From NCBI GenBank assembly GCA_913009655.1, contig CAJVWI010000001.1, positions 62,001 through 126,000 of the forward strand: 64,000 nucleotides of DNA, given 5' to 3'. Numbering within the stretch: the first letter of the stretch is position 1; every line of letters starts with the position of its first letter. The position numbers and the translations under genes are program-made. Positions 1 to 64,000 of the stretch are shown in pieces. Origin of the DNA: an uncultured Cryomorphaceae bacterium. Lineage in GTDB: Bacteria > Bacteroidota > Bacteroidia > Flavobacteriales > Schleiferiaceae. The notes beneath the pieces are model-generated. The model was not told the origin of the DNA and did no database searches. It saw nothing but the letters and a program-made list of their open reading frames with translations.

Positions 1-2043
1 TACTAAAGCATCAAATAACTGTGTCTGAACTCTTGAACGCAATTGATTCAACTGAGAAGCAACATCTGCAGCTGATAAAGTCACATTTTTATTTGGCATA
101 CTATTCAAGATGTTAAACTTAAATATACCATTTTCACCATCGAAATATTCAGACTCATAACCCACTGGAGAGCCAATAGCCCGTCCAATAATTCCACTCT
201 CCCTGCCAGCGCCAGGTAAAAAGCTGTTAGCAATAGATACCGTAGCTTTTTCCCATTTTAAGTCAGGTTCGTAAGCAACAGATTCCCTTAAATATTTAAT
301 TTTCGCATTATTTATTGCCATTGACTTTAGTTCATCTTTAACATCTTCTACAGACTTATATCCAGGTTCGTAAATAGCAGTCAATTCTGTGACTACATAA
401 TTTTTATATCCATTGTTGACGATACCAACTTCACCTATCGTTCGCTCCTCATTAAATAACCAACGGACAACTTCTCTAGAGTCTCCAAGTCCTGCAATTG
501 ACTGATCAGTTGAATTCGTATTCCGGTTAGGCAAAAGCATTACTTCATAACGCTGTGCAACTTCTTCTGCACTTTCACCCGATTGCAATGCTTTGGCAAA
601 TTCCGCAGCTTGCTTGTAAATACCCTGTTCGGTCTCTTTACTAACAGCTACTCTTCTAAATACCTGAGCGATTTTTATTGAAGGCACCTTGCCTTTCTGA
701 TCAGTTATATTAATAATGTGAAAACCAAAATTTGTAAAGACTAAACCCAAATCACCTTTAGATTTTCTAAAACAAAAATTCTCAAATTCCTTTGCCATTT
801 TATTTTTTTGAAACCACCCCAAGTCCCCTCCCTGAGCCGCCGAAAATGTATCATCATTTATAGAATTATTGATTGACTCAAAAGAAGACTTTCCAGAATT
901 TATAAGGTCTAAAATAGAATCTGCTATCACCTTAGCATCTTCAAAACTTCTAGATACCTGAGCCCTTTCTGCGCCAGCAAAAGATATGAGAATGTGACGA
1001 GCTTTTACTGAATCCGGCAAATCTCGACGATCCATTATTTTTAACATTTGAAAACCCGAACCAGTTTCCAGCGGATTGCTTACAAAGCCTACATTCTGTC
1101 CATCAACCGCAGAACTTAAATTTTGATCAAGAAGATTTATATCAGAGTAAACATCTTGATAAGGCAGGTCACTATTTGCCATAACAAAAGAGCTATCATC
1201 TTCTGATTGGATAAATTCTTTTTTCAACTCTTGAAGCTCATTAATAGCAACGGAACGATCTAATTCTGAGGGTTCAATTGGGAAATCAGCAAATACCATA
1301 TCTCTCAATTCTGAGTTCACTTTGAAATCCAGTTTATTCTCTAAATAGACAGCCTCATAGTCAGAATCCTGAACCTGAACTGTCGAATCTCCAACTTCAG
1401 AAGATAGATAAGCCATCCATTCGATCTCCGATTCTGCAGTCATTTTTGAAATTTCTTGATTATAAATATTCACAGGAATATTAAGCCCATTTTTAACAGC
1501 AGTATAAAACTTATTTGTCAGAGCCTCATTACGCACGTTAGTTTCAAAACTTACCCAATTCAACCATTGTTCAATTGCTTCAGGAGTAGTCTCCCTGTTA
1601 TCACGCAAATTAGCCAATGTGGATTTTAATAATTCAGGATCGAATAACCCGGTATTAGGATCTCTAAAACCCTCCATTTGTTGAATACTCGGATTTAAAA
1701 TTATTTGATCCCATAATTCCTGAGTAGAAATGGTAAAACCTAATTCATCTTGAATTCCCCCAATTATTTCATTTGTTAATGTTTGATTCCAAACAACCTC
1801 TGAAAGCTGAATCGCACTAAAAGAAGAAACTTGCTGATTATTAAGTCTGAGTTCCTCAATGTCCTCGTTAAAGTCAAAATAACTGATCTTATTTCCATTT
1901 ATAAAACCAACAGCATCTTGATCAGAATCAAACATATTAGGTCCAGAATTTGCAAACTCTCCCAAAATAAAAGCCGCAAGGGCCCCTCCTATAACTACAA
2001 TAACTAATCCTGAACGACGACGAATTTTTTCGAAAATACCCAT
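1..2043 (-). CDS. ppiD: PpiD-like periplasmic peptidyl-prolyl isomerase (C-terminus cut by window edge)
   Basis: The gene is open at the left edge of the window, so only the first 681 codons are seen; family members are about 700 residues, so little is missing. The protein begins MGIFEKIRRRSG and is followed by one hydrophobic segment (about residues 11-30), a signal anchor that places the rest in the periplasm. A SurA-like N-terminal region follows, then a parvulin rotamase domain near residues 345-450 containing ARHILISFAG and GGDLGWFQ. Family knowledge: PpiD is a membrane-anchored chaperone assisting outer membrane protein folding. It is the last gene of a minus-strand envelope block behind the CNNM gene. 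The product call is firm; the folding role is inferred from the family. Confidence 0.9.
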   Translation of the reverse strand, partial: MGIFEKIRRRSGLVIVVIGGALAAFILGEFANSGPNMFDSDQDAVGFINGNKISYFDFNEDIEELRLNNQQVSSFSAIQLSEVVWNQTLTNEIIGGIQDELGFTISTQELWDQIILNPSIQQMEGFRDPNTGLFDPELLKSTLANLRDNRETTPEAIEQWLNWVSFETNVRNEALTNKFYTAVKNGLNIPVNIYNQEISKMTAESEIEWMAYLSSEVGDSTVQVQDSDYEAVYLENKLDFKVNSELRDMVFADFPIEPSELDRSVAINELQELKKEFIQSEDDSSFVMANSDLPYQDVYSDINLLDQNLSSAVDGQNVGFVSNPLETGSGFQMLKIMDRRDLPDSVKARHILISFAGAERAQVSRSFEDAKVIADSILDLINSGKSSFESINNSINDDTFSAAQGGDLGWFQKNKMAKEFENFCFRKSKGDLGLVFTNFGFHIINITDQKGKVPSIKIAQVFRRVAVSKETEQGIYKQAAEFAKALQSGESAEEVAQRYEVMLLPNRNTNSTDQSIAGLGDSREVVRWLFNEERTIGEVGIVNNGYKNYVVTELTAIYEPGYKSVEDVKDELKSMAINNAKIKYLRESVAYEPDLKWEKATVSIANSFLPGAGRESGIIGRAIGSPVGYESEYFDGENGIFKFNILNSMPNKNVTLSAADVASQLNQLRSRVQTQLFDALV

Positions 2044-2055
2044 GAAATATAAAAA

Positions 2056-2084
2056 TAAGGATGCGAATAATAAGGATGCGAATA
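2056..2084. repeat. Short direct repeat upstream of ppiD
   Basis: Two 14-base copies beginning TAAGGATGCGAATA lie 15 bases apart, directly before the ppiD start codon. They probably arose by slippage. There is no sign that they are regulatory. Confidence 0.5.
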
Positions 2085-2124
2085 TACAAAGTTGTAAGCA
2101 TCCCTTAAATAACTTTTAACTCTT

Positions 2125-3375
2125 TTATTTTGACTTAAAATTATTATTTGAAACCATGACTCTACCAATTCGTTGAATATCCATAGTCTCGATAGTAAAT
2201 TCCCATTCATTTAATCTAACAGATTCTCCAACAGAAGGAAGATGTCCAATTCTTGATCCAATTAACCCAGCTAAAGTCGAATAAGAATCATCCTCGGGCC
2301 AGTCAAAAGAATAAGTTTCATTCAAATAATCTACTTCCCAAGAAGCATCCAGACGCCAAAGACCATCACTTATTTTTTCTTCAATTCTAAGATCATTGTC
2401 GTGCTCATCATCAATTTCTCCAAAAAGTTCTTCAACAACATCCTCTAATGTAAGTATGCCCGCCAATGATCCTAATTCATCTACAACTGATGCCATACTT
2501 CTTTTTTCCCGTATTAGCATTTTAAAAACTTCTTGAGCACTCATGGTTTCTGGAAAAAAGGATAACGGCGTTAAAATGAAAGCTAAACGCTTTGGCCTTC
2601 TAAACAAGCCGAATGCATGAACGTAAGCATAGGCGTCATCTATATTATCTCTAAAGACGACTAACTTACTGAACCCAGTTTCAATAAACTTTTCACGAAG
2701 ATCATCCATACTAATTGTATTAGGCACCGCTGCTATTTCTGTTCTTGGTACCATGCAAGAGCGAATTTTAGTATCCCCAAAATCTAAAGCATTACGAAAT
2801 AACTCAACCTCTGTTTCAACATTTTTTGAATTTGACCCCTCATCTAAGTAATGATCTAAGTCTGCTCTTCCGAAAACTATAGGCTTGTAATCTGACGATA
2901 CTATTCTTCCAGTGCGGTTCAATAACCATCGACTTAAGCTAGTCAAAACCACGACAATCGGCAAAAAAACATAATAGAAGAAAACTAATGGTACAATAAA
3001 CCAATTCAATGATTCATTTGATCTATTTCTAAAAAAAGCTTTAGGTAAAAATTCTGCAATAAAAAGAACAACGAATGTTGAAAGTATCGTCTCTAAAATA
3101 ACTGCTAGTCCCGAACTTAGAAATTTAAATAAAAATGGATCTAATAAAGCTGCTGTATTTAATCCTACAAAAACAAGAGATATCGTATTACCCATAAGCA
3201 TGGCACCAATGAAATTTGAAGGTCTCGATATTAAAAAGGCCAACCAAGACCCAAACAACCCTCCCCGCTTTGATTCAATTTCAACCTTTAACCTACTCGC
3301 ACTGAGGTATGCTAATTCCATTCCTGAAAAGAAAGCAGATAAAATCAATGCCAATGCTAATTGCAAAACTTCCAT
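2125..3375 (-). CDS. CNNM/CorC-type membrane protein (DUF21, CBS pair, CorC_HlyC)
   Basis: The 416-residue protein opens with a hydrophobic DUF21 region (about residues 1-150, several membrane segments). A CBS-domain pair follows (about 195-320, with CMVPRTEI and DELGSLAGILTLEDVVEE), then a C-terminal CorC_HlyC domain. Proteins of this architecture are often labelled hemolysin but are related to magnesium/cobalt efflux factors. A second protein of the same architecture in this window, at 33724-35034, is GldE by its neighbours; this one lies in the lptC/ppiD block and is treated as the general paralogue. Its start codon shares one base with the end of the small gene upstream, so the two are probably co-translated. 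Substrate unknown. Confidence 0.85.
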   Translation of the reverse strand: MEVLQLALALILSAFFSGMELAYLSASRLKVEIESKRGGLFGSWLAFLISRPSNFIGAMLMGNTISLVFVGLNTAALLDPFLFKFLSSGLAVILETILSTFVVLFIAEFLPKAFFRNRSNESLNWFIVPLVFFYYVFLPIVVVLTSLSRWLLNRTGRIVSSDYKPIVFGRADLDHYLDEGSNSKNVETEVELFRNALDFGDTKIRSCMVPRTEIAAVPNTISMDDLREKFIETGFSKLVVFRDNIDDAYAYVHAFGLFRRPKRLAFILTPLSFFPETMSAQEVFKMLIREKRSMASVVDELGSLAGILTLEDVVEELFGEIDDEHDNDLRIEEKISDGLWRLDASWEVDYLNETYSFDWPEDDSYSTLAGLIGSRIGHLPSVGESVRLNEWEFTIETMDIQRIGRVMVSNNNFKSK

Positions 3376-3611
3376 TATTCCTCCTTACTTGAGTCATCAA
3401 TTACAGATTCCCAGCGCGAATCGATTTTCTTTCTTTGGACTCTTCGTAAACAAAACATGAAAATCCCTAAAAAGGTGAAGATAATGAACATATATGCCCT
3501 TTGACGGTCTTCATTCCACTGACTGAATACAGTTTCAAGGGATAGTATCGCTATCACTAGCCAAACCCATTCAACTGTTTTTAAAGATCTACGCGCAAAA
3601 CTAGTTTTCAT
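3375..3611 (-). CDS. Small two-segment membrane protein, unknown function
   Basis: This 78-residue protein has two predicted membrane segments (about residues 14-30 and 39-56) and a charged C-terminus ending DDSSKEE. I recognise no domain. It is squeezed between lptC, which it overlaps by four bases, and the CNNM gene, with which it shares one base. Tight coupling on both sides and codon use like its neighbours argue that it is a real gene. An inner-membrane partner of either neighbour is possible but unsupported. Confidence 0.7.
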   Translation of the reverse strand: MKTSFARRSLKTVEWVWLVIAILSLETVFSQWNEDRQRAYMFIIFTFLGIFMFCLRRVQRKKIDSRWESVIDDSSKEE

Positions 3612-4225
3612 TTTTGAATAATTTGACTTTCAAAATGCCCTTTAACTTGAAATATAGTGTATTCCGAAAGATCATCTTCGGCGAGCAAGCCCAAACCAAT
3701 TATTTCTTCTTCTTTATCGATTATTCTAACTTGGGAATCAGTATGAAATTGCTTTGCTTTTCGATCCCAATATAATTTATCTGTGTAAAGCCGATTGCCT
3801 TTTTCTTGAATAACCTCTACGCTCCCTGTTAAAGTCCATGTTTGACTATTTAAATCACGCAGAGCATTAATAGATTTAATATGACCTGATTCCGAGCCAT
3901 TTTTGTTCATAATACCCACGCGAAAACCTTCAGAAAACTCTTGTCGCGCGTTCTCTTTTTCATCTGTATGGTCTTTCATATGTCCGGAAAGAACAATAAT
4001 CTTTACTAATCCACTATCGGAATATTTGATTTGAGCGTCAAACTGCTCAATCAAAGGTTGATTATCCGAAATTTTAATCACTTCCAAAATCACCAAATCA
4101 TTCGAACAACCCAGTAGAAAAAGAATAATAAAAAATGAAAAAAATCTACACTTAAATAGAGTTTTAAAATCATTTATCTTTTTATTAAAAGATGATTTCT
4201 TAAAACTCAACCCTAACTGTCTCAT
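3608..4225 (-). CDS. lptC: LptC-like LPS export protein
   Basis: The 205-residue protein has an N-terminal hydrophobic stretch (about residues 28-40) ending in the lipobox-like LLGCSND, so it may be a lipoprotein rather than an uncleaved anchor. The remainder is beta-rich with the pattern expected of the LptC/OstA-type jellyroll, for example GSVEVIQEKGNRLYTDKLYW and FHTDSQVRI. LptC receives LPS from the inner-membrane LptB2FG extractor and hands it to LptA. The start overlaps the end of the upstream TPR gene by 26 bases, and the only early Met is the one used. Placement downstream of coaX, a barrel protein and a TPR protein is common in Bacteroidota. Confidence 0.8.
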   Translation of the reverse strand: MRQLGLSFKKSSFNKKINDFKTLFKCRFFSFFIILFLLGCSNDLVILEVIKISDNQPLIEQFDAQIKYSDSGLVKIIVLSGHMKDHTDEKENARQEFSEGFRVGIMNKNGSESGHIKSINALRDLNSQTWTLTGSVEVIQEKGNRLYTDKLYWDRKAKQFHTDSQVRIIDKEEEIIGLGLLAEDDLSEYTIFQVKGHFESQIIQK

Positions 4226-5609
4226 TTATCCAACAAGGAATTCTGTATGAATCCCCCTCTTTAAAGCCAAACTGAAAGGATATTGATTTATCAGGAAATC
4301 CTTTTCTATAATTAGCAATTGCCTTATTCGCACGCAATGATATTTCAGGGTCAATATTTTTTGCTTGTTTTAACTTATTTACAGCAGCCCAGTAGACCGC
4401 GTTTTTCTCAAAAACATTATTCCCACATTGACCGGCAGCTTGAGCGTAAACACTAGCCCAAATTAAATAGATTTCCCCTGAAGATGGATTAAGTCTCGAT
4501 GCATCCACAATCTCTCTCTTTGCTGATGAAAGATTTCCAACCTTCTGATTTATTTGAGCCATACGCATGTGGTCACGTGATTTTTTTATGGGGTCTACCT
4601 CTCCGTCTACAGCGCTTGTAAAGTAGGTTATTGCATCATTCCATTTCTCGTTTTTAATACTCAATAAGCCCATTGATCGAGCTGACTGAGGTGATGGATC
4701 GAGATCATAAAGAGACTGAGCAATAAGGTAATAGATGGGATTGTCAGTACAGTCGTTAAATCCAGTCGTGTCAAAACGTTCTTTTGATAACATTTTTTCC
4801 GCGCGACGAAGCCATGAAGCATCTCCTAAATGAACTTCTAGATTCTCTTCATTATATATTAGAGATAAACGATCACAAGTCAATAATGGCGCGATCTTCT
4901 TCTCTATATTTCGGTACAATTTATTAACTTGATTAAGTCTTTTTATATCATTGTCCAAAATTCTCTTTTCTTTAGAAGATATTGTCCCCAAGGTATCTTT
5001 TTCTGTTAATGTTGTAATTCGTTGATTCCAATTATTAGTCTGAGCTTCTGCTGACTCTCCAACCCTACTGTAGCCGTTAAGAAGACCTTCTGTATCTAAA
5101 CTATCCAATCTGTATAAGTTAACAACCGCATTGAAATATTTATTGAGGTAAGCCGTTTGTAAAGATCCCGGATCAAGATTTAAAGCACTATTAAACATTT
5201 TGTAGGCTTCAAAATGTTTTTTAGGATAATATTTGTAAAAGTCATAGGCTTTTTTTGCTAATACAGAAGCTTCTTTTCCTGGAAAATATATATTATTATC
5301 GTCATGAACCCTTAGAAGTAAGGAAATCAATTCATAGCGTTTCAAAGAATCGTCTGTTGCTTTAATCTTAGCATGAATAATCTTTGGGCCAATTTTGTAG
5401 ATAACTTCTTTAGCCTCAGGACAAGTATTATAAACGAAAAGCCATGGATCGAATGCCTCAACATAAGACCTACCGTTATAAAGTGATCCGAAATTATTAT
5501 AATTCTCATAACATCTTATGCTATCAGCCTCGCTGTCTCCCCATTTAGAATCTTGACCGAATGAAAAAATTGATGTTGAAAAAAAATATAAGATTAAAAA
5601 ATGTCTCAT
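4200..5609 (-). CDS. Exported TPR-repeat protein
   Basis: I place the start at 5609 because the Met there begins a clear signal peptide (MRHFLILYFFSTSIFSFGQ); this gives 469 residues. The longer frame adds 17 residues without a reason. The mature part is helical and shows tetratricopeptide-like repeats, clearest toward the C-terminus (about residues 330-410) where short helix pairs with AxxxDPxS-type ends recur. The gene lies four bases after the stop of the outer membrane protein gene and overlaps lptC at its end. Periplasmic TPR proteins usually act as scaffolds; the binding partner here is unknown, though an outer-membrane role fits the neighbours. Confidence 0.75.
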   Translation of the reverse strand: MRHFLILYFFSTSIFSFGQDSKWGDSEADSIRCYENYNNFGSLYNGRSYVEAFDPWLFVYNTCPEAKEVIYKIGPKIIHAKIKATDDSLKRYELISLLLRVHDDNNIYFPGKEASVLAKKAYDFYKYYPKKHFEAYKMFNSALNLDPGSLQTAYLNKYFNAVVNLYRLDSLDTEGLLNGYSRVGESAEAQTNNWNQRITTLTEKDTLGTISSKEKRILDNDIKRLNQVNKLYRNIEKKIAPLLTCDRLSLIYNEENLEVHLGDASWLRRAEKMLSKERFDTTGFNDCTDNPIYYLIAQSLYDLDPSPQSARSMGLLSIKNEKWNDAITYFTSAVDGEVDPIKKSRDHMRMAQINQKVGNLSSAKREIVDASRLNPSSGEIYLIWASVYAQAAGQCGNNVFEKNAVYWAAVNKLKQAKNIDPEISLRANKAIANYRKGFPDKSISFQFGFKEGDSYRIPCWINETVRVEF

Positions 5610-5613
5610 GAAA

Positions 5614-6942
5614 CTATCGATATTTAAATTTAAGAAACCACTGATCATTAAGTGTAACACCTACGAGTGCTAGTAAGGAAAATTCATTAACCGTTTCAAT
5701 ACTATTTGTACCCAAATTACCCATTTGCAATCCGAAATGCAACGTAGCAAATTTGATATCCCCTGGCAATACGGTCCTACCTCCTAGTGGTATTCCTAAA
5801 CCAAGGCCTGCTTGCCATGAGTTTATTGATTTATCATTTATAACCAAGCCAGTATTTCCTCTTCTAAAAGAGGCGCGATAAGCTAAATTAGATAACGCAG
5901 ACTTATACCTAAGTTGAGGAAATGCTAGAACAGGAATTATAGAACCAGAAAAAGAAATCACTTGACTATTTTTCGCGAAGGGACCTAAACTAGGTTTATT
6001 CAAATGCCAGAAATCTCTTAACTCCTGCTGCCCAACAAATTTATACTGAAAGGAAGCAGACCACGCAGGTAAGTTTAGACCTTTTATTAACTTCTCATAT
6101 TGGAAGCCAATTCCTAAGCTGTTAGGAAGAGTAATAAATCCATCAGGACGATAAGCGGAAAAAACAGTGTCTAGTGGAATCTCTGTGCCAGAAGAGTTGG
6201 GGATGTATGTGAAACTTGAATTATCATGAATGGCAGCGATATCTTGCTCAGGAGAATACGTGAGTCCAATATTTAAGCGATTACCCTTGATGGGAATATG
6301 CACCATTGAACCAAAATCAACTGACCAACCATTAACTAAAAGTCTTTCATTATTCATTATTGAATTCAGCTGATTGTCCTCAAAAAGCATTTTTGCACTT
6401 CTATCTGAAGAGCCAAACAAATAATTAAAGTTGACTCCAAAACTGATTATTGAAAATGGCATATAACCAAAACCAACATGAGCTTTATTTATTCCACCTT
6501 TACCATTAAATAATTGAACAAAGTTACCAAAATTATCATCAATGCCTTCAGTACGCATGTCATAACCCACTTGAGTAAAAGGAGTTACACCCATAGAAGC
6601 ACCCAAACTTTTTGATAAAGGTAAAGCCATCCCCATGCTGCGAAACCCACCTGTAGTATTCCATAAGTCTCCATTCGGAGATGTTTGATGGATAGCCTTG
6701 TAACTTCCTCCGATATCCAATGTAGTATACTTTAATTGCGAATAACTGGCTGGTTGACCATTATTTACATAAAAGGTGGAATTATTACCAATTTGGGTAC
6801 CCCCCAAAATCTCACCGTAAATAAATGAGGATATTTGTGTTTGACCCAACCCAAACATTGAATATGGACTAATACCGCTGCTCTGAGCATTAATGCTAAA
6901 AGGTAAAGCAAAGAATATAAAAATTTTATTTATTATGTTCAT
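5614..6942 (-). CDS. Putative outer membrane beta-barrel protein
   Basis: I start at 6942 (MNIINKIFIFFALPFSINAQ, a signal peptide) rather than five codons earlier. The mature protein of about 420 residues is rich in alternating hydrophobic/polar strands with Gly and aromatic residues and ends in FLKFKYR, as in an outer membrane barrel. The early part carries SPYSMFGLGQ, a pattern common in Bacteroidota barrel proteins next to coaX. I cannot name a transport substrate. The start overlaps the end of coaX by 17 bases, so it belongs to the same transcription unit. Confidence 0.7.
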   Translation of the reverse strand: MNIINKIFIFFALPFSINAQSSGISPYSMFGLGQTQISSFIYGEILGGTQIGNNSTFYVNNGQPASYSQLKYTTLDIGGSYKAIHQTSPNGDLWNTTGGFRSMGMALPLSKSLGASMGVTPFTQVGYDMRTEGIDDNFGNFVQLFNGKGGINKAHVGFGYMPFSIISFGVNFNYLFGSSDRSAKMLFEDNQLNSIMNNERLLVNGWSVDFGSMVHIPIKGNRLNIGLTYSPEQDIAAIHDNSSFTYIPNSSGTEIPLDTVFSAYRPDGFITLPNSLGIGFQYEKLIKGLNLPAWSASFQYKFVGQQELRDFWHLNKPSLGPFAKNSQVISFSGSIIPVLAFPQLRYKSALSNLAYRASFRRGNTGLVINDKSINSWQAGLGLGIPLGGRTVLPGDIKFATLHFGLQMGNLGTNSIETVNEFSLLALVGVTLNDQWFLKFKYR

Positions 6943-7633
6943 AATTCCATTGGGCATAAAGCCCTATTGCTTCTAAATTTAAAGTGGCAAAGATGCCGCT
7001 TTCCAATGATTTAGCAAAAGCCGGACCATCACCACCTGATAAAAAACATTTTAACCCCGAATCTAGATCTTTAAATAATCTAATTCTCTGTTCGATTTCA
7101 TAAATCATACCCTCATAGGCGCCTTTTTGCATACTCGATTCAGTATTAAAAGTTTTTTGACTAAATCCCGATTCATATTGGGGGGACAGTAAAGGAAGAC
7201 TTCCGGTAAAAGAATTCATAGCCTTTAATCGCATTGATAAACCCGGGGAAATGGCACCTCCTTGAAAAATATTATTTGAATCTAAGAAAGAAAAAGTTAA
7301 ACAAGTTCCGCATGAAACAACTAATATCGGCAACTTACCACAGACATATTTTGCCCCTAAAACTAAAGCCAATCGATCAACACCGATTCGCGAAGAATAG
7401 TTTAATTCAAATGGCCATTTGGAATCAACGCCTATTTCTATCCAGTTTTTTGGGACAGTTTCTAATCCTTGTGAGGTATTACAATACCTAATGTGCTCAG
7501 TAATATCAGGAATTTCATCTACAATTGAACTTAAAATAAATTCATTCCAATATTTAACATCAACAATTATTCCTGAGAAACTCAACAAACATAATTTGGT
7601 TCTTGTATTCCCACGCTCAACAATTGCAATCAC
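6926..7633 (-). CDS. coaX: Type III pantothenate kinase
   Basis: This 235-residue protein begins MIAIVERGNTRTKLCL, matching the phosphate-binding start of CoaX (usually DxGNTRxK), although the expected Asp is Arg in VERGN. Further ASKHA-fold motifs are RIGVDRLALVLGA near residue 82, VSCGTCLTFSFLD near 105 (the usual Asp of DxGT is Cys) and GGAISPG near 124. The enzyme phosphorylates pantothenate in the first step of coenzyme A synthesis. It is the first gene of the envelope block. A perfect -7 promoter box ends four bases before its ATG. The two substituted Asp positions are worth checking, but the overall family call is firm. Confidence 0.88.
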   Translation of the reverse strand: MIAIVERGNTRTKLCLLSFSGIIVDVKYWNEFILSSIVDEIPDITEHIRYCNTSQGLETVPKNWIEIGVDSKWPFELNYSSRIGVDRLALVLGAKYVCGKLPILVVSCGTCLTFSFLDSNNIFQGGAISPGLSMRLKAMNSFTGSLPLLSPQYESGFSQKTFNTESSMQKGAYEGMIYEIEQRIRLFKDLDSGLKCFLSGGDGPAFAKSLESGIFATLNLEAIGLYAQWNYEHNK

Positions 7634-7637
7634 AATA

Positions 7638-7645
7638 CAAATTTA
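7638..7645 (-). promoter_or_regulatory. -7 promoter box for coaX
   Basis: On the minus strand this reads TAAATTTG, a perfect match to the Bacteroidetes -7 consensus TAnnTTTG. It ends only four bases before the coaX ATG, so the transcript would have almost no leader. I see no clear -33 TTG at the usual distance. Confidence 0.4.
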
Positions 7646-7694
7646 GTCTTCAAGAAGTATTAATTGACATAATTAATTGTTTTGAATAACTCTT

Positions 7695-8261
7695 CTATCT
7701 GATTTTATCTATGAGATGGCCCAAACCAAAATCAGGATTTTTTCCATCGATCGATCCAAATATTTTTATAATATGGTTATTTGACTCCAATAAATTAGAA
7801 GGTTGATAAAGCGTTGATATCGATATGATTCTTCGCTTAAAATCCATACCTAGACAAATAATAGGAAGGCCCGTGGCTTTGGATATATTGTAGTACCCTG
7901 ACTTTAACGATTCAACGCGAGATCTAGTTCCTTCAGGTGCTAAGGCCAAAATAAATCGTTCTTTTGAAACAAGATCTTGAACCAAACGATTCACAATACC
8001 GCTAGAATTACCCCTTTTAACCGGAATAGCGCCGATACTCCGTAAAAAAATGGAAAACGGCCAAAAGAACAAATTACTTTTTGCTAAAAACTTCATCCCA
8101 AATATTTCTAAATCTGATCGCATACAGAGGCCTATTAAAAAGTCTCGCCAAGAAGTATGTGGTCCTACTAATAAAATAAATCTCTTTAACCCCTTAGGCA
8201 AAGTCCCTTGATAACTCCATCCTCTTCGGGATAGGATGCCTTTAAGAAAAAGTAATTTCAT
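7695..8261 (-). CDS. PlsC-type lysophospholipid acyltransferase
   Basis: I place the start at 8261 (MKLLFLKGILSRRGWSY), which matches the compact family of about 190 residues; an in-frame Met at 8333 would add 24 residues without apparent function. The protein has the acyltransferase motif HTSWRD (H-x4-D) near residue 35 and the second motif APEGTRS near residue 106. These enzymes transfer an acyl chain to a lysophospholipid or other acceptor at the inner membrane. The gene stands apart from coaX by about 60 bases. Acceptor specificity cannot be read from the sequence. Confidence 0.82.
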   Translation of the reverse strand: MKLLFLKGILSRRGWSYQGTLPKGLKRFILLVGPHTSWRDFLIGLCMRSDLEIFGMKFLAKSNLFFWPFSIFLRSIGAIPVKRGNSSGIVNRLVQDLVSKERFILALAPEGTRSRVESLKSGYYNISKATGLPIICLGMDFKRRIISISTLYQPSNLLESNNHIIKIFGSIDGKNPDFGLGHLIDKIR

Positions 8262-8398
8262 TTTTGAACAGATTATCCTTAATAAAATTATTGAATTAAG
8301 TTGAGCGATATTAAATCTTTTTTTCTTGTTCAAAGAATTAATAAACTAATTGGTTTAAAACTTAGAAAAAAAAAACTCGAAAAAATGATTTTCCGTTT

Positions 8399-8406
8399 TA
8401 CCTTCG
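8399..8406 (+). promoter_or_regulatory. Probable -7 box for tRNA-Phe
   Basis: TACCTTCG differs from TAnnTTTG at one position and lies 16 bases before the first base of the mature tRNA. The same variant box occurs before the gene at 50410, which makes it more believable. Confidence 0.4.
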
Positions 8407-8422
8407 CGCCACCAAATTAAAA

Positions 8423-8495
8423 GGTTCGGTAGCTCAGTTGGTAGAGCAATGGACTGAAAATCCATGTGTCGGCGGTTCAATCCCGCCCCGAACCA
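8423..8495 (+). tRNA. tRNA-Phe (GAA)
   Basis: The 73-base sequence folds as a cloverleaf. The acceptor arms GGTTCGG and CCGAACC pair fully, the D-arm contains GCTCAGTTGGTAGAGC, and the anticodon stem ATGGA/TCCAT encloses the loop CTGAAAA with anticodon GAA. The T-arm is GGCGGTTCAATCCCGCC. The discriminator base is A, and the CCA end is not encoded because CTT follows. A strong hairpin terminator follows within ten bases. Confidence 0.97.
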
Positions 8496-8504
8496 CTTAA
8501 GAAA

Positions 8505-8533
8505 AAGCCCTTCAAAAAATGAAGGGCTTTTTT
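8505..8533 (+). terminator. Rho-independent terminator after tRNA-Phe
   Basis: AAGCCCTTCA pairs with TGAAGGGCTT across a five-base A loop and runs into a T tract. The position directly after the tRNA fits its transcript end. Confidence 0.85.
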
Positions 8534-8629
8534 GATCAAAAAATCTGAACTTTGAATAAAATAAAAAACCACTATAAATCGCAAATGAACCTAACGTAGT
8601 TTTGTAATCGCAATTAATCTATTCGCTTT

Positions 8630-8761
8630 ATGACTACGTTTTTATACACATTAAAAAAAAACCTGTTTCCACAAAAATCGTTGAGAAATAACTTTTTTCA
8701 ATGGGTTGCCATGTTTTTTGCCGGATTAGGTAGTCTTTTTGTCTATTGGGTAGCAATATGA
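8630..8761 (+). CDS. 43-residue single-pass membrane protein, unknown
   Basis: A short frame starts at ATG 8630 and ends in a TGA that overlaps the next gene's ATG in the classic ATGA arrangement. The product has a basic N-terminal half (LKKNLFPQKSLRNN) and one hydrophobic segment of about 20 residues (FFQWVAMFFAGLGSLFVYWV), ending in AI. The overlap with a conserved-looking membrane-protein gene and the sensible protein composition support translation. I do not recognise a family. It is too short to exclude chance, but a coupled small membrane protein is the better explanation. Confidence 0.55.
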   Translation: MTTFLYTLKKNLFPQKSLRNNFFQWVAMFFAGLGSLFVYWVAI

Positions 8762-9105
8762 TCAGAAAGAATGTGTGGGCAATTAGCTCGATATGTTTCT
8801 TATTACATCAAATATTAATCTATTGTCATTTTTCTAACATATATCTAGATTCATATTTAGATCCTCTAGTTTTTATTCCCACGCTTATAGGGGGGATAGA
8901 ATATTTAATAAGCTTTTTTTTAATTAATTTTAGGATAAAAACTATTCTAATTTATTGCTATACAACCATAATTGCCATAATATTTGAGTTTGTCATACCT
9001 AATTTTGATCACAGATTTACTGCTGATATTTATGATTGTGTTGCATATTTCTTTGGAGCCTCTGTTTATACCAAAACTGTATTTACCCGGGTGATAAAAT
9101 CTTAA
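8758..9105 (+). CDS. Small VanZ-like/'magnesium citrate transporter'-type membrane protein
   Basis: I start at ATG 8758 (MIRKNVWAIS), which overlaps the stop of the 43-codon gene; a TTG four codons earlier is less likely. The 115-residue product has about four membrane segments. It contains YLDSYLDPLVFIPTLIGG and IFEFVIPNFDHRFTADIYD, a pattern seen in small Flavobacteria proteins that databases often name magnesium citrate secondary transporter without experimental support, and it resembles the core of VanZ-like proteins. Function is unknown; I give the family resemblance only. Confidence 0.65.
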   Translation: MIRKNVWAISSICFLLHQILIYCHFSNIYLDSYLDPLVFIPTLIGGIEYLISFFLINFRIKTILIYCYTTIIAIIFEFVIPNFDHRFTADIYDCVAYFFGASVYTKTVFTRVIKS

Positions 9106-9163
9106 TTATACATTGAAAACCATAGACATTCAATAAAGAAGCATGAGAGACTCTGCTGTTAGA

Positions 9164-10678
9164 TTAGCCAATAATTTTGCCGGTCTCTAAGAATTCAACA
9201 CACGCTAAATACACCCCAATTGAGCAGGCATAACCTTGTTCCGATTTATCTTCTATATTTTGATTAAAATTGGAATTATATATCCTTAAGAAATTTTTAT
9301 TTTTTTCAAAAAATACATCGCAAGTACGAATAAATGATTGAGCTATTTTATTCGCTAAACCTACATTACCACAACGATGAGATCCAACTAAGCATGCCCA
9401 TTGAATCGAAGGAGAAACATAGGGAAAATCCCATTCTTGTCCAGTATCTGCTAAACTTGTGACCACTCCACCTTTGGTCAAGTAATTAAGTTCTAAAATT
9501 TCTAAAACACGATCGACCTGTTTAACACCTGGAGCTCCAATCCATAATGGGTAAAACATTGCAGCACTAAGATGATCACTACGTCCCATTCCATCCAAGT
9601 CAATATCAGTATAGGTTTCACCATTCCAGAATAAGGTATTTAAGGCAGAACGGCGTTCCCTTACCCTTGCGCTCCATTGATTCTTCTCAGCCGGAAAAGC
9701 TCTTCCAAGAGCGAATTCAAGGTGAGATAAAAGTGCATTCAATTCAATAGGGATAATATGAGCTGCTTTTATAGAGGATGGATCCGATGGTTCAGACATC
9801 CAACGACTACTAGAGCCCCAACCTGACTCACTTGCTGAGCATAAATGCTCGATTATATCTTGCTCGGAAGACCCTGATTTTTTTGCGGCAGCTAAAAGAT
9901 CTGAGTGGTGATCGAGTATTCTGTGTTTTTTGTCTGATTTATCATCCCAGTATCGATTTAAAACATAACCTTTAACCTTAACCACGCGACGATATGCAAA
10001 GCCATCAGCCGCCTCAACGTCAGCTCCTTCCATCCAAAATTGATATTCTCGTCTTAAGGCCAGGGCATAGTCCGACCAATCGGCCCAGCCTTTGTTCACT
10101 ATGACAGCTACCATTAGAGAAAAATATGGCGGTTGGGAAGACGATAGTGAATAATACCTTGGTTGGCTTGGAATTAATCCATATTTCTCCAGTAGATAAG
10201 CAAAATTATCAACCATATCAATAGCGGCCTGCTTCTTTTGGGATGCAACCAAACCTAAAATTGTAAAATAACTTTCCCCATAGGTCATGTCCTGAGATGT
10301 CTCAGAAGAAACGAAGTAAGGTTTTGGAAGAGCAATTCGACTACCACTCCATTTTGACTTATCAATGCCTCGATTTAAATGCTGCCAGAAGTCTTCGCAA
10401 TATTGTTTTGCTGACTGCTTTCTTGATTCTTTATACTTTGAAAGGATTGGCTCTTGAAGAACTAGGTTTGCTTTGATAAATACATCAGATTTACCCTTGT
10501 GCTTTTCCCAGTTAGCCAAAATAGTCTTGACGGCTCCATTTGGTTTGGAATCTCTTAATTCTTGAGAACTATACGAAGACCCTTTCACTATGAGATCTGA
10601 AATCATATCTTCCCATGCAGGCTGATGGTTAGGAACACTTCCAGCTATGTCCTTTAAAACTTGTGAATTATTATACAA
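9164..10678 (-). CDS. Trehalase-like (GH37-fold) protein lacking catalytic residues
   Basis: The 504-residue protein aligns along its length with E. coli TreA: PKPYFVS near 119, SYFTILGL near 136, SQPPYFSLMV near 181, VLNRYWDD near 239, SGWGSSSRWM near 285, IIPIELNALL near 308 and QEWDFPYVSPSIQW near 414. Key positions differ. The first GH37 signature (PGGRFxExYxWDxY) is replaced by residues 124-137, the Arg of RSQPP is Ser180, the catalytic acid of GWDFSSRW is Gly288 (codon GGC), and the position of the catalytic base is Arg465 by ungapped alignment. There is no signal peptide, so it should be cytoplasmic. It is divergent from a NUDIX regulator and a symporter. It may be a sugar-binding pseudoenzyme or act by another chemistry. 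Fold confidence is high; activity is unknown. Confidence 0.8.
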   Translation of the reverse strand: MYNNSQVLKDIAGSVPNHQPAWEDMISDLIVKGSSYSSQELRDSKPNGAVKTILANWEKHKGKSDVFIKANLVLQEPILSKYKESRKQSAKQYCEDFWQHLNRGIDKSKWSGSRIALPKPYFVSSETSQDMTYGESYFTILGLVASQKKQAAIDMVDNFAYLLEKYGLIPSQPRYYSLSSSQPPYFSLMVAVIVNKGWADWSDYALALRREYQFWMEGADVEAADGFAYRRVVKVKGYVLNRYWDDKSDKKHRILDHHSDLLAAAKKSGSSEQDIIEHLCSASESGWGSSSRWMSEPSDPSSIKAAHIIPIELNALLSHLEFALGRAFPAEKNQWSARVRERRSALNTLFWNGETYTDIDLDGMGRSDHLSAAMFYPLWIGAPGVKQVDRVLEILELNYLTKGGVVTSLADTGQEWDFPYVSPSIQWACLVGSHRCGNVGLANKIAQSFIRTCDVFFEKNKNFLRIYNSNFNQNIEDKSEQGYACSIGVYLACVEFLETGKIIG

Positions 10679-10977
10679 TTTGAAAATTTTCTAAGTTATT
10701 CATATCAAAAAATTGAAACATTAGCTTTTTCTAAACTATTTGGGATTATGACTTTTTTTGATGATATCTAATTATTTCGACACGAAGATACCAACTATAA
10801 TTTAGAACGATAAAAGTTGATATAAATAACTTAATATCAAATACTTAATTCCCATATTTGTCAATATAAGACTACCTAAATATATTAATATTATCACCAG
10901 AAGGGATTATTTCGTGAGTCAAGTCAAATGAATCTAACCTTTAATCAGATTCGTAATTTAGTGATGAGCATTAAAAT

Positions 10978-11006
10978 TAATAAAGTGTTAAAAAAACACT
11001 TTATTA
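10978..11006. promoter_or_regulatory. Perfect 12-bp inverted repeat, possible operator
   Basis: TAATAAAGTGTT and its exact complement flank five A bases. There is no T tract on the plus strand, and the minus-strand tail is weak, so a terminator is unlikely. It sits about ten bases upstream of the -33 element of the NUDIX regulator promoter, a reasonable place for an operator bound by that regulator. This is inference from position and symmetry. Confidence 0.45.
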
Positions 11007-11015
11007 GTAAAACAA

Positions 11016-11046
11016 TTTGTTTTGGTAGATATCACTATTACCTTTG
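11016..11046 (+). promoter_or_regulatory. Promoter of the NUDIX regulator
   Basis: TTTG at 11016-11019 and the perfect -7 box TACCTTTG at 11039-11046 are 19 bases apart, the normal Bacteroidetes spacing. The ATG is 28 bases after the box. Confidence 0.6.
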
Positions 11047-11074
11047 ATAGGTATCGAAATAAAAAACAAAGTTC

Positions 11075-11779
11075 ATGTACGAAAAGGAACGTGCCCAATC
11101 ATCCACTCATTTCACATTTGGCATCTCTGTGGATTGTGTGGTTTTTGGATTTGATGGTTCAGATGTTAAAGTTCTTGTAATTAAAAGAGGGACTGAACCC
11201 TATCTAAACTTCTCTGCAATTCCAGGCGATCTCGTTCATGAGCAAGAAGACCCTCTCGACGCAACCAAACGAGTTCTAAATGAGCTTACGGGGCTAAAAG
11301 ATATTTATCTAGAGCAACTAAAAGCTTTTGCTGGAGTAAATAGACATCCCTTAGGTCGTGTAGTAACCATTGCATATTATTCTTTAATAAAAATAAGTGA
11401 CTATAATCCGCAACCTTCTTCATGGGCCACTGATGCTACATGGACATCAATTCAAGATATTGAAGAAATGGCTTTTGATCACTTTGAAATATTTTCATCC
11501 GCTTTAAATCGCCTTCAAGAAAGAGTGCGTCTCCGCCCAATTGGATTCGAATTACTTCCTGAAGAATTCACTTTAGCAGAGTTACAGTATCTGTATGAGA
11601 AATTATTAGATCAAACCTTTGATAAAGCTAATTTTCGAAAAAAAATACTTAGCATGGACTTATTAATTCCTTTAGAGAAAATGCAAAAAGCTGTTAGACA
11701 TCGCCCTGCAAGAATGTATCGTTTTGATTCTAACAGATATGCGGATTTAACTAAGAAGAATTTCCATTTTGAACTTTAA
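11075..11779 (+). CDS. NUDIX-domain transcriptional regulator (AraR/NrtR-like)
   Basis: The 234-residue protein has an N-terminal Nudix-fold domain (about residues 10-145) and a C-terminal winged-helix region (about 150-230, with LRPIGFELLPEEFTLAELQ and the basic KAVRHRPARMYRF). The Nudix box should read G-x5-E-x7-R-E-x2-E-E; here it is GDLVHEQEDPLDATKRVLNE, so the metal-binding glutamates are mostly gone and hydrolase activity is unlikely. This is the pattern of Bacteroidetes NUDIX regulators that sense sugars, such as the arabinose regulator AraR. It sits 32 bases before a sugar-type symporter and divergent from a trehalase-like gene, so it probably controls both. The ligand is not known. 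Confidence 0.8.
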   Translation: MYEKERAQSSTHFTFGISVDCVVFGFDGSDVKVLVIKRGTEPYLNFSAIPGDLVHEQEDPLDATKRVLNELTGLKDIYLEQLKAFAGVNRHPLGRVVTIAYYSLIKISDYNPQPSSWATDATWTSIQDIEEMAFDHFEIFSSALNRLQERVRLRPIGFELLPEEFTLAELQYLYEKLLDQTFDKANFRKKILSMDLLIPLEKMQKAVRHRPARMYRFDSNRYADLTKKNFHFEL

Positions 11780-11811
11780 ATTGAATTCGAAATTCTCATA
11801 AAAAACTTAAT

Positions 11812-13464
11812 ATGACAACACAATTTGAAATTTTAGATTATGTAATTTTTATTTCTTACGCTCTGCTCATACTGGGTGTTGGGCTTTATATGTCTAGGGA
11901 TAAAAAAGGGCATCAAAAAAATGCTGAAGATTATTTTTTAGCCAGTAAATCCCTTCCGTGGTGGGCTGTTGGAGCTTCTTTGATTGCTGCAAATATTTCT
12001 GCGGAGCAATTTATAGGTATGTCTGGTTCTGGATACAAACTAGGTTTAGCTATTGCATCATATGAGTGGATGGCAGCACTTACGCTATTGATTGTTGGAA
12101 AGTACTTTCTTCCAATATTTATCGAAAAAGGTTTGTACACAATTCCTGAATTTGTGGAAAAAAGGTTTTCTACTAATCTCAAAACAATTTTAGCAGTCTT
12201 CTGGATTGCCTTATATGTTTTTGTAAATCTTGCATCTGTTTTATACCTGGGTTCTTTGGCACTTGAGACAATAATGGGCGTTCCTCAAATATATGGTGTA
12301 ATGGGATTGGCAGCTTTTGCGGCGGCATATTCATTATATGGAGGACTTTCAGCCGTATCATGGACAGATGTTATTCAAGTTTTCTTTCTTACTCTTGGGG
12401 GGTTTGCCACAACATATTTGGCTCTAGATCTTGTTTCCGGTGGTCAAGGTTTTATCGCAGGCTTTAAGACAATTTATGAAGCTGCACCAGATCATTTTGC
12501 CATGATTTTGGACAAAAGCAATCCTGAATATAACAATCTCCCAGGTATTGGTGTGTTAGTTGGAGGAATGTGGGTAGCTAATCTTTATTACTGGGGATTT
12601 AATCAATATATAATTCAAAGAACTCTGGCCGCAAAGACGCTTAGAGAAGCTCAAAAAGGAATTCTATTCGCCGCGGCGTTAAAAATGATCTTACCCATAA
12701 TAGTTGTCATACCTGGAATCGCAGCATATGTTATAACTAAGGACCCTGAAATAATGGATGGATTGGGAGACATCGCTATGAATAACTTACCAGATATGAA
12801 TACTGCTGACAAAGCATACCCATGGTTATTACAGCTTCTTCCAACAGGGTTAAGAGGCTTAGCTTTTGCAGCGCTCACAGCCGCAATAGTGTCATCTCTC
12901 GCTTCCATGTTGAACTCCACTTCAACAATATTTACAATGGACATATATAAGCAATACATTAACCCCTCGGCTGACGACAGACAAACAGTTAATATGGGAC
13001 GATTTTCTGCTTTAGTTGCTTTAATTATAGCTTCTATAATGGCACCTTTATTAGGAGGGATTGATCAAGCATTTCAATTCATTCAGGAATATACAGGTAT
13101 AGTTAGTCCGGGAATACTAGCGGTGTTCATGTTGGGTCTTTTCTGGAAGAAAACAACCAATAAAGGAGCAATTATAGGGGCGTTGTCTTCTATTCCTATT
13201 GCTATGTATTTTAAAGTTAGTCCCAAAGGCTGGTCGAGCAGCCCTATTTTCTTAGAATTGCCTTTCCTAAACCAAATGGGTCTAACAACAATTATTACTA
13301 TGCTGGTCATAGCAATAATTAGTTGGTATCAATTCAAAGGTGCGGATGACAAAAAAGGAATATCGATTAGTCGAGAAACCTTTAAGACTGACCCAATTTA
13401 TAACATTGGGGCATTTGGGATTATGATACTCTTATCAGCTATCTATGCGGCTTTTTGGAGTTAA
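11812..13464 (+). CDS. Sodium:solute symporter (SSS family, SGLT-like)
   Basis: The 550-residue protein has about 14 predicted membrane segments. It carries SSS-family hallmarks: an N-terminal DYFLASKSLPWWAVGASLIA, then AANISAEQFIGMSGSGY, and YGGLSAVSWTDVIQ near residue 177. WVANLYYWGFNQYIIQR near residue 255 strongly resembles the vSGLT-type sugar subfamily. It would import a sugar or related solute using sodium at the inner membrane. It follows the NUDIX regulator by 32 bases and probably shares its transcript. The trehalase-like divergent gene hints at an alpha-glucoside or similar substrate, but this is inference only. Confidence 0.88.
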   Translation: MTTQFEILDYVIFISYALLILGVGLYMSRDKKGHQKNAEDYFLASKSLPWWAVGASLIAANISAEQFIGMSGSGYKLGLAIASYEWMAALTLLIVGKYFLPIFIEKGLYTIPEFVEKRFSTNLKTILAVFWIALYVFVNLASVLYLGSLALETIMGVPQIYGVMGLAAFAAAYSLYGGLSAVSWTDVIQVFFLTLGGFATTYLALDLVSGGQGFIAGFKTIYEAAPDHFAMILDKSNPEYNNLPGIGVLVGGMWVANLYYWGFNQYIIQRTLAAKTLREAQKGILFAAALKMILPIIVVIPGIAAYVITKDPEIMDGLGDIAMNNLPDMNTADKAYPWLLQLLPTGLRGLAFAALTAAIVSSLASMLNSTSTIFTMDIYKQYINPSADDRQTVNMGRFSALVALIIASIMAPLLGGIDQAFQFIQEYTGIVSPGILAVFMLGLFWKKTTNKGAIIGALSSIPIAMYFKVSPKGWSSSPIFLELPFLNQMGLTTIITMLVIAIISWYQFKGADDKKGISISRETFKTDPIYNIGAFGIMILLSAIYAAFWS

Positions 13465-13625
13465 GGTTTCAATGAAATTATACTCTGATACGACAAAAAG
13501 AGTGATCTTAAAATAATTAGAGATCATGAATGCATGTTTCATCCTCCATTCATTTATATCCGAACTTTTAACAGTTACTTTACTTAAGTATAATCGTGAT
13601 TTAAATTCAACCTAAAATCAGATAA

Positions 13626-14960
13626 ATGGACCGCAAAATACAAGGGTTTTCGAAGCTTTCAAAAAAAGCCAAAATGGAATGGCTGGCAAAGGTTCATCTC
13701 GATAATCCAGAAAAAGGAATTGAATTAATGAACTCTTACATGCACAATGATACTCTTATTCAAAAGAGACATGATGAATTTATTGAAAATACCGTTGCTA
13801 ATTATTTTGTACCATTAGGCGTCGCTCCAAACTTTTTAATTAATGAGGAGTTATATACCATTCCCATGGCGATTGAAGAAAGTTCTGTAGTTGCTGCAGC
13901 ATCGAAAGCTGCGAAATTCTGGATATCCCGTGGGGGATTTAAAAGCCATGTTATTTCTTCAAAAAAAATAGGACATATACACTTTACTTTCGATGGAGAT
14001 CAAAAAGAAATATTTGATTTGTTCTCAAATATTAAAAATAATTTAATATCTGCAACTTCTATTTTAACTAAAAACATGCGAAATAGAGGCGGCGGCATCC
14101 TTGATGTTGATTTAATTGACAAAACCGATAAATTGATTCATTATTATCAATTAGAAGTAAAATTTGAAACCTGTGATTCGATGGGTGCCAATTTTATAAA
14201 TTCATGTTTGGAGGAGATGTCTAAATATTTTAGGGAATATGCTGAAAAGCAATTTGAAAATTCCAGTAAGAAGTTTGATATCATCATGAGTATTCTTTCA
14301 AATTATACTCCAGAATGTCTAGTTCATTGCGAAGTAGCGTGTCCAGTTAGCGAACTGATAGATGGCCCGAATTTATCATCAGAAGAATTTGCTGAGAAAT
14401 TTAAACTTGCTGTTGAAATTGCCAAAGTAGAGCCTTACCGAGCAACTACTCACAACAAGGGAATAATGAATGGGATTGATGCTGTAATTATCGCAACGGG
14501 TAATGATTTCCGCGCAGTTGAAGCTGCTTGCCATACATACGCTTCCAAAGATGGTCAATATAAAAGTCTAACGCATTGTGATATAACAAATGGGATTTTT
14601 AAATTCTGGATTGAAATTCCTCTTTCAATAGGTACAGTTGGTGGCTTAACTAAACTTCATCCCATGGTTCAGCTCTCCCTTAATTTTTTGGGGAATCCAG
14701 ATGCACATCAGTTGATGAAAATAGTCGCTGCCAGTGGTTTAGCTCAAAATTTTGCCGCACTTAGGGCACTAACTACAACGGGCATACAAAAAGGACATAT
14801 GAAAATGCATTTACTAAACATATTGAATCAACTAGGAGCAAGTGATATCGAAAAAGAAATTTTACAGAGAATATTCTCGAAGTCTGTACCGCATCATGCA
14901 GAGGTTGTAAATGCCTTTAATGATTTAAGAAGTTCTTCAAAGAGTAAAATAGAATCTTAA
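13626..14960 (+). CDS. mvaA: Class II hydroxymethylglutaryl-CoA reductase
   Basis: The 444-residue protein matches HMG-CoA reductase of the class II (bacterial) type. It has ENTVANYFVPLGVAPNF near residue 55, IPMAIEESSVVAAASKAAK near 80 (catalytic Glu in the EES segment), an NKGIMNGIDAVIIATGND segment near 278, and a conserved GTVGGLTKLHP near 338. The enzyme makes mevalonate from HMG-CoA and feeds isoprenoid synthesis. The next gene, a GHMP-type kinase, abuts its stop codon, so the two are very probably one operon. About 160 bases upstream contain no recognised feature. Cofactor preference cannot be judged. Confidence 0.92.
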   Translation: MDRKIQGFSKLSKKAKMEWLAKVHLDNPEKGIELMNSYMHNDTLIQKRHDEFIENTVANYFVPLGVAPNFLINEELYTIPMAIEESSVVAAASKAAKFWISRGGFKSHVISSKKIGHIHFTFDGDQKEIFDLFSNIKNNLISATSILTKNMRNRGGGILDVDLIDKTDKLIHYYQLEVKFETCDSMGANFINSCLEEMSKYFREYAEKQFENSSKKFDIIMSILSNYTPECLVHCEVACPVSELIDGPNLSSEEFAEKFKLAVEIAKVEPYRATTHNKGIMNGIDAVIIATGNDFRAVEAACHTYASKDGQYKSLTHCDITNGIFKFWIEIPLSIGTVGGLTKLHPMVQLSLNFLGNPDAHQLMKIVAASGLAQNFAALRALTTTGIQKGHMKMHLLNILNQLGASDIEKEILQRIFSKSVPHHAEVVNAFNDLRSSSKSKIES

Positions 14961-15820
14961 TGACTAGTTTCCGGGCAAATGGAAAACTTCTTCTTACCTC
15001 TGAGTATGTGGTACTTAATGGAGCAAAATCTATTGCCACACCAACTAAGTTGGGACAAACCTTGAATTATGTTGAAGGAGATAAATCACTGTATTGGACT
15101 GCTCACAAAAATGACGGCAGCGTTTGGATTGAAGGGTTTGTTGAAAAATCCGATAATCTTAGGCAAGTGAAAAACCTCATCATAGAAGCAATGAAAATTG
15201 CCAGAAGAACGGAGTTCCCTAGGGGAGAAGTTTTTACAAAGCTTGAATTTCCTCAAGAATGGGGCTGGGGAAGTTCATCTACTTTAACCTCGCTAATTGC
15301 TCAGTGGTTTAATATCAATGCTTTAGAACTTCATTTCAAAACTTCAAATGGATCAGGTTATGATGTAGCATGCGCAATGGCTAATCAACCAATTTTTTAT
15401 CAAAGACTACAAAATAATATTGAAATCACTCCAATAAAATTGAATCAGTGGCCAACTGAAAATATTTATTTTCAGTACCTCGGTCAAAAAAAAGAAAGTT
15501 CTGAGGCTGTAAAAGATTATAAAAAAAAACCTGTTCAAGACATAAAATCTTTCAGTCGTTTAACGGAAAATATATATAAAGCAACAAGTATGAAAACCCT
15601 AATAGATTTGGTGAATAGCCATGAGTTATTAATGAGTAAACATCTAGGACAAGAGTCACCGCTTAAAGCAAGATTTAAAGACTTTGCAATTGGGAAGAAA
15701 AGCTTAGGGGCTTGGGGAGGCGATTTTGCTCTATTAATTATTCCTATTCCAGAACAAGTTGATTACCTTAAGCTACAAAACCCGGGAACATTTTTCTCTT
15801 GGGATGAAATAATTCGATGA
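14960..15820 (+). CDS. GYDIA-family GHMP kinase (mevalonate-pathway type)
   Basis: This 286-residue protein has the GHMP-kinase start ANGKLLLTSEYVVLNG, the glycine-rich ATP loop WGWGSSSTLTSL near residue 97 and the family signature GSGYDVACAMA near 131 (usually GSGYDIA). The family is typical of Bacteroidota and is found beside mevalonate genes. It is thought to act as mevalonate or phosphomevalonate kinase, but which step is uncertain. It follows HMG-CoA reductase without a gap, and its stop overlaps the ATG of the next gene (ATGA), so translation is probably coupled along the three genes. Confidence 0.85.
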   Translation: MTSFRANGKLLLTSEYVVLNGAKSIATPTKLGQTLNYVEGDKSLYWTAHKNDGSVWIEGFVEKSDNLRQVKNLIIEAMKIARRTEFPRGEVFTKLEFPQEWGWGSSSTLTSLIAQWFNINALELHFKTSNGSGYDVACAMANQPIFYQRLQNNIEITPIKLNQWPTENIYFQYLGQKKESSEAVKDYKKKPVQDIKSFSRLTENIYKATSMKTLIDLVNSHELLMSKHLGQESPLKARFKDFAIGKKSLGAWGGDFALLIIPIPEQVDYLKLQNPGTFFSWDEIIR

Positions 15821-18018
15821 AAACACTTAAAATTACTCTCTTTGCAATCGCATTAATTTTAAGCTTAAAATCAAATGCAGCTCACCTTGTGGGTGGTGAA
15901 ATAACATACACTTGTGTTGGGAATAATGTTTACCAAATTGAATTAATAGTATACAGAGATTGTAATTCATCCGGAGCACAATTAGACAACAGTGCTTCAA
16001 TCGGTATTTTTAATGCCACTTCTGGAGTCCTTATAAATAACATACAAGTCAATAAAGGCCCTACGCAATCATTACCATCTAATACTGGAAATCCATGTTT
16101 ATTGGCTCCACCAAATATTTGTACAGAATATGCTAAATATATTGCTTTAGTGACTTTACCCACAAGCTCGCAGGGTTATTCTATAGCTTATCAGAGATGC
16201 TGCAGAAATGCAACAATTACCAATATAAACAACCCTGACGATTGGGGGATGACTATTTCTGCCAGGATACCGCCAAATGATTCTGGTTGTAATAATAGCC
16301 CTCAATGGAATACAACACCACCAATTGTACTTTGCAGTCAAGAAAACTTAAATATTCCAGTAACAGCAAATGATCCTGATAATGACTCATTGCATTACCG
16401 TCTATGCAAAGTTTTACACGGTGGCGGGAAATCAAATCAACAAGGGTCTCTAAACAGTCCGTCACCAAACCCGCCAGGGCCACCTCCATATATTGTCATT
16501 CCATATAGCTTACCTAATACGATTGCGAATCCAATCCCAGGTACTCCTCCACTTTCAATAAATGGCCAAACAGGTATACTATCTGGCAACATATCTGTTA
16601 CAGGGCAATATGTTGTAGTTATTTGTGTGGAGGAATGGAGAAATGGGGTTTTATTAAATACAATAAGAAGAGATTATCAATTCAATGTGACATCTTGTTC
16701 AATTTCCATATGGGCTGATATAATCTCTGAAGTTGACGACCCAACGCAACTATGCATCGGCACTACAGTTCCATTTTTCGAAAATAGTTTTAATGCAACT
16801 TTCTTTCATTGGGATTTTGGAGACCCGAATAGCACTTCTGACACTTCTAATTTGTCCAATCCAATTTATACTTTTACCGATACCGGAGTTTACACTGTAA
16901 CGCTAATTGCAAACCCAGGATGGCCATGTGCTGATACTGACCAAGTAGATTTTCATATTTATCCACCAATAAATGCCAGTTTTCAAATTAATGGTGGTAT
17001 TTGCACCGATGAACAAGAATTTGTTTTCACACCCAATGGAAACTGGTATTCCGATAAAATTATTGAGTGGACCTTTGGCAATTCCCAGACAGATGCGAAT
17101 ATTTTTCAATTTACCGGCGAGTCACCTCCACCGATAACCTTTACAAAAGAAGGCAGCTACCCTGTTACACTATTTATAAAATCTAAGGCATGTGAGGAGA
17201 CATATGTAGATACGGTAAAAGTTTATGATCGACCTAAAATTATTACAGACTTTAACGGAATAATTGGTTGTGACCCTTTTACATTTAAATTTGATGCACA
17301 AGCAACTGGTTCAACAAACTTATCCTATATGTGGGATTTTGGAGATGGTGACACTTCCCATCTAGCAACACCCACTCATAAATATAATTCACCAGGATTA
17401 TATGACGTGAAACTTATAATTTGGACTATGGACGGTTGCATTGACACAATCTACGGCAATTATATAGGAGCAATCTTAGTGAACCCGCGTCCGAACCTAC
17501 CTTTTTCCGTTTCTCCATTAAAAGTAAATATCTACAAACCTGAAATAGCTGTTCAAGCAAGTGGCATTGATTTAGATGAAATATTTTATTTTGATATGGG
17601 AGATAGTACTATTTATAGTCAGCAGGACTTTTTTTTACATAAGTATCAAGACACTGGGAATTTTATAATAAAAAGAATTGCTGTAAACCAATTCAAATGC
17701 TGGGACACTTTAGGTCAATTAATTAGAGTAAACCCGGTATTGAATATTTGGACCCCAAAAGCATTTACTCCAAACGGTGATGGAAAAAATGAAACCTTTC
17801 GTCCTGTAGTAACAGGATTTAATAATTATCGTCTTTCCATAGTTGATAGATGGGGGAATATAGTATTTGAATCGACTAATGCATATGAAGAGTGGAACGG
17901 AAAAATTAATAATTCTGGAATAGAATGTCCGCAAGATATTTATACATGGAGACTTTTTATTTTAGACTTTGCAAATTCCCCGAAACAAGAACATGGAACG
18001 GTTCTATTATATCGATGA
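15817..18018 (+). CDS. Large secreted PKD-domain protein with type B T9SS sorting domain
   Basis: The 733-residue protein starts with a signal peptide (cleavage after LKSNA). A Cys-containing N-terminal module (AHLVGGEITYTCVGNNVYQ) common in gliding-associated Bacteroidota proteins follows. There are then several PKD-like domains with repeated FHWDFGDP, IEWTFGNS and YMWDFGDGDTSH motifs (about residues 320-520). The C-terminus has the type B sorting domain: IWTPKAFTPNGDGKNETF, then VDRWGNIVFES and a final GTVLLYR. It should be exported by the type IX system and kept on the surface. Overlap with the kinase gene suggests cotranscription, though a functional link to mevalonate synthesis is not expected. 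Confidence 0.85.
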   Translation: MKTLKITLFAIALILSLKSNAAHLVGGEITYTCVGNNVYQIELIVYRDCNSSGAQLDNSASIGIFNATSGVLINNIQVNKGPTQSLPSNTGNPCLLAPPNICTEYAKYIALVTLPTSSQGYSIAYQRCCRNATITNINNPDDWGMTISARIPPNDSGCNNSPQWNTTPPIVLCSQENLNIPVTANDPDNDSLHYRLCKVLHGGGKSNQQGSLNSPSPNPPGPPPYIVIPYSLPNTIANPIPGTPPLSINGQTGILSGNISVTGQYVVVICVEEWRNGVLLNTIRRDYQFNVTSCSISIWADIISEVDDPTQLCIGTTVPFFENSFNATFFHWDFGDPNSTSDTSNLSNPIYTFTDTGVYTVTLIANPGWPCADTDQVDFHIYPPINASFQINGGICTDEQEFVFTPNGNWYSDKIIEWTFGNSQTDANIFQFTGESPPPITFTKEGSYPVTLFIKSKACEETYVDTVKVYDRPKIITDFNGIIGCDPFTFKFDAQATGSTNLSYMWDFGDGDTSHLATPTHKYNSPGLYDVKLIIWTMDGCIDTIYGNYIGAILVNPRPNLPFSVSPLKVNIYKPEIAVQASGIDLDEIFYFDMGDSTIYSQQDFFLHKYQDTGNFIIKRIAVNQFKCWDTLGQLIRVNPVLNIWTPKAFTPNGDGKNETFRPVVTGFNNYRLSIVDRWGNIVFESTNAYEEWNGKINNSGIECPQDIYTWRLFILDFANSPKQEHGTVLLYR

Positions 18019-18022
18019 AAAA

Positions 18023-18382
18023 CTAGGATAATTTCGAACCGTAAACTAAAGCACTTAGTCCAAGTCCTATTGAAAAAGCAAAATAAACTACAACTAATAC
18101 ATATTGTCCTGATTTTATAAGCTGCAGCATCTCATTTGAGAATGCACTGAATGTAGAGAAGCCTCCGCAAAACCCGACACTCCAGAAAAAAATATTTTTT
18201 GGTTGAATCTCTTTCCCTAATAAATATCCCAATACTAAACAAGCCAAGACATTAGCCAAAAGAGTTCCTAGAATAACTGATTTTGGCGATTCTGGGAAAA
18301 ATCTTTGCATCATCTCTCCTAAAGAGTATCTAGCAATAGAACCCATCCCTCCACCAAAGAATATTGCTATTAATTGACTCAT
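18023..18382 (-). CDS. crcB: Fluoride channel CrcB/Fluc
   Basis: The 119-residue protein has four membrane segments and the family motifs GGGMGSIARY at the N-terminus, GTLLANVLACLVLGYL near residue 39 and GFCGGFSTFSAFSNEM near residue 71, the Phe-rich pore segment. CrcB forms dual-topology dimers that expel fluoride. The start shares a base with the end of the PAP2 gene. No fluoride riboswitch is expected here because it lies inside an operon behind obg and PAP2. Confidence 0.92.
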   Translation of the reverse strand: MSQLIAIFFGGGMGSIARYSLGEMMQRFFPESPKSVILGTLLANVLACLVLGYLLGKEIQPKNIFFWSVGFCGGFSTFSAFSNEMLQLIKSGQYVLVVVYFAFSIGLGLSALVYGSKLS

Positions 18383-18948
18383 TATTCTTTAAATCTAGGA
18401 GTTCTTCTCCATCTATTTAAAAGGTTTGCAACAGACAGCCCTAAAATGGCTCCACAAAGAACATCCCCAGGGTAGTGTACTCCTAAATATATGCGGCTGT
18501 ATGAAACAGCAATCGCCCAAATCAAAAAAAAGATCACAAAACCATTTATCGGTCGTGAGTAATTTACAATTCCGAAAATAGCCCAAACAGTTGAAGCGTG
18601 ACTTGAGACAAATCCGTATTGCCCGCCACATCTCTTTGCAACCAGTTCGAAATTTTCCATAAGCTCAGGCACATGGCAGGGCCTTAGCCGTTCAAAAATA
18701 TTTTTAAATGCATGAACAGATACAAGATCAGCTATTGCAACTGAGGAAATAATTAGAGAAGTTAAAATAATAGCATTATTTAGCTTCAGCTTTATGAAGC
18801 TATAAATCAGAAAAAACCCTACAAAAAGGTAACTTCCTATACTTAGACTGAGCAGACGAAAGAGTTGGTCTATACTATTAGAACCCCAATTAACAAGGTA
18901 AAGAAATAATGCTTCATCTAAAAGCTTTAAGGATTCAAAGCTTCCCAC
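18382..18948 (-). CDS. PAP2-family membrane phosphatase
   Basis: The 188-residue protein has about five to six membrane segments and the three PAP2 motifs: KNIFERLRPC near residue 77 (K-x6-RP), SSHAST near 115 (PSGH-like, catalytic His), and SRIYLGVHYPGD near 150 (SRxxxxxHxxxD). It removes phosphate from lipid pyrophosphates or phosphatidates at the inner membrane; undecaprenyl-pyrophosphate recycling is one candidate role. It begins inside the last codons of obg and ends at the crcB start, so the three genes are translationally tied. The precise substrate is unknown. Confidence 0.88.
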   Translation of the reverse strand: MGSFESLKLLDEALFLYLVNWGSNSIDQLFRLLSLSIGSYLFVGFFLIYSFIKLKLNNAIILTSLIISSVAIADLVSVHAFKNIFERLRPCHVPELMENFELVAKRCGGQYGFVSSHASTVWAIFGIVNYSRPINGFVIFFLIWAIAVSYSRIYLGVHYPGDVLCGAILGLSVANLLNRWRRTPRFKE

Positions 18949-19919
18949 AACAAATCTTTCATTTTTAATATATTTTCTCCGCTTATAGAACTAAAAAAAA
19001 TATGAGGTATATCTGATGGCAACGTAGCCAATACTTCTATTTTCAATTCATCATCCATCATGTCAGATTTTGAAATACCCAATATTTTCCTCTTATTACT
19101 TAGTTCAGAATTGTAATTCTGTAATTCACTTAGTAAGGTATTGTATTCCTTTAAATGGTCTTGAGAATCTGCAGGAATAAGAAAAAGCAATATTGAATTT
19201 CGCTCGATATGTCTCAAAAATCGATGTCCCAAGCCTTTTCCTTCGCTTGCTCCCTCAATAATTCCTGGAATATCAGCAATAATAAATGAATTGTATCCCC
19301 TGTGAGAAACAACTCCTAAATTGGGAACTAAAGTAGTAAATGGATAATCTGCAATTTCAGGTTTTGCAGCTGAAACAACACTTAAAAGTGTGGATTTCCC
19401 TGCATTAGGCAAGCCAACTAAGCCAACATCAGCTAAAACTTTTAGTTCTAAAATAAACCAACCATCTTTACCTTCCTCTCCAGGTTGAGCATTAGTTGGA
19501 GTCCGGTTTGTTGGGCTCTTAAATTGAGTGTTTCCAAGTCCACCACGACCTCCAGGAAGTAGTTTTTTTCTTTCACCGTCTTGAGTTATTTCAAAAAGCA
19601 CTTCACCAGTATCTGCATTCTTTACCAAAGTTCCTAAAGGCACATTTATCATGACATCTTCTCCATCGGCTCCATGTCTATCATTTCGACTTCCCCCGCC
19701 TCCAGGAAGTGCCTTTATATGTTTTTTGTATTTAAGATGTAAAAGTGTCCACATCTGAGGACTTCCTTGGAGCACAATATGTCCACCCCGACCACCATCG
19801 CCACCGTCTGGGCCGCCTTTTGGAACTCCGCGTGCGCGATAAAGGTGCGCAGACCCTGCTCCGCCTTTGCCAGACGCACAATATATTTTTACGTAATCTA
19901 TGAAGTTATTATCTGCCAT
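18927..19919 (-). CDS. obg: GTPase Obg/CgtA
   Basis: The 330-residue protein has the glycine-rich Obg N-domain (residues 1-158, with GKGGAGSAHLYRARGVPKGG and GGDGGRGGHIV). A GTPase domain follows, with G1 GLPNAGKST near residue 166, G2 ADYPFTTLVPNLG, G3 ADIPGIIEGASEGKGLG and G4 ISKSD. Obg binds the large ribosomal subunit and acts in ribosome assembly and stress control. It lacks the variable C-terminal domain of some homologues, as is normal at this length. It follows adk closely on the same strand, an order usual in Bacteroidota. Confidence 0.95.
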   Translation of the reverse strand: MADNNFIDYVKIYCASGKGGAGSAHLYRARGVPKGGPDGGDGGRGGHIVLQGSPQMWTLLHLKYKKHIKALPGGGGSRNDRHGADGEDVMINVPLGTLVKNADTGEVLFEITQDGERKKLLPGGRGGLGNTQFKSPTNRTPTNAQPGEEGKDGWFILELKVLADVGLVGLPNAGKSTLLSVVSAAKPEIADYPFTTLVPNLGVVSHRGYNSFIIADIPGIIEGASEGKGLGHRFLRHIERNSILLFLIPADSQDHLKEYNTLLSELQNYNSELSNKRKILGISKSDMMDDELKIEVLATLPSDIPHIFFSSISGENILKMKDLLWEALNP

Positions 19920-19928
19920 CGGATGCTA

Positions 19929-20501
19929 TCAAAAGTGACCTATTTCTGCTTTTAAAACACTAGATATTTGTTCAACAGAACCTAAACCATTTACAACAAT
20001 ATGCTTTCTTTGTTTTTCATAGTAACGCTGAACAATAGCTGTCTCCTTGTGATAAACTCGTAATCTGTTTCCTATAACTTCAGAGTTGGCATCATCAGGG
20101 CGGCCTGAAGATTTTCCACGCTCTAACAATCTAGACAATAGCTCTTCATCTGGAACTTCTAAACTAATCATCGCAGTAATTTTTAAATCTTCTTGCCCAA
20201 GAAATTCATCTAATGCCTTAGCTTGAGCTTCAGTCCTTGGAAAACCATCAAATAAGAAACCCACAGAATCTGAATATTTAAGAAATTCAGATTTAAGCAT
20301 ATTAATAGTTAATGAATCTGGAACGAGTCTCCCCTCATCGATATACTTTTTGGCTAAAACACCTAATTCTGTTTTATTCAAAATATTATGTCTGAAGATA
20401 TTACCAGTACTGAGATGTACAAATCCAAACTCCTCGACTAGGAACTCGCTCTGAGTACCCTTACCTGCCCCGGGGGGGCCAAAAAGAATTATGTTTTTCA
20501 T
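19929..20501 (-). CDS. adk: Adenylate kinase
   Basis: I set the start at 20501 (MKNIILFGPPGAGKGTQ), which puts the P-loop at residues 8-15 as in the family; a longer frame upstream overlaps manC and has no family match. The 190-residue product has STGNIFRHNI, DGFPRTEAQAKALD and a short LID (RLLERGKSSGRPDD) typical of Bacteroidota. It interconverts AMP, ADP and ATP. A perfect -7 box at 20519-20526 supports this start. It lies nine bases before obg. Confidence 0.95.
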   Translation of the reverse strand: MKNIILFGPPGAGKGTQSEFLVEEFGFVHLSTGNIFRHNILNKTELGVLAKKYIDEGRLVPDSLTINMLKSEFLKYSDSVGFLFDGFPRTEAQAKALDEFLGQEDLKITAMISLEVPDEELLSRLLERGKSSGRPDDANSEVIGNRLRVYHKETAIVQRYYEKQRKHIVVNGLGSVEQISSVLKAEIGHF

Positions 20502-20518
20502 GAAGGTATAAGAAAAAA

Positions 20519-20526
20519 CAAATGTA
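20519..20526 (-). promoter_or_regulatory. -7 promoter box for adk-obg
   Basis: On the minus strand this reads TACATTTG, a perfect TAnnTTTG, 17 bases before the adk ATG. It supports the short adk start. No clear -33 TTG is seen. Confidence 0.45.
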
Positions 20527-20570
20527 CAACCCTTATTGTTTTTACCTTTAAAGGATTTTATAAAAAAGCA

Positions 20571-21656
20571 ATGGAGCATAATTACGCAATAATAATGGCT
20601 GGAGGGGTTGGTAGCCGATTTTGGCCAACTAGTACGTCTGAAAAGCCAAAGCAATTCCTTGATATCTTGAATACAGGTGAGAGCCTATTGCAACAAACCT
20701 TTAGAAGAATATCTTCTGTTGTTCCAACAGAAAATATTCTTGTTGTAACTAAGTCTGATTACAAAAAAATCTGTTTACAACAACTTCCAGAGGTTCTAGA
20801 CGAGAATATCATATCTGAACCATTGAGAAGAAATACAGCCCCTTGTATCGCTCTAGCGGCTTTTAAATTGAAGAAGCGTGACCCATTAGCGAATTTTATC
20901 ATAACACCTGCTGATCATTTAATAACTAACGAATCAGAGTTTACAAGAATTATCAAACTTGGGTTATCCACAACTTCTGTTAACAATCTTCTATTAACAA
21001 TTGGAATTTCGCCAAATAAACCTGAAACTGGATATGGTTATATCCAATTTAAATCTGAAGAACACAACTTCGACAAGGAGATTAAAACAGTAAAGACTTT
21101 TACAGAAAAGCCTCAACTAGAGTTAGCAAAATCATTTCTGGCTACCGGAGAATTTTTATGGAATTCTGGAATATTCATTTGGAATTCAAACGCCATATTA
21201 AGTGCCTTTGAAAAACACATGCCTGATATGTATAGCGCTTTTGACAAGGGCTGGGACAAACTAAATAGTTCAGAAGAAATTGATTTTCTAGAAACTATTT
21301 ATCCCCAATGTCCTAATGTATCCATTGACTATGGTATTCTGGAGAAAGCTGCTCAGGTTTATGTTCTTCCAGGAGACTTCGGATGGAGTGATTTAGGGTC
21401 CTGGGGAGCCGTTTATTTACAGAGTCAGAAGGATAAGAATGAAAATGCAGGCGTAACAAATAATGTATTTACATACGGTTCTTCGGGAAACATCTTTTCC
21501 CTACCAAAAGAAATGGTAGCTGTAGTTGAAGGGCTCGAGGATTATATTATTGTGCAATCAGATAATCGACTACTCATTTGCCCGAAAAAAAGCGAGCAAG
21601 ACATAAAAAGATTTGTTACAGATGTTAAAATGAAATTAGGCGAGGATCAAGTTTAG
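20571..21656 (+). CDS. manC: Mannose-1-phosphate guanylyltransferase
   Basis: The 361-residue protein starts with the nucleotidyltransferase loop IIMAGGVGSRFWPTSTSEKPKQF. It also has the motifs ITPADHLI near residue 121, TFTEKP near 180, WNSGIFIWN near 200 and SIDYGILEKA near 252, the type GDP-mannose pyrophosphorylases share. It makes GDP-mannose from mannose-1-phosphate and GTP for cell-surface glycans. It lacks the C-terminal isomerase domain of bifunctional enzymes. It is divergent from adk, and the 69 bases between the two start codons hold the promoters of both. Confidence 0.93.
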   Translation: MEHNYAIIMAGGVGSRFWPTSTSEKPKQFLDILNTGESLLQQTFRRISSVVPTENILVVTKSDYKKICLQQLPEVLDENIISEPLRRNTAPCIALAAFKLKKRDPLANFIITPADHLITNESEFTRIIKLGLSTTSVNNLLLTIGISPNKPETGYGYIQFKSEEHNFDKEIKTVKTFTEKPQLELAKSFLATGEFLWNSGIFIWNSNAILSAFEKHMPDMYSAFDKGWDKLNSSEEIDFLETIYPQCPNVSIDYGILEKAAQVYVLPGDFGWSDLGSWGAVYLQSQKDKNENAGVTNNVFTYGSSGNIFSLPKEMVAVVEGLEDYIIVQSDNRLLICPKKSEQDIKRFVTDVKMKLGEDQV

Positions 21657-21675
21657 TCAATGTAGTGAGCTAATT

Positions 21676-21849
21676 TCAGGAATCACTTTCTGGTTTGTGC
21701 CCAATCCATTTGTAAAGCATTTTAGGCGCAAACTGCTCTAAACCGACAAGGGTAAGCCAATAACCAACGAATAGACCAAGAAAAAGAAGCATGCTAAACC
21801 CAGTAAGAATAATCAATAAAGCAATAAGAAAACCAATAAATTTAGCCAT
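21676..21849 (-). CDS. 57-residue membrane protein, unknown
   Basis: I start at 21849 (MAKFIGFLIALL) because a perfect -7 box on the minus strand lies just upstream (21873-21880), inside the longer reading. The product has two hydrophobic segments in the first 40 residues, separated by a Gly, and ends in a polar tail (WIGHKPESDS). No family is recognised. It is convergent with manC, 19 bases from its stop. Confidence 0.6.
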   Translation of the reverse strand: MAKFIGFLIALLIILTGFSMLLFLGLFVGYWLTLVGLEQFAPKMLYKWIGHKPESDS

Positions 21850-21872
21850 TGTAGATGCAGTTTTATTTTTTA

Positions 21873-21880
21873 CAAATATA
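21873..21880 (-). promoter_or_regulatory. -7 promoter box for the 57-residue membrane protein
   Basis: On the minus strand this reads TATATTTG, a perfect TAnnTTTG, 23 bases before the ATG at 21849. Confidence 0.4.
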
Positions 21881-21908
21881 CAGTTCAAACTGACTTCTTA
21901 TTAGGCCC

Positions 21909-21916
21909 TACATTTG
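21909..21916 (+). promoter_or_regulatory. -7 promoter box for fumC
   Basis: TACATTTG is a perfect match to TAnnTTTG, 39 bases before the fumC ATG. No obvious -33 TTG is found at 17-23 bases. Confidence 0.35.
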
Positions 21917-21955
21917 TATTACTTGAAATTATATTTTGAATTTTAATTTTTTGCT

Positions 21956-23341
21956 ATGAAAACGCGAACTGAAAACGACTCAATGGGTCCAGTTAATGTT
22001 CCATTAAACGCCTACTGGGGAGCACAGACTGAGAGATCACGAAACAATTTCAGAATTGGAACTGAAGGTAGTATGCCTAAAGAAATTATTCATGCCTTTG
22101 CATATCTAAAAAAAGCAGCTGCAATAACAAATTCCGAGCTTGGTGTATTAGATAGAAACAAATCAGATTTAATTAGTCAAGTTTGTGAAGAAATAATAGA
22201 AGGAAAATTAGATGAACAGTTTCCGCTTGTCATCTGGCAAACTGGTTCTGGAACTCAGACCAACATGAACTGCAATGAAGTGATTGCTAATCGAGCCCAT
22301 GAGATTAATGGTGGAAAGCTAACTGATGCGATAAAAATATTGCACCCAAATGACGATGTAAATAAATCACAATCTTCAAATGATACTTTTCCTACTGCTA
22401 TGCATATCGCATGTTACAGTCAAGCAGTTAATATAACTAGACCAGGCCTTGTTCATCTGCGAAATACCCTGAACAAAAAGGCATTAGAATTTAAGGACAT
22501 TGTAAAAACGGGAAGAACCCATTTTATGGATGCCACTCCCCTTACTTTGGGTCAAGAAATTAGTGGATATGTAAAACAATTAGACAACGGAATCAGAGCG
22601 CTAGACAATGCCACTGTTATGGTTCAAGAATTAGCTCTGGGAGGAACAGCGGTTGGCACTGGCTTAAATACGCCAAAAGGCTATTCAGAAAAAGTTGCAA
22701 CAAAAATCGCAGAACTAACAAAAATGCCTTTTGTAAGTGCCCCAAATAAGTTTGAAGCTCTTGCTTCGCATGATGCAATGGTAGAGCTATCAGGTGCCCT
22801 GAAACGTATAGCAGTATCACTTTTCAAGATAGGAAATGATATAAGAATGCTATGCTCTGGGCCAAGGTCAGGAATTGGAGAAATAAGTATTCCAAATAAT
22901 GAGCCTGGATCATCCATTATGCCTGGAAAAGTAAACCCTACTCAACCAGAAGCTATTACTATGGTTGCTGCTCAAGTAATGGGAAATGATGTGGCTGTAA
23001 ATATTGGCGGTGCATCCGGTCATTTTGAGCTGAATGTTTTTAAACCTATGATTGTTTCAAATGTTCTTCAAAGCGGAAGACTAATTGGTGATGTTAGTAT
23101 GAGTTTTGCAGACAAATGTGTAAGAGGTATTAAAGCCAATCGCGAGATTATTAAAAATCATTTAGACAACTCATTGATGTTAGTAACTGCTCTAAATACA
23201 CATATCGGATATGATAAGTCAGCTAAAATTGCGAAAACAGCATATGATAAGAATATCACATTACGCAATGCGGCAATAGAATTGGAGTTTTTAACAAAAG
23301 AAGAATTTGATGCCTGGGTTAGGCCTGAAGATATGTGTTAA
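21956..23341 (+). CDS. fumC: Fumarase class II
   Basis: The 461-residue protein covers the full family length. It has [11 protein letters not shown] at the N-terminus, [17 protein letters not shown] near residue 97, [19 protein letters not shown] near 130 and [16 protein letters not shown] near 184. The superfamily signature [15 protein letters not shown] lies near residue 317. It interconverts fumarate and malate in the TCA cycle. This iron-free class differs from the [4Fe-4S] class I enzymes. It stands alone, with convergent genes at its end. Confidence 0.96.
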
Positions 23342-23356
23342 CCTCAAGAAAAAAAA

Positions 23357-23707
23357 CTAGCCTTTCAACAAGTTTTCAATCAAAGATATTGGCCTAGCTA
23401 CGACACCCCTATTCCCGATAACAACAATTGGTCTCTGCATTAATTTAGGATACTCGAGTATTGCATATATTAATTCTTCATCCTGGAGTTCACTCTCAGC
23501 AAAATTTGACTTCCAATCATTTTCATTTTTTCGAATAATATCGATTGGCGAAACCTGAAGGAGCCGAATTAAGTTATCCAATTGCAAATAGCTTAGAGGA
23601 GAATTTAAATATTCTACTATTTCCAATTCAAAATTTAAATTTTTCAGATATATAATTGCCTCTCTACTTTTTGCACATCTATTATTGTGGTAAATTATTG
23701 CTTTCAT
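23357..23707 (-). CDS. ArsC/Spx-family thioredoxin-fold protein
   Basis: The 116-residue protein has the ArsC-type active site HNNRCAKSREA with Cys near residue 11, and the downstream RPIVVIGNRGVVARP matching the cis-Pro and Arg segment of arsenate reductases. Family members reduce arsenate with glutathione or glutaredoxin, but many (YfgD-like) have uncertain substrates. It begins 13 bases after the stop of the large cargo gene on the same strand and convergently faces fumC. No other arsenic gene is nearby, so an arsenate role is only a possibility. Confidence 0.8.
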   Translation of the reverse strand: MKAIIYHNNRCAKSREAIIYLKNLNFELEIVEYLNSPLSYLQLDNLIRLLQVSPIDIIRKNENDWKSNFAESELQDEELIYAILEYPKLMQRPIVVIGNRGVVARPISLIENLLKG

Positions 23708-23720
23708 TTATTTAATCAAT

Positions 23721-26700
23721 TCAATGAGTATTAATAATAACGTCCCCATGAGATCGCCCAGATGAACCGCAAATGGTTGTCCACTTGGACAACCAAAAAT
23801 ATACTCCAGAGGACAAATTCTTATTCTTAAAGCGCCCGTCCCAAAGAAATCTAGGATCTTGGGTGGCGTAAACTCTTTGACCCCATCTGTTGTAGACCTC
23901 AAAATGAAAATCTGAAATACTTGATGCCCCAGAAGATGATAATTTTAAAAAATCATTATAACCATCATTATTTGGAGTAAATACATTTGGAAAAATAATC
24001 GAATCTCCATTAGGGGAAATAGAATTATAAGTTACCATCGTTGAATCCCAAATTGAACATATGCTATCCCAAATAACAATATCCACTGAATACTGACCTG
24101 GTGAGGGCAAGTCCCATATTACTTCTGCTCCAGTTAGGGGAGTAGAAGAAAATCCATTTGGATACCAAAATATCTTGGTTGAATTTTTAGCAGCGCCTTG
24201 AGCAAACACTGTTGGCACCGAAGTACATGGATTTACCGTTATTTTTAAATCTATCTTCCCTAAAGGCTCTCGATATTTAATTGAATATGATACCGAATCG
24301 GTCAAATCACAGATTGTATCCAAGGCCACTACTGTCAATTCAATTGGAACATAAACTTCATTATAAAAATGAAAAATTGAATCATTATCTAAATAATATG
24401 CATCCGCTCCGTCTCCCCAAAAAACATGAAACAAATCTCCTTTAGCACTGTCAGAAGGAACCAAAAAAATAGAAGATGAGGCGTCGCAAGAGTCAAAATA
24501 TATATCCATTATTGCGCTAGGGGGTGTCGGAGCAGTTACATAAATCGATAGGTTCATTAATATATCAGTTCCACATAAAAAGTCCTTTCCATAAATTGAA
24601 ATAGTATAAAATCCAGGTTGACTAAATTCATGATTTTCCCCTATTGGTGAGATACTCGATAAGGTTTGACCATCTCCCCATGAAATAAAAGTGGAATCAC
24701 ATCTAGATGCCTGTCCTAATATTTCAGCAACTGAGCCACTACAAATTGTATCTACGTTTAAAGATAGCTTCAAATCTACTTTTTGCATTTCAAAAGCTAT
24801 TTGGACTGCAGCCATATTACAATTAGTCGAGCCATTTGTGGTGGAATAAGCATTATGAGGAAATACTGGAAGATTTGAATTTCCGCCGCACCCTGCACAA
24901 ATCGCTTGATGAATAACCCCATTGGGGTCAAAACGCGAAGTCCCACCGTCTACATGTTCAGAAGCATTGAGATCTCCAAAATAGCTAGCGTATACTGGGT
25001 AACTATCATTTCCTATGACTAGGAAATAAAAATCACTACCATCAGTATTTTTTTGCAGCGCATCTGTTGTGCAAAAAAGACCATTAGTTGTACCTCCAGT
25101 ATTTGTAGCCCCTCCCCATCCAGAAAAATAAAGACTACCGCACTCATCGACCATTAAGGCTGTAGGAGAAACATTCTGATCAATTAAAGTACCACTCCCA
25201 AATGTTTGTATCCGACAAATAGAGTCTAAATCACTGTTAGACCAAAGAAAATATTGAGATGACGATGATTGAGACCAAGAACTATTTATAGAAGTTAAAT
25301 TACTCTTATTATTTCCAACTATAACAATGGAATTAGAGTCCCCAACGGCGTTAAAAGATCCAATTTTATTATGCGCAACTAAAAAACCATAATCCGCATC
25401 TACTCCTCCAAAATAGGTGCTTTTTTCAAGGCTTCCATTATTTATATCAACTCGAATGATCCATGCATCTTCAGCACCAGCTCTTTGAGGTTGAAATGAT
25501 ATTGAATCCGCAAGACCATCGGATTTAGAAACACCCACTGCAAATAAATGGTCTTCATTTTGAGTTGATAAATCGACTAGTCCAAATAAAGCATCAATAC
25601 TTGAGCCCCCGTAGTAAGAAGACCAAAACAAGGTATCAAGCCCCAAACTCATTTTAATCAGAATACCGTCTTGAATCCCACCTAAATTACTTCCATTTGT
25701 ATTTGGAAAATCCATTGATTTAGAGCTAGACGCAATATAAACGCCATTTGATGTTGTTAATATTTCACCTCTCGCCTCATCTCCATAATTTAAAGTTCCT
25801 AATTCATTAATGCCATCATTTCCAGACCCTCCGATATAAGTCATACTTTTTTTTATGGATCCAGTAGAATCCAAACGAAGAATAAATATATCTGTCCCAG
25901 AGTTAAAAGTCTGCCCACCCCCATAAATAGAACTTCCGCCGTTAAAAGAACTATCGTAAGCATTTGCAGACACAGCAAGATTATCTGATCCCGAAACTCC
26001 AAAAACATATAAATCTCCGTCTGGAGAAACCATCATTGAATGCGGTTGTTCTCTATTATTTCCGCCAAAAAAAGTTCCTGATACCAAGCCAGTCCCATCT
26101 GACGAAAATAACATTAGTACTACATCCGTTGCACCACCAGCAAATGAACTTTGAATTCCATTAAAATATGGAAATTGTCCACCAAAAACTATACCTCCAG
26201 CCCATGTTCTGCCCTTATTATCATATGTTGCCGTGTAACCAAAATTATCACTTATCGAGCCTGAAAATGTTGAAAAATGATAAACTGGATCGATAAGAAT
26301 TGATTTTTTCGAAACTGGGCGCCAACCTCTATCTGTATTTCGCCAATGCACCTTCGATGATCCTTTTCGAGTCTTTGCCATAGGACAATCTATAATTAAC
26401 TGACCTACAGGCAAATCAATTGAAAGATGGCTAGACTTAGATTGAATACCGTCAACCCCTTCAAAACGACTTCCTAAGGCATTCAATTGATTTGGTTCAT
26501 CACTAACCCATGTTGTCTTTAATTCTCCAAATTCATTAAGCTCAAAAATTAGAGAAACGCCAGGATAGAGATTTTCCATTCGTCCTTTTCTAAATCCGCC
26601 AACTTTAGCTATTTCTTTTGTTCCAGATATAAAATAATTAAATGAGCTTTTTGTTGGCTCCATAGATATCCATTTACCTTCTAGAGAACCCTCAAATCTC

Positions 26701-26945
26701 TCAGTAAATACATAAAAATCATTTGTGTCATATTCTCCTGGGCCCCTTAGAGAAAATCTCAGACCATCTTTAAGAATCCAGATTCTTGCATTATCAGTAT
26801 GAAGTTGGGCATTTACTTCATTTGGCCATTGACCTTTATTTGGAATGAATTGACCTAGGGCCCGATCATGAATAGTTACCTGGGCATTTAAACTGCCAAT
26901 TATAAAAATGAAAAATAAATATCTTGATAGTAACTGATTTGGCAT
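23721..26945 (-). CDS. Very large secreted protein with type B T9SS sorting domain
   Basis: This 1074-residue protein has a signal peptide ending SLNAQ. An N-terminal module containing GQFIPNKGQWPNEV follows, the start typical of the DUF7948 Bacteroidota family. A long beta-propeller-like region then repeats TYFGG, FYGGS and YIGGSGNDG elements (about residues 220-700), the SBBP type. PKD-like segments follow (FISWGDGQTLSS, FHVFWGDGADAY, about 740-960). The C-terminus is a type B sorting domain: FPNVFTPNNDGYNDF then YNRWGQRVYA. It should be secreted through T9SS. Binding target unknown; adhesion is a usual guess. Confidence 0.85.
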   Translation of the reverse strand: MPNQLLSRYLFFIFIIGSLNAQVTIHDRALGQFIPNKGQWPNEVNAQLHTDNARIWILKDGLRFSLRGPGEYDTNDFYVFTERFEGSLEGKWISMEPTKSSFNYFISGTKEIAKVGGFRKGRMENLYPGVSLIFELNEFGELKTTWVSDEPNQLNALGSRFEGVDGIQSKSSHLSIDLPVGQLIIDCPMAKTRKGSSKVHWRNTDRGWRPVSKKSILIDPVYHFSTFSGSISDNFGYTATYDNKGRTWAGGIVFGGQFPYFNGIQSSFAGGATDVVLMLFSSDGTGLVSGTFFGGNNREQPHSMMVSPDGDLYVFGVSGSDNLAVSANAYDSSFNGGSSIYGGGQTFNSGTDIFILRLDSTGSIKKSMTYIGGSGNDGINELGTLNYGDEARGEILTTSNGVYIASSSKSMDFPNTNGSNLGGIQDGILIKMSLGLDTLFWSSYYGGSSIDALFGLVDLSTQNEDHLFAVGVSKSDGLADSISFQPQRAGAEDAWIIRVDINNGSLEKSTYFGGVDADYGFLVAHNKIGSFNAVGDSNSIVIVGNNKSNLTSINSSWSQSSSSQYFLWSNSDLDSICRIQTFGSGTLIDQNVSPTALMVDECGSLYFSGWGGATNTGGTTNGLFCTTDALQKNTDGSDFYFLVIGNDSYPVYASYFGDLNASEHVDGGTSRFDPNGVIHQAICAGCGGNSNLPVFPHNAYSTTNGSTNCNMAAVQIAFEMQKVDLKLSLNVDTICSGSVAEILGQASRCDSTFISWGDGQTLSSISPIGENHEFSQPGFYTISIYGKDFLCGTDILMNLSIYVTAPTPPSAIMDIYFDSCDASSSIFLVPSDSAKGDLFHVFWGDGADAYYLDNDSIFHFYNEVYVPIELTVVALDTICDLTDSVSYSIKYREPLGKIDLKITVNPCTSVPTVFAQGAAKNSTKIFWYPNGFSSTPLTGAEVIWDLPSPGQYSVDIVIWDSICSIWDSTMVTYNSISPNGDSIIFPNVFTPNNDGYNDFLKLSSSGASSISDFHFEVYNRWGQRVYATQDPRFLWDGRFKNKNLSSGVYFWLSKWTTICGSSGRSHGDVIINTH

Positions 26946-27009
26946 GACCTCGAAGTTACAAAAGTGAGTAATGCACTCGGGTATATCTTAAAGTATTTAA
27001 TTCAATGAG

Positions 27010-28119
27010 CTATTCATTATCAAGACCCTTATTTGCCGTACCGTCAGCCATCAAATAAGCTTTCAAAAAACCCTCAATATTACCATCAAGAACAGAATCT
27101 GGATCCGTAGACTCCAAAGCAGTTCGCACATCTTTTACTAGTTTATACGGGTGAAGTACATAATTACGAATCTGGGATCCCCATTCAATTTTCATTTTTC
27201 CAGCTTCAATATCGTTCCGCTTAGCTAATTTTTTTTGGAGCTCAATTTCATAAAGTTGAGATTTCAACATCTGCATTGCTCTTGAACGATTATCGTGCTG
27301 TGAGCGGGTTTCGGAGCACTGAATCTGAATACCAGATGGTTTATGGTTTAATTGTACTTTGGTTTCTACTTTGTTTACGTTTTGTCCTCCAGCACCACTT
27401 GAACGTGCAGTTGTAATTTCAATATCTGCAGGATTGATTTCAATTTCAATTGTATCATCTACAAGTGGGTAAACATATACTGAAACAAATGATGTATGTC
27501 TTTTTGCATTGCTATCAAAAGGACTAATTCTAACTAGTCGATGAACACCATTTTCTCCTTTTAAATAGCCAAAAACATAGTCTCCATCAATTTCCAGAGT
27601 TACTGTTTTCACACCTGCAACATCACCTTCTTGAAAGTTCAACTCTCTAACTTTATGATTATTGCGCTCTGCCCATCTTAAATACATTCTCATCAACATT
27701 CCAGCCCAGTCGCAAGACTCAGTCCCTCCCGCACCTGCAGTAATTTGTATAACGCAGGATAATTTATCTTCTTCTCCGGATAACATATTTCTGAATTCCA
27801 TATCACCAAGCTCTACTTCTAATTTTTGAACTGCTTGATCAACTTCTAATTCTGAAAGACCACCCTCTTTAAAGAAGTCTAGTGACAATTCTACTTCTCC
27901 AAAAAGAGATACAATCTTCTCATATCCCTGAATCCAATATTTCATTTCTCGGATATTTTTCATCACTAATTCAGCTCTTGCTGAATCCTTCCAAAAATCA
28001 GGGTCAATTGTTAGTTCTTCTTCATTTTGTAATTTTATTTTACGCTCATCAGGTCTAATAAAATTCTTTAGAACTATTAATCGAGATTTAAAATCTTTTA
28101 GTTGATCGTTTGAAACCAT
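27010..28119 (-). CDS. prfB: Peptide chain release factor 2
   Basis: The 369-residue protein has the RF2 tripeptide in [12 protein letters not shown] (SPF, UGA reading) and the peptidyl-hydrolysis loop [15 protein letters not shown] near residue 240. It is a single open frame: around codon 22-30, where many bacteria have a programmed +1 frameshift with an in-frame UGA, the sequence reads straight through ([10 protein letters not shown]). Hence the usual autoregulation by frameshifting is absent. A -7 box ends four bases before the ATG. Confidence 0.95.
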
Positions 28120-28123
28120 ATGA

Positions 28124-28131
28124 CAAAAGTA
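28124..28131 (-). promoter_or_regulatory. -7 promoter box for prfB
   Basis: On the minus strand this reads TACTTTTG, a perfect TAnnTTTG, ending four bases before the prfB ATG, so the message would be nearly leaderless. Confidence 0.4.
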
Positions 28132-28153
28132 AGGCGATGACTACCTTGGTACC

Positions 28154-29182
28154 ATGGAAAATACAACAGCGGATTTTCGTTCAGATACGGTAACAAAACC
28201 AACAAAGGATATGCTGGATGCAATGACCAAGGCACCTATTGGAGATGATGTATTGGGAGATGATCCAACCGTCAAGCGATTAGAAAGCATAGCCTCTGAG
28301 ATGTTTGGAATGGAATCAGGATTATTTTGTCCTTCCGGAACCATGACTAATCAAATTGCCATAAATGTGCATTGCAGACCCGGTGAGGAATTAATCTGCT
28401 CGCCACTATCGCATATTTACAACTATGAAGGCGGTGGTGTGGCATTTAATTCAGGAGTTCAAATCAGAACAGGTGGTGATAACTATGGAAGAATTTTTCC
28501 TGAAGATATCAAACGTCTTATCCAACCCGAAATTGATGTACATGCAGCTCAAAGTAGCCTAGTAGTCGTGGAAAATACATCTAATAAAGGAGGTGGGACA
28601 TGCTTGGGAGTCGCTTTACTTAAAGACTTAGCTGCCATAGCGCGATCTAATGGCCTCAACTATCATTTAGATGGAGCAAGAGTATTTAACGCAATTGTCA
28701 GGGATAATGAATCTTCAGAAGACTATAACTTTTTTGATACTATATCGATATGCTTAAGCAAGGGACTTGGAGCTCCAGTAGGATCTTTACTTTTAGGAAA
28801 TAAAGACTTCATATCTCAGGGAAAAAGAGTTAGGAAAAGGTTTGGGGGAGGAATGCGACAAAGCGGTTATCTCGCTGCAGCAGGAATTTATGCCTTAGAA
28901 AATAACATTAACCGTTTATCATTAGATCATGATTTGGCTCAAAGAATATTTATCAAATTGAGTCAACTTGATTTTATAGCTGAAATAAAACCGGTTCAAA
29001 GTAACATTGTATTATTCAGAGTTAAGAATTCAACAAGCACTATTGACCTCCATAATCACTTGCTTTTAAGAAATATTCTTATCATACTAATGGATAAAGA
29101 CTGGATGAGAATTGTTACGCACCTCGATATTAAAGAAAAACATATTCAAGATTTATTCGAGGGTCTATCAACTTTTTCCTGA
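28154..29182 (+). CDS. ltaE: Threonine aldolase (low-specificity type)
   Basis: The 342-residue PLP enzyme has the family start DFRSDTVTKPT, GDDVLGDDPTV near residue 31, CPSGTMTNQIA near 58, LDGARVFNA near 172 and SICLSKGLGAPVGSLL near 196 with the PLP-binding Lys. It cleaves L-threonine or allo-threonine to glycine and acetaldehyde. A glycine-cleavage gene, gcvP, lies elsewhere in the window, which is compatible with use of the glycine. Its 3' end overlaps recX by 37 bases on the opposite strand. Confidence 0.93.
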   Translation: MENTTADFRSDTVTKPTKDMLDAMTKAPIGDDVLGDDPTVKRLESIASEMFGMESGLFCPSGTMTNQIAINVHCRPGEELICSPLSHIYNYEGGGVAFNSGVQIRTGGDNYGRIFPEDIKRLIQPEIDVHAAQSSLVVVENTSNKGGGTCLGVALLKDLAAIARSNGLNYHLDGARVFNAIVRDNESSEDYNFFDTISICLSKGLGAPVGSLLLGNKDFISQGKRVRKRFGGGMRQSGYLAAAGIYALENNINRLSLDHDLAQRIFIKLSQLDFIAEIKPVQSNIVLFRVKNSTSTIDLHNHLLLRNILIILMDKDWMRIVTHLDIKEKHIQDLFEGLSTFS

Positions 29183-29631
29183 AGTAAGTCAAGTATTAAA
29201 TCATTTTCAAAACCTCTATTTTGAAAATATTTTAATAATGCTGATTGACTATATTTCGTGTGAGTAATTAGCAACCGCTTAGAAATTAAAATATCCAGAC
29301 AATTTCTGTATTCTATGTCATCAATTTCTGAAAGTCCAATTTTTATACATTTGGAGGTCACTCCTTTCGAGATGAGGGATTGCTGAATCTTTATTCGTCC
29401 CCATTTTTTAATATTAAATTTTCCTCTTGCATAGGCACGAGAATACCTTTCTTCAGATAGATAACCTTCCAAAATCAAGTCCGATAATATATTATCTATG
29501 ACATCACTAGTTAAGCCCATTTGGGCCAATCTAATTTTCACTTCACTCTGACATCTCTCCTGAAACGAACAATATTTTCGGATTGCCGTCTTGGCAATTT
29601 CAAAGTCAAAAAAAATTTTACTCTTAAACAT
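29146..29631 (-). CDS. recX: Regulatory protein RecX
   Basis: The 161-residue protein has RecX three-helix repeats: AIRKYCSFQERCQSEV, ILEGYLSEERYSRAYARGKF and IKIQQSLISKGV. RecX binds inside the RecA filament groove and limits recombination. recA itself is about 26 kb away in this window. It lies downstream of rng on the same strand, separated by a terminator-like hairpin. Its end overlaps the convergent threonine aldolase gene. Confidence 0.88.
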   Translation of the reverse strand: MFKSKIFFDFEIAKTAIRKYCSFQERCQSEVKIRLAQMGLTSDVIDNILSDLILEGYLSEERYSRAYARGKFNIKKWGRIKIQQSLISKGVTSKCIKIGLSEIDDIEYRNCLDILISKRLLITHTKYSQSALLKYFQNRGFENDLILDLLQEKVDRPSNKS

Positions 29632-29640
29632 AATCTTTTA

Positions 29641-29674
29641 AAAATAGCTAAAGCGGATATTTACCGCTTTAGCA
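29641..29674 (-). terminator. Hairpin terminator after rng
   Basis: GCTAAAGCGG (29647-29656) pairs with CCGCTTTAGC (29664-29673) across a seven-base loop. Reading on the minus strand it runs into a short T tract. It lies between the rng stop and recX start, so recX probably has its own or a read-through promoter. Confidence 0.7.
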
Positions 29675-29697
29675 TAAATTTATTTTTAAAAAAAAAA

Positions 29698-31248
29698 TTA
29701 GCCCATTTTTCTATTTTTTGAATCTGCGAAACGATACTCCAACATTTTAAAGGCATCTCTTTCAACAACTTGTAATTTCATTCCATATGAGCGTGACCAT
29801 TTTTTAAATCGGCGATTCCATAGATATCCTGTTGTTAAATATGCATGAATGAAAGGATGTACATGAAGAAATATAGTCTCGTTTCTTCCTTTTGATTTCA
29901 TACGCCCAACGATTTGATCAAATTTTTGCTCAAGTGCCGTAATCATGGTGATTGGAGCTTCAACCAGAGAGTCAGGGTTTTCTTCCTTAGTTTCAATTCT
30001 CTGAGCAGGTCTAACTCTTTGTCTTGTGATTTCGATCAACCCAAATCTTGACGGAGGCAATATCTTATGACGAGCCCGATCAACAGACATGACTTCCTTC
30101 ATTTTTTCAAATAAAGCCTTACGATGCTCAGCAGTATTCATATCAATAAAATCAATACAAATTATACCGCCCATGTCACGTAACCGCAGTTGACGACCAA
30201 TTTCTTCAGCTGCCATTATATTAACAGCCAAAGCATTTTCTTCTTGGCTTTCTCCTTTACTCGATCTATTTCCGCTGTTAACGTCAATTACATGCATTGC
30301 TTCAGTATGCTCAATAATCAAATAAGTTCCCTTACCCATATTAACGGTTCTGCCAAATGCAGATTTCAGCTGTCTATCAACACCATATTGCTGAAAAATC
30401 GGAACAGATGAATTATGAAACTTAACAATTGAAGATTTTTCTGGAGCGATAGATTCGATAAATTCTTTAATTTCAGCATGCAGACTTTGGTCATCTACGA
30501 CTATTTGATCAAAAGAATCATTAAATACATCTCGCAAGTATGCACTTGCCCTGTCCATCTCTTGTAAAACACACTTGCGTGGTTTTGCATTACGAAGATT
30601 TCTATGCAAAATTTTCCACCTTTTCAATAAATCGGCTAAATCAGCCTTTAAATCTTCAGCGGATGCGCCATCAGCAACAGTGCGAACTATCACACCAAAA
30701 CCTTTTGGACGTATGGATTGAACAAGCTTACGCAGTCTATCTTTCTCTTTTCTTTCGCGGATCTTCTGAGAAACGGATATTCTATCCGTAAACGGCACCA
30801 AAACGATAAATCGTCCTGCAATCGATATCTCAGATGTAACCCTTGGACCTTTAGTCGAAATGGGTTCCTTTACCACTTGAATCAGGATTTCATCTCCTGA
30901 CTTAATGGTGTTCTCCATCTCCCCGTCCTTGTTTATTAGGGGAAGTAACCCGAAATCAGCAATGTTTGATGACTGTTTTCCGAGATGAACTTTTTTATTA
31001 AAGGATAACCATGAAGAAATTTGTGGCCCTAAGTCATGATAGTGTAGAAAAGCATCTTTTTCATATCCTACATCTATAAAAGCGGCATTTAAACTAGTTG
31101 CGAGTTTTCGCACCTGACCTAAATACACATCGCCAACCGAAAACTGCTGTTTTGCATTTTCATTGACTAGCTCAACTAAACGACCATCTTTGAGAAGAGA
31201 AATAACTGCGTTCGACTCATTCGCTTGAATGATTAACTCGGTACGCAT
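29698..31248 (-). CDS. rng: Ribonuclease E/G family protein
   Basis: The 516-residue protein has an S1-like RNA-binding domain (about residues 35-125, GDVYLGQVRKLATSLNAAFIDVG) and the catalytic RNase E/G core. The core has HVIDVNSGNRSS near 310 and GGIICIDFIDM near 350, containing two metal-binding Asp, then the RFGLIEITRQRVRPA segment. It lacks the extended scaffold domain of RNase E, so it is the RNase G-like form usual in Bacteroidota. It processes rRNA and mRNA. A COX24-like ribosomal-type gene lies just upstream. Confidence 0.92.
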   Translation of the reverse strand: MRTELIIQANESNAVISLLKDGRLVELVNENAKQQFSVGDVYLGQVRKLATSLNAAFIDVGYEKDAFLHYHDLGPQISSWLSFNKKVHLGKQSSNIADFGLLPLINKDGEMENTIKSGDEILIQVVKEPISTKGPRVTSEISIAGRFIVLVPFTDRISVSQKIRERKEKDRLRKLVQSIRPKGFGVIVRTVADGASAEDLKADLADLLKRWKILHRNLRNAKPRKCVLQEMDRASAYLRDVFNDSFDQIVVDDQSLHAEIKEFIESIAPEKSSIVKFHNSSVPIFQQYGVDRQLKSAFGRTVNMGKGTYLIIEHTEAMHVIDVNSGNRSSKGESQEENALAVNIMAAEEIGRQLRLRDMGGIICIDFIDMNTAEHRKALFEKMKEVMSVDRARHKILPPSRFGLIEITRQRVRPAQRIETKEENPDSLVEAPITMITALEQKFDQIVGRMKSKGRNETIFLHVHPFIHAYLTTGYLWNRRFKKWSRSYGMKLQVVERDAFKMLEYRFADSKNRKMG

Positions 31249-31260
31249 AATTATTTATAT

Positions 31261-31350
31261 TTATTTCTTCTTATGTCGGTTCTTGCGCAAGCGCTTTTTC
31301 CTTTTGTGGGTTGCCATCTTGTGGCGCTTTCTTTTTTTACCGCTAGGCAT
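31261..31350 (-). CDS. 29-residue COX24/AURKAIP1-domain protein (ribosome-associated type)
   Basis: A frame of 29 codons on the minus strand begins MPSGKKRKRHKMATHK and ends RKNRHKKK. It is nearly all Lys, Arg and His. Short proteins with this KRKRHKMxxHK pattern are common in Bacteroidota and are annotated as AURKAIP1/COX24 domain proteins, related to small-subunit proteins such as mycobacterial bS22 and mitochondrial mS38. It is usually found beside rng and HU, exactly as here. It is easily missed because it is short. A ribosomal role is inferred by homology. Confidence 0.85.
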   Translation of the reverse strand: MPSGKKRKRHKMATHKRKKRLRKNRHKKK

Positions 31351-31374
31351 ATTTTATTTATTTAAATGAAACAA

Positions 31375-31878
31375 TCATTGAACTTTATCGGATTCCGATT
31401 GACTTTCCCCTTGATAACTCGCTAAAAGAGCTCTCAATTCGGAATCGCGGGATGAGTTTGGATATTCTTCTAAAAAAAACACCAGATCTTTAATGGCAAC
31501 TTCTGTATATCCTTGCTGAAATCGAGCTATAGCTAAAGATTCCAAAGCATAAGCATCAGAAGGATCAATTCTTAGAACTTTTAGAAAACGATTTACCGCC
31601 TTGCCCCATTGACCAGACATTACAGAAAATTGACCAAGATAAAATTGAGCATCTCGATGATTTGAATCCGTATCAATTACTTCTCTAAGAGAAAAAATAG
31701 CTTCCATGGGATTACCATTTCCCGACTCGATCATCTCCACAGCAACTTGAACTTTTTCATCCAAAGGGCTTAATTTTTCAATACTCTTTTCTGTCTCTTT
31801 CAAAACGTTCGGAAACAATAGAACAGCAGCCATTATGATGCCTACTAATCCAATTGCTAATGTTCGCGAACGTTTCAT
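31375..31878 (-). CDS. Membrane-anchored TPR protein
   Basis: The 167-residue protein has one N-terminal hydrophobic segment (about residues 7-23) and then about three tetratricopeptide repeats (DAQFYLGQFSVMSGQW, DAYALESLAIARFQQGYTE), so it is anchored with its helical repeats in the periplasm. It lies 10 bases after the HU gene and 24 bases before the COX24-like gene on the same strand; the TPR-HU order is conserved in Bacteroidota. Its binding partner is unknown. Confidence 0.8.
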   Translation of the reverse strand: MKRSRTLAIGLVGIIMAAVLLFPNVLKETEKSIEKLSPLDEKVQVAVEMIESGNGNPMEAIFSLREVIDTDSNHRDAQFYLGQFSVMSGQWGKAVNRFLKVLRIDPSDAYALESLAIARFQQGYTEVAIKDLVFFLEEYPNSSRDSELRALLASYQGESQSESDKVQ

Positions 31879-31888
31879 TTGATCTGAT

Positions 31889-32182
31889 TTATTTATTTAC
31901 TGAAACATTACTTTTTACGCTTTCAGCAAAAGTCTTTGCAGGCTTAAAGGCTGGAATGTAATGAGCAGGAATTATTAGAGTTGTATTCTTTGATATGTTG
32001 CGACCAGTCTTTTCAGCTCGCTTTTTCAAAACAAAACTTCCAAAACCTCTCAAATATACGTTTTCTCCAGACTCCATGTTAGTCTTTACTTCTCGCATGA
32101 AATTTTCTACAACGGCTAAAACATCTGACTTTTCCATGCCAGTTCTATCTGCTATGCGAGTAACAATATCCGCTTTTGTCAT
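31889..32182 (-). CDS. HU-family DNA-binding protein
   Basis: The 97-residue protein has the HU/IHF fold pattern: TKADIVTRIADRTGM at the start, VYLRGFGSFVLKKRAEKTGRNI (the conserved GFG..xxxxRxxRxGRNP region) and a basic arm toward the C-terminus with PAFKPAK. It binds and bends DNA as a nucleoid protein. It is divergent from mutY and followed by the TPR gene. Its promoter has both -33 and -7 elements at 32234-32264. Confidence 0.93.
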   Translation of the reverse strand: MTKADIVTRIADRTGMEKSDVLAVVENFMREVKTNMESGENVYLRGFGSFVLKKRAEKTGRNISKNTTLIIPAHYIPAFKPAKTFAESVKSNVSVNK

Positions 32183-32233
32183 GTTGAATTATTTTTTATG
32201 TGAGCCCTAAAAATGGGTTTAAATTAGCGGGCG

Positions 32234-32264
32234 CAAAGTTAGGCAATTGTGAGTGATTCAACAA
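32234..32264 (-). promoter_or_regulatory. Promoter of the HU gene
   Basis: On the minus strand TAACTTTG (32234-32241) is a perfect -7 box, and a TTG at 32262-32264 lies 20 bases upstream of it. The ATG is about 50 bases downstream. It reaches up to the mutY start. Confidence 0.6.
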
Positions 32265-32266
32265 TT

Positions 32267-33283
32267 ATGATAAATAAAATTCAAACAGATCTAATAAAGT
32301 GGTTTGATAATCATGGACGCTCATTGCCATGGCGAAGAACAAAAGACCCGTATGCAATATGGTTAAGTGAGATAATACTACAACAAACCCGGATAGATCA
32401 GGGCCTCAAATATTGGGAGAATTTCTTAAGGGAATTTCCCGATGTGAAGAGTCTTTCGATGGCTAAAGAGAGCGAAATATTAGCTTTATGGTCAGGTTTG
32501 GGATATTACAGCCGAGCGAGAAATATATATAAAGCAGCGCATATTTTAGTATCTAAATATGAAAGTCAATTTCCAAAAACATCTTCAGAACTATTAAAAA
32601 TCCCAGGGATAGGACCATATACAGCAGCTGCCATATCCTCGATCTGCTTTGGGGAAGTGACCCCTGCACTTGATGGAAATGCATTTCGAGTTTATTCTAG
32701 ACTCTTTGCAATGAGTTCTCCAATTGAAAAGCGATCAACAATTAAAGACATATGGACCCTGGCGTTACCTCTAATATCTAACAAGAGTCCGGGAGATAGT
32801 AATCAAGCCATAATGGATATTGGCTCAACTATATGTAAACCTAAAAACCCAAATTGCCCAGAATGCCCTCTCGAGGAAAATTGTATTTCAAGAAGATCTG
32901 GTATCCAACATGAGTTCCCTGTGAAATTAAAATCTATAAAAATTAAAGAAATAGAAAAATTTTACGTGCTTCTGAAGAGGGGCGAGAAATATGGTTTAAT
33001 TAGACGTCCAAAAAGTGGAATATGGGGCGGACTTTGGACACCCTTGGAATTAATTCCTGAAGATTGGGAGTTAGCCAAGACAAATAAAAATATTGATGAG
33101 AGTAATATTAAATATCTAAAACATCTTTTATCCCACAGGAAAATGAATCTTTATTTCACATACTGGATCGGGGATACATTTCCTGAGAATAAAGAAATAC
33201 AATGGTTCTCTGAACAAGATTTGAAAAGACTAGCCTTTCCTGCCCCAATAATAAAAATATTAAGTGAAAAAAGTTACTTTTGA
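32267..33283 (+). CDS. mutY: A/G-specific adenine glycosylase MutY
   Basis: I use the ATG at 32267 (MINKIQTDLIKWFDNHG); a GTG 18 bases earlier is also possible. The product of 338 residues has EIILQQTRIDQG near residue 35 (catalytic Glu), the helix-hairpin-helix LLKIPGIGPYTAAAI and the Asp segment TPALDGNAFRVYSR. The iron-sulfur loop CKPKNPNCPECPLEENC keeps all four cysteines, in contrast to the Nth in this window. A NUDIX-like C-terminal domain reads 8-oxoguanine. It removes A opposite 8-oxoG. Gene order HU-mutY-(ssb)-gldE-gldD is typical of Bacteroidota. Confidence 0.95.
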   Translation: MINKIQTDLIKWFDNHGRSLPWRRTKDPYAIWLSEIILQQTRIDQGLKYWENFLREFPDVKSLSMAKESEILALWSGLGYYSRARNIYKAAHILVSKYESQFPKTSSELLKIPGIGPYTAAAISSICFGEVTPALDGNAFRVYSRLFAMSSPIEKRSTIKDIWTLALPLISNKSPGDSNQAIMDIGSTICKPKNPNCPECPLEENCISRRSGIQHEFPVKLKSIKIKEIEKFYVLLKRGEKYGLIRRPKSGIWGGLWTPLELIPEDWELAKTNKNIDESNIKYLKHLLSHRKMNLYFTYWIGDTFPENKEIQWFSEQDLKRLAFPAPIIKILSEKSYF

Positions 33284-33304
33284 GATTTAATATCTTTAAA
33301 TAAA

Positions 33305-33691
33305 ATGCGGGTTGCATAAATAAATCGAGACTGGTAGATAACCTAGGAATAGACACTGAAAGAATAAATTTTGATAAAAAAATAAAACTCCCCATCAATA
33401 AATCAGAAATTACACAGATAAAAAGGGTTAAAAAAAGATCACCGAATGGCTCAAAATTATTTTCAATCACATAGATTAACAGAGGTTTTGGAGTGATGCC
33501 TTAAATGAAGACAAAATATTCATTCAAGGTATAATGAGATCTAGGCAATGAACAGATGAAAATAGCAACACCAGATATAATTTTAAATAGCTACTATCTC
33601 TATAAGAATCTTGGAGCCGAACATCAGTAATGAAAATGATGTAAATTCGCAAATGGCTGGCGATAATCAAAATAATTATTTGCCGTTTTAA
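33305..33691 (+). pseudogene. ssb: Degraded single-stranded DNA-binding protein gene
   Basis: No intact frame exists here, but fragments in different frames match SSB in order. INKSRLVDNLGIDTE (from 33316) resembles INKxxLVGNLGxDPE. NFDKKIKLPINKSE (from 33367) resembles the next strand. ITEWLKIIFNH (33438-33470) resembles ITEWHNIxxFN. RLTEVLE resembles RLAEVLEKY. LNEDKIFIQGIMRSRQ (from 33501) resembles KGDKIFIQGxxRSRxW, then a stop, then TDENSNTRYNF. The 3' end encodes SQMAGDNQNNYLPF and TAA, the usual SSB acidic tail ending in LPF. At least two stops and several frameshifts separate these. This is the standard place for ssb in the block. The functional ssb must lie elsewhere. Confidence 0.82.
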
Positions 33692-33723
33692 CATATCCAG
33701 TACATTGATCTAAATCATTATAA

Positions 33724-35034
33724 TTGAACCCCGAACCCTTCTTTTTTTCATCAATTTTTCACCCCTTTCCCAGTGAAGTTATTTTTCACCTTATTGCGAT
33801 GTTGTTATTATTGATTGGTTCTGCATTCACCTCTGCATCAGAAGTGGCTTATTTTTCACTTTCACCAAATCAAAAAGTCGAGTTAGGCGAACATAAATCG
33901 ATTTCTTCAAAACGAGTTTTGGAAGTCCTCAAATCTCCAGAGACATTGCTGGCAACATTATTAATTCTCAATAATTTATTCAATCTCGGACTGATTTTAT
34001 TGTCAACATTGGCAACAAGTTTGATTTTCAATTTGGAAGATTATCCATTATTAGCATTAGGAATTCAAACATTTTTTATCACCACTTTAATACTCGTTTT
34101 TGGTGAAGTTATTCCCAAAACGTATGCTACGAATAATGGACTTAATTGGACTATGACTAGTTCTAAATTTATTCAAAATGCAATTAAATTTTTTAATCCA
34201 ATAAGCATGGCTTTGGTAAAATCGTCTCGCTATATCGATCGTTTTAGCAAAACGAAGTCTCTAACAGTTAATGAGCTTGAAGAGGCTTTAGATTTAACCT
34301 CAGAGGAAGCAACAACACCTGAACAGCAAAGACTTTTGAGAGAAATCGTAAAGTTTGGATCAACGAGTGTCAAACAAATAATGACACCACGCCAGGATAT
34401 CTTTGCAATTAATTCTGATCTTGACATCAAGATGGTTTTAAAATCAGTTTCTGAAAATGGGTATTCAAGAATTCCAATATTTCAAGAGAGTCTTGATAGC
34501 ATATCAGGAATTTTACATGCAAAAGATCTACTTAACCATTTAGATGCTTCTCATGAATTTAAATGGGCAGAACTACTGAGACCTGCTTTTTTCGTTACAG
34601 AGAACATGAAAATTGATGATTTATTAGGTGACTTCCGACAAAAAAAAATGCATATGGCTGTGGTTGTAGATGAATTTGGAGGTATCTCAGGAATTACCAC
34701 CTTGGAAGATGTTATGGAAGAAATTGTCGGAGAAATTCGTGATGAATTTGATTCTGATGAACGACTTTATTCTCAATTGGACAATTCTACTTTTGTATTT
34801 GAGGCAAGAGCTCAATTAACAGATCTCTACCGCGTTTTAAACATAAGTCCTGAGATCCTAGAAGAATATAGAGGCGAGGCAGATACAGTAGCAGGGATAT
34901 TATTAGAGCAACTTGGGCGAATGCCATTAAAGGGCGAATCACTCATTATTGGTCCAATAAAATGGACCGTTGAAGCTGCAGATGTTCGCAGGATTGTTCG
35001 TGTAAAAGTGAAATTAATTGAAAATGAAAACTAA
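33724..35034 (+). CDS. gldE: Gliding-associated membrane protein GldE
   Basis: The TTG start at 33724 gives N-terminus NPEPFFFSS, close to the DPEP start of GldE homologues. The 436-residue protein has a DUF21 membrane domain (about residues 20-170, with SASEVAYFSLSPNQK), a CBS pair (about 205-325, IMTPRQDIFA and GGISGITTLEDVMEEIVGE) and a CorC_HlyC C-terminus. GldE accompanies GldD and is linked to gliding/T9SS in Flavobacteria. It overlaps gldD by 11 bases, confirming the pair. It is the paralogue of the gene at 2125. Function in transport is not established. Confidence 0.88.
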   Translation: MNPEPFFFSSIFHPFPSEVIFHLIAMLLLLIGSAFTSASEVAYFSLSPNQKVELGEHKSISSKRVLEVLKSPETLLATLLILNNLFNLGLILLSTLATSLIFNLEDYPLLALGIQTFFITTLILVFGEVIPKTYATNNGLNWTMTSSKFIQNAIKFFNPISMALVKSSRYIDRFSKTKSLTVNELEEALDLTSEEATTPEQQRLLREIVKFGSTSVKQIMTPRQDIFAINSDLDIKMVLKSVSENGYSRIPIFQESLDSISGILHAKDLLNHLDASHEFKWAELLRPAFFVTENMKIDDLLGDFRQKKMHMAVVVDEFGGISGITTLEDVMEEIVGEIRDEFDSDERLYSQLDNSTFVFEARAQLTDLYRVLNISPEILEEYRGEADTVAGILLEQLGRMPLKGESLIIGPIKWTVEAADVRRIVRVKVKLIENEN

Positions 35035-35632
35035 ATTTATTTCCACAGCAATCCTATTTTTTGTTGTTGCCTTTACAGCAAATATTTTTCATCTTTTCTT
35101 TTCGTCATCTCCAAGCTCTGCAGATCTAAGACCATCTGGTTTTATGAGACTTACAATTCCCAAAGACAGCTTGATAGAACTAAAATTAAATAATCTTAAT
35201 TTGCCATTTAACTTCATTCACAGTAGCAATGGATATTGGATTAATAAATCAGAATTGGGCTGGGGAGATATATTTTATCCTTTTTGCAATGGCAGAATCC
35301 AGATCACACATAAAACTATCAATGGAAACTTATCCCAATTAATTGACGATGCACATAAAATGACTTTTAAACACTCTATAGTAGCAGAGGGTATTGATCA
35401 AAAAAACTACGTAAATTCTGAAAGAAATGTAAATGGAATGATCTTTCGTATTTTTGGAAATACAGCATCCAGTATTCAATTTTTTGCGACTGATAGTATA
35501 TCCAATTTTATTCGTGGAGCGGCATACATTTATGCTCAACCTAATCCTGATTCTTTAAAACCCATAAACGAATTTCTTGAGCAGGAAGTAATAACTATTA
35601 TGGAATCAATTTATTGGAATTCAGATATTTAA
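35024..35632 (+). CDS. gldD: Gliding motility protein GldD, without lipobox cysteine
   Basis: The start is the ATG at 35024, overlapping gldE. The 202-residue protein has the GldD core: SGFMRLTIPKDSLIELKLNN, WGDIFYPFCNGRIQITHKTI, LIDDAHKMTFKHSIVAEGI, ASSIQFFATDSISNFIRGAAY and PNPDSLKPINEFLEQEV. GldD is normally a lipoprotein, but here the hydrophobic start (about residues 7-27) is followed by SSSPSSADLRP with no cysteine, so it is either an uncleaved anchor or a cleaved soluble protein. This is seen directly in the sequence. GldD is required for gliding and T9SS secretion in Flavobacterium. Confidence 0.88.
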   Translation: MKTKFISTAILFFVVAFTANIFHLFFSSSPSSADLRPSGFMRLTIPKDSLIELKLNNLNLPFNFIHSSNGYWINKSELGWGDIFYPFCNGRIQITHKTINGNLSQLIDDAHKMTFKHSIVAEGIDQKNYVNSERNVNGMIFRIFGNTASSIQFFATDSISNFIRGAAYIYAQPNPDSLKPINEFLEQEVITIMESIYWNSDI

Positions 35633-35644
35633 AGCATCCAAATC

Positions 35645-36739
35645 TTATTTGAAGTCGCGAATCATTAACCAAGATTTAAAGGACCCATCTATTATTAAAA
35701 ACCATGCTATTGCGCTGAGAACAATATGTATCGGTTGTATTATTTTAGGAATATCAAAATAATACATCGCTGCGCCCAAAGTAGCCTCTAATATAAAAAT
35801 CATTAAAATGATGCCAGCTCTAAAACGCAAACCAGCCAGACCTTCTGATAATTTTAGAAGATAAAAGGAAAAAAGAAGCATTACAAGCGAAAAACTTCGA
35901 TGTACTAGCACGATTGAACTCAATTTACCTACCCATCCTAATCTTGAAGCCCCTACACCAAAAGTTTTCATTAGCACATCAACTTCTTCTCTCACCTGAG
36001 TGCCTAGAATAATTTGAATTCCCAGTAAAATAGAAATCAAAATGTAAATTCTTAAAGCTTTACTCCTGTTTTTTGCTAAATCCTGAATATTTCTTTCAGC
36101 AACAAAGGCATGAGTTTCCCATTCGGAACTTACACTGCGATATATTAAAGCAAGCAACGCTAAAATTATAAACGCGCCTGCCAGATGAAATGTTATCTGA
36201 TGTGGAATGAGATTGCCATCAACAACAACTTTACCAAGCCATGCTTCAAATAAAAGCATGCAGAGAATAGCTAGCATAGTTAATGACCATTTTGGATGAG
36301 AACGATATCGGAAAAAAATAAAAATTGAAGCAAGTAAAATAGGTATTCCAAGTAATGCCCCAAGGAGCCTATTAATATATTCAATCCATGTGTGAACAGG
36401 ATTAAATATTGCATAATCATGACGCTCATAGCTTTTCCAATTAGAAGGATTAAATTCTAAACCCGCACTAAATGATTTATTTGCAACTAATAATTCATGA
36501 TCTTTAATTACCATTTGTCCCTCACTAAAAAATAAATTTGGAGACCAAGAAACCTGATTAATATTTGTAGGTGGAATTATTAAACCAAAACATTTTGGCC
36601 AATCTGGACAACCCATACCGCTACCAGTCATTCTAACTATCGACCCAGCTAGAATAACAAGGAAAGTCAATGTTATAGACATCTGTAACAATCGTCTTAA
36701 CATAAAAGTCCATAATGTTGAAGGTGGTTGACGCATCAC
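35645..36739 (-). CDS. ctaA: Heme A synthase (COX15/CtaA)
   Basis: The 364-residue protein has about eight membrane segments. It carries ILAGSIVRMTGSGMGCPDWP near residue 24, a helix with HTWIEYINRLLGALLG near residue 116 carrying a heme-ligand His, a helix with PHQITFHLAGAF near residue 185, and a later helix with VLVHRSFSL. It converts heme O to heme A for cytochrome oxidase. Two Met codons open the frame. A -7 box lies only two bases upstream, so the true start may be a few codons inside (MLRRLLQ at 36703). Confidence 0.9.
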   Translation of the reverse strand: MMRQPPSTLWTFMLRRLLQMSITLTFLVILAGSIVRMTGSGMGCPDWPKCFGLIIPPTNINQVSWSPNLFFSEGQMVIKDHELLVANKSFSAGLEFNPSNWKSYERHDYAIFNPVHTWIEYINRLLGALLGIPILLASIFIFFRYRSHPKWSLTMLAILCMLLFEAWLGKVVVDGNLIPHQITFHLAGAFIILALLALIYRSVSSEWETHAFVAERNIQDLAKNRSKALRIYILISILLGIQIILGTQVREEVDVLMKTFGVGASRLGWVGKLSSIVLVHRSFSLVMLLFSFYLLKLSEGLAGLRFRAGIILMIFILEATLGAAMYYFDIPKIIQPIHIVLSAIAWFLIIDGSFKSWLMIRDFK

Positions 36740-36741
36740 TA

Positions 36742-36760
36742 CAAAGGTAATCTACCTTTG
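36742..36760. promoter_or_regulatory. Back-to-back -7 promoter boxes (divergent)
   Basis: CAAAGGTA and TACCTTTG are separated by ATC and form an exact inverted repeat. Each arm is a perfect TAnnTTTG reading toward the gene on its side: ctaA on the minus strand and the EamA gene on the plus strand. A TTG at 36728-36730 lies 22 bases from the plus-strand box. For the minus strand the nearest TTG (36776-36778) is 26 bases away. RNA polymerase could load in one direction at a time. Confidence 0.6.
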
Positions 36761-36767
36761 CCGCCTT

Positions 36768-37637
36768 ATGAAAACCAAATTCTTACCCTGGATCATTTTT
36801 TTTAGTCTCGTTTTTATTTGGGGATCTTCCTTTATTATCATGAAACATGCTCTGCAAGGGTTTAGCGCCATCCAGATAGGAGCTGCAAGAATTATTTTTG
36901 CTGCGTTATTTACTTTGATTTTCGCTTATCCATGCTTTAAAGAATTTCGAAGATCAGATATTCCTCATCTTATTGTAATCGCAATTTTAGGTAATTCAAT
37001 TCCTTATGTGCTATTTCCGATTGCGATTAACTATATCCCCTCAGGAATAGTGGGAATAACAAATTCCATGACACCACTATTTACTCTTTTAGTTGGTTTG
37101 TTTATATATGGGAGAAAACTTAAACCTCTGAAAATTCTGGGCGTTAGCATAGGCATGTTAGGAACATTAATTCTAATTAATCCCTTTGATACTAATTCTA
37201 TAGTAGGATATAATTGGCCTTATATCCTCTTAGCATTATTTGGCGCAGCATGCTATGGGGTAAGCATTAACTCTATTGCAAAATTGAATCACCTCTCTCC
37301 CCGGGCAATCACTCTATTCGCTATGCTTGGGGCAAGCGTGCCCTCGATATTTATTCTCTTATTTACAGATTTTGCGGGAAAATTCGAGTATAATTCTTTT
37401 GTTTGGACACCATTTATTTCAATAATCTTTTTAGGAATTGTAGCCACATCTTTGGCAATGGTATTTTTTAACAAACTGATATCAATTACCACTCCAATTT
37501 TTGCTGCATCTACGACATATGCAATTCCAATTGTTGCTCTTGCATGGGGTTTATTATTTGGCGAAATTTTACTTTTAAATCATTTTTTAGGAATGATGGT
37601 AATCCTTACAGGTGTTTGGATTGTAAATAAAAAATGA
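36768..37637 (+). CDS. EamA/DMT-superfamily transporter
   Basis: The 289-residue protein has about ten membrane segments, arranged as two tandem EamA domains. Each half shows the Gly- and Pro-rich pattern of the drug/metabolite transporter superfamily: WGSSFIIMKHAL at residue 19, and PYVLFPIAINYIPSGIVGITNSMTP near residue 78. These carriers export metabolites or drugs, and substrate cannot be predicted. It is divergent from ctaA with its promoter box only seven bases before the ATG. Confidence 0.85.
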   Translation: MKTKFLPWIIFFSLVFIWGSSFIIMKHALQGFSAIQIGAARIIFAALFTLIFAYPCFKEFRRSDIPHLIVIAILGNSIPYVLFPIAINYIPSGIVGITNSMTPLFTLLVGLFIYGRKLKPLKILGVSIGMLGTLILINPFDTNSIVGYNWPYILLALFGAACYGVSINSIAKLNHLSPRAITLFAMLGASVPSIFILLFTDFAGKFEYNSFVWTPFISIIFLGIVATSLAMVFFNKLISITTPIFAASTTYAIPIVALAWGLLFGEILLLNHFLGMMVILTGVWIVNKK

Positions 37638-37698
37638 TATTTGAACTTTATTTAAAATATTATTAAACCAAATTAGATTAATCTAACAAGCTACCCTC

Positions 37699-39135
37699 AT
37701 GAAAAAGCCATCTCTAGCAATTCAAATTATAATCGGATTAATATTAGGCGTTCTATGGGCTTTGTTAAGTTCATCAATGGGATGGAGTGACTTTACACTT
37801 AACTGGATTGCACCGGCTGGAGAAATTTTTATTAGACTACTTAAGCTTATTGCTATTCCTCTGGTTCTTTTTAGTATAATTTCGGGAATTAGTGGATTAA
37901 ATGATACTGCGACATTAGGAAGAATGGGGGTCAAGACTCTTGCATTGTATATTACATCAACCTTAATTGCATGCTGTGTTGGACTATTTTTTGCAAATAC
38001 ATTTAAGCCGGGCTACCAGACTGATCAAGAACAGCTTAAAGTAAATAGATTATCATATGAAATATGGGTCAATGAAACGGAAGGAGTTGAGTTTTTTGAT
38101 GACATTAGATTAACTGAAGACTTTCAATTGAACTCATATTTAACTGATGCCAGACAGGCATTAAAAGAGCAACAATCAAATAAAGAATTAAATAATAAAA
38201 TTGCAGCGGCCTCGTCATCAAAAAAGACTGGCCCACTTCAATTTTTTGTTGATATGGTGCCCTCAAATATTTTTGTGTCCTTCAGTAGTAGCTTAATGCT
38301 GCAGATTATATTTTTCTCTCTTTTCTTCGGTGTGACATTAGTCGCCTTGCCAAAGTCTAAGACATCCCATATGATTGGTTTCATAAACAGTGGATCTCAT
38401 ATTTTTATAAAAATGGTTGATATCATAATGAAAGGCGCGCCTGTTTTTGTATTTGCTCTTTTAGCAGGAAAACTGGCAGAAATGGCAGGGGACGATCCAA
38501 GCAGGCTTCTGGAAATATTTAAAGCTTTGGGGGCGTACACTATTTTAACGATCATTGCATTGCTTACAATGATTTTTGGTTTTTATCCCTTAGTTATAGC
38601 AACACTAATCAATAGAAAAACAAAAATCGGGTTCATTAAGTCGTGGAAATATTTTTCCAAAGGAATAAGACCTGCTCAAATATTGGCATTTTCAACTTCT
38701 TCAACAGCTGCAACTTTACCTGTAACAATGGATTGTGTTCGTGACAATCTAGGAGTTGATGAAGAGGTTGGTTCGTTTGTCTTGCCAGTGGGCGCGACGG
38801 TGAATATGGATGGTACTGCATTATATCAAAGCATTGCCGTAATATTTATGGCGCAATTTCATATGATTGATTTGACAATTGTCCAACAAGCAACAATTAT
38901 ATTTACAGCAACACTTGCAAGTATTGGTGCAGCATCTGTTCCCAGTGCTGGGTTGATAATGTTAATTGTAGTCTTAGAAAGTGTTGGGCTAAACCCAGCA
39001 TGGATCGCAATTATATTCCCTGTAGACCGAATAATTGATATGGTCCGTACCATGCTAAACTTGACAGGCGATGCATCAGTCAGTGTTATAGTAGGTCTAT
39101 CCGAAGATAAGTTTAAGATTATAGACTCTAAATAG
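37699..39135 (+). CDS. Dicarboxylate/amino acid:cation symporter (DAACS)
   Basis: The 478-residue protein has the eight-helix-plus-hairpin layout of the GltPh family. It has a hydrophobic start, LLKLIAIPLVLFSIISG near residue 50, the serine-rich hairpin FSTSSTAATLPV near residue 330 and PVGATVNMDGTALYQ near 358, the substrate/sodium site NMDGT. The ending has GIDR-like IFPVDRIIDMVRTMLNLTGDA. It imports glutamate, aspartate or related dicarboxylates with sodium or protons. An insertion of about 80 polar residues follows the third segment (about 110-185). A terminator follows. Confidence 0.9.
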   Translation: MKKPSLAIQIIIGLILGVLWALLSSSMGWSDFTLNWIAPAGEIFIRLLKLIAIPLVLFSIISGISGLNDTATLGRMGVKTLALYITSTLIACCVGLFFANTFKPGYQTDQEQLKVNRLSYEIWVNETEGVEFFDDIRLTEDFQLNSYLTDARQALKEQQSNKELNNKIAAASSSKKTGPLQFFVDMVPSNIFVSFSSSLMLQIIFFSLFFGVTLVALPKSKTSHMIGFINSGSHIFIKMVDIIMKGAPVFVFALLAGKLAEMAGDDPSRLLEIFKALGAYTILTIIALLTMIFGFYPLVIATLINRKTKIGFIKSWKYFSKGIRPAQILAFSTSSTAATLPVTMDCVRDNLGVDEEVGSFVLPVGATVNMDGTALYQSIAVIFMAQFHMIDLTIVQQATIIFTATLASIGAASVPSAGLIMLIVVLESVGLNPAWIAIIFPVDRIIDMVRTMLNLTGDASVSVIVGLSEDKFKIIDSK

Positions 39136-39156
39136 TGAATAAAGAATAGTTTAATC

Positions 39157-39184
39157 AGTCATTTTTTTAATGAAATGACTTTTG
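39157..39184 (+). terminator. Hairpin terminator after the symporter
   Basis: AGTCATTT (39157-39164) pairs with AAATGACT (39173-39180) across an eight-base loop, followed by TTT. It separates the symporter from rplU. Confidence 0.6.
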
Positions 39185-39200
39185 ATAAAATAGGGGGTGA

Positions 39201-39227
39201 TTTGTTTAGGTTTTAGAACTATCTTTG
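39201..39227 (+). promoter_or_regulatory. Promoter of rplU-rpmA
   Basis: TTTG at 39201-39204 and the perfect -7 box TATCTTTG at 39220-39227 lie 15 bases apart, slightly shorter than usual. The rplU ATG is 25 bases after the box. Confidence 0.5.
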
Positions 39228-39252
39228 CCCCCCTCAACTAATCCCAGTACAT

Positions 39253-39789
39253 ATGTACGCCATAGTAGAAATAGCAGGGCTGCAATACAAAGTGCAAAAA
39301 GACCAACGTGTGTATGTGCACCGTTTGGAAGGAAATGAAGGTGACAAAGTAAAATTTGATCGCGTTTTTCTAGCCGAACAAAAAAGCACAGTAACAGTAG
39401 GCGCCCCAGTTATAGAAGGTGCAAGCGTGATCGCAAGCATTTTAACCCATGTTAAAGCTGATAAAGTCATAATCTTCAAGAAAAAGCGAAGGAAAGGCTA
39501 TGAGAAAAAGACTGGGCATCGTCAACCGATGACACAGATAACTGTAACAGACATTCAGTTGTCCCCCTCAAAAAAAATAACGCCACCAGATAAAAGTACT
39601 GTAGATAAAACTCCAAAACCCGAGGCAAAAAAATCGATAAAAAAAGTAGTAACTGCTAAGAAAAATGCTGATGCACCATTAAAAAAAGCAGTAAAAAAGG
39701 CTATTACAAGTAAAAAACCTGCTGACACAGCAACTAAGAAACCAGTAAAAAAAGCTGCTGCAACTAAGGCAGATTCAAAAAAGGCATAA
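39253..39789 (+). CDS. rplU: Ribosomal protein bL21 with Lys/Ala-rich C-terminal tail
   Basis: The first 100 residues are bL21 (MYAIVEIAGLQYKVQ, HVKADKVIIFKKKRRKGYEKKTGHRQPMTQI, usual length about 102). A tail of about 76 residues follows, low-complexity and rich in Lys, Ala and Pro with repeated KKAVKKA and KKPVKKAA units, like histone H1. Extended bL21 proteins are known in Bacteroidota. The tail could contact rRNA, but its role is unknown. rpmA follows after 12 bases and is cotranscribed. Confidence 0.93.
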   Translation: MYAIVEIAGLQYKVQKDQRVYVHRLEGNEGDKVKFDRVFLAEQKSTVTVGAPVIEGASVIASILTHVKADKVIIFKKKRRKGYEKKTGHRQPMTQITVTDIQLSPSKKITPPDKSTVDKTPKPEAKKSIKKVVTAKKNADAPLKKAVKKAITSKKPADTATKKPVKKAAATKADSKKA

Positions 39790-39801
39790 AACTTATATAT
39801 C

Positions 39802-40074
39802 ATGGCACATAAAAAAGGTGTAGGTAGTTCAAAAAATGGACGCGAATCTGAAAGTAAAAGACTTGGAGTCAAAATCTTTGGTGGCCAAGCAGCCTTGGCT
39901 GGAAATATTATAGTTCGTCAACGAGGGACCACACACCATCCAGGAGAAAATGTTGGTATCGGTAAAGACCATACTCTTTTTGCTCTAAAAACTGGCACTG
40001 TTGATTTCAAGAAAAAGGCAGGTAACAAGAGTTTCGTATCTGTGCTTCCATTTTCTGAAACTAGTGTAGCCTGA
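39802..40074 (+). CDS. rpmA: Ribosomal protein bL27
   Basis: This 90-residue protein has the bL27 start [24 protein letters not shown] and the conserved [29 protein letters not shown]. The N-terminus near the peptidyl transferase centre is of the uncleaved type because it begins directly with AHKKG. It is in an operon with rplU. A rho-independent terminator follows 27 bases later. Confidence 0.97.
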
Positions 40075-40100
40075 TTTTATAACTTTTCAATAATTCACAT

Positions 40101-40137
40101 ACCCTCTGGTGCATTTGCAGCAGAGGGTTTTTTATTT
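40101..40137 (+). terminator. Rho-independent terminator between rpmA and serS
   Basis: ACCCTCTG pairs with CAGAGGGT and the loop contains a further TGC/GCA pair, followed by TTTTTTATTTTT. Its T tract ends about seven bases before the serS start codon, so serS must use either read-through or its own start point inside the hairpin. Confidence 0.85.
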
Positions 40138-40144
40138 TTGCTAT

Positions 40145-41419
40145 ATGCTATTATTAAATTTGTTGCGTCAAGATCCGGAAAGTGTTATTAAGGCGCTGCT
40201 AAAGCGCAACCTTGACGCAAGACCAATAGTGAATGAAATCCTTCTTATAAATGAGGAGCGAAGAAAAATTCAAAATAAAACAGAAAGCCTCAAAGCAGAA
40301 TCAAATAAGACGGCAAAGCTTATAGGATTATTGGTCCGTGATGGCAAAGCTTCAGAAGTAAATGAAATAAAAAGTAAGACTGCGTTAATTAAAAAGGAAT
40401 TATTAAGCTTGGAGAAAACGCTACTTGATCTTGAAATAAAAGAAAAAGAAACATTACTTAGTCTCCCGAATACTCCCCATAGATCCGTTAAGCAAGGTTT
40501 CTCTCCAAAAGAAAATGAAATAGTCAGCACTTGGGAAAATGATCCCCAGAGAACAAATGATGGATTAATACCCCATTGGGAATTAGCCAGCAAATACAAT
40601 CTTATTGACTTCGAACGAGGAGTTAAAATTACAGGTGCAGGGTTTCCAATATATACAGGAAATGGAGCAAGGCTGCAACGCGCGTTGATTCAGTTCTTTT
40701 TAGACAAGAATACTCAAGAAGGTTACAAGGAAATCCAACCACCCTATTTTGTAAATGAAGAATCAAGTTTTGGAACCGGGCAACTTCCGGATAAAGAAGG
40801 TCAAATGTATCACATTCAAAATGATAACCTTTATGTAATACCGACATCAGAAATTCCACTAACAAATTTATACAGGAACGAGATTATTGACGAATCTAAG
40901 CTTCCGATCAAAATGACAGCTTACTCCCCGTGTTTCAGACGTGAAGCCGGATCATATGGAAAAGATGTAAGGGGTTTGAATCGACTCCATCAATTTGATA
41001 AAGTTGAAATTGTTTGCATCGATCATCCTGACAATTCTTACAAAAGACTGGACACCATGGTTAACCATGTCGCCGGAATTTTAAAGGATTTAGGATTACA
41101 ATACCGCCTACTTAGACTATGTGGTGGTGACATGGGTTTCACTTCTGCTCTAACTTATGATTTTGAAGTTTGGTCAGCAGCACAACAACGATGGCTTGAA
41201 GTATCTTCAGTTTCTAACTTTGAAACATTTCAAACGAATAGACTTAAACTTCGTTATCGACAGAAGGACAACAAGATTTCACTGGCACACACTTTGAATG
41301 GTTCGGCCCTTGCGCTGCCAAGAATAATGGCCGCTATTCTTGAAAACAATCAAAGTCCTGACGGGATAAACGTACCGAATGTTTTACATAAATATACCGG
41401 GTTTAAAAAGATCTCATGA
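40145..41419 (+). CDS. serS: Seryl-tRNA synthetase
   Basis: I place the start at 40145 (MLLLNLLRQDPESVIK), the family start; a longer frame begins inside the terminator hairpin. The 424-residue product has the N-terminal antiparallel coiled-coil arm (about residues 28-100), then class II motifs. These are motif 1 near GAGFPIYTGNGARLQRALIQFF, motif 2 FRREAGSYGKDVRGLNRLHQFDKVE and motif 3 NGSALALPRIMAAILE. It charges tRNA-Ser. It is followed by a lipoprotein gene overlapping by four bases. Confidence 0.96.
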   Translation: MLLLNLLRQDPESVIKALLKRNLDARPIVNEILLINEERRKIQNKTESLKAESNKTAKLIGLLVRDGKASEVNEIKSKTALIKKELLSLEKTLLDLEIKEKETLLSLPNTPHRSVKQGFSPKENEIVSTWENDPQRTNDGLIPHWELASKYNLIDFERGVKITGAGFPIYTGNGARLQRALIQFFLDKNTQEGYKEIQPPYFVNEESSFGTGQLPDKEGQMYHIQNDNLYVIPTSEIPLTNLYRNEIIDESKLPIKMTAYSPCFRREAGSYGKDVRGLNRLHQFDKVEIVCIDHPDNSYKRLDTMVNHVAGILKDLGLQYRLLRLCGGDMGFTSALTYDFEVWSAAQQRWLEVSSVSNFETFQTNRLKLRYRQKDNKISLAHTLNGSALALPRIMAAILENNQSPDGINVPNVLHKYTGFKKIS

Positions 41420-41952
41420 GAATATTTTTTTTAATTATTTTAACATCTATTTCATGCTCTTGCAGTAACTCTCTTTTAGTTGACTTAAATGAACTCGAAA
41501 AAGATTTAAATGAATCGAGGAATCTAATTAACGAGCTTTATAACAGAGGTTTTGAAACTGCATTAAAAGATCTTGAAAGGCACGTGGAAATTGCTAAAAG
41601 CAAAGCATACAGCGCAGAAAATAAAATTTATTTTACAAATGAATTCGAAATACTGAAAAATCGCCATAAAGAAATGATTCGGTTCTCTGATTTTTTATCA
41701 ACGAATCAAATTGAGTCTAGAATTGAATTTGATTCTAAACAAATAAATGATCTGAGGCATGATATTAAAAATCATATAATTGAAAAAAATGAAGCCTTAA
41801 AATCGATTGAAAATGAAAAAAATGCCATCATTCCTTACCTCTCCGATCTAAACAATCGAATCAATTACATACTCAACTCAATCGAGACCCATGACAGTAT
41901 CGATAACCATCTCCAATTAATTTGGGATAATTGGGTTCATTCAACCCCCTAA
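41416..41952 (+). CDS. Coiled-coil lipoprotein, unknown function
   Basis: The 178-residue protein has a short hydrophobic start with a lipobox-like SISCSCSN, so it is probably anchored at about residue 14-16. The remainder is highly charged and helical, with heptad-like Leu/Ile spacing over about residues 25-165, consistent with a coiled coil. I recognise no domain. Its ATG overlaps the serS stop by four bases, and a DUF4286 gene follows ten bases later. Confidence 0.65.
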   Translation: MRIFFLIILTSISCSCSNSLLVDLNELEKDLNESRNLINELYNRGFETALKDLERHVEIAKSKAYSAENKIYFTNEFEILKNRHKEMIRFSDFLSTNQIESRIEFDSKQINDLRHDIKNHIIEKNEALKSIENEKNAIIPYLSDLNNRINYILNSIETHDSIDNHLQLIWDNWVHSTP

Positions 41953-41961
41953 AATAGAATA

Positions 41962-42276
41962 ATGCACATATATAATGTAACCATTAATATTGATGACTCT
42001 GTTCATGATGAATGGAAAAATTGGATGCAATCTATTCATATTCCCGAAGTACTTTCCACAGGATTATTTTTGGAATCCAGGTTTGCGCGAGTTTTAATTG
42101 ATGAAGAATCGGGAACAACTTACTCTATTCAATATCTATTTAATGAACTTGCTGATTATCAGCTTTATGAACAATTATATGCTGAAGATCTTAGAAATAA
42201 AACAGAAAAACTTTTTGGAGGACAATTTGTGGCATTTCGAACCATGTTAGACATTATCGATATTAATAAAAAATAA
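41962..42276 (+). CDS. DUF4286-family protein
   Basis: This 104-residue protein has the DUF4286 pattern: MHIYNVTINIDDSVHDEWKNWM and FGGQFVAFRTMLDII. It is common in Bacteroidota and has the look of a small ferredoxin-like alpha/beta fold. Function is unknown. It is in line with the lipoprotein gene and the peptidase gene downstream, with gaps of nine and seven bases. Confidence 0.8.
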   Translation: MHIYNVTINIDDSVHDEWKNWMQSIHIPEVLSTGLFLESRFARVLIDEESGTTYSIQYLFNELADYQLYEQLYAEDLRNKTEKLFGGQFVAFRTMLDIIDINKK

Positions 42277-42283
42277 AAGTACT

Positions 42284-44362
42284 ATGAAAAATTCAATCAT
42301 TATTTTATTCATTGCAATTATACCAATTATGCTAAGTGCTCAAGAATCAAACAATAAACCTCTTCAAATGACTTCAGAGACTCTCTGGGAGCTGGGGCGA
42401 GTTAGTCTAGATCATGTTTCAAATGGCAAGGCTCTTTTTGGAGTTACCAATTATAATCTTGAGAAAAATAAGGGGAATAGAGAGCTATTCATAGCCGATT
42501 TAAAAAGTAACAAAACCACTCAGCTTACGGATTCAAAGACCAGTAAACATTCTGGTTTTTTAGTAAGAGGAGGAAACAGTTACGTTTACATTCAAAAAGA
42601 TCAATTATATATTTCCAAAATTCATCCCGGAAATGCGGAAAAAGGAAAAAAATTAACAGCAATAAAAGGTGGCATTGGCAATGCTAAAATTGTAGAACTA
42701 GATGATGGGCGAATTTTATTAACCTTCTCAAAAAGAGTAAAATTAGATGAAACTCCACTAGAGAGACATCCTGACAAGCCTATGGCAGAGTATTCTGTTC
42801 ATGATGACTTAATGTACCGTCATTGGGATAGATGGACAGACTACAGTTATAATCATATTGCTTTTTCGATAATAGACTTAAATAATAAATCCCCTAAAAC
42901 AAATTATACAGATATTATGGCGGGTGAAAAGTTTCATTCTCCCATGCCTCCTTTTGGTGGGTCGGAAAGTTTTGATATTAGCGCAAACGGTAGGTATATT
43001 TTATATGCTAGTAAAAAACTCATTGGAAAAGACTTTACTACTCATACAAATTCAAAAATATATTTATACGACCGAGAAACTAAAAGAACTAGTACATTAA
43101 ATGGTCTAGAAGGTTATGACAATAACCCTACATTTTCACCTGATGGACAGAATATAGCATTCACCGCAATGCCTGAAGATGGCTATGAAAGTGATGTTAA
43201 TCAACTATATGTTATTCCAAGAGATCAATCTGGTGAAAAACGAGCCATAATTCCTATAATTCCAGCAGAATATATAAATAGTTACAAATGGATTGATAAT
43301 AAAACTATCATTTACAACGAAACTACAGAAGCTACTCAACAAATTCGTCGGTTGGATTTAATTAAAGGTAAAAATGGGCTTGCTGCAAGAAGAACTAAAG
43401 AACTCACTAATGGTGATTTCAATTATGGGGAATTCGGAGTAAGTGGTGACTTAATAATAACCGAACGTCAAGATCATAATAATGCCACGGAAATTTTCAA
43501 AATCAATAGCAAAAAATATGTTTCACCTGCTCCATTAACAAAAGTGAATAAGGGAATATATGACTCAATTGAAATTGGCAATGTTGAAAAACGATGGATA
43601 TCTACAAGTGATGGTAAAAAAATGCTTACTTGGGTTTTCTTCCCTCCAAATTTTGACGCAGAAAAAAAATACCCTACCCTTTTATACTGCCAAGGGGGTC
43701 CTCAAGCTGCAATAAGTTCATTTTATAGCTTTAGATGGAATTTCCAATTAATGGCGGCAAAAGGCTATATAGTAGTGGCACCGAATCGGCATGGTGTTCC
43801 AGGATTTGGAAAAGAGTGGAATGAGCAAATATCAAATGATTGGGGCGGTCAAGCTATGCGTGATTACCTAGCTGCAATTGATACTCTAGCACAAGAATCC
43901 TATGTTGATGAAAATAAACTTGGGGCCATAGGTGCGAGCTATGGCGGTTACTCTGTATACATGCTAGCAGGAATTCACAATAATAGATTCAAAGCTCTAA
44001 TATCTCATTGTGGACTATTCAACATGGAGAGCTGGTATCTCAGTACAGAAGAAATGTTTTTTGCAAATAAAGACGTTGGAGGACCATACTGGCAGGCTAA
44101 TGTCCCAAAAGCTTATACAGAATTTAACCCTAGAAATTTCGTTCAAAATTGGACGGCACCGTTACTTGTTATTCATGGTGGAAAAGACTTTAGAGTACCC
44201 GTAAATCAGGGAATAGAAGCCTATCAGGCTGCTCAATTACGAGGCATTCCCTCTAGGTTTTTACACTTTCAAAACGAAGGGCATTGGATTCTCAACCCAC
44301 AAAATGGCCTTGTTTGGCATATTGAGTTTTTCTCTTGGCTCGATAAATGGTTGAAAGATTAA
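42284..44362 (+). CDS. S9-family (DPP4/acylaminoacyl-peptidase-like) secreted peptidase
   Basis: The 692-residue protein has a signal peptide (cleaved after MLSAQ), a beta-propeller-like region (about residues 25-420, TFSPDGQNIAFTAM repeats) and a C-terminal alpha/beta hydrolase. In the hydrolase the nucleophile is in GASYGGYSVY near residue 555, the Asp in HGGKDFRVP and the His in NEGHWIL. It cleaves peptides, probably after Pro or an N-terminal residue, in the periplasm. A second S9 member lies at 52414, of another subfamily. Confidence 0.9.
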   Translation: MKNSIIILFIAIIPIMLSAQESNNKPLQMTSETLWELGRVSLDHVSNGKALFGVTNYNLEKNKGNRELFIADLKSNKTTQLTDSKTSKHSGFLVRGGNSYVYIQKDQLYISKIHPGNAEKGKKLTAIKGGIGNAKIVELDDGRILLTFSKRVKLDETPLERHPDKPMAEYSVHDDLMYRHWDRWTDYSYNHIAFSIIDLNNKSPKTNYTDIMAGEKFHSPMPPFGGSESFDISANGRYILYASKKLIGKDFTTHTNSKIYLYDRETKRTSTLNGLEGYDNNPTFSPDGQNIAFTAMPEDGYESDVNQLYVIPRDQSGEKRAIIPIIPAEYINSYKWIDNKTIIYNETTEATQQIRRLDLIKGKNGLAARRTKELTNGDFNYGEFGVSGDLIITERQDHNNATEIFKINSKKYVSPAPLTKVNKGIYDSIEIGNVEKRWISTSDGKKMLTWVFFPPNFDAEKKYPTLLYCQGGPQAAISSFYSFRWNFQLMAAKGYIVVAPNRHGVPGFGKEWNEQISNDWGGQAMRDYLAAIDTLAQESYVDENKLGAIGASYGGYSVYMLAGIHNNRFKALISHCGLFNMESWYLSTEEMFFANKDVGGPYWQANVPKAYTEFNPRNFVQNWTAPLLVIHGGKDFRVPVNQGIEAYQAAQLRGIPSRFLHFQNEGHWILNPQNGLVWHIEFFSWLDKWLKD

Positions 44363-44410
44363 ATAAACCAACATTAAAGGCCATTTTTGGCATCCTTTTA
44401 GTAATTATAA

Positions 44411-45649
44411 ATGAATCAAATCCCCTTTAAAACTGGAATCCTAAAAAATGGTCTTCGATGGATTCATCAAGAAGTTAGATCACCTACTGGCCATATTGGA
44501 CTAATAATTCAAGCAGGCTCTCGGGATGAAAGCCCAGAGGAAGAAGGGTTAGCACATTTTATAGAGCATCTTCTTTTTAAGGGGACAAAAAAGCGGAAAG
44601 CTTTCCATATCATTTCCAGAATAGAAGATGTGGGAGGTGAACTAAATGCATATACAGGGAAAGAAGAAACAACTTTATATGCCAGCTTTTTACGTGAGCA
44701 CTACGAAAGATCGATGGAGTTAATATTTGATATAGTTCAAAACGCAACCTTTCCTGATAGGGAAATACCAAAAGAAAAAGAGGTTGTTCTTGATGAAATA
44801 GACTCTTATCGGGACAGCCCTTCTGAATTAATATTTGATGAATTTGATTCTCTACTATATCCTGATCATCCACTAGGCAGAAATATTCTTGGTACTGAAA
44901 AATCAGTTCAAAGCTTTTCTAAAGAACAAGTAATAAACTTTGTCAAGCGAAATTATAGTCCTGAGAGAGCCGTATTATCATCTGTTGGAGGTATAAGTGA
45001 CAGTGAATTTGAAAGATTATCAGATCGATATGCTTCCAATTGGAAAGGAGAAATGAACATTCATTCCAGAACTACTCCTTTGGTATTAAAAGGCGAAATA
45101 AAACATGTTAAAAAAGAAATACATCAAAGTCATATCATCATTGGCGGAGAAGGTATTTCAATCCACGATAAAAACTATACTGCACTTGTTCTACTCAATA
45201 ATTTATTAGGAGGCCCTTCGATGAACTCCCGTTTAAACTTAAATATTAGGGAACGTCACGGAATAGCTTATCAAATTGAAAGTTTTACAAACTCCTATAA
45301 TGATTCTGGAATATGGGGCATATATGCCGGAACTGATATAGAAACAATTGACCGCTGTCATAAACTAATCATGAAAGAATTGATGATTTTAAGAGATAAA
45401 AAACTTGGAGTACTGCAGTTCAGCAAGGCAAAAACGCAATTACTGGGTCAAATGGCTCTAGCTCAAGAGAGCAACGTTAACATGATGACCTCCCTCGGGA
45501 AATCCATGCTAGTTTTTAATAGAGTTGATACTTTTAAAGAAATAGTCGCCAAAGTTGATGCTCTTAAAATATCTCAAATTCAAGAATTGGCACAGCAAGT
45601 TTTTTCGAGTCATGAAATGAGCGAACTTCGCTATATTCCATTAGACTAA
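44411..45649 (+). CDS. M16-family zinc peptidase
   Basis: The 412-residue protein has the inverted zinc motif HFIEHLLFKGT (HxxEH) near residue 47. A further Glu, in the EKEVVLDEIDSYRD segment, completes the zinc site. The C-terminal half has the RHGIAYQIES segment of the M16 B-domain. Members are processing peptidases related to MPP-beta and PqqL. There is no signal peptide, so it is probably cytoplasmic. It lies 48 bases after the S9 gene and 10 bases before the methyltransferase. Physiological substrate unknown. Confidence 0.9.
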   Translation: MNQIPFKTGILKNGLRWIHQEVRSPTGHIGLIIQAGSRDESPEEEGLAHFIEHLLFKGTKKRKAFHIISRIEDVGGELNAYTGKEETTLYASFLREHYERSMELIFDIVQNATFPDREIPKEKEVVLDEIDSYRDSPSELIFDEFDSLLYPDHPLGRNILGTEKSVQSFSKEQVINFVKRNYSPERAVLSSVGGISDSEFERLSDRYASNWKGEMNIHSRTTPLVLKGEIKHVKKEIHQSHIIIGGEGISIHDKNYTALVLLNNLLGGPSMNSRLNLNIRERHGIAYQIESFTNSYNDSGIWGIYAGTDIETIDRCHKLIMKELMILRDKKLGVLQFSKAKTQLLGQMALAQESNVNMMTSLGKSMLVFNRVDTFKEIVAKVDALKISQIQELAQQVFSSHEMSELRYIPLD

Positions 45650-45659
45650 AAAAGCATCT

Positions 45660-46298
45660 ATGCAATTCCTTCCAGTAGAAATAGACCAATATGCAGCAAA
45701 GCACACTGCAGCTCATAGTGAGCTTTTAAGTTTAATAGAACATGAAACATGGCAAGAAGTATTAATGCCGAGAATGCTTAGTGGACATCAACAAGGCCGA
45801 TTACTGAGCTTACTGTCACACTTGATAAAACCTGATAGAATTCTCGAAGTAGGTACTTATACTGGATATTCTGCGATATGTATGGCAGAAGGACTAACAA
45901 AAAATGGATTACTCCATACTATTGACATCAACGATGAATTAAAACCAAGAGTTGAAAAATACCTTGAGGAAGGTAATCTCTCAAACACCATCAAATTACA
46001 TTTCGGAGATGCAAAACACATCATACCATCGTTAAATGAAAAATGGGACATGGTATTTATTGATGCGGACAAAGAAAGTTATTCTGATTATTTTGATCTA
46101 GTTATTGACAACACCAAAACAGGAGGAATTATAATTGCTGATAATGTTCTTTGGAGCGGAAAAGTTGCTGACCCAAATAAAAAAGATAACGAAACAATTG
46201 GATTAAATAATTTCAATAAAAAAATCGCTTTAGATATGAGAGTCGAACATCAATTATTACCCATTCGCGATGGAATAATGATCGCTCGTAAAATCTAA
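45660..46298 (+). CDS. Class I SAM-dependent O-methyltransferase
   Basis: The 212-residue protein belongs to the catechol-O-methyltransferase-like family. It has the SAM-binding ILEVGTYTGYSAICMAEGL near residue 61, the acidic HTIDINDELK, and the metal-ligand segments DMVFIDADKESYSDYF and IIIADNVLWSGKV. It methylates a hydroxyl group using a divalent metal; the substrate is unknown. It ends convergently with kdsB, with a four-base overlap of the stop codons. Confidence 0.88.
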   Translation: MQFLPVEIDQYAAKHTAAHSELLSLIEHETWQEVLMPRMLSGHQQGRLLSLLSHLIKPDRILEVGTYTGYSAICMAEGLTKNGLLHTIDINDELKPRVEKYLEEGNLSNTIKLHFGDAKHIIPSLNEKWDMVFIDADKESYSDYFDLVIDNTKTGGIIIADNVLWSGKVADPNKKDNETIGLNNFNKKIALDMRVEHQLLPIRDGIMIARKI

Positions 46299-47002
46299 AT
46301 ACGGTCTAATTCTTTTCTTATTTTTTTTAAATCTTCGTAAGTATCAACCCCTATACCCGGAGTTTCAATTACCGAAGAATATATTTCATATTCATTTTCT
46401 ATCCAACGCAGTTGCTCAAGGCGTTCATTTTTTTCTCTATTAGTAGGCTTTAATGAAGTCAATTCATCTAGAATTGAAGAATCAAAGCCATACATTCCAA
46501 CATGCCGATATTTTTTCAAAGAGGAATTCTCAATTCGCCGGCTAAAATCATGACATTTACCATCATCAGCTCTATCTACATAACAATTACTTCCAGACTG
46601 ATGGTCTTCTTTCAATATTGAAGTAACTAAAGTGCCTATTTTCACACTCTCGTGTTGCATTAGCGTCAATAAGATATTAATATCTGTTTCTGAAACCATT
46701 GGCTCATCTCCTTGAATATTTAAAACAATTTTTGAATCAGTATTAATATGAGCAAAAGCTTCAGCGACTCTAGCAGTACCATTTTCGCAACTAACAGAAG
46801 TTAAAATAGCATTCCCTCCTTCTCTCTTAATCACATCTGCTATTCTTGAATCATCAGTAGCAACATAGGTTGGTAAAACTTTTCTGACTACTTCCCACAC
46901 CCTGACAATCATGGGCTTACCATTAATATCCAAAAGTGGTTTCCCTTGAAGTCGAGTACTTCCAAATCTGGCTGGAATAATTGCAATAGCGCTATTGATC
47001 AT
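46295..47002 (-). CDS. kdsB: 3-deoxy-manno-octulosonate cytidylyltransferase
   Basis: The 235-residue protein has the CMP-Kdo synthetase start AIIPARFGSTRLQGKPLLDI, the mid motif NIQGDEPMV near residue 95 and HVGMYGFD near residue 167. It activates Kdo as CMP-Kdo for the lipid A core. Its partner Kdo transferase gene waaA is about 4 kb further on. A T9SS cargo gene lies just upstream on the same strand, 24 bases away. Confidence 0.94.
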   Translation of the reverse strand: MINSAIAIIPARFGSTRLQGKPLLDINGKPMIVRVWEVVRKVLPTYVATDDSRIADVIKREGGNAILTSVSCENGTARVAEAFAHINTDSKIVLNIQGDEPMVSETDINILLTLMQHESVKIGTLVTSILKEDHQSGSNCYVDRADDGKCHDFSRRIENSSLKKYRHVGMYGFDSSILDELTSLKPTNREKNERLEQLRWIENEYEIYSSVIETPGIGVDTYEDLKKIRKELDRI

Positions 47003-47026
47003 ATTATTCCATGTTATTTTACCCTG

Positions 47027-49189
47027 TTAACCATGAGGAATTATTATTATTTTTTCACCCAGAATATTCCCAGGTTGAGACATTACTGCTGAATTGGTAC
47101 TGAAAATAGCTTGGACAGTATATTGTCCGGTAGGCATGTGACCAAGCCACAAATAAACTTCATTTCGACCAAGACGAACTTCTCTCATATCTATGTTCGT
47201 GATTTCTCCAGAATTACTTACTAATCGAATAAATAAATATCCATTATTAGGGACATCAACAACTAAAGTGGCTTGTCCAAGAGATGGATTTGGGAAAATA
47301 CTTGGAGTAGAAATATCAGCAAATGGTATATAATGCGATGACTTAATAGAACAATCTCTTCCATCGAATACCTCGAGATAAATACTATCTCCGCTACATA
47401 AATTATTCATACTTGAAACTCCTTCAACACCATTCCAAAAAAATCTATATGGCTGAACTCCTCCAAAAATATTTGCATTTAATAAATGATCACATCCCAT
47501 TCCACTTATTTCCATTTCCACTTTAAGTATACTCGAGTCTGGACTATTTAATAAAGAGAACCAAGTTGAATTCCCACCATTTATTAATCCATAAAATCCA
47601 GCTGCCCAAGCTTTTTGAGGGTCATGGTATACAGTTTGAAGGCCAAAATAATCTCCCCATCTTTCCGGACCACTTAATTTATTTATTATCCCTTCCCCTT
47701 GTTTTAATGTTAAAATGTCTGAATACGATGCATCGTTAGATTGGTATATCGCTGAAAAGCCTGCGAACTCATTAATTGAACTGTGGTTAAAACCTATCAG
47801 AATTTCCTCATCACATTTTTCATTTCCGATGAAAACGATATTTGGATATGCCAGATCCCTTGATGGGTGTGAAATTATTTTTCCTTCTAGACTATCAGGA
47901 CTTTCAGGGTTTTCAATTACACCATGATAAATAGCGCATCTGTTTGATACGAAATCTCTTGTAGTGCTTACTAAGTGAACCCTATTATCTGGAGTTTCAA
48001 TTGCGCCGAGCCATCTTGCATCATTAGTAGAAAGATCATAAGTATCAGATCCACTAGTTATTGGTTGTTTCCCGTTTGGGGGAACCCCATAGGGAATTGT
48101 AGCAGGGCACATAGAAATAATATAACTATGATTCACCCCTACAGCAGAATCTGTTCGGGTTAAAAAAAACGTAGTATCGTTTTGAATAGAAAAATTACGA
48201 TTTGAGGCAAACATTCCTTTTGAAACATGACCATCCCAACCTTTAACCGCAACTAAATTCCTGATAAATTTCCCATCATATTTAATATCGTGATGTAATT
48301 CAGACGGTAAAATTGATTCTCCAGAAAAACCCGCGATTTTGTCCATCTCCCAGATGACAGTCCCGTCAAAACCCAATTGCCAGGTAACTCCCGGAATAAT
48401 TAAATTTATTGACATTATTAGTTTATTCTCAGACAATGCAATGCTTGGAAAATCACTCCATCGATTATTATTCAAAGGATTACCAGGCAATGTATAAAGA
48501 TGCCATCCTTCTGCAGGGTCGTTTGATTCACTAAAACAAACTACAATCTTGCTTGACCCCGGGGTATTGCCTACAAAAAAAAGTAAAATCCATCTATCTT
48601 CAACCGGGTCATATAATAATCTTGGATCACTAGCATTTGCCGAAGTTGTAATACCTGATGCCTGTATTAGAGATACAAATTGCTGAGGGAAATGAAATGT
48701 ATCAGTCTTTAAATCCCATGCCCACAGAATAGAGTTTACAGCACCTAAGAGAATACTATCTTTAGAAAACGCCACTGTATTATCATTTGGTGTTCCTCCA
48801 GGAAGAGGTATTTGCGAGCCATTCACGGCAAATACTCGCTTCATTCCAAGCTCATCAATAATTATAGGGTCATCTGCAGTTGTTTTAAAACGTTTATTAT
48901 TTAAGCCACTATAAATAGCATTACCAAATTTTAATTTGGCTTTATTTTTAATTTCAAGTAAAGCAGATTGTTTAGATAATGCATCTGGTGCTTCTAAATT
49001 ACTAATCCTTAAATCATAATCTAAACTTCCACCTTCCATCTTAAAAGTTTTAACCTTTTGAATAGAAAAATCAATAGGTTGTCCTTTTAAAGTCATTGTG
49101 AGGAAAACAAGAAGAACAAAAGGAAAAATTCTAATTTTTTTCTGAAAAATGACTTGGGATATTGATTTAATCAAATTTTTATAACTCAT
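47027..49189 (-). CDS. Secreted protein with type A T9SS sorting domain
   Basis: I start at 49189 (MSYKNLIKSISQ), which precedes the hydrophobic signal segment ending TLKGQ; the longer frame runs into the aminotransferase gene. The 720-residue product has a beta-rich body with segments such as DPRLLYDPVEDRWILLFF, DARWLGAIETPDNRVHLV and PERWGDYFG. The C-terminus is type A: STPSIFPNPSLGQATLVVDV, then PTGQYTVQAIFST and a final EKIIIIPHG. It should be exported through T9SS. The body is not a family I can name. The start overlaps the upstream aminotransferase by 11 bases. Confidence 0.8.
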   Translation of the reverse strand: MSYKNLIKSISQVIFQKKIRIFPFVLLVFLTMTLKGQPIDFSIQKVKTFKMEGGSLDYDLRISNLEAPDALSKQSALLEIKNKAKLKFGNAIYSGLNNKRFKTTADDPIIIDELGMKRVFAVNGSQIPLPGGTPNDNTVAFSKDSILLGAVNSILWAWDLKTDTFHFPQQFVSLIQASGITTSANASDPRLLYDPVEDRWILLFFVGNTPGSSKIVVCFSESNDPAEGWHLYTLPGNPLNNNRWSDFPSIALSENKLIMSINLIIPGVTWQLGFDGTVIWEMDKIAGFSGESILPSELHHDIKYDGKFIRNLVAVKGWDGHVSKGMFASNRNFSIQNDTTFFLTRTDSAVGVNHSYIISMCPATIPYGVPPNGKQPITSGSDTYDLSTNDARWLGAIETPDNRVHLVSTTRDFVSNRCAIYHGVIENPESPDSLEGKIISHPSRDLAYPNIVFIGNEKCDEEILIGFNHSSINEFAGFSAIYQSNDASYSDILTLKQGEGIINKLSGPERWGDYFGLQTVYHDPQKAWAAGFYGLINGGNSTWFSLLNSPDSSILKVEMEISGMGCDHLLNANIFGGVQPYRFFWNGVEGVSSMNNLCSGDSIYLEVFDGRDCSIKSSHYIPFADISTPSIFPNPSLGQATLVVDVPNNGYLFIRLVSNSGEITNIDMREVRLGRNEVYLWLGHMPTGQYTVQAIFSTNSAVMSQPGNILGEKIIIIPHG

Positions 49190-50318
49190 AAAATTTCTTA
49201 ATTGTTTCCACAATATATAATTGAGTTTGTTCATCCAGTTCTGGATGCATTGGTAATGAAAGTACTTGACTTGATAATTTTTCAGAAATCGGCAATGAAC
49301 CAATTGGATATTGATCGCTTTTAAAAGCCTTTTGATAGTGCAATGGCAATGGATAATAAATCATACTTGGAATCCTTTTATCTTTTAAGAACTTCATTAA
49401 TAAATCGCGAGAACCATCTAATATCCTGAGAGTATATTGATGATAAACATGTGAGCTATCTTTTCTTCTTTTTGGAATTTGTAAAGTTGATAAATTACCT
49501 AAACCGCTATCATAAAAATATGCAGCCCGCTGACGTGAAACGTTGTACTCTTCTAAATAATTCAATTTAACTCTCAGTATAGCTGCTTGAATAGTGTCTA
49601 GACGACTATTACACCCAATTAAATCATGACGATATTTAATCTTTTGGCCATGGTTTGATATCATCTTAATTCGCTCTGCAAGTGCCCCATCATTAGTAAA
49701 TAATGCTCCACCGTCACCCATACATCCCAAATTTTTAGAAGGAAAAAACGATGTGCAACCAATTGTACCAATACTACCCAACATCTCAGTACTACCATCA
49801 GAAAAATTATACCTGGCGCCCATTGATTGCGCCGTGTCCTCGATAATATCCAATTCATATTTAAGAGCTATAGAATTCAGTCTTTCCATATTAGCTGCCT
49901 GGCCATATAAGTGAACAGGAATAATAACCTTCGTTTTGGCAGTTATTGCAGATTCCACTTGACCAATATCTAATCCAAAATAATCTGGCTCAACATCAAC
50001 AAGAACTGCTTTTAAACCCAAAAGTGAAATGACCTCTGCGGTAGCTATATAAGTAAAAGCCGCTGTAATAACCTCATCACCAGGTTTTAAATCAAGAGAC
50101 ATCAATGCAATCTGAAGTGCATCCGTTCCATTGGCGCAAGGAATGACATGTTCCACATCTAAAAAGGTTTTCAACTCTTCGGTGAAAACCTTCACTTCTG
50201 GCCCGTTGATATAAGCTCCTGAGTGTATCACTTTCAGAACAGCAGAGTCTAATTCCGTTTGTATTTTTTGATGTTGACTTACAAGGTCAACCATCTGAAT
50301 AGGTGAAGTAAAATCCAT
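49179..50318 (-). CDS. DegT/DnrJ/EryC1/StrS-family sugar aminotransferase
   Basis: The 379-residue PLP enzyme has the family pattern IPCANGTDALQIALMSL near residue 57, DEVITAAFTYIATAEVI near 80 and DIIEDTAQSMGARY near 155. SFFPSKNLGCMGDGG near 188 carries the PLP-linked Lys. Such enzymes aminate nucleotide-linked keto sugars for surface polysaccharides. The nucleotide sugar it uses is unknown. A T9SS cargo gene starts within its last codons. Confidence 0.9.
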   Translation of the reverse strand: MDFTSPIQMVDLVSQHQKIQTELDSAVLKVIHSGAYINGPEVKVFTEELKTFLDVEHVIPCANGTDALQIALMSLDLKPGDEVITAAFTYIATAEVISLLGLKAVLVDVEPDYFGLDIGQVESAITAKTKVIIPVHLYGQAANMERLNSIALKYELDIIEDTAQSMGARYNFSDGSTEMLGSIGTIGCTSFFPSKNLGCMGDGGALFTNDGALAERIKMISNHGQKIKYRHDLIGCNSRLDTIQAAILRVKLNYLEEYNVSRQRAAYFYDSGLGNLSTLQIPKRRKDSSHVYHQYTLRILDGSRDLLMKFLKDKRIPSMIYYPLPLHYQKAFKSDQYPIGSLPISEKLSSQVLSLPMHPELDEQTQLYIVETIKKFYEL

Positions 50319-50397
50319 CTTTTGACTTAAATATAAAAAAGTGTCAAAGACAAAAATACTAATTCAATTGGGCAATCAATAGAAAGATCTTACGTTC

Positions 50398-50405
50398 TAC
50401 CTTCG
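50398..50405 (+). promoter_or_regulatory. Variant -7 box before the 50410 gene
   Basis: TACCTTCG, one base off the consensus, ends four bases before the ATG at 50410. The same variant is found before tRNA-Phe. Confidence 0.35.
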
Positions 50406-50409
50406 TAAA

Positions 50410-51195
50410 ATGAATATTGTTTCATTAGTAACAGGTTTTTCATTAATATTAATGTCATATTCCGTTAGGGCACAATCTCCGATTATAAAATCTAAGCAAG
50501 ATTTAAATATCAATGAAACAAAAGCTGAACAAACCGGAAGTCTAATTCAAATAAGACTTGGTGGACAAGTTCCATTGGGTAATTGGCATAAAAACTATGG
50601 TTCATTATTAGATGTTGGTCTCCAATATTCTTGGATCAAAGGAAATTTATTTTATGGTATAAGTTCGACATATTTATATGGAGAGAATGTTAAAGAATTA
50701 GATGATATTTTAGATCACTTAATTACCCGAAATGGAGAAATAATGAGCAACGATGGCAGTTCTCTATCAGGTCTACAATCTGAGCTAAGGGGTGGGCAAA
50801 TTGGGATTCATTTTGGCTCAATAATTTCAAAATGGGGAAAGTCTAACTCCAATCCAATTATTTGGTTTGAGGCCGGTGTAATCCAGCACAAGAGGGCATT
50901 ATTGTCATCGGGAGGGGTGCCGCAACTTGAACCCCCCTATATCTATGGCTTGGATAATTTGCATAGAGGAGTATATTTTCAAGAAAATTTAGGTTGGTTA
51001 CACATAGGGAAAAATGCACCACATTTTAAAATTGAATTTCAAACCTTCCAATCAATAACTAAATCCATTCGTGAATACCAATTCATATTAGAAGAAATAG
51101 ATATAAACTCAAAATGGGATTATGGTATTGGAATAAGAGCCACTTGGATTCTTCCAATACTAAGTGAAAAATCTCAAACAAAATATTATTATTAA
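50410..51195 (+). CDS. Exported beta-rich protein, possible outer membrane barrel, unknown
   Basis: The 261-residue protein has a signal peptide (cleaved near SVRAQ) and a body of alternating strands with many aromatic residues, for example LLDVGLQYSWIKGNLFYGIS and WDYGIGIRATWILPIL. The Gly-rich segment GGQVPLGNWHKNYG precedes them. This fits an eight-stranded barrel. No family is recognised. It precedes waaA by 23 bases on the same strand. Confidence 0.65.
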   Translation: MNIVSLVTGFSLILMSYSVRAQSPIIKSKQDLNINETKAEQTGSLIQIRLGGQVPLGNWHKNYGSLLDVGLQYSWIKGNLFYGISSTYLYGENVKELDDILDHLITRNGEIMSNDGSSLSGLQSELRGGQIGIHFGSIISKWGKSNSNPIIWFEAGVIQHKRALLSSGGVPQLEPPYIYGLDNLHRGVYFQENLGWLHIGKNAPHFKIEFQTFQSITKSIREYQFILEEIDINSKWDYGIGIRATWILPILSEKSQTKYYY

Positions 51196-51218
51196 CTGGC
51201 AATTCACAAACGCTTAAA

Positions 51219-52421
51219 ATGATTCATAAACTGCCGGGAATAATATTTCATTTAATCATATATCTAGCGTCAATACTAGGTAACTCAAAAGCCAGGCAGA
51301 GGATAAATGGTAGAAATATCCAAATTCAAAATGAAAACTTTGACTTTTGGGTACACGCAAGCTCTTTGGGTGAATACTGGATGGTAGAAAAGCTCATTCG
51401 AGATTTAGAAAAGAGAAAAAATAAAGTATTTGTTAGTATTTTTTCGCCCAGTGCATGGGATATTGTTTCCGAAAAAGAGAAACACTATGGCTATATCCCA
51501 ATCGATCGTTTGAGCCAAGTAAATGCATTTCTGAACATTATCAATCCAAAATTTGCAGTCTTTGCGAAATATGATTTATGGCCAGTAATGTCTGAAAACC
51601 TTGTGAAACGAAATATTCCCTACTTGATAGCTTTTGCGCAGTTCGAACCTAATCATCACGTATTATGGAAATGGAATTTTATAGAGAATAAAGTTTTTAA
51701 AAAAGCCACTGGAATAGGGCACCAAACTGAAGAGAGCCTCCTTTTATTCAGTAAATCTGGATTCTCAAACGGCTTTTTTAGTGGTGACGGAAGGTTTGAC
51801 TATGTTAATCTTCAGCGGATTAATTGGAAGCCTATCGAAAGAATAGATGACTTTAAGGACGGCAAGAAATTATTAATTGCTGGAAGTTCATGGAAAAAAG
51901 AGGAATCTTTAATTATTCCGTTAATTGATAGTTTTCCTGAGATCAAATTCGCATTTGCTCCCCATAATCTTGAACGTCTTGGTAAATTAATAAAAAGCTT
52001 ACCCAATCACTTTATTCTGATATCCAAACTGGATTCATACACCGAAGAAGAAATATCTAAAGCAAAGATCTTAGTTGTTGACACAATGGGTGAATTGCAG
52101 AGACTATACGGTCATTCTGATATTGCCATTATAGGTGGAGGGTTCCATCATGGGTTGCACAATATTTTAGAAGCTTTAGCATTTCAAAACATTGTGACTT
52201 TTGGCCCCAAGACAGATAACCATTGGGAAGCAATTAAATGCGGTGCGGATATTTTGAATTTGAATACAGATTCTGCAGGGTTAAAGGAATGGATTTCCGG
52301 ATTACTAGATTCAGATGAAAATGTGCTCAAACAAAAAAAGACATCCGCTCAAGACTTTATTGAAAAAAACCTTGGCGCTACAGATAGAGTTATAAAATTT
52401 ATAGACAAATATTTTAATTAA
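51219..52421 (+). CDS. waaA: Kdo transferase
   Basis: The 400-residue protein starts with a membrane-associated hydrophobic segment and then WVHASSLGEYWM, the conserved N-terminal motif of Kdo transferases with the catalytic Glu. The later motif GGGFHHGLHNILEALAFQNIVTFG near residue 305 is the CMP-Kdo-binding C-domain. It attaches Kdo to lipid A precursor. Its 3' end overlaps the convergent S9 peptidase gene by eight bases. With kdsB in the window it supports an LPS-type outer membrane. Confidence 0.92.
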   Translation: MIHKLPGIIFHLIIYLASILGNSKARQRINGRNIQIQNENFDFWVHASSLGEYWMVEKLIRDLEKRKNKVFVSIFSPSAWDIVSEKEKHYGYIPIDRLSQVNAFLNIINPKFAVFAKYDLWPVMSENLVKRNIPYLIAFAQFEPNHHVLWKWNFIENKVFKKATGIGHQTEESLLLFSKSGFSNGFFSGDGRFDYVNLQRINWKPIERIDDFKDGKKLLIAGSSWKKEESLIIPLIDSFPEIKFAFAPHNLERLGKLIKSLPNHFILISKLDSYTEEEISKAKILVVDTMGELQRLYGHSDIAIIGGGFHHGLHNILEALAFQNIVTFGPKTDNHWEAIKCGADILNLNTDSAGLKEWISGLLDSDENVLKQKKTSAQDFIEKNLGATDRVIKFIDKYFN

Positions 52422-54543
52422 ATAATCCTTCTTTAAGGCCTAAAAGAAAGGAGTATTCCATCGCAGTTTCCCGATAAGCTTGGTATCGTCCAGAAGCACC
52501 GCTATGACCTGTTTCCATATTACAGTGCATAAATAAAGGCTCTTTATTATTCCTCTTTTCTCGCAGTCTAGCTATCCACTTTGCAGGTTCCCAATATTGA
52601 ACTTGACTATCATGGAGTCCTGTTGTAATCAGTAATGGTGGGTAATCTTGATTATTCACATTATCATAAGGTGAATATGACTTCAAACGAAAATACACAT
52701 CTGAATCATTAGGATTGCCCCACTCACTATACTCTCCTGTTGTCAATGGTATACTCTCGTCCAACATTGTTGTTACCACATCAACAAAAGGAACAGCGGC
52801 AATAACACCAGACCAAAGTTTTGGCCGCATATTGACAATTGCACCCATAAGCAAACCACCTGCAGAGCCACCCATTGCATATAGTTCTGAGGAATATCCA
52901 GATTCCTTTAAAAATTCTCCACAAAGAATGAAATCGTTAAAACTATTCGTTTTATTTTCCATTCTCCCGTCCAGATACCACTCTCTACCCATATACTGTC
53001 CGCCTCGAACATGAGCTATTGCGAACGCCATCCCTCTTTCTAGTAGACTCAATCTGGAGATGGAAAAACCCGGATCAACAGTAATCCCATATGAACCATA
53101 ACCATATAATAAAGTCGGAATAGATTTCCCTTCAGACTCTTTTGGCCCGACCCATGATATAGGGATTTTCATCCCATCAGATGCAGTTGCCCAAAATCGG
53201 TAACTAATATATTTAGAGGAGTCATAGCCCCCTATAATTTTTGTTTGTTTTAGGATTTTCTTCTCACGAGTGCGCATATTGTAATCGTATGTTGTCGCAG
53301 GCGTAATCAAAGAAGTATAGACAAATCTTAAGCGCTCTGTATCCTCAGTAGGGTTACTTCCGGTATAGAGAGTGTAGGTCTCTTCAGGAAGGCTAACCGA
53401 ATGAGAATCTCCTTCCCATGGTCGAATAATAAGATTTAACAAACCATTTGATCGCTCCTCAGAGACCAAAAAATCGTTAAATAAATCAATCCCTTCAAGA
53501 AGAACATCATCGCGATGCTCAATAAATGGAATCCATTTTTTAGGCGAAAACTCTTCTGCGCGAAACAAAGCAAAATTAGGTCTCTCCTCTATATTGCTGA
53601 GAATATACCAGTGCCCATTAAAATGGCTAGCAGAATACTCAACTCCCATCTCTCTTTCTCGCAAAGTAGTAAATTCCCCCATCGAGTTATCTGATGGCAG
53701 ATAATGTAATTCATCAACATTTGTGGCACCCGTTGCAATATGTATATATTTTTTTGATTTAGATCGATATACTGAACATGAAAATGTATCATCTTTCTCG
53801 TAATAAACCAGTACTGGAGGTGAGTCCGATCCAATTTTTTGTCGCCAAATTTTATCGGAGCGTAGCGTGACAGGATCTTTTGTGCCATAAAAAAAAGTTT
53901 CTCCGTCGTCAGCCCATGCAAATGCACCTGACGTTCCTTCCACTTTAAAATCCCAGACCTCATTGTCTTTTAAATCTATAAAATGTAGAGTATACAAACG
54001 GCGCCCAATAAAGTCTACTCCATAAGCCATACGTTCATGATCTCGCGTCATGGATAGACCACTGACTTGGCAGTAAGACCTATCCGTAGCGAGAATATTA
54101 ACATCAAGTACTATATTTTCCGGAGAATCTATGCTTCCTTTTCGCCTGTAGTAAATTGGATAATCATTTCCACTTTCAAAACGGGTTTGATACCAATAAT
54201 TATCTACCTGCACAGGAACACTTGATTCATCTGGATTTAATCTCCCAGTCATTTCTGAATAGAGTTCATTCTCTAATTCCTTAACAACCTGCATTCCATT
54301 TTGACGATAATTATTTTCAGATTCTAGATAAGAAATAACTTCCGGGTTTTCTCTGTCCTTTAACCAATAGTAGTTATCCTCGCGATTGTCACCATGCATT
54401 TCATGGGTGAATTGTTTTTGAATCGCTTCGGGCTCAATCATATTTTTAGTTTCTAAAAAATTAAATAAAATCAAAAAAAATACTCCTGTTGCGGCAACAT
54501 ATTTCAATAGACCTCGGTACTTTTTGTAATAATCATTTCTCAT
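52414..54543 (-). CDS. ptrB: S9A-family oligopeptidase B-like protein with N-terminal membrane anchor
   Basis: The 709-residue protein has a basic N-terminus and one hydrophobic segment (about residues 14-30), then a start like cytosolic oligopeptidase B (MIEPEAIQKQF). It has an EDNYYWLKDRENPEV domain and a C-terminal hydrolase with GGSAGGLLMG (Ser), TGLHDSQVQYWEP (Asp) and METGHSGASGRYQ (His). Most oligopeptidase B enzymes lack the anchor; here it would place the enzyme in the periplasm or on the membrane. An internal start at 54442 would remove it. It cleaves after Arg or Lys in the family. Confidence 0.88.
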   Translation of the reverse strand: MRNDYYKKYRGLLKYVAATGVFFLILFNFLETKNMIEPEAIQKQFTHEMHGDNREDNYYWLKDRENPEVISYLESENNYRQNGMQVVKELENELYSEMTGRLNPDESSVPVQVDNYWYQTRFESGNDYPIYYRRKGSIDSPENIVLDVNILATDRSYCQVSGLSMTRDHERMAYGVDFIGRRLYTLHFIDLKDNEVWDFKVEGTSGAFAWADDGETFFYGTKDPVTLRSDKIWRQKIGSDSPPVLVYYEKDDTFSCSVYRSKSKKYIHIATGATNVDELHYLPSDNSMGEFTTLREREMGVEYSASHFNGHWYILSNIEERPNFALFRAEEFSPKKWIPFIEHRDDVLLEGIDLFNDFLVSEERSNGLLNLIIRPWEGDSHSVSLPEETYTLYTGSNPTEDTERLRFVYTSLITPATTYDYNMRTREKKILKQTKIIGGYDSSKYISYRFWATASDGMKIPISWVGPKESEGKSIPTLLYGYGSYGITVDPGFSISRLSLLERGMAFAIAHVRGGQYMGREWYLDGRMENKTNSFNDFILCGEFLKESGYSSELYAMGGSAGGLLMGAIVNMRPKLWSGVIAAVPFVDVVTTMLDESIPLTTGEYSEWGNPNDSDVYFRLKSYSPYDNVNNQDYPPLLITTGLHDSQVQYWEPAKWIARLREKRNNKEPLFMHCNMETGHSGASGRYQAYRETAMEYSFLLGLKEGLFN

Positions 54544-55571
54544 TACTTAAGACCATTTCTAACCCTGAATAATGCCTCTTCACTTGGTTTATGTTGAGGA
54601 TTAAGTGATAATGCTTGACTATAATCTTTTTCAGCATTAATTAAATCCCCTCCTCTTTCCCAGCAGAACCCGCGACCGTAAAAGGCACGATGATTAATTG
54701 CACGAGCCTCTATGCTTTTGCTAAATAGATTTCTAGCCTCAGTGAGTAATCCTAATTCAAGGTGGATGTACCCCATATTGAAAAAACTTTCAGCATCATT
54801 CGGATTAATTTGAGTTGACTTTGTGAATGCCTCCAGCGCTCCGTTATATTGGCTAGAACTAAGATTAAACATCCCGATTTTATAATACGTATCTGAATTG
54901 TTAGGTTGCAATTCTAGTAATCGATTATAATAGCTCAAAGCCAAGCTATTTTTTTGAGCAGCAAGCATAACTGCAGCCATATCAATAGCAGCAAAATAAT
55001 TCGGATCTAGGTCTATAGATTTTTGAATATAACCTAAAGAAAGGGCTGTATCCCCTTTTGTATCTCTTATATTCATTCCCTTAATGAAGAATGCAATTGA
55101 GTTATTAGGAGATAAATCAATTACTTTATTAACAAGTTCATTGCTTTTTTCATACTCTAAAACTATACTGTAAAGCTCTGCAAGTTTAAGTCTACAATCT
55201 GTTTCTAGAGGATGATTCTTTATACATTTTAACCAATAATCTCTGGATATCCTGGTTGAATTAGATAAATAGTTTGCTTCGCCTTTTAGAAGAAGACCAT
55301 CATGGTTTAGGCTATCTAACTCCAATACTGCATCCGCATCGGCATTTGCATAAGGAAGGTTAGCATTATTTAAATAACGTCTCCCTCTGATAATCAAAGA
55401 GGGTAAATGATTAGGGTGATTATAAATATACTGGTTAACGCTATCCGCTGGAGTAGTTGCGATTTGCGAATCATCAGAAATAGATTCAACACTATTTGAA
55501 CATCCTGAAATTATTATAATAATAGCAGCGCAGAAATAAGATTGAATACATCCTAAAGATGATCTATGCAT
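54543..55571 (-). CDS. TPR-repeat lipoprotein
   Basis: I start at 55571 ([16 protein letters not shown]), giving 342 residues with a lipobox-like IIISGCSN near residue 24. About seven tetratricopeptide repeats follow, for example [24 protein letters not shown]-type units and [24 protein letters not shown] lipoprotein is typical of the Bacteroidota periplasm. The start overlaps the end of recA by eight bases, and it shares one base with the start of the S9 gene. Confidence 0.85.
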
Positions 55572-56562
55572 CCTGAATCTTAGAAATAATTTTCTTCTCA
55601 ATCTCTTCCATAAGCTCAGGATTGTCACGCAAAATTGTTTTTACACCTTCTCTGCCTTGTCCAAGCTTAGTTCCCTCATAACTAAACCAACTTCCACTTT
55701 TATTTATCACCTCATAGAGTGTACCGATATCAATTAGCTCTCCAACTTTTGAGATTCCCTCACCATATAAAATATCAAATTCAGCGGTCCTAAAAGGAGG
55801 CGCCACTTTATTCTTTACAACTTTAACTTTTGTTCGATTACCCATAACACGATCCCCGTCTTTAATTTGAGTACTTCGTCGAATATCTAGTCTCACTGAA
55901 GAGTAAAACTTAAGGGCATTACCCCCGGTGGTAACTTCTGGGTTTCCAAACATCACACCTATCTTTTCTCGCAATTGATTAATGAAAATAATTGTACAAT
56001 TTGTTTTTGAAATAGTTCCTGTTAATTTTCTTAATGCTTGAGACATTAATCGCGCATGCAAACCCACTTTACTATCTCCCATTTCACCTTCAATCTCTGA
56101 ACGAGGGGTTAAAGCAGCGACAGAGTCAATAACCACTAAATCAATAGCACCTGAACGGATTAAATTATCAGCAATCTCAAGAGCCTGTTCTCCATTATCT
56201 GGTTGGCTAATAATTAATTCCTCTGTGTCAACTCCAACTTTCTGGGCGTAAAATCTATCAAAAGCATGTTCAGCATCTATAAATGCCGCAATCCCTCCAA
56301 GCCGTTGAGCTTCAGCAATTGCATGTAAAGTTAAAGTGGTCTTTCCAGATGACTCTGGGCCATATATTTCCACAACACGGCCACGAGGAAATCCACCAAT
56401 TCCAAGAGCTAAGTCTAGACCCAAAGAACCTGAGGGAATAACTTCTACATCAACAATAGCATCATCTCCCAATCTCATAACAGCCCCTTTCCCATAGGTT
56501 TTGTCTAATTTGTCCATTGTAAGTTTGAGTGCTTTTTGTTTGGCGTCTTTATCGTTGCTCAT
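55564..56562 (-). CDS. recA: Recombinase RecA
   Basis: The 332-residue protein has the RecA Walker [14 protein letters not shown] near residue 69, Walker B-like [10 protein letters not shown] near residue 141, loop 1 region [19 protein letters not shown] and loop 2 region [23 protein letters not shown]. It forms the filament for homologous recombination. Its usual N-terminal helix start [19 protein letters not shown] is present. The regulator recX is about 26 kb away. Its promoter at 56614-56647 has both elements. Confidence 0.98.
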
Positions 56563-56613
56563 TTGAATTATGTTATTGAAATTCGATTAATCTATATGGA
56601 CAGTTATATATGT

Positions 56614-56647
56614 CAAATGTAAGAATTGAGATGAATGATTTCAGCAA
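56614..56647 (-). promoter_or_regulatory. Promoter of recA
   Basis: On the minus strand TACATTTG (56614-56621) is a perfect -7 box, with a TTG at 56645-56647 about 23 bases upstream. The ATG is about 50 bases downstream. No LexA-type box is recognised. Confidence 0.5.
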
Positions 56648-56730
56648 TAGAATCAACTAAGATTTGTTAAAAAAGAAATATTTATCCACAATATATCTTA
56701 AACATTAAAAGAATTGGAAATCTCGTAGTT

Positions 56731-57192
56731 CTATTTAATCGATGCGAGCACTTGCTCAGCACTTTCTTTAGTTTTAACCTTTTCAATTATGGATTCGATT
56801 CGGCCATCTTGACCAATAATGAATGTTTCACGATAAACACCGTCATACTCTTTTCCCATAAACTTTTTCAGACCCCAAACACCATATAAATTAATTATCT
56901 CTTTTTGCTCATCTGCAATTAACGGAAAAGGAAGATCATATTTTTCAATAAACTTCGCATGCCTTTTTACAGAATCTGGAGAAACACCTAAAATAACAAC
57001 CCCAGCATCTAGTAATTGGGAATAATTATCCCGGAATGAACAAGCTTCAGCCGTGCATCCTGGCGTATCATCTTTTGGATAAAAATATAAAACGACCTTG
57101 CTCCCTTTAAAATCACTTAGTTCTATTTTATTTCCATTTGAATCCAATCCTGAAAAACCTGGGGCTACGTCGCCTACGTTTAAATGTGTCAT
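56731..57192 (-). CDS. bcp: Thioredoxin-dependent thiol peroxidase (BCP/AhpC-TSA)
   Basis: The 153-residue peroxiredoxin has the family motif YPKDDTPGCTAEACSFRDNY with the peroxidatic Cys near residue 46 in PGCTAEAC, giving the typical atypical two-Cys pattern with the second Cys five residues on. It reduces peroxides using thioredoxin. It is divergent from nth, with about 50 bases between. It lies 168 bases from recA, a region with no gene beyond the recA promoter. Confidence 0.93.
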   Translation of the reverse strand: MTHLNVGDVAPGFSGLDSNGNKIELSDFKGSKVVLYFYPKDDTPGCTAEACSFRDNYSQLLDAGVVILGVSPDSVKRHAKFIEKYDLPFPLIADEQKEIINLYGVWGLKKFMGKEYDGVYRETFIIGQDGRIESIIEKVKTKESAEQVLASIK

Positions 57193-57245
57193 ATATTTTA
57201 AAAATTTCTTTTAATAAAAGCGCAACAAGAGTTTTCTTTGTCTAC

Positions 57246-57881
57246 ATGACAAAGAAAGAAAAAGTATTGTATATCCAAGACTCTCTTGAAAAAATTTATC
57301 CCAAAACACCAATTCCCTTAAATCATGACAGCATATTTACTTTACTAGTAGCAGTTGTTTTATCAGCTCAGTGCACCGACACCAGAGTAAACACGATCAC
57401 TCCTAAGCTATTCAAGCGAGCAAATACGGCTAAGCTTATGTCTAAAATGAGCACAGAAGAAATAGCAGAAATAATAAGACCGTGCGGATTGACTCCAATG
57501 AAATCAAAAGGTTTAAAAGGTCTTTCTGAAATTATCTGTAACGATCACCAAGGGAAAGTTCCGAATTCATTTGAAGCACTTGAAGCACTTCCCTCTGTTG
57601 GTCACAAAACAGCATCCGTTGTTATGAGTCAAGGGTTTGGGCACCCTGCGTTTCCTGTTGACACGCACATTCACAGATTAATGACAAGATGGGGTCTAAC
57701 GAGTGGTAAAAATGTGAAACAAACAGAGAAAGATGCAAAGCGCTTGTTCCCAATAGAAAACTGGAATAAACTTCATCTGCAAATAATCTTTTACGGAAGA
57801 TCACACAGCCCTGCCAGAGGCTGGAAACCTGAGATGGATTTTATAACATCAAGAGTAAACCCAATTGCCTTTAAAAAATAA
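57246..57881 (+). CDS. nth: Endonuclease III lacking the iron-sulfur cysteines
   Basis: I start at 57246 (MTKKEKVLYIQ), leaving out a spurious upstream stretch. The 211-residue protein has the helix-hairpin-helix LPSVGHKTASVVM with catalytic Lys121 and the FPVDTHIHRL segment with Asp139, so the glycosylase/lyase should work. The C-terminus normally holds cysteines for a [4Fe-4S] cluster; here YGRSHSPARGWKPEMDFIT has Ser188, Asp198 and Thr201 where the usual CPARGHxPExCPIC pattern has Cys. MutY in this window keeps its cysteines. A shared terminator follows. Confidence 0.9.
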   Translation: MTKKEKVLYIQDSLEKIYPKTPIPLNHDSIFTLLVAVVLSAQCTDTRVNTITPKLFKRANTAKLMSKMSTEEIAEIIRPCGLTPMKSKGLKGLSEIICNDHQGKVPNSFEALEALPSVGHKTASVVMSQGFGHPAFPVDTHIHRLMTRWGLTSGKNVKQTEKDAKRLFPIENWNKLHLQIIFYGRSHSPARGWKPEMDFITSRVNPIAFKK

Positions 57882-57911
57882 AAAAGCGGCCCCTTCAAGG
57901 AGGCCGCTTTT
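57882..57911. terminator. Bidirectional terminator between nth and a T9SS gene
   Basis: AAAAGCGGCC and GGCCGCTTTT form a strong stem, extended inward by CCTT and AAGG, with A tracts on one side and T tracts on the other. It can end both the nth transcript and the convergent T9SS cargo transcript. Confidence 0.9.
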
Positions 57912-57931
57912 AGTTTTTTAAAAAAAGCAGA

Positions 57932-59926
57932 TTATAGTATCGACAACTTGCTTGTCTTAACACTATCTCCTTTTTGAATTCTAACTAGGTACATACCAAT
58001 ATTTAAATCACCAACATAGATAGTGACATCAGCTGCTGCACGAATTGTTTCAGATTTCATAACCTTACCGGTTAAATCCACAATCGAAACAATATAATTA
58101 CCCATCGCAAGACCGAAGTCCAATGAAACATAATCGCTTGCTGGATTAGGGGAAATTGTAATAGCCTCAATTGACTCTTCATCAACACCAGCACTCATAC
58201 AAGCCGCAGCACTAGTCGCAGGACAATTTAAACCACGAATCCAAAGGTTATTGAAAGATCTTCCTCCAGAGTATCCAGAGTACCAATTACCAAGCGCTGC
58301 TAGGTACATTGATCCTGAGCCTCCAGCCTTACCCCAAGTTTGGTCATTTCTAATCAATAAAGTATTGGCTCCCTGGTTGTCGTACATAGTTAAGTTGTAC
58401 ATGTACGCACCTTTAGAAACATCTAAATCGATACCGCGTCCACTCGAAGCATCTGTAAAATCAAATCGAACAAAACCTTGAGTAACGTCATTTGCATCTA
58501 TTACTTTTTGTCCATAACCAACGAGCTTATTAGCATCCCATCCAGAGGTGTTTCCTCCATATGCTGAAGAATCATAAACAGCCATTTCAAGAATACCACC
58601 TGCTACAGTTGTTGAACCTAAGTATACCTTTGCTCCAAATAACAATTCATCATCTATTAAGTCATGACGATTGTACATTTGAGATCCATCACCCCATTGA
58701 GTGGTATTTGAAGACGCACCAATAGAATTGTCCCAAGAACCGAAATCCATGGACATGGTAGAATCAGTAACAAAAAGGCTTGTAGTATCAGAGAAAATTG
58801 AAACTGAATCAGATTTTAAATTATAAACCAAGCTGTAAATTCCATTTGAACTCGGTGTCCAGGCCGTTGCATATGTATTTAAATCATTAAACGTTGCAGT
58901 GTCTCCGGCACTTAATAAGGTCTTGGTAGCAGAGCTAACTGTTTGTACGAGTGTAGCACCGTCAAAAACTTGAACATCTAATTTAATATTTGCCTGATCT
59001 TGAGTCCCGCTATTAAGAGCATTGGCATCAAAAGATATACCCCTTACCTGCTTCATAGTCATATGTCCCATTTTAGCGGAACCTGTTGCACTTGGACCAT
59101 ATAAAATATCTTGAGCTGGAGCACCCTGCCAATCAGTAAAATCCATTCTATTTGCAGGGGTACCTACGATTTGAATATCATCTATACACCAGAAGTAGTA
59201 CTCTCCATCAAAACGAAATTTAATCTTAACAGAATCTTGACCACCAATATAACTCCCAGCTGTAATGTTTACAATGTCATTCGTGGCGGTAGCAGAGTTA
59301 ACCGCTATACCAGCGTTGAGTGTCACACTGTAGGGGTATGTAGCACCTCCATCTACCGAAAAGTCGACGTAAGTTGCAGGGACTGCTTGAGAGGCTCCGG
59401 GCCCACCAAAGCGCCTGTAGTATTGTGTGAATGATAAATCAACGATAGCATTTGACGAAAGATCTATCATGTCAGTTACCAATTCTGCTACATGCTGCGC
59501 AGGAGCAATACCCAAACCAAAGTTTCCAGCTACACCTGCATTATCTAAAAAATCAGAATCAAAGATCACAAAACCATTGGCTGCAGTAGCTGAACTGATT
59601 GGGGTTTGATTAGACATATATGCCCCTCGAGATCCTACAGTATTATTTGGTGTCGTTAACGTTCCTCGGTATTCCCAAACCGCATCGGTATCTGAAACAA
59701 GATTAGCTGTACCAGAATTTAACCAAGTTGAAGGTATTCCGCTAGCAAAATCCTCAGACCATATTGGTGTCTCAGATCCATACATATCTTGAACTTGCTG
59801 CTGGGATAAATGCCTGACTAAACCATCATCCATCATTTTTACATTAGGAGCAGTTCTTTCTGCATTTTGGGCAAAAACCGAGAGAGACAGACTTGTCGCA
59901 ATGGTTAAAAGGGTAAATTTTTTCAT
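57932..59926 (-). CDS. Secreted protein with type A T9SS sorting domain
   Basis: The 664-residue protein has a signal peptide ending SVFAQ, and a jellyroll-like beta region (about residues 55-260, with WSEDFASGIPSTWLNSG and VDLSFTQYYRRFGGPG, a pattern of MAM- or CBM-like domains). Further beta-rich segments follow, then the type A domain at the C-terminus: ITISPNPASDYVSLDFGLAM, VDLTGKVMKSE and LVRIQKGDSVKTSKLSIL. It is exported by T9SS. The body has high Ser/Thr/Gly content and would suit a surface-binding or enzyme-associated role; no catalytic motif is seen. Confidence 0.85.
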   Translation of the reverse strand: MKKFTLLTIATSLSLSVFAQNAERTAPNVKMMDDGLVRHLSQQQVQDMYGSETPIWSEDFASGIPSTWLNSGTANLVSDTDAVWEYRGTLTTPNNTVGSRGAYMSNQTPISSATAANGFVIFDSDFLDNAGVAGNFGLGIAPAQHVAELVTDMIDLSSNAIVDLSFTQYYRRFGGPGASQAVPATYVDFSVDGGATYPYSVTLNAGIAVNSATATNDIVNITAGSYIGGQDSVKIKFRFDGEYYFWCIDDIQIVGTPANRMDFTDWQGAPAQDILYGPSATGSAKMGHMTMKQVRGISFDANALNSGTQDQANIKLDVQVFDGATLVQTVSSATKTLLSAGDTATFNDLNTYATAWTPSSNGIYSLVYNLKSDSVSIFSDTTSLFVTDSTMSMDFGSWDNSIGASSNTTQWGDGSQMYNRHDLIDDELLFGAKVYLGSTTVAGGILEMAVYDSSAYGGNTSGWDANKLVGYGQKVIDANDVTQGFVRFDFTDASSGRGIDLDVSKGAYMYNLTMYDNQGANTLLIRNDQTWGKAGGSGSMYLAALGNWYSGYSGGRSFNNLWIRGLNCPATSAAACMSAGVDEESIEAITISPNPASDYVSLDFGLAMGNYIVSIVDLTGKVMKSETIRAAADVTIYVGDLNIGMYLVRIQKGDSVKTSKLSIL

Positions 59927-59948
59927 TCTATCTTGTTTAGTGGAAGAT

Positions 59949-59956
59949 CGAAATTA
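59949..59956 (-). promoter_or_regulatory. Variant -7 box for the T9SS gene at 57932
   Basis: On the minus strand this reads TAATTTCG, one base off TAnnTTTG, 22 bases before the ATG. Confidence 0.3.
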
Positions 59957-60031
59957 CGAAAGAAAGAACTAAAATCGCAATATGAGGTATCAATGAGCTC
60001 TATATAAAGAATTAATGGTCATCGAAAGAGT

Positions 60032-62884
60032 TCAATAACTATCTATGGGCGCACAAGTGCAGTTCAAATTTCGATCTCCATATGTCTCATCTACACGAGC
60101 AACTGAAGGCCATACTTTATTCTCCTTGATATAATCTAAAGGAAAAGCCGCTTTTCTCCTAGAATAAGGGAGTGACCATTCATCGTTGACCAAAACATTT
60201 TGGGTGTGAGGAGCATTTTTTAAAGGGTTGTTTTCAGATGACATTGACCCAGAAACTATTTCATCTATCTCTGCACGTATTCCCAGCATCGCGTCGCAAA
60301 AGCGATTTATCTCATCCAAAGACTCGCTCTCTGTTGGCTCAATCATCATAGTCCCAGCAACAGGAAAACTTACGGTTGGAGCATGAAATCCATAATCAAT
60401 TAACCGCTTCGCTATATCGACAACCTCGATTGAAGCATCTTTCTTAAACGGACGACAATCGATAATCATCTCATGAGCACAACGACCATTTTCTCCAGAA
60501 TATAAAATAGGATATGCCGATTCTAAACGAGACTTAATATAGTTTGCATTTAGTATTGCATACTTCGTGCTTTCTGTTAGGCCATTTGCACCGAGCATTT
60601 TTATGTAGCCATAAGAAATCAGGAGTATTAATGCAGAGCCGTAGGGAGCTGCAGATATTGAACCAATAGGTTTACTTCCTCCTGTTTTATGTAGATGATG
60701 GCTAGGTAAAAATTCAGATAGATGAGCTTTAACACAAATTGGACCGACTCCTGGACCGCCACCGCCATGGGGAATAGCAAAAGTCTTATGAAGGTTCAAG
60801 TGACAGACATCTGCTCCAATTAATCCTGGAGAAGTTAAACCTACTTGAGCATTCATGTTGGCACCATCCATGTAAACTTGACCGCCGTACTGATGAATTA
60901 TAGATGTCACATCTTTTACTGCCGATTCGAAAACACCATGAGTTGAAGGATATGTAATCATAAGACAGGAAAGTGTCTCGGAGAATTTTTCAGCCTTAAA
61001 TCTTAAATCTTCAATATCAATATTACCTTTTGAATCACATGCAACCACAACTACATCCATTCCAGCCATAACAGCTGAAGCTGGATTCGTTCCATGTGCA
61101 GAAGAAGGAATTAAAGCTGTCCTCCTTTGAACGTCACCCCTACTTCTGTGATAATTTCTAATAACCAACAAACCTGAATACTCTCCTTGAGCTCCTGAGT
61201 TTGGTTGAAGTGATGTGGAATCAAACCCTGTGATAACAGCTAGGTCTTTTTCAAGAGACTCAATTATCTTCATATAACCCTTCGCTTGGCTTAAGGGAGC
61301 AAAAGGATGAATTTGAGAAAACGAAGGCCAACTTAAGGGCAACATTTCTGCAGCTGAGTTAAGCTTCATAGTGCATGAACCCAGAGGAATCATCGAATGA
61401 TTTAAAGCAATATCGCGACGCTCTAACTTTTTCATATAACGCATCATATCTGTCTCACTTCGATATTTCTTGAATGTTGGATGCTCCATGAATCTTGAAA
61501 CTCTTGCAAGATTTTCAGGAAGAGCATCTGAAACTTTAGAGAATGGATCTGGCACCTTTAAATCTTTCCCCTTGGCAAAAAGAGAAAGCAACAAATCCAA
61601 ATCAGAATTCGTCATCACTTCATTCATTGATACCAGAATTCCTTTTTCTGAATATCCAACATTAATCCCGGCTTCTTGACTTAACCCTTGAATTGTTGCC
61701 TTAAGGTCATCGTTGGCATCAATATGCAAAGTATCAAAAAATGTTTTGTTCAGAAATTCATACCCCAAATCTTGCAATACTGCTCTAAATTTCTGTGCAT
61801 GACCATGAATGCGAAGAGCTATATTTCTTAGACCTTCTGGGCCATGATAAACTCCGTACATGCCAGCCATTATTGCCAATAAAACTTGAGATGTACAAAT
61901 ATTAGAGGTGGCACGATCTCTTTTAATATGCTGCTCTCTTGTCTGCAAAGCCATCCTTAAGGCTGGGTTCCCATCCTTATCAATGGTTCGGCCAATTATA
62001 CGTCCGGGCATGAAACGCTTGTAATCTTCTTTCGAGGCAAAGTAAGCCGCATGAGGACCTCCAAACCCCATTGGAATACCAAAGCGTTGAGTGGAACCTA
62101 AAACAACATCAGCTCCCCATAAACCCGGAGCCTCCAGAAGTGTAAGAGATAATAAATCTGCTGCTACCGCAACTTTCACATCTCTAGCATTGCAATTTTT
62201 CGCAATTTCTCTATAGTCAGTTATTTCTCCAGAGGAATTTGGATATTGCCAAAAGGCACCAAAATATTCCTCATTGGGCTCAAACTCACTTGCATCCCCC
62301 CAGACAATTTCAACACCTATGGGTTCGGAACGTGTTTTTAATAGAGATTTTGTTTGCGCAAAAATATTTTCGTCAACGAAAAACTTATTGGCATTATTTT
62401 TTTTCTGATCCCTTGAACGAGCCCCTAGCATTAAACTCATCGCTTCCGCGGCGGCTGTGGCTTCATCTAATAAAGAGGCATTTGCAATTTCCATTCCGGT
62501 GAGGTCAATTATCATAGTTTGATAATTTAAAAGACCTTCTAGTCTTCCTTGAGCAATTTCAGCTTGATAAGGAGTGTAAGCAGTATACCATCCTGGATTT
62601 TCCAAAATATTCCTTTGGATCACAGCAGGAGTAGCCGTAGGATAATAACCTTGACCGATAAAAGAGGTGAAAATCTCGTTTTCATTTCCCAAAGAATACA
62701 TATGACTTAAAAAATCAGCTTCACTAATTCCCTCAGATATTGACATTTTTTCTTTGAGAAGAATGGAGCTAGGAACTGTTTCAAGAATCAGATCGTCAAT
62801 ACTATTAATACCAATACGGTCAAGCATTTTATCTGAATCCTGATTTTTTGAACCAATATGGCGTCTTTCAAATTCCTTTGACAT
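60032..62884 (-). CDS. gcvP: Glycine dehydrogenase (P-protein), single chain
   Basis: The 950-residue protein is the full-length fused P-protein. The start has FERRHIGSKNQDSDKML. The N-half (about residues 1-440) contains GYYPTATPAVIQRNILENPGWYTAYTPYQ. The C-half contains NLHKTFAIPHGGGGPGVGPI near residue 700 with the PLP-bound Lys, and HGTNPASAVMAGMDVV. It decarboxylates glycine in the glycine cleavage system. Other gcv genes are not in the window. No glycine riboswitch is seen before it; only the promoter at 62914-62945. Confidence 0.95.
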   Translation of the reverse strand: MSKEFERRHIGSKNQDSDKMLDRIGINSIDDLILETVPSSILLKEKMSISEGISEADFLSHMYSLGNENEIFTSFIGQGYYPTATPAVIQRNILENPGWYTAYTPYQAEIAQGRLEGLLNYQTMIIDLTGMEIANASLLDEATAAAEAMSLMLGARSRDQKKNNANKFFVDENIFAQTKSLLKTRSEPIGVEIVWGDASEFEPNEEYFGAFWQYPNSSGEITDYREIAKNCNARDVKVAVAADLLSLTLLEAPGLWGADVVLGSTQRFGIPMGFGGPHAAYFASKEDYKRFMPGRIIGRTIDKDGNPALRMALQTREQHIKRDRATSNICTSQVLLAIMAGMYGVYHGPEGLRNIALRIHGHAQKFRAVLQDLGYEFLNKTFFDTLHIDANDDLKATIQGLSQEAGINVGYSEKGILVSMNEVMTNSDLDLLLSLFAKGKDLKVPDPFSKVSDALPENLARVSRFMEHPTFKKYRSETDMMRYMKKLERRDIALNHSMIPLGSCTMKLNSAAEMLPLSWPSFSQIHPFAPLSQAKGYMKIIESLEKDLAVITGFDSTSLQPNSGAQGEYSGLLVIRNYHRSRGDVQRRTALIPSSAHGTNPASAVMAGMDVVVVACDSKGNIDIEDLRFKAEKFSETLSCLMITYPSTHGVFESAVKDVTSIIHQYGGQVYMDGANMNAQVGLTSPGLIGADVCHLNLHKTFAIPHGGGGPGVGPICVKAHLSEFLPSHHLHKTGGSKPIGSISAAPYGSALILLISYGYIKMLGANGLTESTKYAILNANYIKSRLESAYPILYSGENGRCAHEMIIDCRPFKKDASIEVVDIAKRLIDYGFHAPTVSFPVAGTMMIEPTESESLDEINRFCDAMLGIRAEIDEIVSGSMSSENNPLKNAPHTQNVLVNDEWSLPYSRRKAAFPLDYIKENKVWPSVARVDETYGDRNLNCTCAPIDSY

Positions 62885-62913
62885 AATCTGTTTGCTGAAC
62901 TTTTAATTTGACA

Positions 62914-62945
62914 CAAAATTACTTATCATATAACCTAACTTGCAA
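62914..62945 (-). promoter_or_regulatory. Promoter of gcvP
   Basis: On the minus strand TAATTTTG (62914-62921) is a perfect -7 box and TTG at 62943-62945 lies 21 bases upstream. The ATG is 29 bases downstream. Confidence 0.55.
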
Positions 62946-62962
62946 GACAAAAGTTTACGTTT

Positions 62963-64000
62963 ATGAACGCCTTTTTAACTATTTCCGAAGCAAAGCATCT
63001 AGATGCTAACGATTCACTGCATTCTTATCGAGAAAAATTCTATATTCCTAAATGGGACAAAAAAGACTGTATATACCTCACTGGCAACTCTTTAGGACTT
63101 CAACCAAGAGGGGCAAAAGAAGCTATATTGCAGGAATTAAAGGATTGGGAAGACTTGGGTGTTGATGGTCATTTTAAAGCGAAAAATCCATGGATGCCTT
63201 ACCATGAATACTTTAGCGAATCTCTTGCCAAACTATCAGGAGCTTTGAAAACAGAGGTTGTTGCAATGGGCTCCTTAACAGCGAATTTACATTTTGCATT
63301 AGCCAGTTTTTACCGACCCTCAAAAAAAAGGCCTATGATCCTTTGTGAGAAAAAAGCATTTCCGAGTGATCGTTATGCATTAGTAAGCCAACTAGAAATG
63401 CATGGATTCAGTGAAAATGAACTAATTGAAGTTTCTGGATCAGATAAAACTGGAGTTCCAAATGATAACGAAATCATTGACGCCATATCAAAATATGGGG
63501 ATCGCGTCTCTGTTCTTTTAATTGGTGGAGTAAATTATTATACAGGAAGACTATTTGACATAGATAAAATAACCAAGGCAGCTAAAAATAAAGGAATAAA
63601 TGTCGGATGGGATCTGGCCCATGCCATGGGGAATACTCCCCTAAAGCTGCATGAATGGGGTGTCGACTTTGCCGCCTGGTGCACATACAAATATTTGAAT
63701 TCTGGACCAGGAAGTACCGCAGGTTTATTTGTTCATGAAAAACATCACAAAAGCAACTTAAATAAATTTGCTGGATGGTGGGGGCACGATAAATCATCTC
63801 GATTTAAAATGGGAAAGAATTTTGATCCTATAAAGACTGCAGAATCCTGGCAAGTAAGTAATGCTCCTGTTCTATCGATGGCTGCAATGAGGGCATCTCT
63901 AGATATTTTTGATCTCGTTGAATTTGAAGAATTGCGGAAAAAATCCTTGGTTTTAAGTAAAAAATTAATGAATATGCTCGATCATTTAAAGGTAGAAACT
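62963..64000 (+). CDS. kynU: Kynureninase, C-terminus cut by window edge
   Basis: The frame is open at the right edge, so 346 residues are seen of about 420. The start is ATG 62963 (MNAFLTISEAKHLDAND). It has the kynureninase pattern CIYLTGNSLGLQPRG near residue 37, PWMPYHEYFSE near 76, VGWDLAHAMGNTPLKLHEW near 214 and CTYKYLNSGPGS near 240 with the PLP-bound Lys. It cleaves kynurenine or 3-hydroxykynurenine in tryptophan breakdown or NAD synthesis. It is divergent from gcvP, and the gap holds the gcvP promoter. Confidence 0.93.
   Translation, partial: MNAFLTISEAKHLDANDSLHSYREKFYIPKWDKKDCIYLTGNSLGLQPRGAKEAILQELKDWEDLGVDGHFKAKNPWMPYHEYFSESLAKLSGALKTEVVAMGSLTANLHFALASFYRPSKKRPMILCEKKAFPSDRYALVSQLEMHGFSENELIEVSGSDKTGVPNDNEIIDAISKYGDRVSVLLIGGVNYYTGRLFDIDKITKAAKNKGINVGWDLAHAMGNTPLKLHEWGVDFAAWCTYKYLNSGPGSTAGLFVHEKHHKSNLNKFAGWWGHDKSSRFKMGKNFDPIKTAESWQVSNAPVLSMAAMRASLDIFDLVEFEELRKKSLVLSKKLMNMLDHLKVET

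Follow-up and report, generated by a model that had tools for sequence, protein, structure and literature searches.

Results and discussion

SSB is a textbook essential protein, and the gap between mutY and gldE in the 64,000-nucleotide stretch of DNA analysed here (hereafter the window) raises two questions: whether the ssb gene at this place is truly dead and, if it is, which protein could do its work in the cell. The features concerned are the following.

32249..33283, + strand: mutY, intact, upstream neighbour (HhH-GPD 3.2e-18, NUDIX_4 4.9e-15)
33305..33691, + strand: ssb pseudogene, SSB-A, of PF00436 type; start and stop codons placed by aligning it to the intact ssb of sister genomes
33724..35034, + strand: gldE, intact, downstream neighbour (CNNM, CBS and CorC_HlyC domains)
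35018..35632, + strand: gldD, intact, next in the conserved block (GldD_lipo 7.7e-46)

A decayed ssb gene at its canonical site

The open reading frames listed for the mutY–gldE gap include no forward frame of at least 40 residues. The intact SSB of a sister genome (G015) matched the window by tblastn in three pieces between 33310 and 33688 (33408-33587 and 33581-33688 at 1.05e-15, 33310-33444 at 5.7e-5); together these alignments contain four stops. By eye, the relic starts at 33305 with an ATG aligned to the ATG of the sister gene, the same start as given in the first-pass annotation, meets a stop at codon 5 and ends at 33691 with a TAA after YLPF. The gaps that follow the ATG, also counted by eye, measure 9, 1, 3, 1, 2 and 1 bases, and therefore four of them break the frame. 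These observations agree with the earlier description of SSB-like fragments in the correct order, interrupted by at least two stops and several frameshifts. The best tblastn piece scored 53.1 bits, compared with a maximum of 24.6 bits in 1000 dinucleotide-preserving shuffles of 33284-33723, 567 of which gave any match. A 19-row SSB profile run on the genome bearing the window (G000) matched the relic as well, across three internal stops (one TGA, two TAA). The place itself is the canonical one, as had been claimed: of the other 21 genus genomes, 20 carry an ssb beside gldE. The canonical ssb is thus present in the window as a genuine pseudogene, with PF00436 homology at the orthologous place and no intact open frame.

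Over 33256-33691, the DNA of G000 is 72.9% identical to G015 and 72.1% to a second relative, G011, with eight gap events in each comparison, whereas the same stretch is 91% identical between G015 and G011. The neighbouring genes of G000 share 82% (mutY; gapless over 32249-33255 against G015) and 86-87% (gldE) DNA identity with these genomes without a frame-breaking gap, and the gldE protein is 92-93% identical to those of G015 and G011. Differences found in G000 only are spread over codon positions 1, 2 and 3 of the relic (21/115, 26/120 and 35/107, or 18, 22 and 33%), compared with 17/420, 4/430 and 103/374 in gldE (4, 1 and 28%). Judged by codon position, the relic pattern is one of drift after constraint was lost, with some earlier constrained history, and indicates that the ssb gene in G000 has been free of selection for some time. 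As G000 is a draft genome, an assembly or base-calling fault could in principle mimic a pseudogene while ssb is intact in the cell. However, divergence of ~27% over all codon positions within a 147.8-kb contig, normal coding drift in the neighbouring genes of the same contig, and lesions that are many and of several sizes make such an artefact barely credible. Sequencing or base-calling error as the source of the relic was rejected on the drift at all codon positions.

Loss of both ssb copies from the G000 assembly

Among 22 genomes of the genus, PF00436 matched twice in 13, three times in one (G017), once in seven and not at all in G000. The first-pass annotation assumed that another ssb copy had taken over, and proposed searching the rest of the genome for it. 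No intact ssb was found in the G000 assembly (1.72 Mb, 33 contigs, 89.8% complete): PF00436 gave no match, making it the only one of the 22 without, and the 19-row SSB profile returned nothing beyond the relic at E values up to 10.

The second copy, here SSB-B, was present at one site in all six genomes examined. In G012, G006, G018 and G002 it has a peptidase gene on one side and, on the other, an FAD enzyme gene accompanied by a small cysteine-rich gene; in G005 and G008 it is flanked by the same FAD enzyme and peptidase markers. The small cysteine-rich gene beside SSB-B was located at 4090-4473 of L055, 5435-5821 of L057 and 4309-4746 of L059. In G000 the SSB-B site is empty, with its two flanking genes 25 bases apart, and in four relatives (G011, G013, G015 and G016) the flank matches are adjacent, 74 to 110 bases apart, without SSB-B; the one PF00436 gene of each of these relatives is the mutY–gldE copy. 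The corresponding sites in G000, G015 and G016 showed neither a remnant of SSB-B nor its small cysteine-rich neighbour. Two 11-residue matches at E 0.74-0.75, located several kilobases away in G000 and G015, were taken as chance.

Since the four relatives have an empty SSB-B site like that of G000, SSB-B was probably lost in their common ancestor; it would have disappeared once, in the ancestor of G000, G011, G013, G015 and G016, with the loss of SSB-A following later in G000. Among these genomes, SSB-A has also been lost in G000 only, by drift. No intact PF00436 ssb is left in the G000 assembly, and both copies known from the genus are gone from it. A separate wreck of SSB-A is seen upstream of gldE in G018 (contig C5, L032/L100), the one other genus genome without an intact ssb beside gldE: by eye, approximately the first 165 bases are left before the start of gldE, and SSB-B and a gene of the family DUF3127, described below, are kept.

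The first-pass expectation of another ssb copy retains some probability because G000 is 89.8% complete. The pseudogene would then be real, and the cell would have acquired an intact canonical or phage-type ssb, situated in the tenth of the genome that was not assembled or not binned, for instance on a plasmid or prophage. Both the completeness of 89.83% with 33 contigs and the fact that metagenome bins commonly lose mobile elements speak for this explanation, and an acquired ssb in the missing tenth is the main doubt about any replacement. We nevertheless consider it unlikely, given that both chromosomal ssb sites of the genus are accounted for in G000, one empty and the other dead, and that the second copy occupied the SSB-B site in every genome examined for it. 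A third PF00436 match, moreover, occurs in only one of 22 genus genomes and is weak (G017, E 8.8e-4). In addition, PF00436 is absent from four other genomes at 97-100% completeness (G044, G047, G051 and G057), and its absence is therefore viable.

A DUF3127 protein with an SSB-like tip

The substitute for ssb in G000 is probably a member of a different, SSB-like family rather than the ssb copy that had been expected. DUF3127 (PF11325), a Pfam domain without assigned function, was reached through weak matches of an SSB profile to a 117-aa protein of G047 (E 0.013) and a 111-aa protein of G051, a 300-kb genome (E 0.005), both of which are DUF3127 proteins ending in DDLPF. G000 encodes one such protein.

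G000:C20:11255-11647: DUF3127 gene of G000, intact, 130 aa (PF11325, E 1.5e-29)

The protein begins with an SSB-like domain, continues in a linker rich in Pro, Gly and Ala, and ends in the tip IDDDDLPF. Its gene is constrained, with 5, 4 and 17 G000-only differences at codon positions 1, 2 and 3. DUF3127 is also present in the sister genomes G011, G013 and G015, and was therefore presumably present before SSB-A died. A DDLPF end was found in 55 of 55 readable bacterial DUF3127 copies, the 56th (G005) being masked. These 56 comprise sets of 30, 20 and 6 copies, 19 of the 20 coming from genomes without PF00436; from the 57 DUF3127 matches in a 60-genome sample they take in the 30 best and G047, with G044, G057 and six more added later. 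The count leaves out weaker extra DUF3127 copies, such as those in G033, G040 and G048, and covers 22 of the 49 PF00436-less genomes with DUF3127, G184 being left out.

Ten of the 19 intact SSB-A proteins read in the genus end in LPF or FPF. The C-termini of the other nine, at L033, L034, L035, L036, L037, L038, L039, L040 and L058, are DDQF, DDQY, EEQF or EEQI, without Pro-Phe, and the genus SSB-B proteins read, including three in one set, also have a C-terminus without Pro-Phe. DUF3127 is readable in five of the nine genomes with tipless SSB-A and ends in DDDDLPF in all five, where it is the sole tip-bearing SSB-like protein found (SSB-B was read in G008 only). The DUF3127 of G005 runs into masked letters, while G002, G007 and G019 lack both the SSB-A tip and a visible DUF3127, which weighs against replacement.

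Similarity of DUF3127 to SSB

By hhalign, DUF3127 scored 95.8% against SSB with an E value of 7.6e-9 over 120 of 125 columns (one pair). A profile search of the PDB with DUF3127 listed SSBs first (1se8 at 6.5e-6) and translation factor IF-3 among the weak matches, a faint similarity that recurred in several profile searches and counts against the SSB reading. The DUF3127 proteins of G047 and G051 matched PF11325 and gave no PF00436 match at E up to 0.1; four DUF3127 proteins searched against NCBIfam gave nothing above cut-off, that of TIGR00621 included. Assuming gapless ranges of equal length, a conserved Trp of the DUF3127 profile, Trp69, falls on residue 88 of 1kaw. This pairing maps one of the four stacking residues of E. 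coli SSB, given in the available part of PMC3991886 as Trp40, Trp54, Phe60 and Trp88.

The structural comparison used an AlphaFold2 model of a phage homologue (L133) that is 51% identical to the G000 protein; pLDDT is at least 90 for 86 of its 124 residues and low in the linker. It resembles SSBs by Foldseek (3.5e-6) and VIA (Z 11.9). All 50 Foldseek matches listed are SSBs or mitochondrial SSBs, and the 50 VIA matches listed are SSBs, mitochondrial SSBs or PriB, save for a chain of an RNA-editing complex (9dei_G). DUF3127 is thus predicted to have an SSB-type OB fold, as seen on the model of L133 rather than of the G000 protein, a linker of low pLDDT in the same model, and an acidic Pro-Phe tip.

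The VIA scores also bear on the possibility that DUF3127 assists at the replication fork as an OB-fold protein of PriB or another type instead of serving as a general SSB, with something unseen coating ssDNA, since PriB structures score as high against the model as SSBs (Z 11.5, tied with 11.9). However, the linker and the invariant DDLPF tip match SSB, and to our knowledge PriB is without an acidic DLPF tip; up to an E value of 1, the DUF3127 sequence profile retrieves SSBs but no PriB; and DUF3127 is retained in 600-kb genomes in which no PF00436 was found. A mere helper function consequently appears improbable to us, and an SSB function remains our preferred reading of the family.

Phage members of the family are already labelled in this sense. 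The G000 DUF3127 protein matched phrog_4932 of PHROGs from end to end at 5.2e-39, a family named 'single strand DNA binding protein'. DUF3127 matches occur in 95 of 50,697 phage records; among the 25 that were listed, eight, each an NC_ record, give this same name to the matching gene. As PHROGs and RefSeq thus label the phage members SSB, the SSB likeness is not new. Three phages were examined for gene context. In Cellulophaga phage phi18:3 the DUF3127 gene is close to one for RecT, in Nonlabens phage P12024L it adjoins an exonuclease gene near Erf and primase genes, and in Flavobacterium phage Fpv5 it shares a region with genes for a replication initiator, a resolvase and a polymerase. Viral relatives of DUF3127 were found in at least 586 of 600 pattern-matched stretches, and a looser tip pattern in 66 of 79 viral copies (80 loci, with L137 left out).

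Distribution in the Flavobacteriales and the phylum

We surveyed 246 genomes of the order, comprising 245 of at least 95% completeness and G000, which is included in all tallies (60, 22, 246 and 148 genomes). PF00436 was found in 195 of the 246 genomes (67 of 74 by genus) and DUF3127 in 239, as well as in 83 of 148 genomes of a phylum sample. PF00436 is missing from 51 genomes. Of these, 45 belong to family f16 (42 of ~600 kb and three of ~300 kb), presumably insect symbionts judging from genome size and order; the others are G044 and G057 of family f9, G047 of family f12, G184 and G233 from two genera of family f6, and G000. DUF3127 is present in 49 of these 51 and in 190 of the 195 genomes with PF00436, i.e., there is no association. 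With DUF3127 in 239 of 246 genomes, its presence in ssb-less genomes is expected, and co-occurrence is no proof of replacement; the point of the survey is that PF00436 has been dropped and DUF3127 kept, not a statistical trade-off.

PF00436 without DUF3127 was seen in five of the 246 genomes (G002, G016, G022, G034 and G103) and, in the 60-genome sample, also in G007, G019 and G036. DUF3127 is therefore not seen everywhere, which also weighs against replacement. The flavin-reductase-like gene that neighbours DUF3127 is missing together with it in G016 and G002, hinting at assembly gaps there; a homologue of this neighbour is present in G022 and G034, which are also without DUF3127.

Neither domain was found in G194 and G203, two 300-kb genomes of family f16 in 8 and 20 contigs, respectively. 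These may be truly SSB-less symbionts or reflect gaps in fragmented assemblies. Carsonella is listed as being without ssb in the available part of PMC2175510, which suggests that extreme symbionts can lack SSB and may explain G194 and G203. For Blattabacterium Bge, dnaA and dnaN are reported as not found, and the part of the main text of PMC2768785 at hand does not mention ssb; the available part of a paper on whitefly symbionts includes a table that puts ssb among the lost genes.

Probable replacement of ssb by DUF3127

Taking the pseudogene together with the predicted fold and tip, we consider it likely that DUF3127 does the work of SSB in G000, and it is the likeliest substitute for the lost gene. 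We hypothesise that the protein encoded at G000:C20:11255-11647 coats ssDNA and recruits repair and replication proteins via its tip. The cell would have survived the loss of ssb because it already possessed another protein of SSB type.

A broader proposal, which we put forward tentatively and hold to be possible rather than probable, is that DUF3127 is an overlooked house-keeping SSB of the Flavobacteriales, perhaps of the wider Bacteroidota, and the copy that is hard to lose, the canonical ssb being dispensable. The latter might then have been dropped repeatedly (in G000, G044/G057, G047, G184, G233 and the symbiont-sized family), although how many independent losses this represents can only be guessed from the counts. 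Alternatively it might have been stripped of its partner-binding tip, as in nine genus genomes, with DUF3127 keeping both fold and tip.

Among the matches listed in our literature searches, we found no work on the meaning of DUF3127 for cells without ssb and nothing to the point on the loss of ssb; the papers retrieved on SSB, Bacteroidetes, the OB-fold and the tip are, by title and start of abstract, not about DUF3127. G000, together with the other lineages in which PF00436 is lacking and DUF3127 retained, could turn a domain of unknown function into a testable SSB of a major phylum that carries the partner-binding tip of SSB, and G000 is a natural test of its role. If the proposal is true, calling ssb absent from the reduced symbiont genomes of the order would be wrong in functional terms, and the order would form a natural series with one, two or three SSB-type genes in which the replacement of an essential protein can be studied.

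Comparison with known systems

DUF3127 shares with the primosomal protein PriB the SSB-type OB fold, with a structural Z score against the L133 model tied with that of SSB, and differs from it in the acidic DLPF tip, which PriB is not known to have. The match to phrog_4932 covers the whole G000 protein; this computed phage label, however, is silent on the cellular protein and on ssb loss. ORF25 of Pantoea phage AAS23 is reported as an SSB that matches both an SSB domain and DUF3127; it belongs to a phage of a gammaproteobacterium and, in the available part of its description, was assigned as SSB by similarity only (PMC8004638). Canonical SSB, represented by the E. coli protein and PF00436, resembles DUF3127 in having an OB fold, a linker and a tip of DLPF type, and its Trp88 lines up with a Trp of DUF3127 if the aligned ranges hold no gap, whereas DUF3127 belongs to another Pfam family and lies below the TIGR00621 cut-off. 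According to the available part of PMC3991886, all known bacterial SSBs have their final four or five residues in common, and the canonical tips vary (DIPF, DVPF and DLPF), in contrast to the DDLPF of all DUF3127 copies read.
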